A stretch of 53,149 nt of DNA from positions 1 through 53,149 of the forward strand of contig CANQLT010000006.1 in NCBI GenBank assembly GCA_947624775.1, in the 5' to 3' direction. Below are positions 1 to 53,149 of this stretch, piece by piece (the first letter of the stretch is position 1; each line of letters starts with the position of its first letter). The DNA comes from an uncultured Monoglobus sp. Its GTDB lineage: Bacteria; Bacillota; Clostridia; Monoglobales; Monoglobaceae. The translations under genes were made by a program, and so were the position numbers. The notes beneath the pieces were generated by a model, which was not told the origin of the DNA, made no database searches, and saw only the letters and a list, made by a program, of their open reading frames with translations.

Positions 1-264
1 AATTGGGCAAATTTATCGACATATTTCAAATATCCGCAAGCGGTGAGAACGCTGATATACACGACGAATACCATAGAAGGATTCAACCGACAGCTGAGGA
101 AAGTGACGAAAAACAAAAGCGTATTTCCGACGGATGAGAGCTTGATAAAGATGCTGTATCTGGCGATGATAGACATAACGAAAAAATGGACAGGCAAGCG
201 CAAGGACTGGGGAGTGATCCATTCGCAGCTTGAGATATTTTTCGCGGATCGGCTGCCGGAATAA
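1..264 (+). CDS. IS256-family (mutator-type) transposase, C-terminal fragment cut by window start
   Basis: The frame is open from base 1 (NWANLSTYFKYPQAVR...), so the 43-264 ORF in the track is only the part after an internal GTG. The text IYTTNTIEGFNRQLRKVTK followed by FP.D...K.LYLA and a KKWTGKRKDW block is the standard C-terminal end of IS256/mutator DDE transposases, which cut and paste or copy the element as a dimer on its terminal repeats. About 87 residues of an expected roughly 400 are in the window, including the region holding the catalytic Glu helix's downstream part. The stop is followed by a long inverted repeat. The element lies beside an AT-rich accessory patch, which fits a mobile boundary. 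Whether the full copy is intact cannot be seen here. Confidence 0.93.
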   Translation, partial: NWANLSTYFKYPQAVRTLIYTTNTIEGFNRQLRKVTKNKSVFPTDESLIKMLYLAMIDITKKWTGKRKDWGVIHSQLEIFFADRLPE

Positions 265-265
265 A

Positions 266-357
266 GCATAAGCCGCCCGGTCAAGTCAAGGGTTTGCGCG
301 GCAAGCCGCTCCAATGAACGCCCTGCGGGCGCCCTTGACAAGCCCGGCCGATTATGC
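266..357. repeat. Imperfect long inverted repeat just after the transposase stop
   Basis: The left arm GCATAAGCCGCCCGGTCAAG with following GTCAAGGG pairs with the right arm CCCTTGAC and CCCGGCCGATTATGC, giving a stem of roughly 25 bp with small bulges around a 40-nt GC-rich centre. It begins 2 nt after the transposase stop, so it may act as a terminator or be part of the IS right end. There is no T-tract, so its role as a terminator is uncertain. Confidence 0.55.
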
Positions 358-369
358 TACAGTATATTT

Positions 370-402
370 GAGGCAGAAATTGAGCAAGTCAATTTCTGCC
401 TC
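370..402. terminator. Perfect 14-bp hairpin between transposase and helicase 3' ends
   Basis: GAGGCAGAAATTGA, a 5-nt loop and TCAATTTCTGCCTC form a perfect stem. It sits between the convergent transposase and helicase genes, only 11 nt from the helicase stop. Neither side has a strong U-run, so it could equally be the IS terminal structure; a bidirectional terminator is the simpler reading. Confidence 0.45.
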
Positions 403-413
403 GGCAAAACAGA

Positions 414-2648
414 TTATATTACCGTTTTGGAGTTTACACAAAATTCGGGACAGTGCCTGTTATTTGCATTTTCTTTATTTATAATCTTGTCAATATTAGC
501 TGACATGTTAATTGTTCTTTTTGATGCGATATTGTCAAATTGAACGGTTATTGTCTTGTTCACAATATCGATATCTGTAATAATTCCATTTCCGAAATGC
601 TTATGGAAAATCCTATTTCCAATTGATAGTGTCATATTATTAATTTCATTTGCTTTATTTTTTATTGCGCTTTCTTGAGCCGCAATATATAGTTGAGATT
701 CAATTTCATATTTTGCATCTAATTCCACACAGTATTTTAAATACTTATCTTCAATATTATATATAAATCGTGATGGATATCTGTTCATTCCGTCGTAATA
801 AATACCTCCTGCATCACTTAAAAACAAAGCTTTTTTCGCACGGGTAATCGCTACATATGCAAGGCGACGTTCTTCTTCTAATTTTGGAAGAGTATCTGCT
901 CTGCGCGTAGGAAAAATACCATCGTTTAATTCGCATACAAAAACATACGGAAATTCAAGACCCTTTGCAGCGTGAACGGTCATTAATTTAACAGTATTTT
1001 CTTTGTTTTCATTATCCATATTGGTATATAATGATATTTTTTCTAAATAGTCCTCTAAACTTACATCTTCGCCAGCCTCGTTTTCATAATTCATTATTGA
1101 TTGTTTTAATTCTGCTATATTATCAAGTCGATCTATGTCATCCTTTGTCCTCAGCATTGCTTCATAGCCGCTTATGTCTAACATTTCTTCAGTTAGATTT
1201 GTTATAGTTTTTTTATGGTAAACCCTTCTGTATTTTTCAATTATGTAAATATACATATCAGCTTTTGTGTTTTTAAATAGTGATTGATGCAAATTGTCTT
1301 GTAGAGCCTGATATAATGTGCACTTATGATTATTTGCATAATTTTTTATAAAATCAATTCTTCTTTTGCCAATATTACGCGGCGGTGTATTAACTGTACG
1401 CAAAAAAGATAAGTCATCCGCACTTGTTAGCATACGCAAATATGAGATTACATCCTTTATTTCCTTTCTTTCATAAAAGCCAACGCCACTGTAAATAACA
1501 TAAGGTATTTTATTTTCTCTGAAAGCTTCTTCTATTATATGAGATACATAATGTGATCTATATAATATAGCTATATCATTCCAATTAATTTGCTGTTCTC
1601 TTAAAAGCTTAATTTGATCTGATATCCAATTACTCTCATTATATACAGAAGAAGCGTGATTATATAACGTTATTGTCCCGCCTGACAGTACAGGAAGCAA
1701 TTGCTTATCTATCCTATCATTATTTTTGCTAATCAAAGAATTAGCAACGTTGAGAATCTCAGGATAAGATCGATAATTTTTGACCATCATAATTGTTTTT
1801 GTATTTTTAAATACAGTATCAAAATTCAAAAGTATATTGACATCAGCTCCCCTCCATGAATATATTGTCTGATCAGGATCCCCTACTACAAATAAATTCT
1901 TATGAAAATCATTTAAGATTCTACATAAATCATATTGAGAATGACTCACATCTTGAAATTCATCAACCATAATATATTCCAATTTCTGCTGCCATTTGAG
2001 TCTAACGTCAGAAAATGTTTCCAAAATATATAATGAAACAAGAATAAGGTCATCAAAATCTAATCCGTAACACTTTTTTTGCTCATATATGTATCTATAA
2101 AATATTTTGTCAGTTACAGCCGATGCAGCATTGTACTTATTAATTAAATTAGTATCGGATTCATCAATTAAAAGTTGAATATATTCATTATATTTTGTCA
2201 CTCTTTTGCATGTGCTGATATAGCTTTTTGCAGCTCGATATGTTAATTCGCTATTACGTATTTCCGAATCAACATATACGTTTTTCAAAATTGATTCTGT
2301 GTCTTTTCCATCCAAAATAATAAAATTTTTAGGGAGACGGATTTTAAAAACATCCTCTCTCAACAGTCTAACACAAAAGCCATGAAATGTACATATTAAT
2401 CCCAAATCATTATCGCCAATCATCGAACGAATACGACTTTTCATTTCATTAGCGGCTTTATTTGTAAACGTTACACATAAAATATTTGCAGTACTTATAC
2501 CTAACTCGTTAACCAAATATACATACCTATGCACTAATGCACGGGTTTTTCCAGATCCTGCACCAGCAATAACGCGTATATAACCTTCAGTTGTTTGTAC
2601 CGCTTCGCGCTGTTCTTCATTAAGGCTATTCAATATATATTCTTCCAT
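414..2648 (-). CDS. UvrD/PcrA-like superfamily 1A DNA helicase
   Basis: ATP-dependent 3'-5' helicase of the UvrD/Rep/PcrA family, acting on single-stranded or nicked DNA. Motifs in order: Walker A GAGSGKT (residues 29-35), TFTNKAANEM (Ia), DEFQDVS (motif II, about 229), GDPDQTIYSWRGAD (motif III), KNYRS (IV), TVHAAKGLEF (V, about 556) and AYVAITRAKK (VI, about 600). A C-terminal Tudor-like piece (FGNGIITDIDIVNKTITVQFDN, about 675-705) is the kind PcrA/UvrD uses to contact RNA polymerase. The 744-aa length suits a full PcrA-like enzyme. I start at ATG 2648, not 2663, because GGAG lies 9 nt before it and overlaps the longer start. The gene is far more AT-rich than the housekeeping genes, and it lies beside an IS256 end, so it is probably an acquired accessory copy rather than the core pcrA. 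Confidence 0.93.
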   Translation of the reverse strand: MEEYILNSLNEEQREAVQTTEGYIRVIAGAGSGKTRALVHRYVYLVNELGISTANILCVTFTNKAANEMKSRIRSMIGDNDLGLICTFHGFCVRLLREDVFKIRLPKNFIILDGKDTESILKNVYVDSEIRNSELTYRAAKSYISTCKRVTKYNEYIQLLIDESDTNLINKYNAASAVTDKIFYRYIYEQKKCYGLDFDDLILVSLYILETFSDVRLKWQQKLEYIMVDEFQDVSHSQYDLCRILNDFHKNLFVVGDPDQTIYSWRGADVNILLNFDTVFKNTKTIMMVKNYRSYPEILNVANSLISKNNDRIDKQLLPVLSGGTITLYNHASSVYNESNWISDQIKLLREQQINWNDIAILYRSHYVSHIIEEAFRENKIPYVIYSGVGFYERKEIKDVISYLRMLTSADDLSFLRTVNTPPRNIGKRRIDFIKNYANNHKCTLYQALQDNLHQSLFKNTKADMYIYIIEKYRRVYHKKTITNLTEEMLDISGYEAMLRTKDDIDRLDNIAELKQSIMNYENEAGEDVSLEDYLEKISLYTNMDNENKENTVKLMTVHAAKGLEFPYVFVCELNDGIFPTRRADTLPKLEEERRLAYVAITRAKKALFLSDAGGIYYDGMNRYPSRFIYNIEDKYLKYCVELDAKYEIESQLYIAAQESAIKNKANEINNMTLSIGNRIFHKHFGNGIITDIDIVNKTITVQFDNIASKRTINMSANIDKIINKENANNRHCPEFCVNSKTVI

Positions 2649-2689
2649 AATTATTAACTCCATTTATTGCCTTTGATATTATATATATC

Positions 2690-2718
2690 ATTATATATTT
2701 TATTGTTTCGGTCGTCAA
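2690..2718 (-). promoter_or_regulatory. Sigma-A promoter for the helicase gene
   Basis: On the minus strand TTGACG, a 17-bp spacer and TATAAT are seen, about 40 bp before the helicase start. It diverges from the promoter of the 176-aa gene. Confidence 0.75.
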
Positions 2719-2810
2719 GAGTTATCTGGACATAAAGAAGTAGCACATAAAACCCTGGAGCTTAATTTATGACATTTTTTGTTGTAACGTGATAAAATTT
2801 TGTTTATATA

Positions 2811-2839
2811 TTGAAATATAATAATTAGTGTGATATAAT
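2811..2839 (+). promoter_or_regulatory. Sigma-A promoter for the 176-aa unknown gene
   Basis: TTGAAA, 17-bp spacer, TATAAT. It leaves a 5' leader of roughly 110 nt before the ATG at 2957. Confidence 0.7.
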
Positions 2840-2956
2840 TTTCTAAATTATATAAATTACTATAATGGATTATGTAAATTTAAATAAATCGAATAAATAA
2901 ACAAATATATATCACAAGACTACGTGATGAAATAATGTATTAAGGAGTATTAATTT

Positions 2957-3487
2957 ATGTGTGAAATTGATGAAGAAAGACAATCTGATGAATTGTTGAT
3001 GTTAGGGGAATTCATAGAACATTTTAATGTTCATTATTCATTGCTGCTTAGAAGATATAAAAAATTCCGGGAACTTAGTAAATACAATTTTGATAATATA
3101 GATTTATTAACTTACTTAGATATTATCGTTGTTCAGTTACGTGCAATGTGTATTGAAAGCCCCCAAAATAAAAAGAATTATACAGTACAAACTTTGTTGA
3201 AACAACTTGGTGAACCAGAACTAGCTCAACGAATAGATGACATGTTGGAAGAAGAATTTTTGGGAGATGTCTTAGTCTCAGGTTTTACAATTAAAAAAGC
3301 GTTAAAGTTACTTGCTGATCGTTTTATATGTCATTATGATAATTTTGATGGTAAGGATTCTGATGGATGGTATTATTATAATATGATATCACGTCGTTTA
3401 TGTGATTGTTGCAAAAAAGTTAATTTGGATTATATTATGAATATAATTATTGAGTGTGTTGGAGAAGGATTAACAATTAAAATGTAA
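2957..3487 (+). CDS. Unknown 176-aa, mostly helical, cytosolic protein
   Basis: I do not recognise the family with confidence. The start is firm: AAGGAG lies 9 nt before the ATG and a promoter lies upstream. The protein has no signal peptide or membrane segment and reads as alpha-helical and acidic at the N-terminus (EIDEERQSDELL). A central block (YLDIIVVQLRAMCIESPQNKKNYTVQ) and a later DRFICHYDNFDG stretch look like the conserved parts. The Arg/His pair in DRFICHYD recalls, but does not match, the R-x4-6-H motif of HEPN ribonucleases. The gene is very AT-rich, like the divergent helicase, and the two were probably acquired together. A role as an accessory or defence partner is a guess from context only. 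Confidence 0.7.
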   Translation: MCEIDEERQSDELLMLGEFIEHFNVHYSLLLRRYKKFRELSKYNFDNIDLLTYLDIIVVQLRAMCIESPQNKKNYTVQTLLKQLGEPELAQRIDDMLEEEFLGDVLVSGFTIKKALKLLADRFICHYDNFDGKDSDGWYYYNMISRRLCDCCKKVNLDYIMNIIIECVGEGLTIKM

Positions 3488-3657
3488 AAGTATAATTTAG
3501 AAAAAATTAAGAGCATGATATATTAATCATCATATTAATGAAAATATAAATTTTTGTAATATTTTACATACATGATCTTATATAAGTATTGTCAAATGTA
3601 TAAAATCAGCGGTAAATTGGTATATCGCTACAGTAGAGCAACAGGAGATAAAAAATG

Positions 3658-3687
3658 CCCCGGAGCGTTGATTGCTCCGGGGTTTTT
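3658..3687. terminator. Bidirectional intrinsic terminator between the unknown gene and tRNA-Ser
   Basis: CCCCGGAGC, a 7-nt loop and GCTCCGGGG form a perfect 9-bp stem followed by TTTTT. The reverse strand also runs into a T-rich tract (CATTTTTT), so it can end both the plus-strand gene and the minus-strand tRNA-Ser transcript. Confidence 0.85.
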
Positions 3688-3709
3688 GATCCCAAAATGG
3701 GGATTTTGC

Positions 3710-3801
3710 TGGCGGAGAAGGAGAGATTCGAACTCTCGCGCCGCTTTCACGACCTACACCCTTAGCAGGGGCGCCTCTTCGGCCTACTTGAGTACTTCTC
3801 C
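3710..3801 (-). tRNA. tRNA-Ser(GCU)
   Basis: The minus strand folds as a class II tRNA: acceptor GGAGAAG/CTTCTCC, G discriminator and encoded CCA, long variable arm, T-loop GTTCGAATC, anticodon loop CTGCTAA (anticodon GCU, reading AGC/AGU). It is the second gene of a two-tRNA serine transcript. Its 3' end faces the AT-rich island, the side used by tRNA-targeting integrases. Confidence 0.95.
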
Positions 3802-3825
3802 GAATTTATAAAATATTTAATTTAG

Positions 3826-3912
3826 TGGCGGAGAGGCAGAGATTCGAACTCTGGGTGCTTTCGCATCACTAGTTTTCAAGACTAGCTCCTTAAACCACTC
3901 GGACACCTCTCC
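3826..3912 (-). tRNA. tRNA-Ser(UGA)
   Basis: Class II tRNA on the minus strand: acceptor GGAGAGG/CCTCTCC with G discriminator and encoded CCA, variable arm, anticodon loop CTTGAAA (anticodon UGA, reading UCA-type codons). It is the first gene of the serine tRNA pair, 24 nt upstream of tRNA-Ser(GCU). ORF 3817-4014 in the track is a translation of this tRNA and is not a gene. Confidence 0.96.
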
Positions 3913-3951
3913 ATACTTACGGCCGCAGAGCCTCTCGCACGCGACTTGATA

Positions 3952-3981
3952 AGTATACCACAAACAACAATAATTTGTCAA
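3952..3981 (-). promoter_or_regulatory. Promoter of the tRNA-Ser pair
   Basis: Minus strand TTGACA, 18-bp spacer, TATACT, about 40 bp before the tRNA-Ser(UGA) 5' end. Confidence 0.75.
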
Positions 3982-4032
3982 TAGTTTTTTTGTTTTAAAA
4001 ATTATTTTTTTCAAAAATAATTTTTAATAAAA

Positions 4033-4163
4033 GATTTTTAATCGCAAATTAAGCTTGCGAAGCCATGGGGCTCCCGGAAAGCGCTTGCGCTTTTTGGGAA
4101 AAGGAGTAATCGCGGAGCGGGCGCCGGTTTGCGATTTTTAATCGCAAACAAAGCTAGCGAAGC
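4033..4163. repeat. 31-bp direct repeat 100 bp apart, with palindromes, downstream of dut
   Basis: GATTTTTAATCGCAAA...AAGCTTGCGAAGC at 4033 recurs as GATTTTTAATCGCAAA...AAGCTAGCGAAGC at 4133 with only a few changes. The second copy sits in the palindrome TTTGCGATTTTTAATCGCAAA. Between them lies a further hairpin, GGAAAGCGC/GCGCTTTTTGGG. The block sits between convergent-free 3' space of dut and the tRNA promoter and probably ends dut transcription; it looks like a small dispersed repeat. Confidence 0.5.
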
Positions 4164-4166
4164 GAA

Positions 4167-4670
4167 TTACGACGTGCTGCCGAAGCCTCCGTTGCGGACA
4201 CCGTCGGCGTCATCATCAACGGTTATGCCGTAAGGAGTGAAAATTCCCTGGACGAATCCGTCGCCGCGGGCTATTTTAACGGTCTTGTCCATATTTGTAT
4301 CATTTGTTATTTTGATAAAAATATGTCCCTCGTTGTCGGAGTTATAATAATCGCTGTCGATTATGCCGACCGTGTTGTTAAGCTGCAGTCTGAACTTAAA
4401 TCCGAGGCCGCTGCGGGGATAGAGGCAGAGGACCCAGCCCTCGTCAATGCGCGCCCTAATGCCGGTGGGAACAGTCACGGTCTCGCCGGGGGCGAGCTCA
4501 AAATCGAGCGTCGAGAAAAAATCATATCCCGCGCTGCCCGACGTGGCACGGCGCGGCAGCTTTATCTCGGAGTATATTTCATCAATTTTTTCATCATTAA
4601 TGCCGAGACCGCTCATTGCCTCTCGGAACTGCTCGATGCTTACTTTTTCAAATTTAGCTATGCCTTTCAT
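4167..4670 (-). CDS. dut: dUTP diphosphatase (trimeric dUTPase)
   Basis: Hydrolyses dUTP to dUMP and pyrophosphate, keeping uracil out of DNA and feeding thymidylate synthesis. The five trimeric dUTPase motifs are readable: GSAGYDFFS (1), PRSGLGFK (2, usually PRSS), NNTVGIIDSDYYN (3, with the catalytic Asp), GDGFVQGIF (4) and NGGFGSTS (5, the C-terminal P-loop-like tail). At 167 aa with about 40 extra N-terminal residues it is slightly longer than the usual 150. The track ORF starts 45 codons upstream, inside nrdG; I use ATG 4670, preceded by AGGTGA and 10 nt after the nrdG stop. It closes the nrdD-nrdG-dut operon, which links dNTP production to dUTP removal. Confidence 0.94.
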   Translation of the reverse strand: MKGIAKFEKVSIEQFREAMSGLGINDEKIDEIYSEIKLPRRATSGSAGYDFFSTLDFELAPGETVTVPTGIRARIDEGWVLCLYPRSGLGFKFRLQLNNTVGIIDSDYYNSDNEGHIFIKITNDTNMDKTVKIARGDGFVQGIFTPYGITVDDDADGVRNGGFGSTS

Positions 4671-4680
4671 ATTATCACCT

Positions 4681-5172
4681 CTATGCCGTGTGCAGAACAA
4701 TACTGCCGATCTCGCGTGTTTTCTTAACGTCAATAACTCTTTGGTTCGAGCTGCCTTTCCAGAAAAGCTTAGGGTCGAACGCCTCCTGAATAAATCTGCC
4801 ATCAACTATAACGTCCAGATATTTTACGGCGGGCAGGTCGCATATCTCCTCATAGGTGTATCCGGTGTAGAGCCACTGTGTCTTGTTCGGATATTTTTCG
4901 TGTATCTCCTTTGCCAGCAGCGCTATATCATCGCGGTTTGCGTGGTGAAGCGGATCGCCGCCGCTGTATGTGATGCCCGATATATAATCCTTGTCAAGCT
5001 CGGTGAAAAGCTCCTGTTTTTCTGAACCTCCGAAAGGCAGACCGCCGTTTTCATCCCAAGTGACCGGGTTCTGACAGCCGGGACAGCCGTGCTCGCAGCC
5101 GGCCACCCAAAGCACGACCCGAAGGCCGTCGCCGTTCAGCATATCATCTTTTGTTATATTGTGATAACGCAT
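4681..5172 (-). CDS. nrdG: Anaerobic ribonucleoside-triphosphate reductase activating protein (radical SAM)
   Basis: Radical SAM enzyme that uses a [4Fe-4S] cluster and S-adenosylmethionine to place the glycyl radical on NrdD. The cluster motif C-x3-C-x2-C is visible near residue 26 (CEHGCPGC), followed by NPVTWD and the glycine-rich SAM contact YSGGDPL typical of NrdG. 163 aa is normal. The ATG is 3 nt after the nrdD stop and uses a Shine-Dalgarno inside the end of nrdD (AGGAGA), so the two are translationally linked. Track ORFs on the plus strand here are shadows. Confidence 0.96.
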   Translation of the reverse strand: MRYHNITKDDMLNGDGLRVVLWVAGCEHGCPGCQNPVTWDENGGLPFGGSEKQELFTELDKDYISGITYSGGDPLHHANRDDIALLAKEIHEKYPNKTQWLYTGYTYEEICDLPAVKYLDVIVDGRFIQEAFDPKLFWKGSSNQRVIDVKKTREIGSIVLHTA

Positions 5173-5175
5173 GTC

Positions 5176-7296
5176 CTACATACTTCTCCTGTCTCTGATT
5201 TCCGCCATTTTTGCGTCGTTTAATCTCGTGTCGCCCTTAACTCTCGAATATGACAGATAGCCGTTCATGCGGTCGATCTTTGTCAGATTCTTGCTGCCGC
5301 ACTTGGGACAAACATCCATCTCAAGCTCCTGATGTCCGCAGTCGTCGCAGTACGCCAGCGAGAGATTCACGCCCTCATAGAAACCCATATCCATCGCGCG
5401 GTGGATAAGCGTCTCTATAGCCTTTTTGTTATAGTCGATAGGATACTTTACATATTGTATCTTGCCGCCGTTCATCAGATCCCAGAAACGCTTTTCAAGG
5501 TCCTGCTTGCGGATGGGGCTTATGTCCTCGGCAACATGGCAATGGAAACTGTTTGTCACATACTCTCTGTCGGACACGTTTTCAACGATGCCGAACTTCT
5601 TTCTGAACTGCTGGACCTGAAGTCCGCAGAGGCTTTCTGCAGGCGTTCCGTAGAGAGCGTACAGATGTCCGTCCTCTTCCTTAAACTGAGCGACTTTTTC
5701 ATTGATGTGCTCCATGACCTCGAGAGCGAATTGTCCGTCCTCGACCATCGACTTCTTATTGTGGAGCTGCTGCAGCTCATTGAGCGCGGTAATTCCGAAA
5801 GAGGCGGTGGCTGATTTTAGCAGAGGCTTGATCTTGTCGTGGAAATTAAGATGTCCGCCGTAGAAACCGCCCTCGCAGTAAGCGAGAGGATTTGTGGACG
5901 CGCGCATCTCGCCGAGATACTCATATGTGCGTATGTGCAGCCTTCTGATAAGCTCAAGATAATAGTCAAGCACCTCGTAGAAATCCTTGCTCTCTTTCTT
6001 GGCCTTGGCGTATATCATGGGCAGATTGAGCGATACCGCGCCGATATTGAAACGTCCCACAAAAACGGGCTCGTCGTTCTCATCGGCGGGTTTCATGCCA
6101 CCTCTCTCAAACCAAGGGGAAAGAAACGCCCTGCATCCCATAGGTGAAATAACTTTTTTGTATTTTTTATAAATGCTCGCGACATATCCCTCGCCTGTAA
6201 GGGAGAGCCAATCGGGATACATTGTTTTTGCGGAGCACTCAACGCCCGCGCGGAACACGTCCTCGAGTTCTTTTCCGGGACCGTGAAGTTCCTCGTCGTA
6301 AAGGAACACGATCTTTGGAAACAGGACCGGCTTTTTGCACTCCTTTTTGCCCTGTCCGTTTTTGTGAACTTCGAGCAAAGCGATGGTCGCCATTTTCTCA
6401 AATTTAGCGGTGCCGAGGCCCGCGGTCACCGTGATAAACGGATAGTCGCCGCGGCTTGACGCGACGGTGTTGAACTTGTACTCCCAGCCCTGGAAGCCCT
6501 GCTCAAAATCGCGCTTAACGTCTTTCATCGTCTCTCTCTCGGCGGCTTCCTCGGAAACACCCAAACTCAGATAGCGCGCCTTGTTTTTCTTGTATGTCTT
6601 TTCGGCGTAAGGCGCCAGAATTTTATCAACCTCGGGCACGGTAAAACCGCCGTACTGCTGACTGGCTGCAGACAAAACAATATCGCCGATAACATCGAAC
6701 GCCACGTCCAAAGTCTTTGGCTCGTTGTACCAGAGATTGCCCATTTCAAATCCGCCGGTCAAAACGCTCTTAACGTCAAAAAGGCAGCAATTCATTGTGT
6801 CGCGTCTGGCCGACATATCATGTACATAAATATAGCCGTCTCTGCATGCCTGAAGTTCCTCGACCGTCATAAAGAACTTTTGATACAGCTCTTTGTTAAG
6901 CTGGTTGAATATAAGCGAGCGCTTTGTCGAAACCAAAGCAGAGTCGGAGTTGGAGTTCTCCTTGTCGCCTATGTACATAATCGCCTGGCTCTTCTGATAG
7001 ACCTCGTCCAGCATGTGAACAAAGTCCTGCTTATAGTTGCGATAGTCGCGGTAGCTCTTCGCCACGATCGGATTAACCAGATCAAGAGCGCCCTCGACAA
7101 TATTGTGCATCTCGGCTATGTGTATCTCATTTTTACCCATATTGAAAACCCTGTTGTCCACAAACGAGCAGATATTGTTAAGGTCCTCAGGAGTAAAGGT
7201 TATAAGAGCGCGGTTAGCGGATTTAGTGACCGCGGTAACAACTTTCTGTACATTGTAATCTTCTTTCGTACCGTCTTTTTTTATAATTTTTATCAT
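5176..7296 (-). CDS. nrdD: Anaerobic (class III) ribonucleoside-triphosphate reductase
   Basis: Reduces ribonucleoside triphosphates to deoxynucleotides without oxygen, using a glycyl radical and usually formate. The 706-aa chain has an N-terminal ATP-cone (residues 1-90, allosteric control), a long catalytic barrel, and a C-terminal zinc site (CDDCG...CPKCG, about 648-668) followed by RMNGYLSYS, where Gly679 is the expected radical site. The ORF begins at GTG 7305 but GGGGTG is the ribosome binding site for ATG 7296, giving MIKIIKKDGTKEDY. First gene of nrdD-nrdG-dut. Two NrdR-like boxes overlap its promoter, so repression when dATP/ATP signals are high is likely. The gene shows that the host makes DNA precursors anaerobically. 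Confidence 0.97.
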   Translation of the reverse strand: MIKIIKKDGTKEDYNVQKVVTAVTKSANRALITFTPEDLNNICSFVDNRVFNMGKNEIHIAEMHNIVEGALDLVNPIVAKSYRDYRNYKQDFVHMLDEVYQKSQAIMYIGDKENSNSDSALVSTKRSLIFNQLNKELYQKFFMTVEELQACRDGYIYVHDMSARRDTMNCCLFDVKSVLTGGFEMGNLWYNEPKTLDVAFDVIGDIVLSAASQQYGGFTVPEVDKILAPYAEKTYKKNKARYLSLGVSEEAAERETMKDVKRDFEQGFQGWEYKFNTVASSRGDYPFITVTAGLGTAKFEKMATIALLEVHKNGQGKKECKKPVLFPKIVFLYDEELHGPGKELEDVFRAGVECSAKTMYPDWLSLTGEGYVASIYKKYKKVISPMGCRAFLSPWFERGGMKPADENDEPVFVGRFNIGAVSLNLPMIYAKAKKESKDFYEVLDYYLELIRRLHIRTYEYLGEMRASTNPLAYCEGGFYGGHLNFHDKIKPLLKSATASFGITALNELQQLHNKKSMVEDGQFALEVMEHINEKVAQFKEEDGHLYALYGTPAESLCGLQVQQFRKKFGIVENVSDREYVTNSFHCHVAEDISPIRKQDLEKRFWDLMNGGKIQYVKYPIDYNKKAIETLIHRAMDMGFYEGVNLSLAYCDDCGHQELEMDVCPKCGSKNLTKIDRMNGYLSYSRVKGDTRLNDAKMAEIRDRRSM

Positions 7297-7357
7297 ATAG
7301 CACACCCCGTTTTTATAAAATTATGCTATGTCACCGCTCTTCCCGTCGGTTGAGGAA

Positions 7358-7432
7358 TTACAACATTTAGGGCAATCACGATTCGATTGACACAACATAT
7401 AGTATATTAGCACACTTTTTCAAAAAAATCAA
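7358..7432 (-). promoter_or_regulatory. nrdD promoter with two NrdR-like boxes
   Basis: On the minus strand TTGATT (7427-7432), a 17-bp spacer and TAATAT (7404-7409) form a promoter. ATACTATATGTTGTGT (7390-7405) matches the NrdR box pattern acaCwAtATaTwgtgt at 14 of 16 positions and covers the -10/start region. A weaker copy, GCCCTAAATGTTGTAA (7358-7373, 10 of 16), lies exactly 32 bp away. Paired boxes about three helical turns apart are the normal arrangement for the NrdR repressor. The repressor gene itself is not in the window. Confidence 0.75.
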
Positions 7433-7448
7433 TACCCATAATACTCAA

Positions 7449-7515
7449 ATTTTCACAGAGCCGCATCGCCAGCAAACAGCGTGTATACGGCGCAGGAGCG
7501 GCTTAGCGTGAAAAT
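7449..7515. repeat. Long imperfect inverted repeat in the nrdD-pectate lyase intergenic region
   Basis: ATTTTCAC and GAGCCGC on the left pair with GCGGCTT and GTGAAAAT on the right around a 33-nt middle. It lies behind the nrdD promoter in a 960-bp gene-free stretch. It may be a palindromic repeat unit; I see no gene in it. Confidence 0.4.
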
Positions 7516-7680
7516 CTGTAAAATAATTGTAATATTTTGTAACAGATTTTTAAAATCAGCGTGTATAAAAAATTATAGCATAACGTTTTTTTCAAAACAA
7601 GAGGAATTTTAAAATTGATAAAATTTAAATAAACCGTTAAAAATCAAACCGGACAAACTTTATATAGTAAAAAAATGTAG

Positions 7681-7743
7681 TTCACGATGTAAAACGGTTG
7701 TTCACGATACAGCTATTGACAAAAAAGTATAAGGCGCTATACT
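7681..7743 (+). promoter_or_regulatory. Candidate promoter P1 with 20-bp-spaced direct repeats
   Basis: TTGACA (7716-7721), a 16-bp spacer and TATACT (7738-7743). Two copies of TTCACGAT, start-to-start 20 bp (7681 and 7701), end 7 nt before the -35, the position of an activator site. The nearest plus-strand gene is the pectate lyase at 8261. Confidence 0.5.
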
Positions 7744-7818
7744 TCAAACATAAACACGGTCTAACACATCAAAAAATATCTAATATGTATAAAATTTTTA
7801 AAATCACAAAAATAATTA

Positions 7819-7847
7819 TTGACACATAATTGCCAATGTGATATACT
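7819..7847 (+). promoter_or_regulatory. Candidate promoter P2 upstream of the pectate lyase
   Basis: TTGACA, 17-bp spacer, TATACT, a near-consensus sigma-A site. If used for the lyase it gives a leader of about 400 nt. Confidence 0.6.
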
Positions 7848-7955
7848 TACAAAAGAAATAAATTTAGAGAAGGATTAAGTTTTCGCGTATCCGATATTAT
7901 GATGGCGAGAAAAATTTTCAACACCGCGAAAATTATAGCGCGGCACATGAAAAAC

Positions 7956-8027
7956 ATGACCGATGTTGCAGAAAAATGACCGATGTTGCAGATCGTATTG
8001 ACATTTGTTGTTAATTCATATTAATAT
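7956..8027 (+). promoter_or_regulatory. Candidate promoter P3 with a 17-bp direct repeat at its upstream edge
   Basis: ATGACCGATGTTGCAGA occurs at 7956 and again at 7976 (20-bp period), ending 5 nt before TTGACA (7998-8003), followed after 18 bp by TAATAT (8022-8027). The repeat geometry is like that at P1, and the two repeat types share a CGATGT core. The lyase ATG is 230 bp further on. The rest of 8028-8260 shows nothing beyond AT-rich leader and the GGAGGAG ribosome binding site. Confidence 0.5.
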
Positions 8028-8260
8028 ACAACATATAAACATGTTTTAAGTAAGATGACCGTTCGGATAATATACAACCGCTTAATGGTTTTGTACGTAA
8101 AAGCAGATATTTGTGTGTTCATTACCGCTATATGGGCTAAATTTCTGCTCACGAACTGTAATTGACATTAACTAATAACACTAATATAATTATAATTAAC
8201 AACTTATGAATAAAATTGGGGTGCCTGTCCACTACACTATACAAAACGGAGGAGTGTATT

Positions 8261-11200
8261 ATGAAAAAACTATGTTTGATTTTATCTTTGATTATGATTA
8301 TGGCGATAATGCCATACAGTTCGGCCGCGGAGAGCGGTGTTAATTCCGCGCCGATTTCGGCGGCCGAGTTTAAAAGCCTTCCGGCATTTCCAGGCGCAGA
8401 GGGCGGCGGTATGTACGCCACGGGCGCGAGAATGGCGGCGAAGCCCGAGATATATCATGTGACGACGCTCAAAGACTATGACAAAAACGCTGGTGAGCGC
8501 CCTATACAAGGCTCGCTTCGCGACGCTGTATCAAGCGGCAACAGAATAATCGTGTTTGATGTGGCGGGAAATATTGAACTGAAAAACCGCCTTAATATCA
8601 GCGGCGGCGATCTGACAATTCTCGGTCAGACCGCGCCGGGAGACGGAATATGCGTCACGGGATATGACACGCATATCAATTCGAGCAATGTGATCCTGCG
8701 TTATCTGCGCTTCAGAATGGGCGACAGCAATGACGTAGAGGACGATTCTCTCGGCGGCAGGAACATAAAAAACGTAATAGTCGATCACTGCTCGATAAGC
8801 TGGAGCGTTGACGAGTGCGCCTCGTTCTATGACAACACAAATTTCACCATGCAGTGGTGCATAATATCCGAGAGCCTCAACAATTCAGTCCATGCGAAGG
8901 GCAGCCACGGCTACGGCGGCATCTGGGGCGGCGCGAACGCCAGCTTCCATCACAACCTGATGGCGCACCACAAGAGCAGGAATCCGCGGGCGCCCGAGGG
9001 TGATTTTAAAATGCTTGTTGGTATAGACGACGGCGATTATGATATGACGCAGCAGCGTCAGCTTACGGACTGGCGCAACAATGTCATATACAACTGGGGA
9101 AGCAACTCTGCCTACGGCGGTCAGGCAGCCATGGCGGTAAATATTGTAAATTGCTATTACAAGTCTGGTCCAGCTACCGGAAGCGGAGTTAAAAACAGAA
9201 TCTACGAATTAAGTTCCACAGGCAACGGCAATACGTTTGTTTGGAGCACCGACCTTTATCTTGACGGTAATCATGTTGAGGGCTATCCCGATATTACCGA
9301 GAATAACGCTTTGGGAGTTTCCAAAGACTCGACGGCGCAGAATTACTACGTCTGGACAAACGGCTCAAGCGGAACCAACAATAACAATGTTAATTACAGT
9401 CCGATCTCTGAAAACGCGGACGCGCGGAATGTGCACTTTAAATACAGCGATGAGTATCCCGTAAATGCGCAGTCAGCAGAAGAAGCGTATGAGGAAGTTT
9501 TGTCGAAAGCCGGAGCGAGCTATTCCCGCGACTCGCTTGACGCGAGAGTGGTGGACGATGTGAGAAACGGCACAGCGGAACACGGAAACAACGGAATAAT
9601 CGACACGCCCTCCGAGGCGGGCGGACTGCCTTATCTCTCGGGAATCGGCGAGGCCGATTCCGACAAAGACGGCCTTCCCGACAGGTGGGAGGATCAAAAC
9701 GGCTCGAATAAGAACAGCGCATCCGACGCGGCGGATATCATGGCAAGCGGCTATACGAGGATCGAGGAATACGCCAACGATCTGGCGGACGGCAGCTTTG
9801 TTAAAGAGGACATAAGACCCACCGCGACGCCCGTTCCGACGACTACTCCCGAACCCACACAAACGCCCGAGCCCACGCCCACTGCGACGGCCGATCCGCT
9901 GTCGCTGATCAAGTGGGAGATAGTTGACAACAAAACCGTGACAATAACGGGCCTAAGAGGAACTAAAGTGCCGAGCGAACTGAACATACCGAATGAAATA
10001 GAAGGTCTGCCCGTGACTGCCATAGGCGATTCGGCGTTTGAAAGAAAAGGCATTATGAAAGTGACCCTGCCTGACACTATTGAGGTGATAGGAACACGTG
10101 CCTTTTCTCAGTCCGGTCTTGATGAGATAGAATTACCTAAAAATCTGAAAACGATCGGTGCCAACGCGTTCGCAATGTGCGGATTCTCAAGAGTGGAGAT
10201 CCCCGCAGGAGTGACCGAGATAAATGGCTCATCATTTATGAACTGCTGGAATATGAAAGAGATCATTGTGGACTCGGAAAATCAAACATTCCGCTCGGAG
10301 GACGGAGTTTTGTTCAGTAAGGATATGTCAATTCTTGTGAGTTTCCCCGCCGGCAGAAGCGGAGAATACAGAGTTCCCGAAAAGGTTGCAAGCATAGGCG
10401 AGGGAGCGTTCTGCTATAGCGGTTTGAATACCGTTATCGTCTCGGCGGACGTAAAAGAGATAGGCGCCAACGCGTTTATCGGCTGCGTAAACCTTGAGAG
10501 TATATATCTGCCAAACGGTCTTTCCGAGATCATGCGCCGCGCGTTCATGAACTGCGCAAAACTAAAGGATGTGTATTTCGACGGCACCGAGGAGAAGTGG
10601 AACACAATAACGATAAGCGAGGAGAACAACAACTATTTATTGTCGGCGCAAAAACATTTTAACGCATCCGCGCCTACGCCCATGCCCACAAACGCGCCGA
10701 CACCTACGCCGACGTCCACGCCGACCGTTGCGCCGACGCCGACCAAGGAACCTTTGGTAACACCGCAACCGGAGCATACGCCGATTGTTGAGTCTACAGC
10801 TACGCCAACTGTAAAACCAACGACTGAACCAACATCAACGCCGACATTAAAACCAACAACCGCGCCAACCGTTGAACCAACGGCTACGCCTGTAACAGAA
10901 CCGACATCTACGCCAACATTAAAACCAACAATCGCGCCAACCGTTGAACCAACGGCTACGCCTGTAACAGAACCGACATCAACACCGACATTAGAACCCA
11001 CAGTCGCACCAACCGTTGAGCCCACAGCTACGCCTAAACCGATATTTGATACTTGGAAAATTCTTCAAATCGATGACACGCTTGGAGGCGTAAATATAGC
11101 GATAGGCGACGGAGTGCCGCTCGGAACACCCTTCACAATAATAATGGCGAAGTATAAGGATGATATTTTGCTTGATATTGTCATGGAAAGCCACGTGACC

Positions 11201-11356
11201 GAGGTGATTGGCGGAAACGAGTGTTTTGTAAAACTTGACAGAATAATTTCTGCTCAAGATACGGACGAATATGTTAAGCTCATGCTGTGGGACAATACCG
11301 GAACTTGCAAACCGCTTACGGAATTCTACGAGCAAAAAAAACGATTAAGACAATAA
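8261..11356 (+). CDS. Secreted modular pectate-lyase-like protein with LRR and Pro/Thr linkers
   Basis: Predicted extracellular polysaccharide lyase (family 1-like parallel beta-helix) cleaving polygalacturonate by beta-elimination. The 1031-aa chain has a signal peptide (1-22, ...PYSSAA), a lyase domain (about 40-440: FPGAEGGG, GSLRDAV, VDHCSISWSVDE, and KSRNPRAPEG with the likely catalytic Arg), a calcium-type DSDKDGLPDRWED segment (about 465), a Pro/Thr linker, BspA-like leucine-rich repeats (about 548-800: LPDTIEVIGTRAF..., repeated), a second longer Pro/Thr linker made of 24-residue repeats (about 803-927), and a C-terminal beta module (928-1031) ending VKLMLWDNTGTCKPLTEF. No SLH, LPXTG or dockerin is seen, so attachment is unclear. 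Start chosen at ATG 8261, after GGAGGAGTG; the track start is 15 codons too early. Monocistronic, with possible activator-type promoters upstream. Confidence 0.88.
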   Translation: MKKLCLILSLIMIMAIMPYSSAAESGVNSAPISAAEFKSLPAFPGAEGGGMYATGARMAAKPEIYHVTTLKDYDKNAGERPIQGSLRDAVSSGNRIIVFDVAGNIELKNRLNISGGDLTILGQTAPGDGICVTGYDTHINSSNVILRYLRFRMGDSNDVEDDSLGGRNIKNVIVDHCSISWSVDECASFYDNTNFTMQWCIISESLNNSVHAKGSHGYGGIWGGANASFHHNLMAHHKSRNPRAPEGDFKMLVGIDDGDYDMTQQRQLTDWRNNVIYNWGSNSAYGGQAAMAVNIVNCYYKSGPATGSGVKNRIYELSSTGNGNTFVWSTDLYLDGNHVEGYPDITENNALGVSKDSTAQNYYVWTNGSSGTNNNNVNYSPISENADARNVHFKYSDEYPVNAQSAEEAYEEVLSKAGASYSRDSLDARVVDDVRNGTAEHGNNGIIDTPSEAGGLPYLSGIGEADSDKDGLPDRWEDQNGSNKNSASDAADIMASGYTRIEEYANDLADGSFVKEDIRPTATPVPTTTPEPTQTPEPTPTATADPLSLIKWEIVDNKTVTITGLRGTKVPSELNIPNEIEGLPVTAIGDSAFERKGIMKVTLPDTIEVIGTRAFSQSGLDEIELPKNLKTIGANAFAMCGFSRVEIPAGVTEINGSSFMNCWNMKEIIVDSENQTFRSEDGVLFSKDMSILVSFPAGRSGEYRVPEKVASIGEGAFCYSGLNTVIVSADVKEIGANAFIGCVNLESIYLPNGLSEIMRRAFMNCAKLKDVYFDGTEEKWNTITISEENNNYLLSAQKHFNASAPTPMPTNAPTPTPTSTPTVAPTPTKEPLVTPQPEHTPIVESTATPTVKPTTEPTSTPTLKPTTAPTVEPTATPVTEPTSTPTLKPTIAPTVEPTATPVTEPTSTPTLEPTVAPTVEPTATPKPIFDTWKILQIDDTLGGVNIAIGDGVPLGTPFTIIMAKYKDDILLDIVMESHVTEVIGGNECFVKLDRIISAQDTDEYVKLMLWDNTGTCKPLTEFYEQKKRLRQ
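10832..11041 (+). repeat. 72-bp (24-codon) tandem repeat in the lyase linker, nearly three copies
   Basis: Units start at 10832, 10904 and 10976 and encode TSTPTLKPTTAPTVEPTATPVTEP with small changes; the third copy is cut short (66 bp). The first two units differ at only a few bases, so recent expansion by slippage or recombination is likely. The encoded Pro/Thr stretch is a flexible spacer. Confidence 0.9.
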
Positions 11357-11382
11357 ATTAATTTCTTCCCATTAATTTGCAT

Positions 11383-11410
11383 GCAAAGACCTGTTTCGGC
11401 AGGTCTTTGC
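11383..11410 (+). terminator. Hairpin after the pectate lyase gene
   Basis: GCAAAGACCTG, 6-nt loop, CAGGTCTTTGC: a perfect 11-bp stem 27 nt after the stop. No T-tract follows, so it may stabilise the 3' end or terminate only weakly. Confidence 0.5.
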
Positions 11411-11471
11411 GCTATGTAATTGTATAAGTCTTGCGGTTATAACAGTATCGGGTTGAAAATCAAACTAACTC

Positions 11472-11500
11472 TTGATTTTTTCTTCAAACTGTTGTATAAT
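11472..11500 (+). promoter_or_regulatory. Promoter of the P-type ATPase
   Basis: TTGATT, 17-bp spacer, TATAAT. It lies downstream of the start proposed in the ORF track (11420) and so rules that start out. Confidence 0.75.
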
Positions 11501-11587
11501 ATACCAATATTATCAAGTAAGTGTCGGCGCGCGGCCAACGCGCCCTATTTAAACAGCGGTTACGCATGCGGAGGAAATACAGGACTT

Positions 11588-13948
11588 ATGGAAAACACAG
11601 AAAATCTGCCGGCTTTAATTGACAGCTGCGCCGGGCTTAATCCCGACGAGGTCAGGAAACGGGTCGCGGAGGGCAAAGTTAACACATCCGCCAAAACCTC
11701 GACACGATCATATAAAGATATAGTGCGCGACAACGTTTTCACGTATTTTAACTTAATATTCGCGGTTCTTGCCGTGCTGCTAATTTTGGTTGGTTCCTTC
11801 AGGAACCTGACCTTTATGGTTGTTATATTTTTTAATACGATAATAGGTATCATTCAGGAAATACGTTCAAAACGCGCTCTTGACAGTCTGAAAATCATCA
11901 GCGATCCGAAGGCCACGGTTATCAGATCGGGCTCCGAGCATGTTATTCCTATCAACGAACTGGTGCTTGACGATCTTATTGTGCTGACCGCCGGAAATCA
12001 GATCCCCGCTGACGCGGTCGTTATCTCGGGCTCGGTCAATGTCAACGAGTCGCTTATCACAGGCGAGTCGGACGATGTAAAAAAACTCAGCGGATATGAG
12101 CTGCTTAGCGGAAGCTTTGTGGTTTCGGGAAGATGCTTGGCAAAGCTCACCAAGGTCGGTGAGGATTCGTATGTTTCAAAATTGACAAAAAAGGCGACCG
12201 ATGAAAAAAGAGAAGAGGAGTCCGAGATGATAAGGGCTCTTGACAAACTTGTCAAAATTGTCGGCGTTATTATCATACCTATCGGTCTTACGCTGCTTAT
12301 TCAACAGCTGTTTATTGACCACGCGGGATTCCGCGACAGTGTGACGGGCATGGTTGCCGCCGTTATCGGCATGATCCCGGAGGGACTTTATCTTCTGGCA
12401 AGCGTCGCGATGGTCGTCAGCATAATGCGTCTGGCGCGCCAAAAGGTTTTGGTGCGAAGCATGAAGTGTATCGAAACGCTTGCCCGCGTTAACGTGCTTT
12501 GCGTGGATAAAACCGGAACCATCACCGAAAACACCATGACCGTCAGCAAGCTTGTCACGGTTGACGGAAACGACAAAAAGAGCGTCGAAACTCTCATATC
12601 AACAATGGTTTCTGCAATGGACACTGACAATATCACCATGGCCGCGTTCAAAAAATATTTCACGAAAAAATCCGACGTCAAACCCGACAGGATATGTCCG
12701 TTCTCGTCAAAATACAAATATAGCGGATGCGTTATAGGCGGCCGCGGATACGTGCTCGGCGCGCCCGAGTTTGTGCTCCGCGATTCGTTTGAAAACTACA
12801 AGAAAACCGTGGAGAAATATTCCTCAAAAGGTTACAGAGTGCTGGTGTTCGCCGAATATAAAGGCGAGCCCGACGGAAAAGAGCTTACCGAAATGGCGGA
12901 GCCGCTTGGTTTTGTGCTGCTCGAAAATCCGATCCGTCCAGCAGCGAAAGAAACGTTCAAATATTTCGCGGACCAGGGCGTGCAGATAAAAGTGATCTCG
13001 GGCGATAATCCCGCCACGGTCTCAAGAGTTGCGGCGGAAGCGGGGATCGAGGGCGCCGACAGCTATATTGACGCCTCAAAATTGACCTCGGATCAGGCGA
13101 TACTCGACGCCTGTACAAAGTACAATGTTTTCGGCAGAGTTGTGCCCGAACAAAAACGGCAGTTTGTTTTGGCGCTCAAGGCTCTGGGAAAGACCGTCGG
13201 AATGACCGGAGACGGTGTGAACGACGTTTTGGCCCTGAAAGAGGCGAACTGCAGCATCGCCATGGCCTCGGGCAGCGACGCGGCGTCTCAGGTGTCACAG
13301 CTTGTTCTGGTCGATTCCGACTTTTCAAAAATGCCCTCGGTTGTCGGCGAGGGAAGAAGAGTTGTAAACAATGTCCAGCGCACGGCGGGCATGTTTCTCG
13401 TGAAAAATATTTTCTCGCTGCTTCTCGCTATCTTTTCTGTTGTTGTGGCCTGCGGCTATCCTATGGAGCCGTCGCAGGTGTCACTTTTGGCGATGTTCAC
13501 AATCGGAACGCCCGCGTTTTTCCTGTCGCTTGAGCCCAACAGGAACCTGATCAAAAGACGGTTCCTCATCAACGTGTTTAAAAAAGCGATACCCGCGGGC
13601 CTCACGGACTTTATTGTTGTTGCGGGCTTGGTCGTGTTCGGAAAGGTTTTCGGCGTGGACGATGTGAGCATATCCACGGCCTCGACCATTCTGGTATCAC
13701 TGGTCGGCTTTATGGTGCTCTATCACATTTCAAAGCCGATGAACACGTTCCATATAATCCTGCTGTCTGCCATGATAGCGGGCTGGCTCGGCTGCTCGAT
13801 ATTCTTAAACGACTTGTTCGCGATGACCTTAATGAGCCCGCGCTGCATTTTGATTCTGGCAGTATTCCTGCTTGCCACGGACCCTCTGCTGAGAGGCCTC
13901 CGCTTTGCTGTAGAGTTCATTTTTGACAAATTTTTCAAGAATAAATAA
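11588..13948 (+). CDS. Cation-translocating P-type ATPase, CtpE-like
   Basis: Membrane ATPase that moves a cation through a phospho-aspartate cycle. Visible: TGES actuator motif (about residue 157), the helix-4 motif IGMIPEGLYLLASVAM (about 260), phosphorylation site DKTGTITEN (Asp about 308), a nucleotide domain, and TGDGVND (about 541), with further membrane segments to the C-terminus (786 aa). PEGL followed by LL.SVA and the lack of N-terminal metal-binding motifs point to the CtpE/YfgQ-type branch, where CtpE is tied to calcium uptake, rather than copper or zinc pumps. Start at ATG 11588 follows GGAGG (about 12 nt upstream) and lies after the promoter at 11472-11500; the track adds 56 codons. 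Transported ion is inferred, not shown. Confidence 0.9.
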   Translation: MENTENLPALIDSCAGLNPDEVRKRVAEGKVNTSAKTSTRSYKDIVRDNVFTYFNLIFAVLAVLLILVGSFRNLTFMVVIFFNTIIGIIQEIRSKRALDSLKIISDPKATVIRSGSEHVIPINELVLDDLIVLTAGNQIPADAVVISGSVNVNESLITGESDDVKKLSGYELLSGSFVVSGRCLAKLTKVGEDSYVSKLTKKATDEKREEESEMIRALDKLVKIVGVIIIPIGLTLLIQQLFIDHAGFRDSVTGMVAAVIGMIPEGLYLLASVAMVVSIMRLARQKVLVRSMKCIETLARVNVLCVDKTGTITENTMTVSKLVTVDGNDKKSVETLISTMVSAMDTDNITMAAFKKYFTKKSDVKPDRICPFSSKYKYSGCVIGGRGYVLGAPEFVLRDSFENYKKTVEKYSSKGYRVLVFAEYKGEPDGKELTEMAEPLGFVLLENPIRPAAKETFKYFADQGVQIKVISGDNPATVSRVAAEAGIEGADSYIDASKLTSDQAILDACTKYNVFGRVVPEQKRQFVLALKALGKTVGMTGDGVNDVLALKEANCSIAMASGSDAASQVSQLVLVDSDFSKMPSVVGEGRRVVNNVQRTAGMFLVKNIFSLLLAIFSVVVACGYPMEPSQVSLLAMFTIGTPAFFLSLEPNRNLIKRRFLINVFKKAIPAGLTDFIVVAGLVVFGKVFGVDDVSISTASTILVSLVGFMVLYHISKPMNTFHIILLSAMIAGWLGCSIFLNDLFAMTLMSPRCILILAVFLLATDPLLRGLRFAVEFIFDKFFKNK

Positions 13949-13964
13949 AAGTTAAAATTTTCTA

Positions 13965-13992
13965 TTGACAAATAATTTATACGTGCTATAAT
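13965..13992 (+). promoter_or_regulatory. Promoter of cysK
   Basis: TTGACA, 16-bp spacer, TATAAT, 68 bp before the cysK ATG. No T-box-like leader is visible in the short 5' UTR. Confidence 0.75.
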
Positions 13993-14059
13993 AGTATTAT
14001 ACAGAAAAACATACCAAACATATAGGATATATTGATTTTATGAAAAGAGGTTATGTCAA

Positions 14060-14989
14060 ATGTCAAAAATTTACACAAAGATCACAGATCTGATCGGAAA
14101 TACTCCGCTATTGGAGCTTTCGAATTTTGAGAAAAAGAACGGGCTTGAGGCAAAAATAATCGGCAAACTGGAATATTTCAATCCGGCGGGCTCGGTCAAG
14201 GACAGGATAGCAAAGGCCATGATAGAAGAGGCGGAGGAATCAGGAAAGCTGAAACCCGACTCGGTTATAATCGAGCCGACATCGGGCAACACGGGAATAG
14301 GCCTCGCCTCGGCCGCGACAGCCAAAGGATACAGAATAATCATCACCATGCCCGAAACCATGAGCATGGAACGCCGCAATCTGCTCAAAGCCTATGGCGC
14401 CGAGCTTGTGCTCACGGAAGGCAGCAAGGGTATGAAGGGCGCGATCCAAAAAGCTGAGGAGCTCGCGAAAGAGATCCCTAACAGCTTTATACCCGGGCAG
14501 TTCACAAACCCGGCCAACCCCGCCTGCCATAAGGCGACAACAGGTCCCGAGATCTGGAACGACACAGACGGCGAGATCGACATATTTGTTTCGGGAGTCG
14601 GAACCGGCGGCACTATCTCGGGTATCGGCGAATACTTAAAATCAAAAAATCCGAATATCAAAGTCGTAGCTGTCGAGCCTGCATCCTCACCCGTGCTTTC
14701 AACCGGCAAGGGCGGCCCCCACAAAATTCAGGGCATAGGCGCGGGATTCGTTCCCGAGACCCTCAACACCGAGATATATGACGAGATAATAACCGTCACA
14801 AACGAAAACGCCTTAAAAACCGGCAAGGATGTTGCCCGCGCCGAAGGAATGCTGGTTGGCATATCCTCTGGCGCCGCGGTATGGGCAGCGGCCGAACTCG
14901 CCAAAAGACCGGAAAACAAAGGCAAAACAATCGTTGCCCTGCTCCCCGACACCGGCGAGCGCTATCTCTCCACAACAATGTATGACTAA
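14060..14989 (+). CDS. cysK: Cysteine synthase A (O-acetylserine sulfhydrylase)
   Basis: PLP enzyme that makes L-cysteine from O-acetylserine and sulfide. The PLP lysine is Lys47 in NPAGSVKDR; the substrate loop TSGNTG is at 74-79 and the phosphate-binding loop [10 protein letters not shown] near 178-187. 309 aa is the standard length. AGAGG lies 9 nt before the ATG. Single gene with its own promoter and a strong terminator; no serine acetyltransferase gene is next to it. [15 protein letters not shown] at the C-terminus is the typical CysK ending. Confidence 0.96.
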
Positions 14990-15007
14990 AACTCAATAAT
15001 CTAACCC

Positions 15008-15048
15008 AACGGCACGAACCCGCAAAACGCGGCCCGTGCCGTTTTTTT
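15008..15048 (+). terminator. Intrinsic terminator after cysK
   Basis: AACGGCACG ... CGTGCCGTT stem with an inner CCCGC/GCGG helix, followed by TTTTTTT, 19 nt after the cysK stop. Confidence 0.9.
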
Positions 15049-15066
15049 ATTAAATTCCACGTATGT

Positions 15067-15095
15067 TTGCAATTCAAAAACCAATGTGCTATACT
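15067..15095 (+). promoter_or_regulatory. Promoter of the two-component / ABC module
   Basis: TTGCAA, 17-bp spacer, TATACT, about 40 bp before the response regulator ATG. Confidence 0.65.
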
Positions 15096-15136
15096 GTCTA
15101 TAGATAAAAAATAAATTTAAAAGCGGGAAAGATATT

Positions 15137-15814
15137 ATGAAATTACTTTTGGTTGAAGATGATTTAAGCTTAATAAACGGACTTTCATTCGCCTTAAAGA
15201 AACAAGGCTTTGATTTGGACATAGCACGCACAAGCGAAGAAGCAACAGCATTTTTCGCGGACGGAAAATACTGCTTGGTTATTTTGGATGTGTCGCTTCC
15301 CGACGGAAACGGCTTTGATTTATGCAGGACGATCCGCAAAAAATCAAAAGTGCCGATCATATTTTTAACCGCCGCGGACGAGGAAACGGACATTACAATG
15401 GGCCTTGACATCGGCGGCGACGACTATATTACAAAGCCGTTTAAGCTGTCGGTACTGGTTTCGAGGATTAACGCGATACTGCGCAGAAGTGGCGGCTTTA
15501 AAAATGATGCGGAGTTTAGCTCAAACGGAATAACCGTAAAGCTGCTCTCGGGCGATGTATATAAAAACGGCGAGCGAATAAATTTGACGGCCGGAGAATA
15601 TAAGCTGCTTTGTATGTTTATGAAAAATTCCGATATTGTCTTATCATCTGACCGAATACTTGGAAAGCTTTGGGACTGCGACGAAAAATTTGTGGACAGC
15701 AACACGCTCACGGTATATATACGCCGTCTGAGAACAAAGATAGAGGATGATCCGGGCGCGCCTAAAATGATCGTTACAGTTCGCGGTTTGGGATATAAAT
15801 GGAGTGTAATATGA
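15137..15814 (+). CDS. OmpR-family response regulator
   Basis: Receiver plus winged-helix DNA-binding protein, 225 aa. Acidic pocket Asp8/Asp9, phosphoacceptor Asp51 (VILDVSLPDG), Thr78 and Lys100 (DYITKPF) are all present, and the C-terminal domain has the TLTVYIRRLRTKIEDDP recognition helix and the VRGLGYKW end of the OmpR/PhoB class. Its stop overlaps the kinase start (ATGA), so the pair is co-translated. The genes after it are an ABC ATPase and an FtsX-type permease, so its target is probably the palindromic region just before the ABC genes. Confidence 0.96.
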   Translation: MKLLLVEDDLSLINGLSFALKKQGFDLDIARTSEEATAFFADGKYCLVILDVSLPDGNGFDLCRTIRKKSKVPIIFLTAADEETDITMGLDIGGDDYITKPFKLSVLVSRINAILRRSGGFKNDAEFSSNGITVKLLSGDVYKNGERINLTAGEYKLLCMFMKNSDIVLSSDRILGKLWDCDEKFVDSNTLTVYIRRLRTKIEDDPGAPKMIVTVRGLGYKWSVI

Positions 15815-16845
15815 AAATATTTACTAACAGAAAAATTAAATCACTTTTTATATTAATGATGTTTTGCGTTTTTGCCTTTGCGGTTGTTTCGACGCTTTTA
15901 ATGATTTTCGACGTCAAAAATGCGGCGGCGTATATTTTTATCGCGGCAATCGCCGCGTTTGCCGTGGCGCTTGCGGACATATACAGATATTTTCGCAATC
16001 AGAACAAAACCATAGAAACCGCCGAAGAACGGATAACGGATTACATCTCCGGAAACCACGCCGCGCGAATCGAATGTGACGACGAGGGAGAGCTTAATAA
16101 GCTGTTCCATAAGGTCAATTTGCTCGCTTCCGTTCTGAACGCACACGCGGAAAATGAGGCAAAGTCGAAGGAATTTTTGAAAAACACCATATCAGACATT
16201 TCACACCAGTTGAAAACGCCTCTCGCCGCGCTCAACATCTATAACGACATTATCCAAGACGAAACGGAAAATCCCGAAATAAAAGAATTTACCGAGCTTA
16301 CCGACCGGGAGCTTGACCGAATTGAAACGCTTGTGCAAAATCTTTTAAAAATAACCAAGCTCGACGCGGGAACGATACAAATCGAGAAAAAAGATGAAAA
16401 CATGTCGGAAATGATGAACGATATAAAAAACCATTTTATGTTCCGCGCAAAACAAGAGGGAAAGCAAATCAGCTTATCGGGAGACGACATAATCACATTG
16501 CCGTGCGACAAAAGCTGGCTCATTCAGGCGATAGAAAATATCGTCAAAAACGCTCTCGATCATACGGAACAAGGCGGAGAAATAAATATTGAATGGAAGC
16601 GCCTTCCGTCTGTTCTGCAAATTATCGTTAGAGATAACGGCGTCGGTATTCACCCGGAGGATATACACCACATTTTCAAGCGCTTTTACCGCAGCCGATT
16701 CTCAAAGGACACGCAGGGCATCGGTCTCGGACTTCCGCTTGCGAAAGCTATCATCGAAGCGCATGACGGCAGTGTCGAGGTTGACAGCGAGGCCGGGAAT
16801 GGTGCAGCTTTTGTTATTAATTTTTTGATTCCTACAAAATTGTAG
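15811..16845 (+). CDS. Intramembrane-sensing sensor histidine kinase
   Basis: 344-aa kinase partner of the upstream regulator. Two membrane helices (about 11-32 and 38-58) are joined by only a few residues (DVKNA), so there is almost no extracellular sensor; this is the BceS/VanS-neighbour 'intramembrane-sensing' layout, in which signal usually comes from the cognate ABC permease. H-box SDISHQLKTP (His132), N-box ENIVKNALDHT, G1 DNGVGI, F-box FKRFYRS and G2 GIGLGLPLAKA are complete. ATG 15811 overlaps the regulator's TGA; the track start adds four codons. Transcription probably continues from 15067. Confidence 0.94.
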   Translation: MKIFTNRKIKSLFILMMFCVFAFAVVSTLLMIFDVKNAAAYIFIAAIAAFAVALADIYRYFRNQNKTIETAEERITDYISGNHAARIECDDEGELNKLFHKVNLLASVLNAHAENEAKSKEFLKNTISDISHQLKTPLAALNIYNDIIQDETENPEIKEFTELTDRELDRIETLVQNLLKITKLDAGTIQIEKKDENMSEMMNDIKNHFMFRAKQEGKQISLSGDDIITLPCDKSWLIQAIENIVKNALDHTEQGGEINIEWKRLPSVLQIIVRDNGVGIHPEDIHHIFKRFYRSRFSKDTQGIGLGLPLAKAIIEAHDGSVEVDSEAGNGAAFVINFLIPTKL

Positions 16846-16903
16846 GATAAAATTAATCTCTCGGTAGGATTTTGGTGTTATTCTGTTATTGAAAATAACA
16901 GAA
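16830..16903 (+). promoter_or_regulatory. Candidate operator region before the ABC transporter genes
   Basis: An 18-bp near-perfect palindrome TCCTACAAAATTGTAGGA spans the kinase stop codon; its half GTAGGA recurs at 16864, 22 bp (two helical turns) from the copy at 16842. Further on a 9-bp inverted repeat TTCTGTTAT/ATAACAGAA (16881-16903) ends at the ABC gene's ribosome binding site. The layout fits a regulated internal promoter with a binding site for the module's own response regulator; no clean -10/-35 pair stands out. Confidence 0.45.
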
Positions 16904-16916
16904 AGAGGTGTTTTAC

Positions 16917-17600
16917 ATGAATTTGCTTAAAGTAGAATCCGTTTCAAAAACCTACGGCAGCGGCGAAGCGGCAGTTGAGGCTCTTAAAAACGTCAGCTTT
17001 ACCGTGCCGAAGGGCGAATTTGTCGCGGTGGTCGGCGAGTCGGGCAGCGGAAAATCAACGCTGCTCAATATGATAGGCGCACTCGACACGCCCACGAGCG
17101 GAAAAGTTTTCATAGACGGAAAAGACACGTTTGCGATGAAGGAAAAGAATCTGACAATCTTCCGCCGCAGAAATATAGGTTTTATTTTTCAGTCATTTAA
17201 TCTTATTCCCGAACTCACGGTAGAGCAAAACATAATATTCCCCGTCCTGCTCGACTATCAAAAGCCTGACAAGCGGTATTTGGAGGAACTTTTGACGGTG
17301 CTCAATTTGCATGATCGCCGTAACTATTTGCCGAGTCAGCTCAGCGGCGGACAGCAGCAAAGAGTCGCAATAGGCCGCGCACTCATCACCCGCCCCGCGC
17401 TGATACTCGCTGATGAGCCGACCGGAAACTTGGACACACAAAACAGCAGCGAGGTGATCTCGCTATTAAAGAAAGCGTCCAAAAAATACGAGCAGACTAT
17501 CATAATAATCACCCACAACCGCGCCATCTCCGCGTCCGCCGACCGCGTGCTTCAGGTATCCGACGGTGTGCTTACCGATTTCGGGAGGTGCAGAGAATGA
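16917..17600 (+). CDS. ABC transporter ATP-binding protein (MacB/LolD/BceA class)
   Basis: 227-aa ATPase that powers the FtsX-type permease encoded next. Walker A GESGSGKS (40-47), Q-loop FQSFN, signature LSGGQQQR, Walker B LILADEPTGNLD and H-loop ITHN are intact. The D-E-P-T-G-N-L-D Walker B is typical of the MacB/LolD/BceA group, which couples ATP hydrolysis to periplasmic or extracellular mechanical work rather than to solute uptake. Start at ATG 16917, 6 nt after AGAGGTG. Stop overlaps the permease ATG. Context suggests defence against, or sensing of, peptide antibiotics; this is inference. Confidence 0.95.
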   Translation: MNLLKVESVSKTYGSGEAAVEALKNVSFTVPKGEFVAVVGESGSGKSTLLNMIGALDTPTSGKVFIDGKDTFAMKEKNLTIFRRRNIGFIFQSFNLIPELTVEQNIIFPVLLDYQKPDKRYLEELLTVLNLHDRRNYLPSQLSGGQQQRVAIGRALITRPALILADEPTGNLDTQNSSEVISLLKKASKKYEQTIIIITHNRAISASADRVLQVSDGVLTDFGRCRE

Positions 17601-19927
17601 AAAGCTATCTCGATTTAATTCCCATTTCCGCGCGTGTGAAGAAAAAGCAGAATATAATGACAATTATATGTATTGTGCTCGCCGTTTTTCTCGTAACAGC
17701 CGTGTTTTCTATGGCGGATATGGGTATGCGCATGGAGGAGGCAAGCGCAAAGCAAAAGCACGGGAATTGGCATATTATGCTCCATAATATTTCCGCTGAA
17801 AACGCTCGGAAAATTGCTGCCCGTCCCGATGTTGCGTCATATTCCGAATATGATGTGATAAACTACAAAATCGACGAAAATTATTATGTCGGCAATAAAA
17901 AAACAGCTGTTGCCGGTATGGACAAAACGTGGCTCACCGATATATTTGATTATATTACGGAGGGCGAATTTCCGCAAAACGAAAATGAGGTTGTTATATC
18001 TGAAAACGCAAAGGATATATGGAACATAGGTATAGGCGACACGGTAAAACTAAACACTCCCGCGGGAGATTTTGAGTATACCGTGTCGGGCTTTGAGCGG
18101 GACGGCGACTCGGCAAGATATGACGCGATTATTCTCTGCATGGATATGACGGCGTTTGAAAAGGTGCGCTCCGCAAACGGCAAGCCGCCTGAGACGACAT
18201 ATTACTATCAGTTCAATAAGTATATCAACGCGCGCAAGACTATCAACGAAATCAAGGAAGAATTTAATCTTACAGATGATAATATCAGCGAAAACCTTGT
18301 GATGATAGGCTTAACAGGATTCAGCGAAAATAACGTATTACAGGGAATGTACGCCACCGCCGCATTTCTCTTTCTGCTGATACTGATTGCCGGAGTGCTG
18401 ATGATCGCAAGCAGTATGAACAGTAATATTGCCGGGCGGACGAGATTTTTCGGTATGCTGCGCTGTACTGGCGCAAGCAAGAAACAAATCAAACGGTTTG
18501 TGCGCCTTGAAGCGCTTAATTGGTGCAAAACAGCTGTTCCGATAGGTGTTGTTTTCGGAATGATAATCACATGGGCGCTGTGCGCGGTGCTTCGGTTTGG
18601 CATAGGTGGCGAGTTTTCCGAAATGCCGCTTTTCGGTATAAGCGCAGTCGGTATCGTATGCGGCGTTTTGGTCGGAATTATAACGGTTCTTATTGCGGCG
18701 CAGTCTCCTGCAAAGCGTGCGGCGAGCGTGTCGCCAGTTGAAGCGGTATCAAACAGCTCACAAACAAAAAGCCGCCGCGCCGCAAATACAAAGCTCCTGA
18801 AAATTGAAACGGCGCTGGGCGTTCGACACGCGGTATTATCAAAGAAAAATCTGTTGCTTATGACAGGCTCATTCGCGCTCAGTATTATTCTCTTTTTGGG
18901 ATTTTCCGCGATCCACGATTGGACGCGCCACGCACTGAACGGCTTACAGCCCCACACGCCCGATCTGTCCATAGCAAGCGATGATCGTTCCTGCACAATT
19001 TCGCGTGAGCTAACGGATAAAGTTGGTTCTATGACAGGCATAAAGAAGGTTTTCGGGCGTGCTTTCAGCGGAGATCTCCCAACCGAAACAAACAAAGGCG
19101 TAACGGCGATTGACCTTGTTTCGCTCGACGATATGCAGTTTAACTGGGCTGACGAGGAAAACTGGACAGAGGATAACATAGGTTTGGAGCGCGGCTATAA
19201 AGAGGGCGACTGCGTGATGACAGTATATGACAAGGATAACCCGCTTGAAAAAGGCGATAAAATTATATTAAACGGCGAAACGTTGGAAATCGCTTGTGTA
19301 CTGACCGACAGTCCAATAGGCGGCGGAGGAAACCCGACAATAATATGCACGGAAGAAATATTCAGGCGGCTGACTGATAATACGGGATACGCTGTTGTTG
19401 ACATTCAGCTTGCCAAGGACGCAACGGACAGTGATATGCGCGCCATTCGAGCCGAAACCGAGGCAAACGGCTTTTTGCTGACGGACAGGCGGGAAAGCAA
19501 CCGCGGAGTGGTCGGAACATATTGGGCGTTCACTTTGCTGGTATACGGATTTTTGTCGCTGATTGCTCTTATTTCCGTGTTCAGCATAATTAACAGCATT
19601 TCCATGAGCGTGTCCGCGCGGATGAAACAGTACGGGGCGATGCGCAGCGTAGGCATGAGTGCGGGTCAGCTTACAAAAATGATATGCGCCGAAACGGTAA
19701 CATACACTTTATGCGGACTTCTTTGCGGTTTGGCGGCAGGTCTGCCTATCCATAAGCGCTTTTATGAGAGCTTTGTAACGGCATATTTTGGCGAATCATG
19801 GGAGCCGCCGATTTTAGCGGCAATCGTAATTGTGACATTTATAATCTCAGCTTCCGCCGCCGCAGTATACGTGCCGTCGAGACGTATTAAAAATATGTCT
19901 GTTGTGGAAGTGATAGCAAACGAATAA
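17597..19927 (+). CDS. FtsX-like ABC transporter permease
   Basis: 776-aa integral membrane partner of the upstream ATPase. Membrane helices are readable near the N-terminus (IICIVLAVFLVTAVFSMA), a cluster of three after the first extracellular domain (AAFLFLLILIAGVLMIA, GVVFGMIITWALCAVL, ISAVGIVCGVLVGIITVL), then a second half with LLLMTGSFALSIILFLGF, a second extracellular domain and three final helices, about eight in total with two external domains of roughly 200 aa. That is a duplicated FtsX/MacB_PCD layout, not the ten-helix BceB form with a single large loop. ATG 17597 overlaps the ATPase stop (ATGA) and follows GGGAGGTG. Likely moves or expels a lipid or peptide, or signals to the kinase. 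Confidence 0.93.
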   Translation: MKSYLDLIPISARVKKKQNIMTIICIVLAVFLVTAVFSMADMGMRMEEASAKQKHGNWHIMLHNISAENARKIAARPDVASYSEYDVINYKIDENYYVGNKKTAVAGMDKTWLTDIFDYITEGEFPQNENEVVISENAKDIWNIGIGDTVKLNTPAGDFEYTVSGFERDGDSARYDAIILCMDMTAFEKVRSANGKPPETTYYYQFNKYINARKTINEIKEEFNLTDDNISENLVMIGLTGFSENNVLQGMYATAAFLFLLILIAGVLMIASSMNSNIAGRTRFFGMLRCTGASKKQIKRFVRLEALNWCKTAVPIGVVFGMIITWALCAVLRFGIGGEFSEMPLFGISAVGIVCGVLVGIITVLIAAQSPAKRAASVSPVEAVSNSSQTKSRRAANTKLLKIETALGVRHAVLSKKNLLLMTGSFALSIILFLGFSAIHDWTRHALNGLQPHTPDLSIASDDRSCTISRELTDKVGSMTGIKKVFGRAFSGDLPTETNKGVTAIDLVSLDDMQFNWADEENWTEDNIGLERGYKEGDCVMTVYDKDNPLEKGDKIILNGETLEIACVLTDSPIGGGGNPTIICTEEIFRRLTDNTGYAVVDIQLAKDATDSDMRAIRAETEANGFLLTDRRESNRGVVGTYWAFTLLVYGFLSLIALISVFSIINSISMSVSARMKQYGAMRSVGMSAGQLTKMICAETVTYTLCGLLCGLAAGLPIHKRFYESFVTAYFGESWEPPILAAIVIVTFIISASAAAVYVPSRRIKNMSVVEVIANE

Positions 19928-19965
19928 CAAATTAAAAATTATTTTTAAATGCCGAAAAATTATAA

Positions 19966-20006
19966 AAGAGCGTATCGTTTTCGGATACGCTCTTAAATAT
20001 TTTTTA
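19966..20006. terminator. Bidirectional terminator between the permease and tyrS
   Basis: AAGAGCGTATC, 7-nt loop, GATACGCTCTT: 11-bp perfect stem followed by AAATATTTTTT on plus and TTATAATTTTT on minus. It serves the two convergent transcripts and touches the tyrS stop. Confidence 0.85.
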
Positions 20007-21236
20007 TGCTTTTGTGATTTTGAGGAACGTTTTTTTGCCTTTTTTGACGACCATTTCTCCGTCTTTGAAGTAGGAGGCGTCAATTACCGTGCCTATGTCT
20101 TTGACCTTTTCGCCGTTGACCGAAAGTCCGTTCTGCTGGATCAGGCGCCTACCCTCGCCCTTTGAGGGTATCAGCTTGACCTCGAGCAGCAGGTCGAGGA
20201 TGTTAACGCCCGCGTCGATCTTGGCCGCGTCGGTCTCGGCGGACGGCATGTTGTCGGTGTTTCCGCCGCCTCCGAATATTGCCATTGCCGCGTCGTTGGC
20301 TTTCTTTGCCTCGGCCTCACCGTGAACCATCTTTGTGACCTCGTATGCCAGAACGCACTTGACTTTATTAAGCTCGGCACCCTCGCACTTTTCATATTCG
20401 GCAATCTGCTCCATCGGCAGGAAGGTCACCAGCTTTAAAAGTCTGATAACGTCCGCGTCGTCAACGTTTCTCCAGTACTGATAGAACTCATAGGGCGAAA
20501 CCTTCTCGGGATCGAGCCACAACGCGCCCTTTTCGGTCTTGCCCATCTTTTTGCCCTCGCTTGTGGTGAGCAAAGTGAAGGTCATGCCGTAGGCCTGCTT
20601 GCCGTCCTTGCGGCGGATAAGCTCGATTCCGCCGATGATGTTCGACCACTGGTCGTCGCCGCCAAACTCCATGATCGCGCCATAATCCTTGTGAAGCTTG
20701 TAGAAATCATATCCCTGCATCAGCATATAGTTAAACTCAAGGAACGAGAGACCCTTTTCAAGTCTGGTCTTGAAACACTCCGCGGTGAGCATCCTGTTTA
20801 CCGAGAAGTGAACTCCGACCTCGCGGAGGAAGTCGATATAATTAAGGTCAAGCAGCCAGTCGGCGTTGTTTACCATGATCGCCTTTTCGCCGTCAAAGTC
20901 GATAAACTTTGACATCTGCTTTTTAAAGTTGTCGGCGTTGTGCTGTATCTGCTCCTGCGAGATCATGGGGCGCATATCGGCCTTGCCCGTGGGGTCTCCA
21001 ACCATCGTTGTGCCGCCGCCCAGCAGCACGATCGGTCTGTGTCCCGCGTTCTGCATGTGCTTCATAACGATAAGCTGCATAAAGTGGCCTATATGAAGGC
21101 TGTCGGCCGTCGGGTCGAATCCGATATAGAACGTGATCTTTTCCTTGCCGAGAAGCTCTCTTATTTCATCCTCATGAGTGGTCTGCGCGATGAGGCCGCG
21201 CTCCTTTAAAATGTCAAATACGTTTCTCTCAGTCAT
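20004..21236 (-). CDS. tyrS: Tyrosyl-tRNA synthetase
   Basis: Class I synthetase charging tRNA-Tyr. The HIGH motif reads [13 protein letters not shown], the KMSKS-type loop [10 protein letters not shown], and the C-terminal S4-type RNA-binding segment ([29 protein letters not shown]) is present. 410 aa is normal. ATG 21236 follows AAGGAGA by 9 nt; the track start adds 13 codons that lie inside aspS. Its first codons overlap the end of aspS by 8 nt, so it is the last gene of the lon-to-tyrS transcript and ends at the shared terminator. No T-box leader is seen, which fits an internal operon position. Confidence 0.96.
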
Positions 21237-23055
21237 TTTCGGGATTCTCCTTTTCTTCATCATTATCTTCCGCAACCGTCACGGTAATTCCGAGCTCATC
21301 GAGCTGCGCCTTATCGACAACGCTCGGCGACTTCATCATTATCTCGGACGCGGTCTGCGCCTTGGGGAAGGGTATAACGTCGCGTATCGAGTCACAGCCC
21401 GCCATTATCATCACAAGACGGTCAAAGCCGTACGCCAGTCCGCCGTGGGGCGGTATTCCGTACTTAAACGCCTCGAGTAGGTATCCGAAACGCTCCCACG
21501 CCTCGTCGTGGCTAAAACCAAGCGCCTTGAACATCTTTTCCTGAAGCTCGGAGTTGTATATTCTCAGGCTTCCGCCGCCGATCTCATTGCCGTTTAATAT
21601 AATGTCATACGCCTTGGCGCGAACCTTTTCGGGCTCGGTTTCAAGCTTGTCGATATCATCATCAACGGGATGCGTAAACGGGTGGTGCTTTGCGACATAT
21701 CTGTCCTCTTCCTCGGAATACTCAAACAGCGGGAAGTCTGTCACCCAAAGGAAATTAAGCTTGCTTTTGTCTATCAGGTCAAATCTGCGGGCGACTTCAA
21801 GTCTGAGATTTCCGAGCGCGTCATATACCACGTCATTTTTGTCCGCTACTATCAGAATTCCGTCTCCGGGTTCCGCCTCAGCTCTTTTGATTATAGCCTG
21901 TACTTCGTCGTCCGTCAGGAACTTGGTTATCTGCGAGCGCAGATTTCCGTCTTCGACAACGATCCACGCCATGCCCTTGGCTCTGTAGGTCTTTACATAT
22001 TCGACAAGGCTGTCAAGGGTCTTGCGCGTCAGCTTTGAGCCGAGACCCTTTGCGTTTATGCAGCGGACGCTGCCGCCGTTTTGGACCGCTCCGGAAAATA
22101 CCTTAAATCCGCAGTCTTTAACGATGTCGGATATATCACAAAGCTCCATTCCGAATCTGGTGTCGGGCTTGTCCGAGCCGAATCTGTCCATCGCCTCGCT
22201 GTATGGCATACGGAGGAAAGGCGTCTCAACGTCTACTCCAATACCCTCTTTAAAGGCCTTTTTGAGAAAGCCCTCGTTTACCGAAATAATATCGTCTATA
22301 TCAACAAACGAAAGCTCCATATCAAGCTGGGTGAACTCGGGCTGACGGTCGGCGCGCAGATCCTCGTCTCTGAAGCAGCGCACGACCTGAAAATATCTGT
22401 CATAGCCCGCAAGCATCAGCAGCTGCTTATATTGCTGCGGTGATTGGGGCAGAGCATAAAATTTGCCCTGCTGCACGCGGCTGGGTACCAGATAATCTCT
22501 GGCTCCCTCGGGAGTGCTCTTTGTGAGCATGGGAGTTTCGATCTCCAGAAAACCATTATCGTTAAAATAGTCTCTGGCGATTTTCGCGACCCTGTGGCGC
22601 AGCATCAAATTTCTCTGCATATCGGGACGGCGAAGATCAAGATATCTGTATTTAAGGCGCAGAGCGTCATTGGTGTCTATGCCTTCCTCAATATAAAACG
22701 GCGGTGTCTCGGAAGCGTTGAGGATCCTGAGTTCGGTGACAAAGACCTCGATCTCACCTGTCGCCATGTCCTTGTTGATATTCTCCGGAGTTCTCTTTAT
22801 CACCTTGCCTCTCGCGGCGGCGACATACTCGCTTTTTAAGCGGTCGGATTTCTCAAAAACGTCCTTGTCGGTCTTGTCGTTAAACGCAAGCTGAACGATT
22901 CCTGTCCTGTCTCTCAATGTCACAAAATTAACTCCGCCAAGCCTGCGGTTTTTGGCGACCCAGCCGGTCAGCACGACTTCGCGGTTCTCATCGGCGGCTG
23001 TTAATGTTCCGCACATATCGGTGCGTTTCATGCCATCTAAGTTTTCAAATTGCAT
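21229..23055 (-). CDS. aspS: Aspartyl-tRNA synthetase
   Basis: Class IIb synthetase for tRNA-Asp, possibly also tRNA-Asn in organisms lacking AsnRS. N-terminal OB-fold anticodon domain, motif 2 [18 protein letters not shown], the bacterial GAD insertion, and motif 3 [13 protein letters not shown] are visible; 608 aa is the bacterial-type length. ATG 23055 has AAGGAAGGG upstream and is 5 nt after the hisS stop; hisS-aspS adjacency is common in Firmicutes. The C-terminus has an acidic tail ([14 protein letters not shown]) beyond the usual end. Confidence 0.97.
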
Positions 23056-23060
23056 TTTTC

Positions 23061-24323
23061 CTATCCCTTCCTTGTAATGATTTCGTATATTTTATCCGGC
23101 TCAAGGCCGCAACTCGCGGTCTCACCGGTGCTCATATTCTTTATGTCCGCGGCTCCCTGCTCGATCTCGTTGTCGCCCAGCACCATACTGAATTTTGCTC
23201 CGAGCTTGTTGGCGTACTTCATTTGAGCCTTAACGCTTCTTGAGCAGAGATCACGCTCCGCCGAAACGCCTTTGTTCCTAAGAAAGTACACAAGCTTTTG
23301 AGCCACGATGTCTGCCTTATCTCCGATCGCCGCGATAAAAATATCGGGAGTCTCGGCCTCGCCTAATTTGATGCCTTGGTTCTTTAAGATCATCATTATG
23401 CGCTCGATTCCGAGAGCGAATCCTATACCGGGCGTCGGCTTTCCGCCGAGCTCCTCAACAAGGCCGTTGTATCTGCCGCCGCCGCATACCGCCGACTGAG
23501 CGCCGAGATCGCCGGACGTTATCTCAAACACCGTCCTGGTGTAATAATCCAGTCCGCGCACGATATCGGGATCGACGTTATATTCAATACCGAGCTCGTC
23601 AAGATAATTCTTGAGTGTCTCAAAATGCGCCTTGCAGTCATCGCAAAGATGGTCTATCATCTTTGGAGCTCCCGCAGCGATCTCATGACAGATTGGCGAC
23701 TTGCAGTCCAAAATTCTCATCGGGTTCTTTTCAAGCCTGTCTTGGCAGGTGCCGCACAGCTCGTCTTTGTGCGACGCAAAATAATTTTTCAGCTTCTCGT
23801 TATAGGAGGGTTTGCAGCTTTCGCAGCCTATGCTGTTTATGTTAAGCGTAAGCCCTTTCACGCCCAGCGCCTTTAAAAAGTCGAGCTCCAGCGTTATAAC
23901 TTCGCTGTCTGCCGCGGCGTTTTCGGCGCCGTAGCACTCGATACCGAACTGATGAAACTCGCGCAGGCGTCCCGACTGGGGCTTCTCGTATCTGTAGCAC
24001 GAGATAAGATAATAGAGCTTCGTGGGCTGCGGACCCGCGTAGAGCGAATTTTCTATATAGCTTCTGGCAAGCGAAGCTGTGCCCTCGGGCCTTAACGTTA
24101 TGCTTCTGCCGCCCTTGTCCTCAAAGGTGTACATCTCTTTCTGAACGACGTCGGTCGTGTCGCCGACGCCGCGGCTGAACAAGGCGGTATCCTCAAACAC
24201 CGGGGTCCTGATCTCCTTGTAGCCGTATTTTCGGCAAACATCATGGGCAGTCTGCTCGATTTTGCGCCACATTTCGCTGTCACCGGGAAGAATATCTTCG
24301 GTTCCTCTTGGTTTTTTAATCAT
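23061..24323 (-). CDS. hisS: Histidyl-tRNA synthetase
   Basis: Class II synthetase for tRNA-His. The N-terminal KPRGTEDILPG, motif 2 CYRYEKPQSGRLREFHQFGIE and the histidine-binding GLDYYTRTVFE and RYNGLVEELGG blocks are characteristic, followed by a C-terminal anticodon-binding domain. 420 aa is normal. ATG 24323 follows AAAGGAGA and overlaps the end of the FAH-family gene by 8 nt, so the genes are translated from one mRNA. Confidence 0.97.
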   Translation of the reverse strand: MIKKPRGTEDILPGDSEMWRKIEQTAHDVCRKYGYKEIRTPVFEDTALFSRGVGDTTDVVQKEMYTFEDKGGRSITLRPEGTASLARSYIENSLYAGPQPTKLYYLISCYRYEKPQSGRLREFHQFGIECYGAENAAADSEVITLELDFLKALGVKGLTLNINSIGCESCKPSYNEKLKNYFASHKDELCGTCQDRLEKNPMRILDCKSPICHEIAAGAPKMIDHLCDDCKAHFETLKNYLDELGIEYNVDPDIVRGLDYYTRTVFEITSGDLGAQSAVCGGGRYNGLVEELGGKPTPGIGFALGIERIMMILKNQGIKLGEAETPDIFIAAIGDKADIVAQKLVYFLRNKGVSAERDLCSRSVKAQMKYANKLGAKFSMVLGDNEIEQGAADIKNMSTGETASCGLEPDKIYEIITRKG

Positions 24324-25083
24324 TTTGTTTCTCCTTTACCGTGTTTAAAAGCGTTCCTATACCCTCGATCTCAACCTCGACTTTGTCGCCTGGGCACATC
24401 GGGCCGATCCCCGACGGCGTGCCGGTGGTGATTATATCGCCCGGATACAGCGTCATAACCTGTGAAATCAACGAGACTAAACGCTTGGTTTTAAATATAA
24501 AATTAGCCGTTGATGACTTCTGCTTCACTTCTCCGTTCAGCAAAAGCCTGATGCCCGCGTTGTCTGGGTCAAGCTCTGTTTCAATAACAGGCCCGATCGG
24601 CGCGAATGTGTCAAAGCTCTTGGCGCGCGTCCACTGGGAATCGAGCGCCTGCAGGTCGCGCGCGGTCACATCATTTAGGCAGGTGTAGCCTAAGATACAG
24701 TCATCCGCCTCACTCTCGCTTATGTATGAAGCCTCTTTGGCGATAACTATGGCAAATTCCGCCTCATAATCCACCTGCTTTGACATTGGCGGATAAATTA
24801 TGTCGCCTTTATGAGGAGCGGCGGAAGAGGAAGGCTTTATAAACAGAGCCGGGAAATCCGGTATCTCAAGTCCCATTTCCTCGGCGTGGTCCCTATAGTT
24901 CAGACCAACCGCCACAATTTTGGTTGGGTCGCACGGCGTCATGTATTCTGCGGTACTCATGTCGATAACCGAATCGGTCTCTGAATATTCACTAAATACG
25001 CTTCCGCTCAAAACAACGCCTTTGTCTCCGCTGACCTTTACGTATACGGGCTCGCCATTTAATTTAATTCTGGCAAATTTCAT
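24316..25083 (-). CDS. Fumarylacetoacetate hydrolase (FAH) family protein
   Basis: 255-aa member of the FAH superfamily, metal-dependent enzymes that hydrolyse or decarboxylate 2-keto acids (acylpyruvases, oxaloacetate decarboxylases and others). The C-terminal FAH domain is intact: VGLNYRDHAEEMG, KPSSS, the metal triad region DYEAEFAIVIAKEA with E-x-E and later Asp, GYTCLNDVTARDLQ and TGTPSGIGPM. The short N-terminal domain suits oxaloacetate tautomerase/decarboxylase-like members; the substrate cannot be told from sequence. RBS AAGGAGA. It sits between engB and hisS, tightly spaced and overlapping hisS, an unexpected partner for translation genes. Confidence 0.92.
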   Translation of the reverse strand: MKFARIKLNGEPVYVKVSGDKGVVLSGSVFSEYSETDSVIDMSTAEYMTPCDPTKIVAVGLNYRDHAEEMGLEIPDFPALFIKPSSSAAPHKGDIIYPPMSKQVDYEAEFAIVIAKEASYISESEADDCILGYTCLNDVTARDLQALDSQWTRAKSFDTFAPIGPVIETELDPDNAGIRLLLNGEVKQKSSTANFIFKTKRLVSLISQVMTLYPGDIITTGTPSGIGPMCPGDKVEVEIEGIGTLLNTVKEKQND

Positions 25084-25098
25084 AAACGCTCTCCTTAA

Positions 25099-25701
25099 TC
25101 AATCATTGGTTACTTGTTTCAGCAAGTTTTCGATCAGCTCGGTCAGATACTCTCTGCCGGTTCGTTTTTCGGCGGAAAACGGGATCAGTATACCGGCGTC
25201 ATCCATGCCGAGCTTTTCATATATGACATTCATGTTCTTGTCTATCTGCGACTTTTTCAGTTTATCGAGCTTGGTAGCCACAACGATCCGCGAAAAGTTG
25301 TAATGCCTTATCCATTCGCTCATCATTATATCCTGTTGCGACGGCGCGTGTCTGGCATCGACCAGCTGAATAACCTGAATCAGATTATACCTGTCCGACA
25401 GATAGCCGTTGATCATGTTCGCCCATTTTTCCTGCTCAGCTTTTGAGACCTTCGCGTAACCGTAGCCCGGCAGGTCAACAAGGCGGTATCTGTCATTGTC
25501 AATTGAGTAAAAATTGATTGTCGCAGTTTTTCCGGGCGTGCTGCTGGTGCGCGCCAACTTGGTGCGGTTTGTCAAACAGTTGATAAGCGAGGATTTACCC
25601 ACGTTCGATCTGCCGACAAAGGCTATCTCGGGCACAAGTGTGTCCGGATACTGCTCGGGTTTAACTGCCGTTTTTAAAAGCTCGGCTTCTATAAAATCCA
25701 T
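25099..25701 (-). CDS. engB: Ribosome-biogenesis GTP-binding protein EngB/YsxC
   Basis: Small essential GTPase that assists assembly of the large ribosomal subunit. G1 GRSNVGKSS, G2 region TPGKTATINFY, G3 DLPGYGYAKV and G4 TKLDK are in order; 200 aa is the usual length. AAGGAG overlaps the lon stop region and lies 6 nt before ATG 25701; the gap to lon is 10 nt. lon-ysxC adjacency is a familiar Firmicute arrangement, here extended with FAH, hisS, aspS and tyrS. Confidence 0.96.
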   Translation of the reverse strand: MDFIEAELLKTAVKPEQYPDTLVPEIAFVGRSNVGKSSLINCLTNRTKLARTSSTPGKTATINFYSIDNDRYRLVDLPGYGYAKVSKAEQEKWANMINGYLSDRYNLIQVIQLVDARHAPSQQDIMMSEWIRHYNFSRIVVATKLDKLKKSQIDKNMNVIYEKLGMDDAGILIPFSAEKRTGREYLTELIENLLKQVTND

Positions 25702-25711
25702 AAGTCGCTCC

Positions 25712-28129
25712 TTAAATCTTCGGTATGTCTCTTTGGCCGGTCAAATCTCCGACTCCGTCAATATTCACAATGCCCTTATCAAGTTTTCCGCTCACCGGAA
25801 GAATAGGGCGCAGCGGTTTCGCCATGGCAAGCTTTAAAACCTCGTCCATATTTTTCGCAAACTTAAACTCCATATTATCTTTTACAATGTCGGGCAGTTC
25901 CTCATAGTCAGCCTTGTTTTCAAAGGGTATTATAACTCTTTTTGAACCCACTCTAAGGGCCGCAAGGGTTTTTTCCTTTAAGCCACCTATCGGCAGCACA
26001 TTGCCGCGCAAGGTGACTTCTCCGGTCATAGCCACGTCATGTCTGACCGGGACTTCACTCAAAGCTGAAACCATAGCCGTTGTCATTGTGATTCCCGCTG
26101 AGGGGCCGTCTTTGGGCACCGCGCCCTCGGGTATATGAATGTGTATGTCGCGGGTTTTATAAAAATCGGGATTTATACCGAACTTATAGGCGTTGGCGCG
26201 AATATACGAGTATGCAGCCTTGGCCGACTCCTTCATGACATCGCCAAGATTTCCGGTAAGCTCAAGCTTTCCGCTGCCTTCCATAACGTTAACCTCGATC
26301 GGCAGAGTCTCTCCGCCGACCTCGGTCCACGCCAGACCCATAGCGATGCCGACACTGTCCATCTTCTCGGAGGCGCTTTCGTTAAATTTTCTCTTTCCGA
26401 GAAATTCGGAAACACTTCCCTTGTTTATAACGGCTTTATATTCCGGGTCCTCAACAACATGAACCGCAGTCTTGCGGCATATTTTCGCTATCTCGCGCTC
26501 AAGGTTCCTGACGCCCGACTCTCTTGTGTAGCCGTCGATTATTTCTTTGAGGCCGGCCGTGGAGAACGTCAGATTTTTGCCCGTAACGCCGTTCTTTTTG
26601 CGCTGCTTTGAAACAAGATATTTTTTGGCGATTATCAACTTTTCGTTTTCGGTATAGCCCGAAACCTCTATGACGTCCATTCGGTCAAGGAGCGGTCTGG
26701 GCACATTGGCGAGATTGTTTGCCGAGGCTATAAACATAACGTTTGACAAGTCAAAGGGCAGCTCTATATAATTGTCCCTGAACTCCTTGTTCTGCTCAGG
26801 ATCGAGTACCTCAAGCATAGCGGAGGAAGGGTCGCCGCTGACATCCGTTGTCATCTTGTCTATCTCATCAAGCAGGATCACGGGATTGTTTACCCCCGCG
26901 CGCTTCATGGCGTCAATAATTCTGCCCGGCATGGCGCCTACATAAGTCTTTCGGTGGCCGCGTATTTCGGCCTCATTATGAACGCCGCCAAGGCTCAGGC
27001 GCATATACTTCCTGCCGACGGCCTTTGCCATTGAGCTGACAATAGATGTCTTTCCGGTTCCCGGAGGGCCGGCCAGACACAAAATATTTCCCGAGGTTTT
27101 TCCGGTGAGCTTTCTCACCGCAATATACTCAAGAATTCTTTCTTTTACCTTGTCAAGGCCGTAGTGGTCTTTTTCCATCCGAGATTTGGCGGCGGAAATA
27201 TCCAGTTTTTCCTCGCTCGATCTATCCCATGGCAGAGCCAGAACCGTCTCTACATAAGTCTGTATCAACGCATACTCCTGAGAATGGGGCATCATTTTTG
27301 ACATTTTATCGAGCTCGTCGTTGAGCTTTTCCCGCACGTCATCTGAAAGACGCATTTTCGACATTTGACTTTTATATTTTGAAATGTCAACGCTCGGGTC
27401 GTCGTCCTCGCCAAGCTCGTCGCGGATAACCTTTAACTTTTCGCGCAACACATAATCTCTCTGATTCTCGTCAAGATTCTGCTGGACCTGCTCCATGACA
27501 TTTTTTTCTATGTCGAGCAGATCAATCTCATCGGAAAGTATCGTTATAAGTTTTTCCATGCGGTCATGCACGTTATTGCTGTTTAAAACCGACTGCTTAA
27601 GGGTTGGCTTAACGGGAAGGTTAGATATAACAATATCCGTCATCTCTCCGGGGTCTTCGATAGACATAAGAGCCGTGATAGCTTCGGGAGAAACGCGGTC
27701 ATATACATCGAGATATTCCTCGATCAAATGCTGAATTTTGCGCATCAAAAGCTGAGTGTATGTATCATCATCGTCGATCTCATCATCAAGCCGCCGAACC
27801 TCAGCGCGCACATAAGCGCCGGTGTCGGTTAGGGACATCAGTCTCGCTCTTTGCTTTCCCTCGACCAAAATTCGAACAACACCGTCCGGAAGACGCAGGA
27901 TCTGGCGAACCTCGCAAATCGTTCCCACCTCCGCGAGATCGGTTATATCGGGATTTTCCGTGAGATAGTCATTCTGATAGCACAAAAAGACGAGCTTGTT
28001 GTGCTGAAGGGCGCTCTCGACAGCCTCAATGGATTTCGGTCTGCTCACGTCAAAATGCAGGATCATCTCGGGGAATACAATAATTCCCCGCAGCGGAACC
28101 AAAGGCATCGTGTATATATTTTCACTCAT
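25712..28129 (-). CDS. lon: ATP-dependent protease Lon (LonA)
   Basis: Cytosolic hexameric AAA+ serine protease that degrades misfolded and regulatory proteins. N-terminal substrate domain (PLVPLRGIIVFP), long helical linker, AAA module with Walker A GPPGTGKTS and Walker B ILLDEIDKM, and the protease domain with catalytic Ser in KDGPSAGITM and Lys in GGLKEKTLAA. 805 aa from ATG 28129, preceded by AAGGA; the track's TTG start 18 nt upstream is not needed. First gene of a six-gene run with its own strong promoter. I see no clear CtsR or CIRCE operator in the promoter. Confidence 0.97.
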   Translation of the reverse strand: MSENIYTMPLVPLRGIIVFPEMILHFDVSRPKSIEAVESALQHNKLVFLCYQNDYLTENPDITDLAEVGTICEVRQILRLPDGVVRILVEGKQRARLMSLTDTGAYVRAEVRRLDDEIDDDDTYTQLLMRKIQHLIEEYLDVYDRVSPEAITALMSIEDPGEMTDIVISNLPVKPTLKQSVLNSNNVHDRMEKLITILSDEIDLLDIEKNVMEQVQQNLDENQRDYVLREKLKVIRDELGEDDDPSVDISKYKSQMSKMRLSDDVREKLNDELDKMSKMMPHSQEYALIQTYVETVLALPWDRSSEEKLDISAAKSRMEKDHYGLDKVKERILEYIAVRKLTGKTSGNILCLAGPPGTGKTSIVSSMAKAVGRKYMRLSLGGVHNEAEIRGHRKTYVGAMPGRIIDAMKRAGVNNPVILLDEIDKMTTDVSGDPSSAMLEVLDPEQNKEFRDNYIELPFDLSNVMFIASANNLANVPRPLLDRMDVIEVSGYTENEKLIIAKKYLVSKQRKKNGVTGKNLTFSTAGLKEIIDGYTRESGVRNLEREIAKICRKTAVHVVEDPEYKAVINKGSVSEFLGKRKFNESASEKMDSVGIAMGLAWTEVGGETLPIEVNVMEGSGKLELTGNLGDVMKESAKAAYSYIRANAYKFGINPDFYKTRDIHIHIPEGAVPKDGPSAGITMTTAMVSALSEVPVRHDVAMTGEVTLRGNVLPIGGLKEKTLAALRVGSKRVIIPFENKADYEELPDIVKDNMEFKFAKNMDEVLKLAMAKPLRPILPVSGKLDKGIVNIDGVGDLTGQRDIPKI

Positions 28130-28168
28130 ATTATCAAATCCTTGCAAAAATTATTTTCAATCTGAATT

Positions 28169-28197
28169 ATTATACTATTATTTAGAAGAAATATCAA
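28169..28197 (-). promoter_or_regulatory. Promoter of the lon-engB-FAH-hisS-aspS-tyrS run
   Basis: Minus strand TTGATA, 17-bp spacer, TATAAT, about 40 bp before the lon ATG. Confidence 0.8.
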
Positions 28198-28285
28198 GTA
28201 TTTCAGCAAAAATTCATTGCATAAAATTATCGCGTGCCGACATATTATTTTTGTGCAACGACTCTACCTTGAAAAAGATTTGCTA

Positions 28286-28314
28286 TTTACATTTTATTAA
28301 AATTCTGATATACT
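28286..28314 (+). promoter_or_regulatory. Promoter of the CmpB-type membrane protein gene run
   Basis: TTTACA, 17-bp spacer, TATACT, 32 bp before the ATG at 28346; divergent from the lon promoter. Confidence 0.7.
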
Positions 28315-28345
28315 GGTTTATATTCTTAAAAATAGGAGCGGAATC

Positions 28346-29149
28346 ATGGAAACAAATTATATTTATCTTATGGCGTGGTTTTTCTTTATTTACGCTTTTC
28401 TAGGATGGTGCACCGAGGTTGTGTATGCTGCGCTGGTTCATGGAAAATTTATCAATAGAGGCTTTTTGAACGGACCCGTGTGCCCAATTTACGGCTTTGG
28501 CGTTGTAATAGTTTTGTGCGCCCTTGAGCCGATACGCGAAAATTTTGCGCTGCTTTACCTCGGCTCCGTTGTGCTTACCACAACTCTGGAATTTATCACG
28601 GGATTCGTGCTTGACAAGCTGTTTCACAAGCACTGGTGGGACTATTCAAAAGAGCATTTTAACATAAAAGGATACATATGCCTGAAGTTTTCGCTTATCT
28701 GGGGCTTCGCCTGCCTTATCGTTGTTGACATCGTGCACCCGGTGATACACGAGTTTGTTAAGCTGCTGCCCGACAAAATCAGCGTCGTTATATTAATTGT
28801 ATTTACCTTCGCGATTATTTCCGATATGGCCGTAACCGTTCTGGGAATAAACAAGACCAACAAGCATCTGAAGCTCATGCGCGCGACAGCGAAAGAGCTG
28901 CGTGAGCTTTCGGACTCGATCGGAACCGAGTTGTCCGACAAGGCTGTTCATATGGCCGAAAAGCATGAGTCCGCCAAAGCGGAGCGGGAGAAAAGGCTTG
29001 AGGATATACGCGGTAAAATCTCGGAGCTACAGAAAAAATATGACGATTTGCGCGCAGGCATGCCTAAGACGGGCAGACGTATTCAAAAAGCCTTCCCCGC
29101 CCTTAAACTTGGCGAACACCGTATAGGCAAAAAATCAAAGGAGCAATAA
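28346..29149 (+). CDS. Putative ABC-transporter type IV / CmpB-like membrane protein with coiled-coil tail
   Basis: 267-aa membrane protein of the DUF1113 ('ABC_trans_CmpB') type: AWFFFIYAFLGWCTEVVYA, then FINRGFLNGPVCPIYGFG, then HKHWWDYS...GYICLKFSLIWG are the hallmark blocks. Five or six membrane helices occupy residues 5-165; a charged helical tail (about 170-250, KELRELSDSIGTEL..EKRLEDIRGKISELQKK) looks like a coiled coil. The family's function is not established despite the name. AGGAG precedes the ATG. Its stop is 1 nt before the next gene, suggesting one transcript with the metal-binding lipoprotein, but no functional link is known. Confidence 0.85.
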   Translation: METNYIYLMAWFFFIYAFLGWCTEVVYAALVHGKFINRGFLNGPVCPIYGFGVVIVLCALEPIRENFALLYLGSVVLTTTLEFITGFVLDKLFHKHWWDYSKEHFNIKGYICLKFSLIWGFACLIVVDIVHPVIHEFVKLLPDKISVVILIVFTFAIISDMAVTVLGINKTNKHLKLMRATAKELRELSDSIGTELSDKAVHMAEKHESAKAEREKRLEDIRGKISELQKKYDDLRAGMPKTGRRIQKAFPALKLGEHRIGKKSKEQ

Positions 29150-29150
29150 C

Positions 29151-30101
29151 ATGCCGAAAAAAATATTAATCTTGTTTTTGACCGCAGCGGTTTTATTACT
29201 TGCATCATGCGACGGCGAAAAAGCGACGGAAATTGAGAGCAAAACATCAATAGTATGCACGGTGTTTCCCGCATATGATTTCGCGCGCTCGATTATCGGA
29301 GACAGCGGCGAATTTGATTTAAAACTGCTGCTTAAACCCGGCTCGGAAGTTCACTCGTTTGAGCCGACGCCGCAGGATATAATCAATATAAAAAACTGCG
29401 ATATATTTATATATAACGGCGGCGAATCGGACGAATGGGCCAAAAATATCCTCGAGTCGATCAACACCAAAGACATGAAGATAATAGCAATGATGGACTG
29501 CGTTGAAACTGTCGAAGAAGAAACTGTTGAGGGTATGCAGAAAGAGGAAGAAGACGAGGAGCCTCAGTATGACGAGCATGTGTGGACATCCCCTGTCAAC
29601 GCCTCAAAAATTGCGCAGGCAATAAGCGAAAGCATTATTGAAACAGCAGAAGAAAACGAAAACGACACGCGACTATATAAGCAAAACACTGAGGAATATT
29701 TGACTAAATTGTCGGAGCTTGACCAAAGTTTCCGCAATATAATAAATAATTCAAAAAGAAAAACCATCGTTTTCGGCGATCGTTTTCCTTTCAGATATTT
29801 TGCCGAGGAATACGGACTTGATTATTACGCCGCGTTTCCCGGCTGCTCGGCGGAAACCGAGGCTGACGCGAAAACGGTGGCGTTCCTGATAGACAAAGTA
29901 AATTCCGAACAAATACCTGTGGTGTTTTATCCTGAGCTTTCGAATCAAAAGGTAGCGTTAACAATTTGCGAGTCGACGAACGCCGAGCCGAGGCAGCTTA
30001 ACTCATGCCATAATCTGACGGTTGACGAGTTTAAAAGCGGAGCAGATTACTTATCACTTATGAAAGAAAATCTGGCGGCGATCGAGGCCGCGCTAAATTA
30101 G
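29151..30101 (+). CDS. Metal (zinc/manganese-type) ABC transporter substrate-binding lipoprotein
   Basis: 316-aa extracytoplasmic cluster A-I binding protein (ZnuA/AdcA-like) that captures a divalent metal. Lipoprotein signal with lipobox LASC (Cys about 20). Metal ligands: His in GSEVHSFEPTP, His in DEHVWTSP, and the GDRFPFRYFAEEYGL site, where zinc proteins usually have a third His; the distal acid is in the FYPELSNQK block. The loop that is His-rich in ZnuA is Glu-rich instead (EEETVEGMQKEEEDEEPQYDEH). No permease or ATPase gene is adjacent. Ribosome site AAGGAG just upstream. Zinc is most likely, manganese possible. Confidence 0.9.
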   Translation: MPKKILILFLTAAVLLLASCDGEKATEIESKTSIVCTVFPAYDFARSIIGDSGEFDLKLLLKPGSEVHSFEPTPQDIINIKNCDIFIYNGGESDEWAKNILESINTKDMKIIAMMDCVETVEEETVEGMQKEEEDEEPQYDEHVWTSPVNASKIAQAISESIIETAEENENDTRLYKQNTEEYLTKLSELDQSFRNIINNSKRKTIVFGDRFPFRYFAEEYGLDYYAAFPGCSAETEADAKTVAFLIDKVNSEQIPVVFYPELSNQKVALTICESTNAEPRQLNSCHNLTVDEFKSGADYLSLMKENLAAIEAALN

Positions 30102-30113
30102 GAGACTAAATTT

Positions 30114-31349
30114 ATGAAAGTAATTGTTATAGGCGGAGGACCCGCCGGAATGATGGCAGCCGGAACCGCCGCGAAAAATGGGCACGATGTCAGCTTGATT
30201 GAACAAAATAATATGCTCGGCAAAAAACTTATGATAACCGGAAAAGGCCGCTGCAACCTAACAAACGCCTGCGAGGATGTCGAGGACCTGATCCGAAACG
30301 TTACAAAAAACCCAAGATTTATGTACAGCGCGTTTTACGGCTTTTCAAACGCAGATGTTATTGATTTTTTTAACTGTCTCGGCGTTCCGACAAAAGTTGA
30401 AAGAGGCGGCCGCGTTTTTCCTCAAAGTGACAAAAGCGCGGACATCGTTAACGCCATGAAAAAATTTGTTTTTGATAGCGGAGCGAAAACAGTATTCGAC
30501 AGAGCGGACGAAATTCTCGCGGATAAAAGCGGCGAAAAACCAAAGGTTATCGGTGTTAGATGCAAAAACAGCGGCAAAATATACGCGGATCGCGTAATAA
30601 TCGCGACCGGCGGCATGTCATATCAAAGAACAGGCTCAACGGGAGACGGCTATTATTTTGCCGAGGAGCTTGGACACACCGTAACGGATATAATACCGTC
30701 GCTTGTGCCTCTTAAAGTTGAGGAAAAATGGATCGCGGATCTTGCGGGACTCACGCTTAAAAACGTAAAAATAACCGTTAAAGGTACGAGTAAAAAGCCG
30801 ATATATGAAGATTTCGGGGAAATGATGTTCGCCCACTTCGGTCTGACCGGTCCGATAATACTCAGCGCCAGCGCGCATATGCGGAATATGAAAAAAGAGA
30901 AATATACGATCGAGCTTGACCTCAAGCCCGCGCTTTCCGATGAGGAGCTTGACAAAAGAATACTGCGAGATTTCAATGAAAACTTAAACAAAGACTTTCG
31001 CAACAGCTTGTCAAAACTGCTGCCGAAACGCTTCATTGACGTTATTATAAAATTATCCGAAATTGATCCTATGAAAAAAGTAAACTCAATCACAAAACAA
31101 GAAAGGGCGCGACTTTCATCCTTGCTTAAACATACAATGTTTCACGTGACAAACTTCTGCCCGATCGAACAGGCAATAATAACCTCAGGCGGAGTTTCGG
31201 TCAAAGAAATAGACCCGTCCACAATGCGCTCAAAGCTGGTTGACGGACTGAGCTTTGCGGGAGAAATAATAGACGTTGACGCCTATACAGGGGGATTCAA
31301 CCTACAGATAGCGTTTTCGAGCGGCTTTCTTGCGGGATCGTCTTGCTGA
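30114..31349 (+). CDS. HI0933/YhiN-family NAD(P)/FAD-dependent flavoprotein
   Basis: 411-aa flavoprotein of the HI0933 family (putative oxidoreductase or tRNA-modification-like fold). N-terminal Rossmann dinucleotide site VIVIGGGPAGMMAAGTAA, then MLGKKLMITGKGRCNLTN, the family signature, and C-terminal SFAGEIIDVDAYTGGFNLQIAFSSG closing the FAD site. Physiological substrate unknown. TAGGAG overlaps the previous stop; 12 nt gap. The 3' end overlaps the convergent acyltransferase by 48 nt, which is unusual. Confidence 0.93.
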   Translation: MKVIVIGGGPAGMMAAGTAAKNGHDVSLIEQNNMLGKKLMITGKGRCNLTNACEDVEDLIRNVTKNPRFMYSAFYGFSNADVIDFFNCLGVPTKVERGGRVFPQSDKSADIVNAMKKFVFDSGAKTVFDRADEILADKSGEKPKVIGVRCKNSGKIYADRVIIATGGMSYQRTGSTGDGYYFAEELGHTVTDIIPSLVPLKVEEKWIADLAGLTLKNVKITVKGTSKKPIYEDFGEMMFAHFGLTGPIILSASAHMRNMKKEKYTIELDLKPALSDEELDKRILRDFNENLNKDFRNSLSKLLPKRFIDVIIKLSEIDPMKKVNSITKQERARLSSLLKHTMFHVTNFCPIEQAIITSGGVSVKEIDPSTMRSKLVDGLSFAGEIIDVDAYTGGFNLQIAFSSGFLAGSSC

Positions 31350-32387
31350 CGAGCGGGCAAAGCTCTGCTTGATGTTGTTGTGAGCAGTAGCCCAAAGCAC
31401 GCACGAGACGATTGACAAAGCGTAAGTCGCGACGGCCGTTATAAAGAATCTTACCATGGCGTCCTCAAGCCCGACATAGTTCAGAATCTCCTGCGCGGAG
31501 GTAATAATCAAACAGTGCACCAGGTAAATATAATATGACGCGCCCGAAATGCTGATAAAGAATCCTTTGCCTCGGCTTTCAAGAGACTCGGTGAGGCCGT
31601 AGGCGTACTGATAAAAGCCGAAAGTCGAGAACAGGCAGAAAAATACAACAAACACCGCCGACAGCGAATTGTTTATGACGCCGCCGTATTCCATATACGA
31701 GGTAACGCTGTGAAGTATTGCGAAAACAAGCCATCCCGCGTATACCATCAGTCTTGAGCGGCTTAAAAATCTTATAAATTCATTGTAATACATTCCGGCG
31801 TACATTCCAAGAACCCAGAAAACCAAATATGACGGAAAAATCTTGTGGGTATAGTCTTCTCCGGCCCAAATCATACGCGCGGCAACAGAAAAAATTATAG
31901 ATAAAATTATTATAATAAGATTAAATAATTTATTTTTCTGCTTGCTGAGAAGAATCCAGACCGGCATCAGCAGATAAAACTGCATGATCAGCACTATAAA
32001 ATAGAACTGCGCCGACAAATCGCCGTTTAATATATATTTAATAAGCGACACAGGATTAAACTCATATATATGAAACGCGTATATAAAAACAACATAATAA
32101 ATTATGACCATAATGATATATGGCAGATAAATTTTTCTTATGCGGTCAAGCAAAAACGGAATGTATGAAAATTTACGTTCGCTGAACTTATAAAACAGCT
32201 TAAGAGCGCTGGTAAAAATAAAAGCGGGTACGGCAAATGTCGTGAGCCGCGTGACCGTGAAAAACACGATCGACTGCACGCTCCACTTTGGAAAAACATT
32301 GACCCCCTCCGAAAGCAGGTGTATTAAGATAACGAACATACAGAGGAAAAATTCAAAAACCGAAACCTCTGTTATTTTTCTCTTCAT
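31302..32387 (-). CDS. Membrane acyltransferase, acyltransferase-3 (OafA/WecH-like) family
   Basis: 361-aa multi-pass membrane protein with about ten helices and the family's N-terminal pattern: FEFFLCMFVILIHL with the likely catalytic His23, and a first-loop Arg. Such enzymes acylate cell-envelope glycans or peptidoglycan O-acetyl/succinyl positions from an acyl donor. The C-terminus ends in a basic tail (ARRSRKKAARKRYL). Its last 48 nt overlap the convergent flavoprotein gene. Own promoter at 32419-32447 and a GAGG site 8 nt before ATG. Target glycan unknown; context is a surface-protein-rich segment. Confidence 0.9.
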   Translation of the reverse strand: MKRKITEVSVFEFFLCMFVILIHLLSEGVNVFPKWSVQSIVFFTVTRLTTFAVPAFIFTSALKLFYKFSERKFSYIPFLLDRIRKIYLPYIIMVIIYYVVFIYAFHIYEFNPVSLIKYILNGDLSAQFYFIVLIMQFYLLMPVWILLSKQKNKLFNLIIIILSIIFSVAARMIWAGEDYTHKIFPSYLVFWVLGMYAGMYYNEFIRFLSRSRLMVYAGWLVFAILHSVTSYMEYGGVINNSLSAVFVVFFCLFSTFGFYQYAYGLTESLESRGKGFFISISGASYYIYLVHCLIITSAQEILNYVGLEDAMVRFFITAVATYALSIVSCVLWATAHNNIKQSFARSSARRSRKKAARKRYL

Positions 32388-32418
32388 AAGCCTAACCTCA
32401 AATAATAATTATAAATAT

Positions 32419-32447
32419 ATTTTATACTATTTTCACTATTAAGTCAA
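32419..32447 (-). promoter_or_regulatory. Promoter of the acyltransferase
   Basis: Minus strand TTGACT, 17-bp spacer, TAAAAT, 32 bp before the ATG at 32387. Confidence 0.6.
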
Positions 32448-32476
32448 TACTTGTCACATAATTTTAAAATAACTGT

Positions 32477-32499
32477 ATGTAAAGTTGACATCTTTACAT
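32477..32499. promoter_or_regulatory. Perfect palindrome overlapping a -35-like TTGACA, no obvious target gene
   Basis: ATGTAAAG, 7-nt spacer containing TTGACA, CTTTACAT. It looks like a repressor operator. TATAAA lies 18 bp after TTGACA on plus, but the only plus-strand gene within 250 bp is tRNA-Asn, which has its own promoter. The rest of 32450-32667 is AT-rich with nothing else I can support. Confidence 0.35.
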
Positions 32500-32667
32500 A
32501 TATCTTTTTATAAAAGCTATATGCTTTACACTACATATTTCTAAAGTATACGTTTTTAGTAAAATTTATAGTGCATGTAAGTTAGATTCGCTTTACAATT
32601 TTGTATAAAATTTTTGCTGTTTATCAACTACGATTTTTATTTTCATAAAAATTTTCATAGATATGTA

Positions 32668-32696
32668 TTGACAAATTTAAAATAAAGAGGTATAAT
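32668..32696 (+). promoter_or_regulatory. Promoter of tRNA-Asn
   Basis: TTGACA, 17-bp spacer, TATAAT: a perfect consensus, as expected for a tRNA gene. Confidence 0.85.
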
Positions 32697-32747
32697 AACA
32701 TCTGTTGGTGATAAACTAACATTATAGTAATTTATTTATAAATATAT

Positions 32748-32823
32748 TCCTCTATAGCTCAGTTGGTAGAGCATGCGGCTGTTAACCGCAGGGTCGTTGG
32801 TTCGAGTCCAACTGGAGGAGCCA
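32748..32823 (+). tRNA. tRNA-Asn(GUU)
   Basis: Acceptor TCCTCTA/TGGAGGA with one wobble, G discriminator and encoded CCA, D-arm AGCTCAGTTGGTAGAGC, anticodon loop CTGTTAA (GUU), T-loop GTTCGAGTC. 76 nt. Its 3' part is duplicated 159 bp downstream. Confidence 0.97.
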
Positions 32824-32828
32824 AAAAA

Positions 32829-32860
32829 AGTCTCGGAAAAAATCCGGGGCTTTTTATTTT
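32829..32860 (+). terminator. Terminator directly after tRNA-Asn
   Basis: AGTCTCGG, 7-nt A-rich loop, CCGGGGCT (two G-U pairs), then TTTTATTTT. Confidence 0.75.
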
Positions 32861-32987
32861 ACAATATTAACGAACGCGGTCTGTATGTAAATCACTTTAA
32901 TTAAAGATTTCCGCGTAATCCCTATTCACTAATTACTAATCTCTACGTTGGGTCGTTGGTTCGAGTCCAACTGGAGGAGCCAAAAAA

Positions 32988-33013
32988 TCCTCGGATTTTT
33001 TCCGAGGATTTTT
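32988..33013 (+). terminator. Terminator after the tRNA-Asn 3' fragment
   Basis: TCCTCGGA, T-rich loop, TCCGAGGA, then TTTTT. It takes the same place as the terminator in the first unit but has a different stem sequence. Confidence 0.75.
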
Positions 33014-33234
33014 CTTTAAAATGAGCGAGCGCGGTGATATGTAAATCTTTTAGGTTAATTAATTCCGCGTAATCGCTATTCACTAATTGCTAATCCCTAC
33101 GTTGATTCGTTTCCAACATTCTAAACTGCCTGAAAAAATTAACAAATTGAATTTTATAATTTTTTGTGATTTTATGCACTCATACAATATTCACGTAAAA
33201 CATAGGTTTTGATGTATAAAATCAAATTTAGCTC

Positions 33235-33263
33235 TTGACTTATTTGAAAATTTCTTGTATTAT
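33235..33263 (+). promoter_or_regulatory. Promoter of the HPr gene
   Basis: TTGACT, 17-bp spacer, TATTAT, about 65 bp before the ATG. Region 33105-33234 shows nothing else beyond AT-rich spacer. Confidence 0.7.
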
Positions 33264-33328
33264 ATTATTGATATTTTTATATACACTTATAGGAATATTA
33301 TTAAAAAGTTTGTAAGGAGCAGGTTATT

Positions 33329-33589
33329 ATGTATATGAAAGAAGTAGTGGTTCAGAATCAGGTTGGACTTCACGCAAGACCGGCGACGTTCTTTATTCAG
33401 AAGGCAAATGAGTACAAATCAAGCATTTGGGTTGAAAGCGAGGACAGAAAAGTCAGCGCAAAAAGCCTTCTTGGTGTTCTGTCGCTGGGTATCACCAAAG
33501 GTCTCACTATCACGATCATAGCTGACGGCCCCGATGAGGAAGACTCCGTTAACGACCTGGTCAATCTGATCTCGTCTAACTTCGCATAA
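33329..33589 (+). CDS. ptsH: Phosphocarrier protein HPr
   Basis: 86-aa HPr-family protein that relays phosphate from enzyme I to sugar permeases. The active-site histidine is in GLHARPA (His16 here) and the regulatory serine is in AKSLLGVLSLGI (Ser46-type), the site phosphorylated by HPr kinase in Firmicutes for CcpA-mediated carbon control. Both sites are present, so it is HPr rather than Crh. ATG 33329 has AAGGAG 9 nt upstream. It stands alone, with no ptsI beside it, between a tRNA and uvrC, and has its own promoter and terminator. Confidence 0.94.
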   Translation: MYMKEVVVQNQVGLHARPATFFIQKANEYKSSIWVESEDRKVSAKSLLGVLSLGITKGLTITIIADGPDEEDSVNDLVNLISSNFA

Positions 33590-33612
33590 GCCGTTTTTAT
33601 ATGCAATATCGG

Positions 33613-33643
33613 GTAAGCCGCATTTTCGGTTTACTCTTTTTTA
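33613..33643 (+). terminator. Terminator after the HPr gene
   Basis: GTAAGCCG, 6-nt loop, CGGTTTAC (one G-U pair), followed by TCTTTTTT, 24 nt after the stop. Confidence 0.75.
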
Positions 33644-33669
33644 TTTGAGAATAGGGATATAATATTATC

Positions 33670-35547
33670 ATGACCGATGAAACATTATTGAGAATTAAAG
33701 AAAAACTGAAAACCCTTCCCATGTCCCCGGGAGTTTATCTTATGAAAAACGAAGACGGGGATATTATTTACGTGGGAAAAAGCAAGGTGCTTAAAAACCG
33801 CATCAGCTCGTATTTTATAAACTCAAAAGGCCACTCTGTCAAAACTTTAAGGCTTGTCGAAAACATATATGATTTTGATTATATGCTGACCGACAGCGAG
33901 GTTGAGGCGCTGATTTTGGAATGTAATCTTATAAAAAAATACAAGCCTAAATACAATATTTTGCTTAAAGACGACAAGCAATATCCCTATATAAAAATAA
34001 CCGTAAAAGAGCCCTTTCCGAGGATATTTATCACGCGCAGAGTCGAAAAGGACGGTTCTCGCTACTTCGGACCGTATATGAGTTCGAGCAGCACCAAAGA
34101 CACGCTTGAAATAATTAAAAAAATATTTAAGATACGCACCTGCAACAAGGTTTTGCCCAGAGATATCGGCAAAGACAGACCGTGTCTTTACTATCACATA
34201 GGCCAATGCAGCGCGCCTTGTGACGGAAAAATCTCCGCCGAAGAATACTCCGAAATGTTTAACAAAATTTCATCGGTGCTTTCGGGCAATTACTCTGTGC
34301 TGCGTGACGAGCTTACCGAAAAAATGCTTAAAGCCTCAGATAAGCTTGAGTTTGAAAAAGCCGCGCGATACAGAGACAGCATAGCTCATCTCAAAGCGCT
34401 TGACGAAAAGCAAAAGATCGTTTCAACAAATGAGGATAACCGAGATATAATAGGTTTTTTTACCGACGGCACGGATTGCTGCGTTCAAGTATTTTATATG
34501 CGTAGCGGCAAAATGCTCGGCTCCGAAAAATATGTCTTTGAAAATTTCGATGATACGCAATCCGAACTGATCTCAAGCTTTATAAAGCAGTTCTATTTTT
34601 CGGCCACAAGCATACCGAGAGAGATCCTGATCCCCACGGAAATTGAAGACCGTGACGAAATATCCGATTGGCTTTCGGAAAAATGCGGACATAAAATCAA
34701 TGTCCATATGCCCGTGCGCGGCTCAAAAGCGCGAACCGTGGAAATGGTTAACAAAAACGCCGAGGAGTCTTTAAAGCTCCACAAATTCAAACGCGACAAG
34801 CAGCAAACCGACCAAAACGCCGTGCTCAAAGAATTAATGAACCTGCTTGATCTTGATGATGTACCGTTTCGAATCGAGAGCTATGACATATCAAATATTT
34901 CCGGCGCTCAGAGCGTCGGCGTATGCGTTGTTTACAACAATGCGCATCCGCTGAAATCGGCGTATCGTAAATTTAATATAAAAACTGTCGAAGGCGCCGA
35001 TGACTACGAAAGCACCAGAGAGGTTATATACCGAAGAATAACACGCGCCTACAAAGAGGAAGATGCTGTAAACGAAGGCAGCCTTGAGCCATCAAAAGCC
35101 AAATTTCTCCCGCTCCCGGACTTAATATTGCTCGACGGCGGCAAAGGCCATGTTTCGGCGATAAGAGAGCTGTTTGACACAATGGGCGAGGATATTCCCG
35201 TATACGGAATGGTTAAGGACGATAAACACCGAACCCGCGCACTCACAGATATTAACAAAGAGTTTGACATTGACAAAGACGGCGCACTGTTTAAATTCCT
35301 GACGGCAATGCAGGAGGAAGTACACAGATTCGCGATAACCGCGTTCAGAAAAAGACATGTGAAAGCGGGATTAAAAAGCGAGCTTGACAATATCGAAGGA
35401 ATCGGGCCCTCAAACAGGAATAAACTTCTGCTACACTTTTCTTCAATTAATAAAATCAAGTCCGCCTCAATTGAAGAACTCGAAAAGGCCGTCAATAAAC
35501 GCGCCGCAAAAAATGTTTATAACTTCTATCATCAAGAACCGCAATAA
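33670..35547 (+). CDS. uvrC: Excinuclease ABC subunit C
   Basis: Dual-incision nuclease of nucleotide excision repair, acting after UvrA and UvrB. N-terminal GIY-YIG nuclease (MSPGVYLMKNEDGDIIYVGKSK), a UVR/UvrB-contact helix pair (EKMLKASDKLEFEKAARYRDSI), the RNase H-like second nuclease (ESYDISNISGAQSVG, LLDGGKGHVSA) and C-terminal helix-hairpin-helix motifs (IEGIGPSNRNKLLLHF). 625 aa is typical. ATG 33670 follows AGGGAT; a TATAAT lies only 7 nt before it, which would give a nearly leaderless transcript, or transcription may read through from ptsH. Confidence 0.96.
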   Translation: MTDETLLRIKEKLKTLPMSPGVYLMKNEDGDIIYVGKSKVLKNRISSYFINSKGHSVKTLRLVENIYDFDYMLTDSEVEALILECNLIKKYKPKYNILLKDDKQYPYIKITVKEPFPRIFITRRVEKDGSRYFGPYMSSSSTKDTLEIIKKIFKIRTCNKVLPRDIGKDRPCLYYHIGQCSAPCDGKISAEEYSEMFNKISSVLSGNYSVLRDELTEKMLKASDKLEFEKAARYRDSIAHLKALDEKQKIVSTNEDNRDIIGFFTDGTDCCVQVFYMRSGKMLGSEKYVFENFDDTQSELISSFIKQFYFSATSIPREILIPTEIEDRDEISDWLSEKCGHKINVHMPVRGSKARTVEMVNKNAEESLKLHKFKRDKQQTDQNAVLKELMNLLDLDDVPFRIESYDISNISGAQSVGVCVVYNNAHPLKSAYRKFNIKTVEGADDYESTREVIYRRITRAYKEEDAVNEGSLEPSKAKFLPLPDLILLDGGKGHVSAIRELFDTMGEDIPVYGMVKDDKHRTRALTDINKEFDIDKDGALFKFLTAMQEEVHRFAITAFRKRHVKAGLKSELDNIEGIGPSNRNKLLLHFSSINKIKSASIEELEKAVNKRAAKNVYNFYHQEPQ

Positions 35548-35550
35548 TTA

Positions 35551-35579
35551 TTGACAAACAACAATAATTCTGATATAAT
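35551..35579 (+). promoter_or_regulatory. Promoter of tRNA-Leu
   Basis: TTGACA, 17-bp spacer, TATAAT, a full consensus, starting 4 nt after the uvrC stop. Confidence 0.85.
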
Positions 35580-35590
35580 ACCAAAGTCTC

Positions 35591-35674
35591 GCGGGCGTGG
35601 CGGAACTGGCAGACGCGCCAGACTTAGGATCTGGTGGTTTTCCCGTGCAGGTTCAAGTCCTGTCGCCCGCACCA
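35591..35674 (+). tRNA. tRNA-Leu(UAG)
   Basis: Class II tRNA: acceptor GCGGGCG/CGCCCGC, A discriminator, encoded CCA, anticodon stem CCAGA/TCTGG with loop CTTAGGA (UAG), variable arm, T-loop GTTCAAGTC. ORF 35597-35818 is a translation of this tRNA. Confidence 0.96.
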
Positions 35675-35675
35675 G

Positions 35676-35745
35676 CGGAAAATCAACCGCTTTTTTGCGA
35701 AAGTCATGCGAAGCATGACTTTCTTTTTATGCGGTTGATTTTCCG
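35676..35745. repeat. 15-bp perfect inverted repeat enclosing a second hairpin
   Basis: CGGAAAATCAACCGC (35676-35690) pairs exactly with GCGGTTGATTTTCCG (35731-35745). Inside is AAAGTCATGC-gaa-GCATGACTTT, a perfect 10-bp stem. It starts 2 nt after the tRNA-Leu CCA; the TTTTTT after the left arm could also terminate tRNA transcription. Confidence 0.8.
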
Positions 35746-35750
35746 TTATT

Positions 35751-35788
35751 CCCATAAAACGCACTGTGTTGGCGTTTTATGGGAGCCC
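35751..35788. repeat. Stem-loop repeat, copy 1
   Basis: CCCATAAAACGC, 9-nt loop ACTGTGTTG, GCGTTTTATGGG, then AGCCC. A related 38-nt stem-loop lies at 45792-45829, with three paired substitutions that keep the stem, so the hairpin itself appears conserved. Confidence 0.7.
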
Positions 35789-35790
35789 AG

Positions 35791-35829
35791 AATGTTCTTA
35801 CAGGACTTATGCCTGTGAGAACATTTTTT
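35791..35829. terminator. Terminator between tRNA-Leu and the SLH gene 3' end
   Basis: AATGTTCTTACAGG, 7-nt loop, CCTGTGAGAACATT (one G-U), then TTTTTTAT on plus. Third hairpin in a row between two convergent transcripts. Confidence 0.8.
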
Positions 35830-35854
35830 ATCCTGTTTTTTTGTTGTTTTCCGC

Positions 35855-38800
35855 TTATTTGAACGTCTTATCAAATCTTCCGAATACGGCTGCCGCTTCC
35901 GCGCGGATGGCATTGCCGAGCGGCGTTAATGTTCCGTCGCCGTTTCCGCTCATAAGTCCGGCTCCGCATGCCCACTGTATAGCGGGAATTGCGTATTCGC
36001 TTATGTCTCCCGCGTCCGTATAACTCAGAATATTCGTATCTTCTCCCACAGAGGTATCTATGCCCTTGTATGTGGCGTACCTGTACAGCATCGTCGCCAT
36101 CTGTTCGCGAAGAATATCGTCATCCGGGCCGAATTCCGTGTCGGAGTAGCCGTTTACAATTCCGTTTGCGCTTGCCCATGCCACGGCGTCATGATAGTAG
36201 GCATCCGCCGGGACATCCGCAAAGCTGCTTGTTCCTCCTTCCGGTGAGCCGTCTATTCGATACAGAACCGTTACGAACATTCCTCTGGTTATATTCGCGT
36301 TCGGGTCAAATGCCGTATCGCTTACACCGTTCATCAGACCGTTTTCGTATGCATATTTTACATCATCATAGAACCAGTCGGTTGTGCTCACGTCGGCAAA
36401 CGGAAGTTCTTTTGGCGGTTCGGCAGTTGCCTGCGGCTCTTCCGAAGGCGTGGGCGTGGGTGTGGCATTGCCCGTTCCGAACGTTCCGCCGCCTCCGCCA
36501 ATGCTGCCTCCGCCTGATGGAGAGTGGCCTCCGGACGACTCTTTCACATTTACGGTCACGCTGTCAGCCAGCTCGGTTCCGTCGATCTCAGCCGTTATGG
36601 TCACGGTTCCGGATCCGATGCCGGTAACGTCGCCGTTGGGGCCTACCTTAGCGATGTTCTCGTTGCTGCTGCTCCATGTCACATTGCTGTCCGCGGCCGC
36701 CGCAAGAGGAAGTATCCCGGCTTCAAGGGACAGTGTGCCGCCGACACCGACCTCCGCCTGTTCTACATCATTGCCATCCCGCCTGATGTTTAGCGCAAGG
36801 GGAACATCCTCTTCGGGGATCGTCCCGGTGAATGACTTAAAGGCGTTGACATTAAATGCGTCAAGGTCGTAGGTCCCTTCGCCGCTCACCTCTCCGGCTT
36901 CGTCATAGAGAGGAGCGCGTTTCTCGCCGTCGTAAACTTCAAGCATAAATCCCGCGGCTTTGTTCGCCGAGAACTTATCATCGGTTATCGGCATGGAACG
37001 GATCGTGACGGTCGTCGACTCTCCTACCCCGATCGCTTCAATATCGCCGTCTTCATCCATCCAGCCCACCTCGGTATACGGTGTGAAGCCCGAGGAGTTT
37101 ACCACGCTGGCATTCTGCGGCGCACTTTCAAGATACTCTTGAATTTCCTCATCCGAAGCCGTATCCATATCGGGAGCATTCGGGTCGTCGAGAATATTCT
37201 GATTTTCAATTTCCATAATTAGTCTGGGATTGCTTGCCTCCACGTTGCCGCTGTTCGTGATTTCGGTAACTACCACAAAGACGGAGCCGTTCACATCGCC
37301 TCTGATCAGGCTGCCGTTTTCATCTATGCCCTTTATCTCATGACTTCTGCCGCTGATCACGTTAATATTGCCGATATCCAGTCTGGAGCCTACTCTTATT
37401 GGCGCTTCGACCGAAGATGTTTCGCCGCGGTCCGGCTCGCTTACCGTAAGCACTGCCTTATAGCTTGCGCCCGCAAGCGCCTTGTCGATCATATCCTGTG
37501 TCATGTCAAGGTATGCCGTAATTTCTGTCTTACCTCCCGCCAGCAGCATATCCTCGCTTGACGCGTCAACGGTCTGAATTACATTCTCGCTGCCGTCAGC
37601 CGCGGTTTCAACAATTTCAGCCTTGGCATTTACGCTCTTGCTTGCCAGCAGTCCGGTGTTCTCGACCTCAGCGGTCACGCTGAATTCCTCGCCCGCCTTC
37701 GGATAGTCGTCGGAAAGCTCGATGCTGCCTTCCGTGAATTCAAGGGAGCCTATCGACGTAAAGTGCGCCGCGCACAGATCGTTGTTATCCCGCGTTTTGC
37801 CCGCCATGATCTCGTTGCCGTCCTCGTCGGTGGCTGTAACGTCAACCATGTCAAAGTCGTTGTAGAGTATTACCATATTTCCGTTTTCATCTACGCCCGC
37901 GGAAGGATTGTCAACATACTCGCGTTCCTCATCGTTTTCGCTCTCAAGCGAGAATTCTCTGGGTATGCGCCACAGCTCGTCATATGTGCCGTTTTCGTTG
38001 GGACGCAGAGTCAGCGTGGATATCATGAGCTTTTGCTCATCACCCGTGGACTGGGGCCACAATACATACACATTGCCGTCCTCGCCGTTCACAACGGTGT
38101 AGCCGTTTCCGTAAGACATACCGACTTCTCCGGTTTCGGGATCGGGGTCGTTGTATATGGCAACGCCCGGATCATACTCATCCTTTAAGGTATAGCTCGG
38201 TATTTGGGTACCGTTCGGCAGTGTTATCTCGGACTTTTCAAGCATTGTTTTCTCTTCATCCGGAATACTCTCGCTTTCATTGCCGAAATCATAATCGCCG
38301 AACATCTTGTCCAGATTGAGGTATCTCAGCTCGCCGTTCTGCGCCCATACTATCATGTTCACCTCGCCGAACTCGTCTGTCACGCTCCTGACAAACCGGG
38401 GATGTGATACATCTGCCATGCCGCTCAGGTTGATAGGCGCGGATGTCACCATACCGTTGTCGCTGCCCGGAGTCAGAACCGACATAAATACGGTTCTGTC
38501 GGTGGAAGTGGCAAGGTTGTTGTCGCCGTCGACCACGTATGCGGCAAGTATCTTATTTTCACCCTCATAGGTGGTGGAGATCATATCCGTCTGTCCCGCG
38601 AGAGGATAATAGGTCGTCTTTCCTTCGGGATCGCTGAGGTTCACATCCAGAATTCTCTGGCCGTACCACTCATCGCCGTACTTCCCTTGTTCGGACTCGG
38701 AATAGGTCTCGGACCATGCTCCGTTTTCGTAGATCCTGTACATGGTAACACCGGGAACCGCCAGCAGCCGTGAGAGGGTGGTTATCTTATCGCCGCCGTA

Positions 38801-41800
38801 TTCGTTATAGTCCACCGTCGTATAGAACAGAACTATCCTGCCGTCGGGGAGCTGTACCGCATGGGGGCTCTCATGGGCAAGACCCCATTTAAACCGGTCT
38901 TCGGTTTCCGTGTTTTTGGTGACCTGCGTAATGCTCTCTTCGGGGATCCCGTTCGCGGCCGCGTTCTTGTCTATGACCACGCTGTATACGTCCAGGGATG
39001 AGAGCATCTTGAGCGAAGAGTCGTAGGGAATTTTAAATTCTTCATCCTGAGACTCGATGTCAAGTTCCGTAAAATCATCCTCTGTGAAGGTTTTGTCCGC
39101 CGACGTCCAGCTGATCATTATCTTGTCGCCGAAATCATCCACGTTAAGACCTGTGTCAATGGTGCCGTCGTTTTGCAGGATCTCGGGCGTTGACCAGTCG
39201 CTGCCGTCATATATGCTGTAATATACGGCGTTTCTGTTGTACTTATCTCTCGAAGAGTCTATGCCTTCAAATGCCGTGAAATATTTGCCGCCGCCGAGAG
39301 GCACAACATTGGTGCGCATATTTACGCTGTCCGTAACCAGGTCGTAGCGATTTGTCTGTTCCGCGGCGGACACAGCCGTAACTTCCCCTGTTCCCGGAAC
39401 ATAGAACGAATTCTCATAATCCTTGGTATTTACCTCCATCTCGGAGAGCTTGGGATCAAAGCCCTGCATTGCCTCGTCCACGGCCGCCTGTACACTGCCA
39501 ACATTATAGAGGGTGTAGTCCCACGATTGCTGCAGGAATTTCCAGTTGAAGTTGAGGAACACAAGATTTATTTCAAAGGCGCCATAGAAGGTAGAGGTTC
39601 CCGTTCCGGAGGTGCCCGGCCCAAAGCCAAGATTGAACTGCTGCAAAAAGCCCAAGTCAAACTCTAGGGACAGCAGCTTTCTTATGCCCGCGCCCACAAA
39701 GCCTTCGATACCTATCGATATCGGGATATTGCCCTTGTACACCAGCGACTTCGGATCTATCTGAAGTTCGTTGAGCGTAGTGGTTTTCGTTGACTGTATT
39801 CCGTTATAAAGACCGAGCGACGTCGAAAATCCGAAGCCTGCATACATAGGTATCGGGAAGCCGGGTATCGTAATATAGAACACGCCGCTTATCGCAAATC
39901 CGACCTGACCGTAAACCATAGCATTGTCAAACAGCCACGTGCCCTCTTCGGGATTGTCGGGTGAAACACCCGCAACAAATTTGAACGTGATGCCGAAGGT
40001 CATGCCCAGATTCATGCCTATGGAACCCTTGCTCTTCACGACAGCGTCTCTTGCCGCGGCCGCCTGTCTTTTATCGGTATAACTGTCGGCTTGTGTAAGA
40101 GCATCCAGTAATTTGTCCAATGCGGCGGTTTCTTTGTCAAACGCCTTTGCCGAATTTTTCGCCGTGTTCAACACGTCCGACATTTGGTTTTTGTCCGGAG
40201 TTGTTATATTCTGCGCTTGATTACCGCCGGTGATAGGAGCTGTGTTTGCGGCTTCATTCCAAGCCGCATCAGCAGCCTGATACTTCTCCTCCGCCTCGGT
40301 AAGGACTGCGGCGGCGTTCGCCTGATCTACAGGGTTATCCGACTTTGATGCTTCATCCACCTGCTTGGATGCTTCTTTTAACTCTTTTTTGGCGACCTCT
40401 CTTTCCGTATATGCGTCCATCTCCTTCTGTGTGGTGAGCTTTTCCGGGAATTGCTGTTTAAGAACCTTATTCAGCAAGCCCACGGAAAATCCGATATTGC
40501 ACTCAAAGCTGGTAGCGGTTACGATGGCCTGCACTGTCAGAGGCCCGGCCGAAACCTTGGGTGTCATCTTGCCGATAACGTCCAGGGTAGGCAGGTCGGG
40601 GCTGGTCTCATCCGGCCCTATATTCGGGATCTGAATCTCTATGTCCTGACCGGGCACCTCATGGAATGTAATTCCGGTGTCAAATTCGCCGTAGCTGACC
40701 TCCACCTCGCCGACTGTGCCGTCGGCGCCGGTTACGGTCTCGGCCCCTTTGAGGTCTACGAATACCCGGTCGCCGTCATGGAAGTTAAGCAGCGCGTTCA
40801 AGGGCATCTTCACGATCTCGCCCGTATCAAGTTCGGTGGGGACCGAAGTAAGATCCACCGCGTAGTCGTATGAGTCGGGCTGTACATCGACCGTATATTC
40901 ATTGCGCTTTGCCATTTCGGTATCGTATATTGTGAATACCACGCTCTTCAGCTTTTTATACTGGTCGTGGACGTTTAATCTGAATCCGACGGAGCTGTCG
41001 GACATATTGACCTGCCCCATCGCGGCGTTTTGGGTGTCGGCTTTTTCGTAGGACGGTATTTCGCCGCTCGGCCCTACAAGCACCGAAATGCCGACGGGCT
41101 GCGGCTCCTCCTCACTTGCGAAAAAGTCAACGACCACATCGCCGACCTTGCCTGTCTGCTTATCGGGCTTCAGCAGAGCAAGAGTGTTGATATGATTGCT
41201 GTTTATAAGCGCGGTTATGTACTCGTTGCCGCTGTTTAGCATCATCGGGTAGCTGATATTTTCCCCGGCTGCTTCATCGCCTTCCGTCCAGTGGAGAGAA
41301 TATGTTCCGTCCGACTTGGTAAGACCGTAGAAAGAGCCTGCCGAAACCGTGGCGCCTGCCGCGGGCTCATATCCGTCTATCGGCTCTCCGGTGTTGAGCA
41401 CCGGCGGATTGAGCAGGCTTGCGCTGTACTTTAAGGCCTTGCCGTTTAACTCCGGAACCTCCGCCGCGTCCGCATTCTCAAAACTGAGCGTTATCTCGTT
41501 ATCGCCGTTGTGTATCTCATAGTACAGCGTCCAGCCGCCTATGTTTAGTCCCTTCCACGGATGATTTTCGGTGTTGACCGTCCAGGTGGGTACGTGCTTG
41601 GTCGATGCGGAGTGATATATGTCGGGATCGAGGAACTTTCTCAAATCGATCGAAATGACGTCTCCCGCCTTCATATCGTTGTTCTTCATCATGTCGTCTA
41701 TATCGGCTTGTATCTGCTCAAGCGGAATATTTATATCGGGAACCGTTTTATCGAGACTCAGCCGCACAAATGTGCCCTCCGCCGAATACTTCGGATATAT

Positions 41801-44491
41801 GATATAATCCTTGGGTTCCAGCTTGATGGTACTCTTTTCATCGGTCATGCTGAATGGGATCTGATACTGCGCCCCGGACTGTCCTATGGGCGAGGAGCTG
41901 CCGCCCCAGCCCGCAAAATTATAGCGTTCATCTGTGCCGTACGGCTCGATGGTTATACTGTCCGCCGCATAAAGGGTGATTTTCTTATCCTTGTCACCAC
42001 TGTTCAGGCTCCAGGGGCCGCCGTGTGAAGATGTATTGTCGGTCAGCTTCATGCCGCCGTTTTTGTCGGATTTAAGCGTGACCGAAACAGCCTTCTTCGA
42101 ATAGATAGGCTTCAGCTTAATGGTGCCGTAATCGTTGCTTCCCGTTGTGTTGTTCGCCTTAAAAGCAACGCAGCAGTAATCCAATAACTCCGCCAAATCA
42201 AGAGTCAAGCCTTTCGGGTCAAAAAATTCCGCCGAATTGGTTACCTGGTATGTTTTATTATTGATAGTAACCTCCATTCCGGTCAGCACATAGTTGTCGT
42301 TTCTGGTTGTTTCTACAAGGGAAACCTTCTCTCTGCCGTAAAAGCTCATTTTCGTGCCCTGTGATTTATTGTCCCTAGACTGCATCGCCAGTGTGCCGGG
42401 GATCACGCCGTCAATGGGGTCGGGATTTACCATTTCAAAGGGCAGTTCCATGTATTTGAAACGGACAGCTTTGATCTCGGTGTGCATACCGTTAAAGCCG
42501 CCGCTGTTCTTGTAAACCTCCCATGTGAAATATTGCGGTTTAATGGACGGCCACGTGCCATTGTTCTTTATAAAATTACTTGGGCTGTAACTCTGCCGGG
42601 CGCCGCCGGGGTCATCTACATTACCGGTTTGCAGATCAATGGTTGTTGTCTGTCCGGACGTGTGATCTCCCACAAAAGTAATCGTTGAGTTTCCGTGGAA
42701 TGCGTCGTTGTTATCCTTCATCGATTGATTTTTGACAAGGGAGAAAAAGTTATAGTTGGCTCTGACGCCTTCATAGTCTTCCGCATACCAATCTATGGAA
42801 ACCGATTGAATCGGGGGCATCGAATTCACATTGAAGTTGCGTGTGAAGCATATATAAGTGCCGCAGCATCCGCACCCATGATCCGGAATATCAAAATAAT
42901 AATATCCGTCTTTGTATCCGGCGCTTTTGCCTTTGCAAGGACCGGATAAGACTAAAGAACCAATGGAAAAAAGGCTATTTATATCAAACTCAAAATGGTC
43001 ATAAAACTCTTCTCCGTCAGCTTTAAACGGATTATTGGAACTGTTTGCCTTGATTTTCTTGCCCGTCGCTGCACTCGTGACAATACCGTCGCTTGAGTCA
43101 TTTGAGGCGGACAAAATTTCCACCGTGGTATAGTTCTCGCTGACGTCACAGCCCACGGCATTGGCAAGACTCAGGTATATGGTTTTCGCTCCGCTGCCCG
43201 CAACACCGGTCATGGGTACTTCTATGGTCTGTGTGTCCATGCCGGGCATGAAGACCACGTTGCCCTGGATCAACACATTATTGGTGTCTGTAATGGCTGT
43301 GAACGTCACAGTGCTGAGCTGATACAGAGGGTCGTTCCGGCGCAGCTCCGCCTTGAAGCTGTCGGAATCCTCGCTGATGCCGGTAACCGTGGCGCTGTCC
43401 ACATAAACATAGGGAGAAACATAGTCCTCGTCGTCCTTAATGGTGATCTGCGCGTTGTTTCTCACATCAAGGGCATAGCCGTCGCCCGAGCCGTTTATGT
43501 ATGCCACAAACACTCTGTCGCCGTTGCTCTCGTCGTCATTGTTGGGGTACACCGTGACTTTTTTCAGAGTCTCTCCGTCCTCAAACACGACCTCTGTTTC
43601 GGCACAGGGAAAAGCCTCGGCCATCAGCTCGTTGCTGATGCGGGCAGTTTCGGGATCGGAATCTTCCCCGGTTATAAAGTTGCCGAAGGTAAGGTTGCTG
43701 CCCGAGAACTGGCTGACCTGATCGTTCAGGGCGTAAAGGGGGCTTTTTTCCTCCGCTTCGCCGGCGCTCTGGTATATGGGCTCCTCCGCAGAAACGGACT
43801 CGCTTTGCGCCGAGGCGTCCGCCTCCTCGTTATCCTCGTCGGCAGGAACATTCTCATCAGCGGCAACATCCTCGTCAGTAGCAGCATCCTCGTCGGCAGG
43901 AATATCCTCGTCTGCGGCAGCATCCTCATCGGCGTCGGCAGCGTCTTCCTCCGCCTCACCGGCGGATTCTTCCTCATCCTTCGCCGTGGCCTCGATGTAT
44001 TCACCGACCAGCTCCTCCATATGCTGCACGCTTTCCTCGCCGTATTGGTCCACCAGATCCTCATAGGTGGCGTCCTCGCCGGTCAGAGGGTTATCCTGCG
44101 AGAACATATACATGATCGGAACCGCGTTCTCATTTGGTTCGATCTCATCCTTTGAGAAAACGGAATTCTCCACCTCGGCGGTGTAGTCCTTGCCGTACTG
44201 CGCGGAATAGTCCTGGAACCTGAGACTGAGCTTCGCCTCGCCCTGGGTCCCGCCGTATCTGGCGATATAGAACGTCAGAGGTTCTCCCGCGTTCTCGTCA
44301 ACCTCGGCGGCGATCTGCGGTATCGCAAACAGACCGCCGGGATATTGCTCTTTTAGAACAGGATCCGCGTTTTCCAATGATTCCCGGATCGCGCTGAGCT
44401 CATCCCTTGTGCCGTCCTCGGCAAAAGCCAAAGTAGGCACCGCTGTCAAGACCATACTCAGCACAAGCATGAAAGAAATAATACGTTTCAT
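35855..44491 (-). CDS. Giant SLH-domain cell-surface protein (2878 aa)
   Basis: Secreted protein anchored to the cell wall, by family knowledge through SLH binding to pyruvylated wall polymers. Signal peptide 1-24 (MKRIISFMLVLSM...AFA); Calx-beta-like repeat (about 62-130, FYIARYGGTQGEAKLSLRF...YGKDYTAE); Glu/Asp/Ala hexapeptide tract (187-222); a second Calx-beta-like segment (about 355-460); an InlB-type repeat (about 800-890); a helical coiled-coil insert (about 1350-1475); a long beta-rich part with propeller-like strands (about 1690-2160); CARDB-like domain; Big2 Ig-like domain (about 2561-2650, VTWSSSNENIAKV); Gly and Pro/Thr linkers; three SLH motifs (2697-2876, FADVSTTDWFYDDVKYAYENGLMNG...). 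AAAGGAAG precedes the ATG. The reading frame is fully intact, unlike the adhesin locus downstream. Possible S-layer protein or adhesin; ligand unknown. Confidence 0.9.
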   Translation of the reverse strand: MKRIISFMLVLSMVLTAVPTLAFAEDGTRDELSAIRESLENADPVLKEQYPGGLFAIPQIAAEVDENAGEPLTFYIARYGGTQGEAKLSLRFQDYSAQYGKDYTAEVENSVFSKDEIEPNENAVPIMYMFSQDNPLTGEDATYEDLVDQYGEESVQHMEELVGEYIEATAKDEEESAGEAEEDAADADEDAAADEDIPADEDAATDEDVAADENVPADEDNEEADASAQSESVSAEEPIYQSAGEAEEKSPLYALNDQVSQFSGSNLTFGNFITGEDSDPETARISNELMAEAFPCAETEVVFEDGETLKKVTVYPNNDDESNGDRVFVAYINGSGDGYALDVRNNAQITIKDDEDYVSPYVYVDSATVTGISEDSDSFKAELRRNDPLYQLSTVTFTAITDTNNVLIQGNVVFMPGMDTQTIEVPMTGVAGSGAKTIYLSLANAVGCDVSENYTTVEILSASNDSSDGIVTSAATGKKIKANSSNNPFKADGEEFYDHFEFDINSLFSIGSLVLSGPCKGKSAGYKDGYYYFDIPDHGCGCCGTYICFTRNFNVNSMPPIQSVSIDWYAEDYEGVRANYNFFSLVKNQSMKDNNDAFHGNSTITFVGDHTSGQTTTIDLQTGNVDDPGGARQSYSPSNFIKNNGTWPSIKPQYFTWEVYKNSGGFNGMHTEIKAVRFKYMELPFEMVNPDPIDGVIPGTLAMQSRDNKSQGTKMSFYGREKVSLVETTRNDNYVLTGMEVTINNKTYQVTNSAEFFDPKGLTLDLAELLDYCCVAFKANNTTGSNDYGTIKLKPIYSKKAVSVTLKSDKNGGMKLTDNTSSHGGPWSLNSGDKDKKITLYAADSITIEPYGTDERYNFAGWGGSSSPIGQSGAQYQIPFSMTDEKSTIKLEPKDYIIYPKYSAEGTFVRLSLDKTVPDINIPLEQIQADIDDMMKNNDMKAGDVISIDLRKFLDPDIYHSASTKHVPTWTVNTENHPWKGLNIGGWTLYYEIHNGDNEITLSFENADAAEVPELNGKALKYSASLLNPPVLNTGEPIDGYEPAAGATVSAGSFYGLTKSDGTYSLHWTEGDEAAGENISYPMMLNSGNEYITALINSNHINTLALLKPDKQTGKVGDVVVDFFASEEEPQPVGISVLVGPSGEIPSYEKADTQNAAMGQVNMSDSSVGFRLNVHDQYKKLKSVVFTIYDTEMAKRNEYTVDVQPDSYDYAVDLTSVPTELDTGEIVKMPLNALLNFHDGDRVFVDLKGAETVTGADGTVGEVEVSYGEFDTGITFHEVPGQDIEIQIPNIGPDETSPDLPTLDVIGKMTPKVSAGPLTVQAIVTATSFECNIGFSVGLLNKVLKQQFPEKLTTQKEMDAYTEREVAKKELKEASKQVDEASKSDNPVDQANAAAVLTEAEEKYQAADAAWNEAANTAPITGGNQAQNITTPDKNQMSDVLNTAKNSAKAFDKETAALDKLLDALTQADSYTDKRQAAAARDAVVKSKGSIGMNLGMTFGITFKFVAGVSPDNPEEGTWLFDNAMVYGQVGFAISGVFYITIPGFPIPMYAGFGFSTSLGLYNGIQSTKTTTLNELQIDPKSLVYKGNIPISIGIEGFVGAGIRKLLSLEFDLGFLQQFNLGFGPGTSGTGTSTFYGAFEINLVFLNFNWKFLQQSWDYTLYNVGSVQAAVDEAMQGFDPKLSEMEVNTKDYENSFYVPGTGEVTAVSAAEQTNRYDLVTDSVNMRTNVVPLGGGKYFTAFEGIDSSRDKYNRNAVYYSIYDGSDWSTPEILQNDGTIDTGLNVDDFGDKIMISWTSADKTFTEDDFTELDIESQDEEFKIPYDSSLKMLSSLDVYSVVIDKNAAANGIPEESITQVTKNTETEDRFKWGLAHESPHAVQLPDGRIVLFYTTVDYNEYGGDKITTLSRLLAVPGVTMYRIYENGAWSETYSESEQGKYGDEWYGQRILDVNLSDPEGKTTYYPLAGQTDMISTTYEGENKILAAYVVDGDNNLATSTDRTVFMSVLTPGSDNGMVTSAPINLSGMADVSHPRFVRSVTDEFGEVNMIVWAQNGELRYLNLDKMFGDYDFGNESESIPDEEKTMLEKSEITLPNGTQIPSYTLKDEYDPGVAIYNDPDPETGEVGMSYGNGYTVVNGEDGNVYVLWPQSTGDEQKLMISTLTLRPNENGTYDELWRIPREFSLESENDEEREYVDNPSAGVDENGNMVILYNDFDMVDVTATDEDGNEIMAGKTRDNNDLCAAHFTSIGSLEFTEGSIELSDDYPKAGEEFSVTAEVENTGLLASKSVNAKAEIVETAADGSENVIQTVDASSEDMLLAGGKTEITAYLDMTQDMIDKALAGASYKAVLTVSEPDRGETSSVEAPIRVGSRLDIGNINVISGRSHEIKGIDENGSLIRGDVNGSVFVVVTEITNSGNVEASNPRLIMEIENQNILDDPNAPDMDTASDEEIQEYLESAPQNASVVNSSGFTPYTEVGWMDEDGDIEAIGVGESTTVTIRSMPITDDKFSANKAAGFMLEVYDGEKRAPLYDEAGEVSGEGTYDLDAFNVNAFKSFTGTIPEEDVPLALNIRRDGNDVEQAEVGVGGTLSLEAGILPLAAAADSNVTWSSSNENIAKVGPNGDVTGIGSGTVTITAEIDGTELADSVTVNVKESSGGHSPSGGGSIGGGGGTFGTGNATPTPTPSEEPQATAEPPKELPFADVSTTDWFYDDVKYAYENGLMNGVSDTAFDPNANITRGMFVTVLYRIDGSPEGGTSSFADVPADAYYHDAVAWASANGIVNGYSDTEFGPDDDILREQMATMLYRYATYKGIDTSVGEDTNILSYTDAGDISEYAIPAIQWACGAGLMSGNGDGTLTPLGNAIRAEAAAVFGRFDKTFK
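43826..43933 (-). repeat. 18-bp tandem repeat encoding six acidic hexapeptides
   Basis: Six units ADEDAA, ADEDIP, ADEDAA, TDEDVA, ADENVP, ADEDNE at residues 187-222 of the SLH protein. The tract is strongly acidic and likely disordered, a possible calcium-binding or spacer region. Confidence 0.85.
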
Positions 44492-44669
44492 TTAATTTCA
44501 CTTCCTTTATATATTTTTTTATTTTTTGTTTTTTACAAATTTAGTGAGCCGACTCAGCCTGCCGGAGAAACCGCGCAGACAAAGGCGCACAGCCCGGCTT
44601 TCCCCGGTTTAATATACCGCTCTGTATAATATCATGTGCAAAAGTAAAAAAATTCCGCTATATTGTCAA

Positions 44670-44699
44670 TTGTATCCTCCCACGTAAGTTGTTGTCAAG
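44670..44699 (-). promoter_or_regulatory. Proximal promoter of the SLH protein gene
   Basis: Minus strand TTGACA, 18-bp spacer, TACAAT. It implies a leader of roughly 170 nt whose middle (44550-44625) is GC-rich and able to fold, in contrast to the AT-rich surroundings. I could not match it to a known riboswitch. Confidence 0.65.
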
Positions 44700-44813
44700 T
44701 ATTTTATGCTTTATTTACAAATAATAATGTGATATTCTTTCTTTTTTGTAAATTTTTCTTAAAATTTCATTTATACCTTGGCTTCCATAGAGAGTATTGT
44801 TATTACAAATAAG

Positions 44814-44844
44814 ATTATATCATGTCCACCCATGAACAAGTCAA
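44814..44844 (-). promoter_or_regulatory. Distal promoter with a 19-bp spacer carrying a dyad (MerR-type layout)
   Basis: Minus strand TTGACT, 19-bp spacer, TATAAT. The spacer holds TCATG-6nt-CATGA. Over-long 19-bp spacers with a dyad between -35 and -10 are the hallmark of promoters activated by MerR-family regulators. A truncated MerR-like reading frame starts 20 bp away in the opposite direction. Reads toward the SLH gene. Confidence 0.5.
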
Positions 44845-44863
44845 TACTTTTGAGGTGTTTTTT

Positions 44864-44953
44864 TTGAAAAAATTTTTTACTATTCGACAAGTTGTGCAAA
44901 GCTGCGGGATATCCCGCGCTGTGATTCTTTCGGCATTGCCGATAGATGCTTAA
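44864..44953 (+). pseudogene. Truncated MerR-like regulator N-terminus (29 codons)
   Basis: TTG 44864 has GAGGTG 6 nt upstream. The 29 codons end at TAA 44951-44953 and include FFTIRQVVQSCGISRAVIL, which resembles the first helix-turn-helix of MerR-type proteins (TIGQVAK.CGVSRATLR). It stops before the wing and the rest of the DNA-binding domain. I could not find the continuation in another frame. Too short for the ORF track. It may be a decayed regulator of the adjacent 19-bp-spacer promoter. Family call is tentative. Confidence 0.35.
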
Positions 44954-45396
44954 AAACCACAATTTGGGTACAGCAAAACACAACTTCTAATTACTATACA
45001 ATAATATGATTCTTATGCGCGCGAGTTCTAATCATATAGTTAGAGTAATCCATAGGATTATGCCATAAGTTATGAAATCTTCCACTTCTTAGCCTTTCCT
45101 GTTTTTAGCCTAAAAAACTACGTTTTTTCGCTGTTTGAGGCCGCCTACTGCGTGACAGCCTACCCCTTTTATCGGACTGCCGTTTTTCATCTGCTGCCAT
45201 GGCCATGTTGTACAGCGCAGATATTATATAACTCTTCGATCTGCCCGTGCGTTATCAGGCGATAAAGGTTTTCATAGTCGACTTTTTAATTTCGGATTTT
45301 ATTTGCTCATATCTATCCATCCTACATTATTGTTTTTCTTCACAGACACGTGATTGATAGATGGATAGATAGTTTGTTATGTTAGTTTTTAATATT
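44954..45396. other. Gene-free stretch with degraded minus-strand coding remnants
   Basis: No intact gene. On the minus strand between 45090 and 45370, short broken frames read like the tail of the replication-type protein upstream (SIYPSINHVSVKKNNNVGWIDMSK, MDRYEQIKSEIKK, ALYNMAMAADEKRQ), separated by stops and frame changes. 44990-45090 shows nothing I can assign. Confidence 0.4.
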
Positions 45397-45854
45397 TTAG
45401 TATTTTAATAAATTAGTATTTAATTGCGTTGACTTATCCAACATTGGATTTTCCAATATAGGCTTTTCCAACGTAGGATCATCCGATATAGGGTTTACGG
45501 ATACAGGTTTTTCTCAACATTATTTTCTGTGTCACATTCTTTCTGCCTCGGCACCTCATAAAAAGTGTATTCGGTCTTTGAGAGTTTGCCGCTGCTGCTT
45601 ATCAAGCGTCTGCGTTTCACATATCCTGCGCCTTCAAGGTCTTTAATAGACGAGCGAATGGCGTCAACGACCTCTTTGCTGATTGCAGCCAAACCTTTGA
45701 TAGTAAAATCCCAATTATCGGGCAGACTGAGAACAACCGACAACAACCCTTTTGACCTCAAAAATAATTCTTTGCCGTTTTCGGCGCTTTTCCCACAAAG
45801 CACACTTCGTTGGTGCTTTGCGGAAGCCCTAAGAGACCGCTTTTTTATGAACAC
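45397..45854 (-). pseudogene. Broken replication-initiator-like (DUF6017-type) helix-turn-helix protein of mobile-element origin
   Basis: The 119-aa ORF (45495-45854) carries FLRSKGLLSVVLSLPDNWDFTIKGLAAISKEVVDAIRSSIKDLEGAGYVKRRR, the helix-turn-helix of replisome-organiser-like proteins on Clostridia plasmids and integrative elements. Homology begins only near residue 30; the preceding part runs through the stem-loop at 45792. After GAGAAAAACC the frame stops (NVEKNLYP), but shifting by one base gives EKPVSVNPISDDPTLEKPILENPMLDKSTQLNTNL down to 45397, the Pro/Asn-rich linker this family carries. So it is 5'-damaged and frameshifted. More remnants continue below 45370. A relic of a mobile element between two surface-protein loci. 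Confidence 0.7.
45792..45829. repeat. Stem-loop repeat, copy 2
   Basis: CCCACAAAGCAC, loop ACTTCGTTG, GTGCTTTGCGGA, then AGCCC; 28 of 38 bases match the copy at 35751. Three changed base pairs remain paired. Like copy 1 it is followed by another hairpin (CACCTT/AAGGTG, about 45848-45865) and a TTTTTT run. Confidence 0.65.
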
Positions 45855-45994
45855 CTTTCTTGCAAGGTGCTCTTTTTTACCCGTTTATGCTCCAAAACGG
45901 GTGTTTCGTGTCATAGGTATTGAAAAATTATTTTTTATGTGATATAGTTATGCATGATTAATTTGAATTATTGTGGCCTGTCAGGCACGCCCCC

Positions 45995-46036
45995 CTTGGG
46001 GATAATCAGCAAACCTGCTTGCGGGTTATCCCCAAG
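45995..46036. repeat. Perfect 11-bp hairpin before the GLUG adhesin locus
   Basis: CTTGGGGATAA ... TTATCCCCAAG enclosing AACC/GGTT. No T-tract. It lies at the upstream edge of the adhesin remnant, where the start of that gene would be expected. No promoter is evident between 45870 and 46090. Confidence 0.6.
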
Positions 46037-46095
46037 AGGCGAGGCTAAAATTTGAAAATTATTAATACACACATACACACAAGGAGGATTTTATC

Positions 46096-46683
46096 GTGTT
46101 CCGAGACTCGGTCAACAACGATAAATACGACTGCAAAAATTGTTATTTCAAGCTGACTGACAGCATTGATCTTGAGAGCGACGAAAATAATCAGCATATC
46201 GCGATCGGAAGTCCGTTCGCGCCGTTTAACGGGCATTTCGACGGAGACAACCACTCTATTCGCAACATAATTATTTATAAGGGCGTTTGGCAGGCGAACA
46301 ATGATACCGGAGACTATCAAGGTTTGTTCGGCTATATAGGCGAGAGCGGCTCGGTCAAAAATCTGAGCGTCAGCGGATATATCGTCGGACTGCGGTATGT
46401 CGGCGGCATAGCGGGATACAGCGACGGTGTTATCGAAAACTGCACAAACTATTGTATAATTCACAGTGACAATTATAAAGATTCTTTTTCCAGACTCGCG
46501 GTTTATTCCGGATTGGCCGGCGGCATCGTAGGCTCAAGCGGCTCCGATATAATCAACTGCGGAAATTTTGGCACCGTTTTCGGAGATCTGGAAGATATTG
46601 TAGGTCATGGCAAGTACTGTGTCGGATGGTTTGGGGGGTATCGTCGGAGACAGCCGCGGCGGAAATATATTGAACTGTTATAA
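46096..46683 (+). pseudogene. GLUG-repeat surface adhesin, 5'-truncated first piece
   Basis: Reads as the front of a GLUG/beta-helix adhesin: FRDSVNNDKYDCKNCYFKLTDSIDL, PFAPFNGHFDGDNHSIRNI, YQGLFGYIGESGSVKNLSVSGYIVG, YVGGIAGYSDGVIENC. No signal peptide or true start: the frame is open back to 46066 and already reads KEDFIVFRDSVNN, the inside of a module. AAGGAGG before GTG 46096 looks like a ribosome site but is simply the codons for K-E-D. The frame fails at G6 (46633-46638); with five Gs it would read VGWFGGIVGDSRGGNILNCYNTALV and go on to 46780. The track's tail YRRRQPRRKYIELL is the wrong frame. Part of one broken gene running to the window end. Confidence 0.75.
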
Positions 46684-46752
46684 TACCGCTCTGGTTACGT
46701 CGAGTTTTGATATTAATTTTAAAGGCGGTATCGTGGGCGAAAAGAAAAACGG

Positions 46753-46778
46753 AAAAATAATAAACAAAAATAATAAAC
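46753..46778 (+). repeat. Exact 13-bp tandem duplication that shifts the adhesin frame
   Basis: AAAAATAATAAAC occurs twice in a row (46753-46765, 46766-46778). With both copies the frame hits TAA; with one copy it reads GKIINCYNTGS, a perfect GLUG consensus, and joins the downstream frame. Confidence 0.9.
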
Positions 46779-46835
46779 TGTTATAATACCGGAAGTACGA
46801 GGACCGGAGGGTCGACCTCGGCGAAAGTCAACGCC

Positions 46836-48926
46836 GTGCCGGCGGGTATAGTAGCGTGCTATGACCAAAACAGCTCGGTGGAAAACTGCTATCATATAGG
46901 AGATTTTATAACTTACGCAACCTTTAAACGCGCTTTGCCCATTGGCAACAGCCCCTACAAAAGCAAGGACAACATGATCAACTGCTACTACCTCGACGGA
47001 TATTATAAGGATGGTGGCGCCACAGCGCTGAGCAAAGAGGAATTTTCAAGGCAGTGGATTGTGGACAGCCTTAACCAAAACAATGGTTCCGCTTGGGCGA
47101 TAAGCCCGCATCTCGGCAGGCCCGTGCTTGTTGATAATCCCGAGTCTTTTTACGGCAGCGGCACCGAGGAGGATCCGTATGTTATCAAAAACGCTCAATC
47201 TCTCGCGTATTTTCGGGATTATGTCAACAACGGCAACGACTGCGCGGGGAAATATGTGCGTCTTGACGCCGATATCGATATGTCGATACTTTTTACTAAG
47301 CATAATTTTAAGGATTATGACTTTGTGTACAATGGGAAGAACTATGACGAACCGTCTGAAAACCCGATGACTTCGATAGGCACGGCCAAAACTCCGTTTA
47401 ACGGGTATTTCGACGGCAACTGCCATAAGATCACCGGAATTACCAAGTTCGCGGAAACCACAACCGCATACGATGATCGTCAAGGCTTGTTCGGATGTAT
47501 CGGCAGCGAAGGTACGGTCGACAAGCTGAGCGTGAAAGGAGAGATCGACTTTTACAGTAGTAACATAGGCATCATCGCGGGCATCTGCTACGGAAAGATC
47601 ACAAATTGCTATACCGATGTATCTCTCCGAAGCAATGGTAACGTGTCTGCGGGCGGCATTGCCGAGATTCTTGAAAACGGCGGCGAGATAACGAATTGCT
47701 ACAGCATTGGAAAACCCGAAGTCCCCTACGGTTCGGCGGGTCTCGTTCGCTTATTGGAAGACGGTTCTAAGATATCGAACTCATACTATTACAATAAGAA
47801 CGTAGGCACAGGAGTTTTCGGGCTCATCGCATACTACAAACAACCTTCGGCGGTGATAGAAAACTGCTATGGGCTTGATGACGAGAGCTTCGGCGCCCAT
47901 AGCGTCTCTGAACCGAAAGATGACACCGGATTGATCAAAGAAGACGAATTCAAAAATTTGGCGGAAGCTCTGAACAACGGCGGCAGCGCATGGGTGGACT
48001 CGTCTTTGGGAAGGCCGATACTTTGCGAAAATCCCGAAACGGATATGCTGGGCAGTGGCACCAAGGATGATCCGTATCTTATAACGAACCTTGCAACGCT
48101 CGAGCGTTTCCGCGATTATGTAAACAGCGGCAAGGGAGAGGGCGAGTATTTCGAAATAACAAACGATATAGACCTGTCCGAAAAATACGGCGAGTCGACG
48201 GCGTCCTGGAAACCCATAGGCAGCACTTCTGTACCGTTCCGCGGCACGCTTGACGGCGGCGGGTACAAGATAAACGGGCGTTACATAAGAGACATCAGTT
48301 CCGTCTACTTCTTATTTGGCATAATTAGCAGATACCCCTCACACTTGGGTCTGTTCGCGAGCGTCGGCGAGGGCGGAACCGTTATGAATCTGTCGGTTTC
48401 GGACAAGATAAACTGCACCGCCGATCACGTGGGCCTCATCGCGGGCAGATGTGACGGTCAGATGTACAACTGCTTTGCCGCCGAGGACATTACCGCAAAC
48501 GGTTTAGTAGCAAACAGCAACTTCTTCGGCGAAACCCGCATCAACGCGGATTGCGTCGGAGGAATCACGGGCGAATGCTCGGGCACTCTGTCGCTTTGCG
48601 GCAGCGCCGTGACGATCAACTCAGACGGAAATTACATTGGCGGTATTGCGGGAAAATACGGAAACAATCTGCTGTCGCTCTGCACCGTGCATAAAAATTA
48701 CGAAAACATTACATCGTCGATCACGTCGAGCGGAAACTGCGTTGGCGGAATTGTCGGCGAAATCGGAACCGGAAACGGCGCCGTGGCGCGCGGCGTCACG
48801 GCCTGCGAGAACGGCGCGGCGGTAAGCGGCGGCGAGCGCGTTGGCGGAATTGCCGGAAAATTTAATGGCGGATCCGTGCCATCGAACCGTGTCGGAGAAG
48901 TGCCTTGGGACTCCGAGGAGAGCTAA
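46836..48926 (+). pseudogene. GLUG-repeat surface adhesin, second piece
   Basis: 696-aa open frame, in effect open from 46779. Two or more modules each begin GSGTEEDPYVIKNAQSLAYFRDYVN (repeated as GSGTKDDPYLITNLATLERFRDYVN), pass through PIGS..PFRGTLDGGGYKING, and carry GLUG repeats (VGLIAGRCDGQMYNC, VGGITGECSGTLSLC, IGGIAGKYGNN). Such right-handed beta-helix stacks occur in large secreted adhesins. It ends at an in-frame TAA (48924), after a stretch (48865-48926, VPSNRVGEVPWDSEES) that no longer looks like GLUG, while the next piece continues in the same frame 4 codons later. GTG 46836 is not a convincing start. Confidence 0.75.
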
Positions 48927-48938
48927 GAGGGCAGCTCC

Positions 48939-50168
48939 TTGATAGGAGGCTGCACAAACTCGGGCGCGGTAAAAGGCGTCAATTACGCCGGAGGCATCGC
49001 GGGTGAAACCGCGACGGCGATAGTCGAGAACTGCCAAAACACCGTCGAGGTCAGCGGCAGCTCAAATATCGGCGGCATCACGGGCCGCGCCGCAAACGGC
49101 TATATAGTAAGCTGCGGAGTCGGAGCGTCTGTGAGCGGCGACGGAGACAGCGTCGGCGGCATCACGGGATCGGGTGAGAGTAATACTATATCAAACAGCT
49201 CCCTGAACACGGGCATTAGCGTTACAGGCGGCAGCAACGTCGGAGGTATCGTCGGCAGCGCGAGCAATGACATGATGACAAACTGCTATGTCCCGGGCAA
49301 AGGCACGATCACGGGCCGCGGCGAAAACACCGGCGGCATCGTGGGATATTATGCGGGTGAAGGAGATCTCAGAAAATGCACAAACAATAATATTGTCTCG
49401 GGCAAACAGAATACGGGCGGCTTACTCGGAGGCACGGACATAAGCAGTTCTGTCGGTTTATACAACTGCAGCAACTGCGGAGATGTTTCAGGCGAGGACT
49501 TCACGGGAGGCATAACCGGCCTTGAAACCAACAGCTTGATAATATATTGCGCGAACAGCGGCAAGGTTGAAGGAAAAGACAACGTGGGCGGAATTATCGG
49601 AGCGTCCGGTTTCTCCGGAGCTTACCACGCAATTGATACAACATACAACTTAGGCGCGGTAAGCGGAAAAACCAATGTGGGCGGAGCCGCGGGACAGAAC
49701 AAAGGCCATATTACGGATGTGTATAACGTGGGAACCGTCACCGGCGAGGAAAATGTCGGCGGCATAGCGGGACAAGATGAAAATAACGGACAGCCGTTCA
49801 GCGGGGTATTCGACGGGGGTTACAACTACGGCGCGGTCATGGGAAATACAAACGTCGGAGGCATTTTCGGAATTTCGAGAGGAAGCATCAAGGACGTATA
49901 TTATCTAAGTACCGCCGCCCAAAGCGCGTGCGGCTCCGGAGACAGCTCAGGCACAGAAGCGATAGACAAGCAGCAATTTGAGAGTTTGATCGAAAGGCTG
50001 CAAGATTACGCTTGGAAACAAAGCCCGATTTTGGGAAGGCCGATCCTTGTCAGCAATCCCGAGATAGGATTGAGCGGCACCGGCACGCCCGAAGACCCGT
50101 ATCTGATATCGGAGGCGACTATGATCACCCGTTCGCAGGCATATTCGACGGCGGCGGTCACACGATAA
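48939..50168 (+). pseudogene. GLUG-repeat surface adhesin, third piece
   Basis: 409-aa frame in the same phase as the second piece, starting right after its stop (EGSSLIGGCTNSG). It is almost pure GLUG repeats: YAGGIAGETATAIVENCQN, IGGITGRAANGYIVSC, VGGIVGSASNDMMTNCY, VGGAAGQNKGHITDVYN and others, about ten in all. It then begins a new module (GLSGTGTPEDPYLIS) that breaks at about 50110, where the tail EATMITRSQAYSTAAVTR is the wrong frame. The TTG start has no good ribosome binding site, so it is probably not translated alone. Confidence 0.72.
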
Positions 50169-52864
50169 GCGGACTTTATGCAAGCGGCGGCGAATACGCG
50201 AGTCTGTTCGGAGTTGTCAGAGGCGGAATGGTCAAAAACCTGGCCGTTTCGGGCTCGCTCGTCGCAGGAAGTTTTACGGGCGGTATAGTCGCCTGCCTCG
50301 AGGGCGGAACTATTGAAAACTGCCTGAGTGAATGTAATATTTCGACGTCAAGATGGTCAAACTCCGTGAAAACCGGCGGAATCGTCGGCTCGTTTGAGAG
50401 GGATCTCTCCACCCTCGCGGCTTCAAGTATCAGCAACAGCTTGAGCTTAGGCAACGTCAACGCGCCAAACAGCGTCGGCGCGGTAGTCGGCGGCAGCGGA
50501 AGCTCGGACTGCAAAATTACGAACTGCTACTATCTCGAAGGCACAGACCCGAGCGGAATAGGCGGTTCGGGAGGTTCGGGAAGTCCGGTGGCAAAGACCG
50601 CGTATGAGCTCAAGAGCGGCTCGGTCGCAAATTTGCTCCAAAACGGCGGATCTGACCCGATATGGGGCCAGACGATAGGAACAGATGAGCATCCCGTTCC
50701 GTCGGGCGACATAAACAAACAGGTTTATGAGGTCAAATTCAATGTCGGCGGAAGTGAGACGTTATATGCGCCGCAGTATGTGAATTACGGCGGCACGGTA
50801 ACATTACCTGAACTGCCTGCAGAGGACGATGTACAGATATTTGCAAAATGGTCAACTACTGAGAGCGAGCCATACGATGAGTTCACCTCTCAGACAAGAG
50901 TAGAAAAAGACCTGACGCTGTATCCGATCGGCAGAGTGAAGTTCGGCGGCGAAAGCGATATAATCAAGCTCAACGCCGACGAGGGCTACGACCCGTCGAT
51001 AACAGTTGAGCTTGACGATTATATATCCTACGCAAAGGATGAAGTTTCATCCGAAGGCAAGTTCACCTACACGATAACAGACGACGGCAGGACAGGTGCT
51101 ATAATATCGGGCGGCAGCACTCTGCTTATCCCCAAGGGCCTGACTATGGGCGAGTACAACATCAGGATAACAGCAAAAGAGAACGAGCCGGGCTTTGCGC
51201 TTATGAGCGTTGACGAATACGGAACAAGTGACATCGAGCTGCTTGTGAGGCTGTCGATCAGAACAAGAGCCTCTTATGTTGAGACTACCGCCGACCAAGA
51301 GGTGACCTACGGCGAACCCCTGACGCTGACTGCTCAAATTTTGAGAGCCGATTCGGGCATAAGCCTCGCGGCTGTGACCGACGCGGTCAACTTCTACCTT
51401 GGCGATACCCTGCTTGGCGTAGCCGATGTGGAATACACCAACCAAACCAGGGACAGCGGCACAGCGACGCTCAATATAACGGCTGATAAACGCTTTGCCA
51501 TAGGCGAAAACAAGATACGCGCGGAGTACGGCGGAAGCGTGAACCTGTCGGGCAGCGGCAGCGACGAGATAACGGTGGTTATGAACCCGAAGCCCATCGA
51601 ATACTCTGTGCTGGCGATAAGCAAGGTATACGACGGAACACCCGACGCCGAGCTGCTTCTGGTACCGCTGAACACCGGAGATGATGATATTATCGCCGCA
51701 GCGACAGGAGAGTTCACGAATGAGGAAGGCCCCTCGGCGAAAGTCGGCGAATACCAAACCGTAAATATCACCGAAACCACATTTTACGGAGAGGACGGGA
51801 TGTATTACATCATTGACGGAGCAAAACAAAATGTTCCGCTTGATTTACCCGCGAATATATACACTGAAGGCGAAGGAACATCCGTGAAAATGTCCGACTA
51901 TTACTGCGGAGGCCTGCGAATGACGCCTCCGATAGCTGTGTCCGAGATATACAACATTGAGGATGTGACATATATGTTTAAGCCAAAGGACGCCGCCGAG
52001 ACAGAATATTCGGAAGATATACCGCAAACCGCGGGCGAATATACGATAAAGGCTATCTTCCCCGAAACCGAGGTCTTTGGCGGAGCCGAGGCGTATGATA
52101 ATTTCACGGTACACCATAAATACGGCGAGTGGAAGATAACAAAAGAACCGACCCATGACGAAACGGGAACGGCGGAAAGACAATGCTTGGGCTGCGGCAA
52201 TGTTGAGTCCACGGAATTGAAGGTACTCTCCGACGAAAACTTCTGGAAAAAGGGCGAAGAGACTAAGCCCACATCGACCAGCGACGGCTTGCAGGAATAT
52301 ACTTCCGACTACGGCACGGTGACCGAGACAATACCTAAACTGACGGTTGATAGAATACAAATCGCATCAGAGCCGACCACCAAAACGGTCATCGAGGGAA
52401 TGCCCCTTGACACAAGCGGACTTGTTGTTGAGGCGTTTTACCCTGACGGTTCCACAGTAGAGATAACCGATTATAAATTATCGGACTACAATACATCGAC
52501 AGTCGGCGATCAGACTGTGACCGTTACATACGGAGATTTTAAAGCCGAGTTTAAGATAACGGTAGTGCCCAAGTCCGTCACGGGAATAGAGATAACGCAG
52601 CTGCCCGACAGACTGGAGTACACTCAAGACGAAAAGCTTGACACAAACGGATTGATCGTCACCGCAAGCTACAACAATAACACGAGCAAAGAAATAGAGA
52701 TAAGCGAATGTGAGATAAGCGAGCTTACCGATAAAGTCGGAAAGCAGAAGATAACAGTCACATACGAGGGCCAAACTGCCGAGTTTACCGTCAATGTGAT
52801 CGCACCCGTGGCTCCCCCCCCAAACAGTCGAGAAACCGCTGATAAACGCCGCGGATTACTATGA
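50108..52864 (+). pseudogene. GLUG/Ig-like surface adhesin, fourth piece
   Basis: Homology begins at about 50108 (IGGDYDHPFAGIFDGGGHTISGLYASGG), not at the track start 50012. After three more GLUG units come an InlB-like repeat (VKFNVGGSETLYAPQYVNYGGTVTLPELP), beta-rich segments, a YDG/MBG-like domain (SVLAISKVYDGTPDAEL), a KYGEWKITKEPTHDETGTAERQCLGCG motif pair, and two Ig-like group 3/4 domains (IEGMPLDTSGLVVEAFYPDGS; YTQDEKLDTNGLIVTASYNN). The frame stops after VAPPPNSRETADKRRGLL, an artefact of eight Cs at 52814-52821; with seven it would continue as VAPPQTVEKPLINAADYYDGKK. No signal peptide or membrane anchor in this piece. Confidence 0.72.
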
Positions 52865-53149
52865 CGGAAAGAAAGTAACTATCTCCTGCGCAACCGAGGG
52901 AGCCGTGATCCGCTACACCACCGACGGCAGCGATCCCGACGAAAACAGCCCGATCTATTCCGAGCCGTTTACGCTGAGTGAGACGACGACCGTTAAGGCT
53001 AAAGCGTATAAAGAGGGAATGACGACAAGCAGCATAGCTGAGAAAACTATCGAGGTTAACACCGTAAGCGCACCGAGATTCAGCTATCCTTCGGGAGAAG
53101 TGGACAAAGGCACCATAGTAACGTTGACCTGCGCCACCGACGGAGCCGA
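52822..53149 (+). pseudogene. Surface adhesin, fifth piece, runs off the window end
   Basis: In the frame restored by removing one C the sequence reads TVEKPLINAADYYDGKKVTISCATEGAVIRYTTDGSDPDENSPIYSEPFTLSETTTVKAKAYKEGMTTSSIAEKTIEVNTVSAPRFSYPSGEVDKGTIVTLTCATDGA. TTDGSDPDENSPIYSEPFTLSETTTVKAKAYKEG is the chitobiase/beta-hexosaminidase C-terminal-type (CHB_HEX) beta-sandwich common in these proteins; a second copy begins before the edge. The 3' end and any anchor (SLH or other) lie outside. Confidence 0.7.

Follow-up and report, generated by a model that had tools for sequence, protein, structure and literature searches.

Do two short hairpins that resemble each other at distant places of the same DNA belong to a repeat family, and if so, what would such a family do and how would it spread? 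The question arises from the genome of a Monoglobus-like gut MAG (2.77 Mb), of which we have analyzed a stretch of 53,149 nucleotides, called here the window. The original prediction, drawn from the two hairpins, was of a small structured repeat family, possibly a mobile miniature element.

The two hairpins and the unit around them

Both hairpins are present, at 35751-35788 (copy 1) and 45792-45829 (copy 2). They share the base at 28 of 38 columns, the pairs 5/29, 9/25 and 11/23 have changed on both sides between them, and downstream of each come a second hairpin and a T-run, all as predicted. Compared with dinucleotide shuffles their folds had z values of -4.5 and -3.1 respectively, and none of the 200 shuffles was as good. 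In copy 2 two outer pairs are broken (1/33, C-A, and 4/30, A-C). What had been overlooked is a larger unit of 114 bases (35675-35788), of which copy 1 forms no more than the 3' part. This unit starts with no base between it and the CCA of a tRNA-Leu(TAG) gene. The features of the window are the following:

35591..35674, + strand: tRNA-Leu (anticodon TAG), genomic CCA included (ARAGORN, Rfam tRNA); the unit begins at the next base
35675..35690, + strand: left arm of the type A unit, GCGGAAAATCAACCGC, its first base directly 3' of CCA
35699..35723, + strand: inner hairpin GAAAGTCATGC-GAA-GCATGACTTTC, then TTTTT; terminator-like
35731..35746, + strand: right arm GCGGTTGATTTTCCGT, complementary to the left arm
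35751..35783, + strand: reported hairpin, copy 1 (33 nt; 12-bp stem, TG bulge, two inner pairs, 3-nt loop)
35784..35788, + strand: conserved tail of copy 1, AGCCC (GGGCT on the opposite strand)
35792..35830, + strand: terminator hairpin AATGTTCTTACAGG...CCTGTGAGAACATT and T6, separate and outside the family
45774..45787, + strand: right-arm remnant GCCGTTTTCGGCGC upstream of copy 2, by comparison with other arms
45792..45824, + strand: reported hairpin, copy 2, with the two broken outer pairs
45825..45829, + strand: conserved tail of copy 2, AGCCC
45851..45876, + strand: inner hairpin of a degenerate tandem unit after copy 2, AACACCTTTCTTGCAAGGTGCTC and T6
4064..4112, - strand: third member in the window (short hairpin type), flanked by a dUTPase-like gene and two tRNA-Ser genes

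The order within the unit is left arm, T-run hairpin, right arm, reported hairpin and AGCCCT. The left arm at 35675-35690 can by itself form a 5-pair hairpin, followed by T6, and for the unit in full the folding energy is -63.1 kcal/mol (z -11.4). We infer that it is the terminator unit of the tRNA-Leu(TAG) gene. The separate terminator that comes after copy 1 (GAATGTTCTTACAGG...CTGTGAGAACATTTTTT, window 35792-35840) was also seen directly after the tRNA-Pro(CGG) of another genome (G009, locus L231).

Copy 2 has no tRNA beside it. With a right-arm remnant upstream and a degenerate second unit downstream, it is a decayed, left-truncated unit adjoining a gene fragment. This fragment (window 45495-45780, - strand) belongs to an HTH_36/DUF6017 protein of plasmid or ICE type and begins right beside copy 2; its homologue in an E. 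faecium plasmid extends about 100 residues further upstream. Copies 1 and 2 were possibly once neighbours behind the tRNA-Leu gene, later split by about 10 kb with a 2878-residue S-layer-homology protein. The latter is encoded at 35855-44491 (- strand) and has Calx-beta, Big_2 and three S-layer homology matches.

A family of composite repeats with paired stems

We searched with a pattern made of the bases common to copies 1 and 2, using the reversed pattern as control. The host genome contained 13 exact matches (the two window copies and 11 others), and allowing up to 3 mismatches the number increased to 29, versus 4 for the control. With such figures the likeness at 28 of 38 bases is not due to chance. 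The named genomes with pattern matches were Monoglobus, Clostridia and Ruminococcus MAGs. The covariance-model scan proposed in the original prediction, carried out with a model built from 37 sequences at a threshold of E<=1e-3, detected 57 copies in the host genome, the third window copy among them. Matches appeared in 31 of the 38 genomes of the host's family. Within the genus, 11 of 12 genomes had at least one and nine had between 18 and 57 copies; the closed genus genome (G005) had only 3, all weak. At the level of the class, 23 out of 391 genomes matched at 1e-6, and the repeats were dense in two families of the order, the host's own and one other. The predicted structured repeat family is therefore real, with many further copies whose stems still pair. 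Many of the copies are located at contig ends, so these repeats explain assembly breaks.

No Rfam family reached its curated threshold, either in the window, where only tRNAs were found, or at the other family loci searched. Mahella-1 (Rfam) gave a full-length weak match on the minus strand of copy 1 (E 0.055, 20.4 bits vs 70.7), which we consider a chance match because it was absent at 14 other loci. The repeats could have been phage or plasmid cargo, a reading that was dropped after IMG/VR (searched by pattern), phage records and PLSDB all gave no match.

The pairing of the reported hairpin is well conserved. Across the 37 aligned sequences, 10 of the 14 pairs of the stem vary, 7 of them with both sides changed, and 94% of the cells are paired vs 36-51% when the partners are slid. 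One inner pair changes from A-T to G-C in 13 of the 37 without intermediates, and this exchange backs the inner pairs 13/19 and 14/18, while the 2-nt bulge remains. The inner loop comes in three types (33, 27 and 24 nt), with the outer stem and the AGCCCT tail common to all. We looked for a preference for pairing on the sense strand as a sign of selection on RNA and found none: mismatches of the 3' hairpin are more often A.C than G.T, and in 22 of 32 units the antisense fold was at least as stable as the sense one. The covariation may therefore reflect hairpins at the DNA level, or gene conversion from arm to arm, rather than a function of the RNA.

The arms behave in a similar manner. There were 12 different left arm sequences among 36 units, and across loci their complementarity to the right arm was 14.6/16 in distinct pairs vs 10.2 when the partners were swapped. 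Two kinds of copies can be distinguished. Type A are units of 107-117 bases joined without spacing to the CCA end of tRNA or tmRNA genes and often trailed by further truncated units in tandem. Type B are copies that lack the T-run hairpin and are found at intergenic sites with no tRNA. The two types have one 3' hairpin module in common.

Other repeats are associated with the family. One of about 95 bp (TAATCAGCAAGCTTGC...AAAATCGCTTGCGATTTT...CTTCCTTAATA) was found nested in the 3' hairpin, where it separates CCC from GAAACGC (e.g., L142:715-808), with the same insertion point at 8 distinct places (L142 and seven other loci); a long hairpin of the window (45978-46039) contains part of it (ATAATCAGCAAACCTGCTTGCGGGTTATC). 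Adjoining the units at L121, L141 and L144 there are other dispersed repeats: those of the ATTAG type, which end in CACTACGTT, GGGGCGGATAATATCCGCCCC, and CTCCCC...GGCGAAGCC...GAGAGGGG.

Attachment to CCA ends and turnover between loci

To place the units without prejudging their neighbours, we searched for the intact left arm alone, with no CCA in the pattern, and counted the forward units. All 26 units with an intact left arm begin directly after CCA, with zero-base spacing. Specifically, 20 of them follow tRNAs recognized by ARAGORN, and the rest follow tmRNA ends (the tmRNA 3' end was confirmed by Rfam), one tRNA-Arg(CCG) 3' end and tRNA-Leu-like 3' ends. The tRNAs that bear units are Leu-TAG, Leu-CAA, Pro-TGG, Pro-CGG, Arg-ACG, Arg-CCG, Tyr, Thr-CGT and Ala-GGC, and also Ala-CGC. 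In the host genome nine tRNA or tmRNA genes carry units or relatives of units, and by our count the arrays at these genes hold about 24 of the 57 copies. The junction of the 26 units is exact to the base, which suggests that the CCA end may act as an address. The site directly after CCA is tolerated because selection keeps an intact tRNA with a terminator.

The same genes do not keep the same units. The DNA upstream of the tRNAs was 81% identical at the same locus vs 52% between loci. For the units the corresponding values were 78.0% and 77.5%, a difference reached in 332 of 1000 permutations of the labels. As units from the same locus are no more alike than others, they do not descend with the locus, and by these sequence comparisons they are therefore replaced or copied between loci faster than the species diverge. 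Orthologous genes, including those of sister species, have the unit present or absent, and with differing arms and hairpins. For example, at the tRNA-Ala(CGC) gene G011 carries a unit where the host genome and G013 show a plain terminator; behind the tRNA-Tyr five species have units, built from different modules, and five others have a plain terminator; and the tRNA-Pro(TGG) is followed by four units in tandem in the host genome vs one in G006. Species with no unit have at the same gene an ordinary hairpin and T-run near CCA.

An insert of about 200 bp upstream of glmM in the host genome is absent from two close relatives, and it includes other repeats as well. At the orthologous filled and empty sites that we compared no clean target-site duplication was apparent, the inserts being mosaics of several nested repeats; the GCGCAGGG repeat at one of them is missing from the empty site. 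Mobility is supported indirectly, by the presence or absence of sites between sister species, by the variable number of tandem units and by the lack of any likeness tied to the locus. Of the predicted mobile miniature element the mobility part is favoured but not the strict MITE sense, since there is neither a clean target-site duplication nor a matching transposase.

In G010 (L160:1486-1500) a 15-base copy of the tRNA-Leu(TAG) 3' end precedes a displaced unit, and we rather take this copy for the distal end of an island inserted between the tRNA and its unit. Several absences of units at tRNA loci are due to later islands integrated at the tRNA, as in L160, and not to lack of insertion. Downstream of the units we found no integrase-type duplication of the tRNA 3' end in the loci searched. 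By eye, the DNA just downstream of tRNA genes at L226, L227 and L230 resembles the ends of integrated islands.

Function, spread and relation to known repeats

The explanation that we find reasonably probable is that these are dispersed, protein-less repeats of Monoglobus and its relatives, that the tRNA-linked units serve as terminators, and that the family spreads by copying from site to site. Downstream of these tRNAs no terminator-like structure comes before the T-run stems of the units, which show what characterizes intrinsic terminators, a stem containing G+C and then a T-run, directly downstream of the tRNA. Because of this, and because an ordinary terminator occupies that place in the species with no unit, the unit is a predicted terminator, and termination would be its most economical function. 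The stems and T-runs of type A would supply the intrinsic transcription terminator of the tRNA or tmRNA gene, and the base after CCA would be favoured since an insert at that point does not alter the mature RNA and takes the place of a terminator that is needed. Units would spread by transposition in trans or by gene conversion between units; we identified no transposase or other mover for the family (the host genome has no Y1/RAYT).

The nearest published analogues are the pneumococcal SPRITE and BOX (PMC3049150) and the REP/RAYT systems (PMC8266576, PMC6006769). SPRITEs are repeats of pneumococcus that resemble Rho-independent terminators, proposed to have been co-opted as such and with no known mover (PMC3049150). 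The likeness, which is of anatomy only, consists in a dispersed repeat with a terminator-like stem and T-rich tract near gene 3' ends; however, SPRITEs lie near CDS 3' ends in Streptococcus and form a single duplex, whereas the Monoglobus unit is fused to the CCA ends of tRNA and tmRNA, has two arms, an inner hairpin and another one after them, and occurs in tandem arrays. BOX, also of Streptococcus, is a modular, non-coding composite that forms hairpins and has variable tandem inner modules, but in another host and with other modules, and the passages on it describe no tRNA attachment (PMC3049150). Compared by anatomy, the Monoglobus unit would work like SPRITE and be built like BOX. A literature search for repeats of such kind in Firmicutes or at tRNA ends found no published description among the papers available without subscription. 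Canonical MITEs and the palindrome elements derived from IS200/IS605 are small, non-coding and presumed to be moved in trans. The Monoglobus unit is likewise small, non-coding and presumably moved in trans, but it does not have the terminal inverted repeats of a MITE: the left arm is at the start of the unit and the right arm is internal, before the 3' hairpin.

REP, BIME and REPIN sequences with their RAYT (TnpAREP) are also short extragenic hairpins found in high copy and in clusters (PMC8266576, PMC6006769, PMC3116915), and our family, with many extragenic hairpins in the 20-40 nt range of REPs, shares with them a stem with a conserved tag at its foot, bulged and irregular as in group 2 REPs. 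The units could then be REP/RAYT-like or IS200/IS605-derived single-stranded DNA elements, in which a Y1 HUH transposase cuts and spreads the bottom-strand GGGCT and bulged hairpin. The high copy number, the tandem clusters and the position of the tag, at the 5' side of the bottom strand, would agree with this. Besides, in E. coli REPs the bulge of the stem is needed and the cut is made at a CT beside the stem (PMC8266576), and GGGCT also ends in a CT beside the stem. However, Y1_Tnp (PF01797) is absent from the host genome and was found in only 2 of the 12 genomes of the genus; the copy-rich G010 and G011 are not among these. The canonical REP tag is GT[AG]G (PMC6006769), while the 37-sequence alignment has AGCCC (GGGCT on the opposite strand). 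Membership in REP/RAYT fails on these two defining features, transposase and tag, to which can be added the attachment to tRNA ends, and we consider this origin unlikely. Another possibility is that copies of DNA or cDNA were joined to the 3' CCA by tRNA-primed synthesis and returned by recombination at the tRNA gene. This would explain the exact junction in 26 of 26 units and the use of tmRNA as well as tRNA, but no reverse transcriptase is linked to the family, units occur also away from tRNAs, and selection that favours an intact tRNA and a terminator can partly account for what is seen; we hold it to be very improbable. A broader version, that copying or transposition uses a tRNA-like CCA end as address (by tRNA-primed synthesis or an enzyme that recognises the 3' end) and delivers a protein-less terminator cassette with single-base precision, is a speculation to which we would give a somewhat better, still small, chance.

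Two further explanations dispense with mobility or place the selection on RNA. Ordinary tRNA terminators might look alike through shared constraint or convergence, and their strong stems, their T-runs, their position right after tRNA genes and the ordinary terminators at that place in unit-less genomes are all compatible with it. Yet one finds the very same 16-base arms and hairpins behind different tRNA genes, arms and hairpins are swapped between orthologous genes, and the same 3' hairpin appears at sites with no tRNA and in tandem arrays, so that such a non-mobile reading is improbable and already hard to hold. The strong folds and the covariation over 37 sequences could also mean that the units express a structured RNA (an sRNA or a cis element) conserved for its function. 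We think this has the least chance, given that no Rfam family reaches threshold, that the pairing shows no bias to the sense strand and that units at orthologous loci differ freely.

Dispersed repeats of bacteria are usually regarded as debris, or else as parasites that have a known transposase. In the present case a repeat begins immediately 3' of the CCA in tmRNA and in many tRNA genes, apparently as their terminator, and is swapped between loci. If confirmed, this would mean that tRNA 3' ends have a mobile, exchangeable terminator module, which bears on the processing of tRNA 3' ends, on tRNA genes as landing sites of islands and on the spread of palindromic repeats without RAYT.
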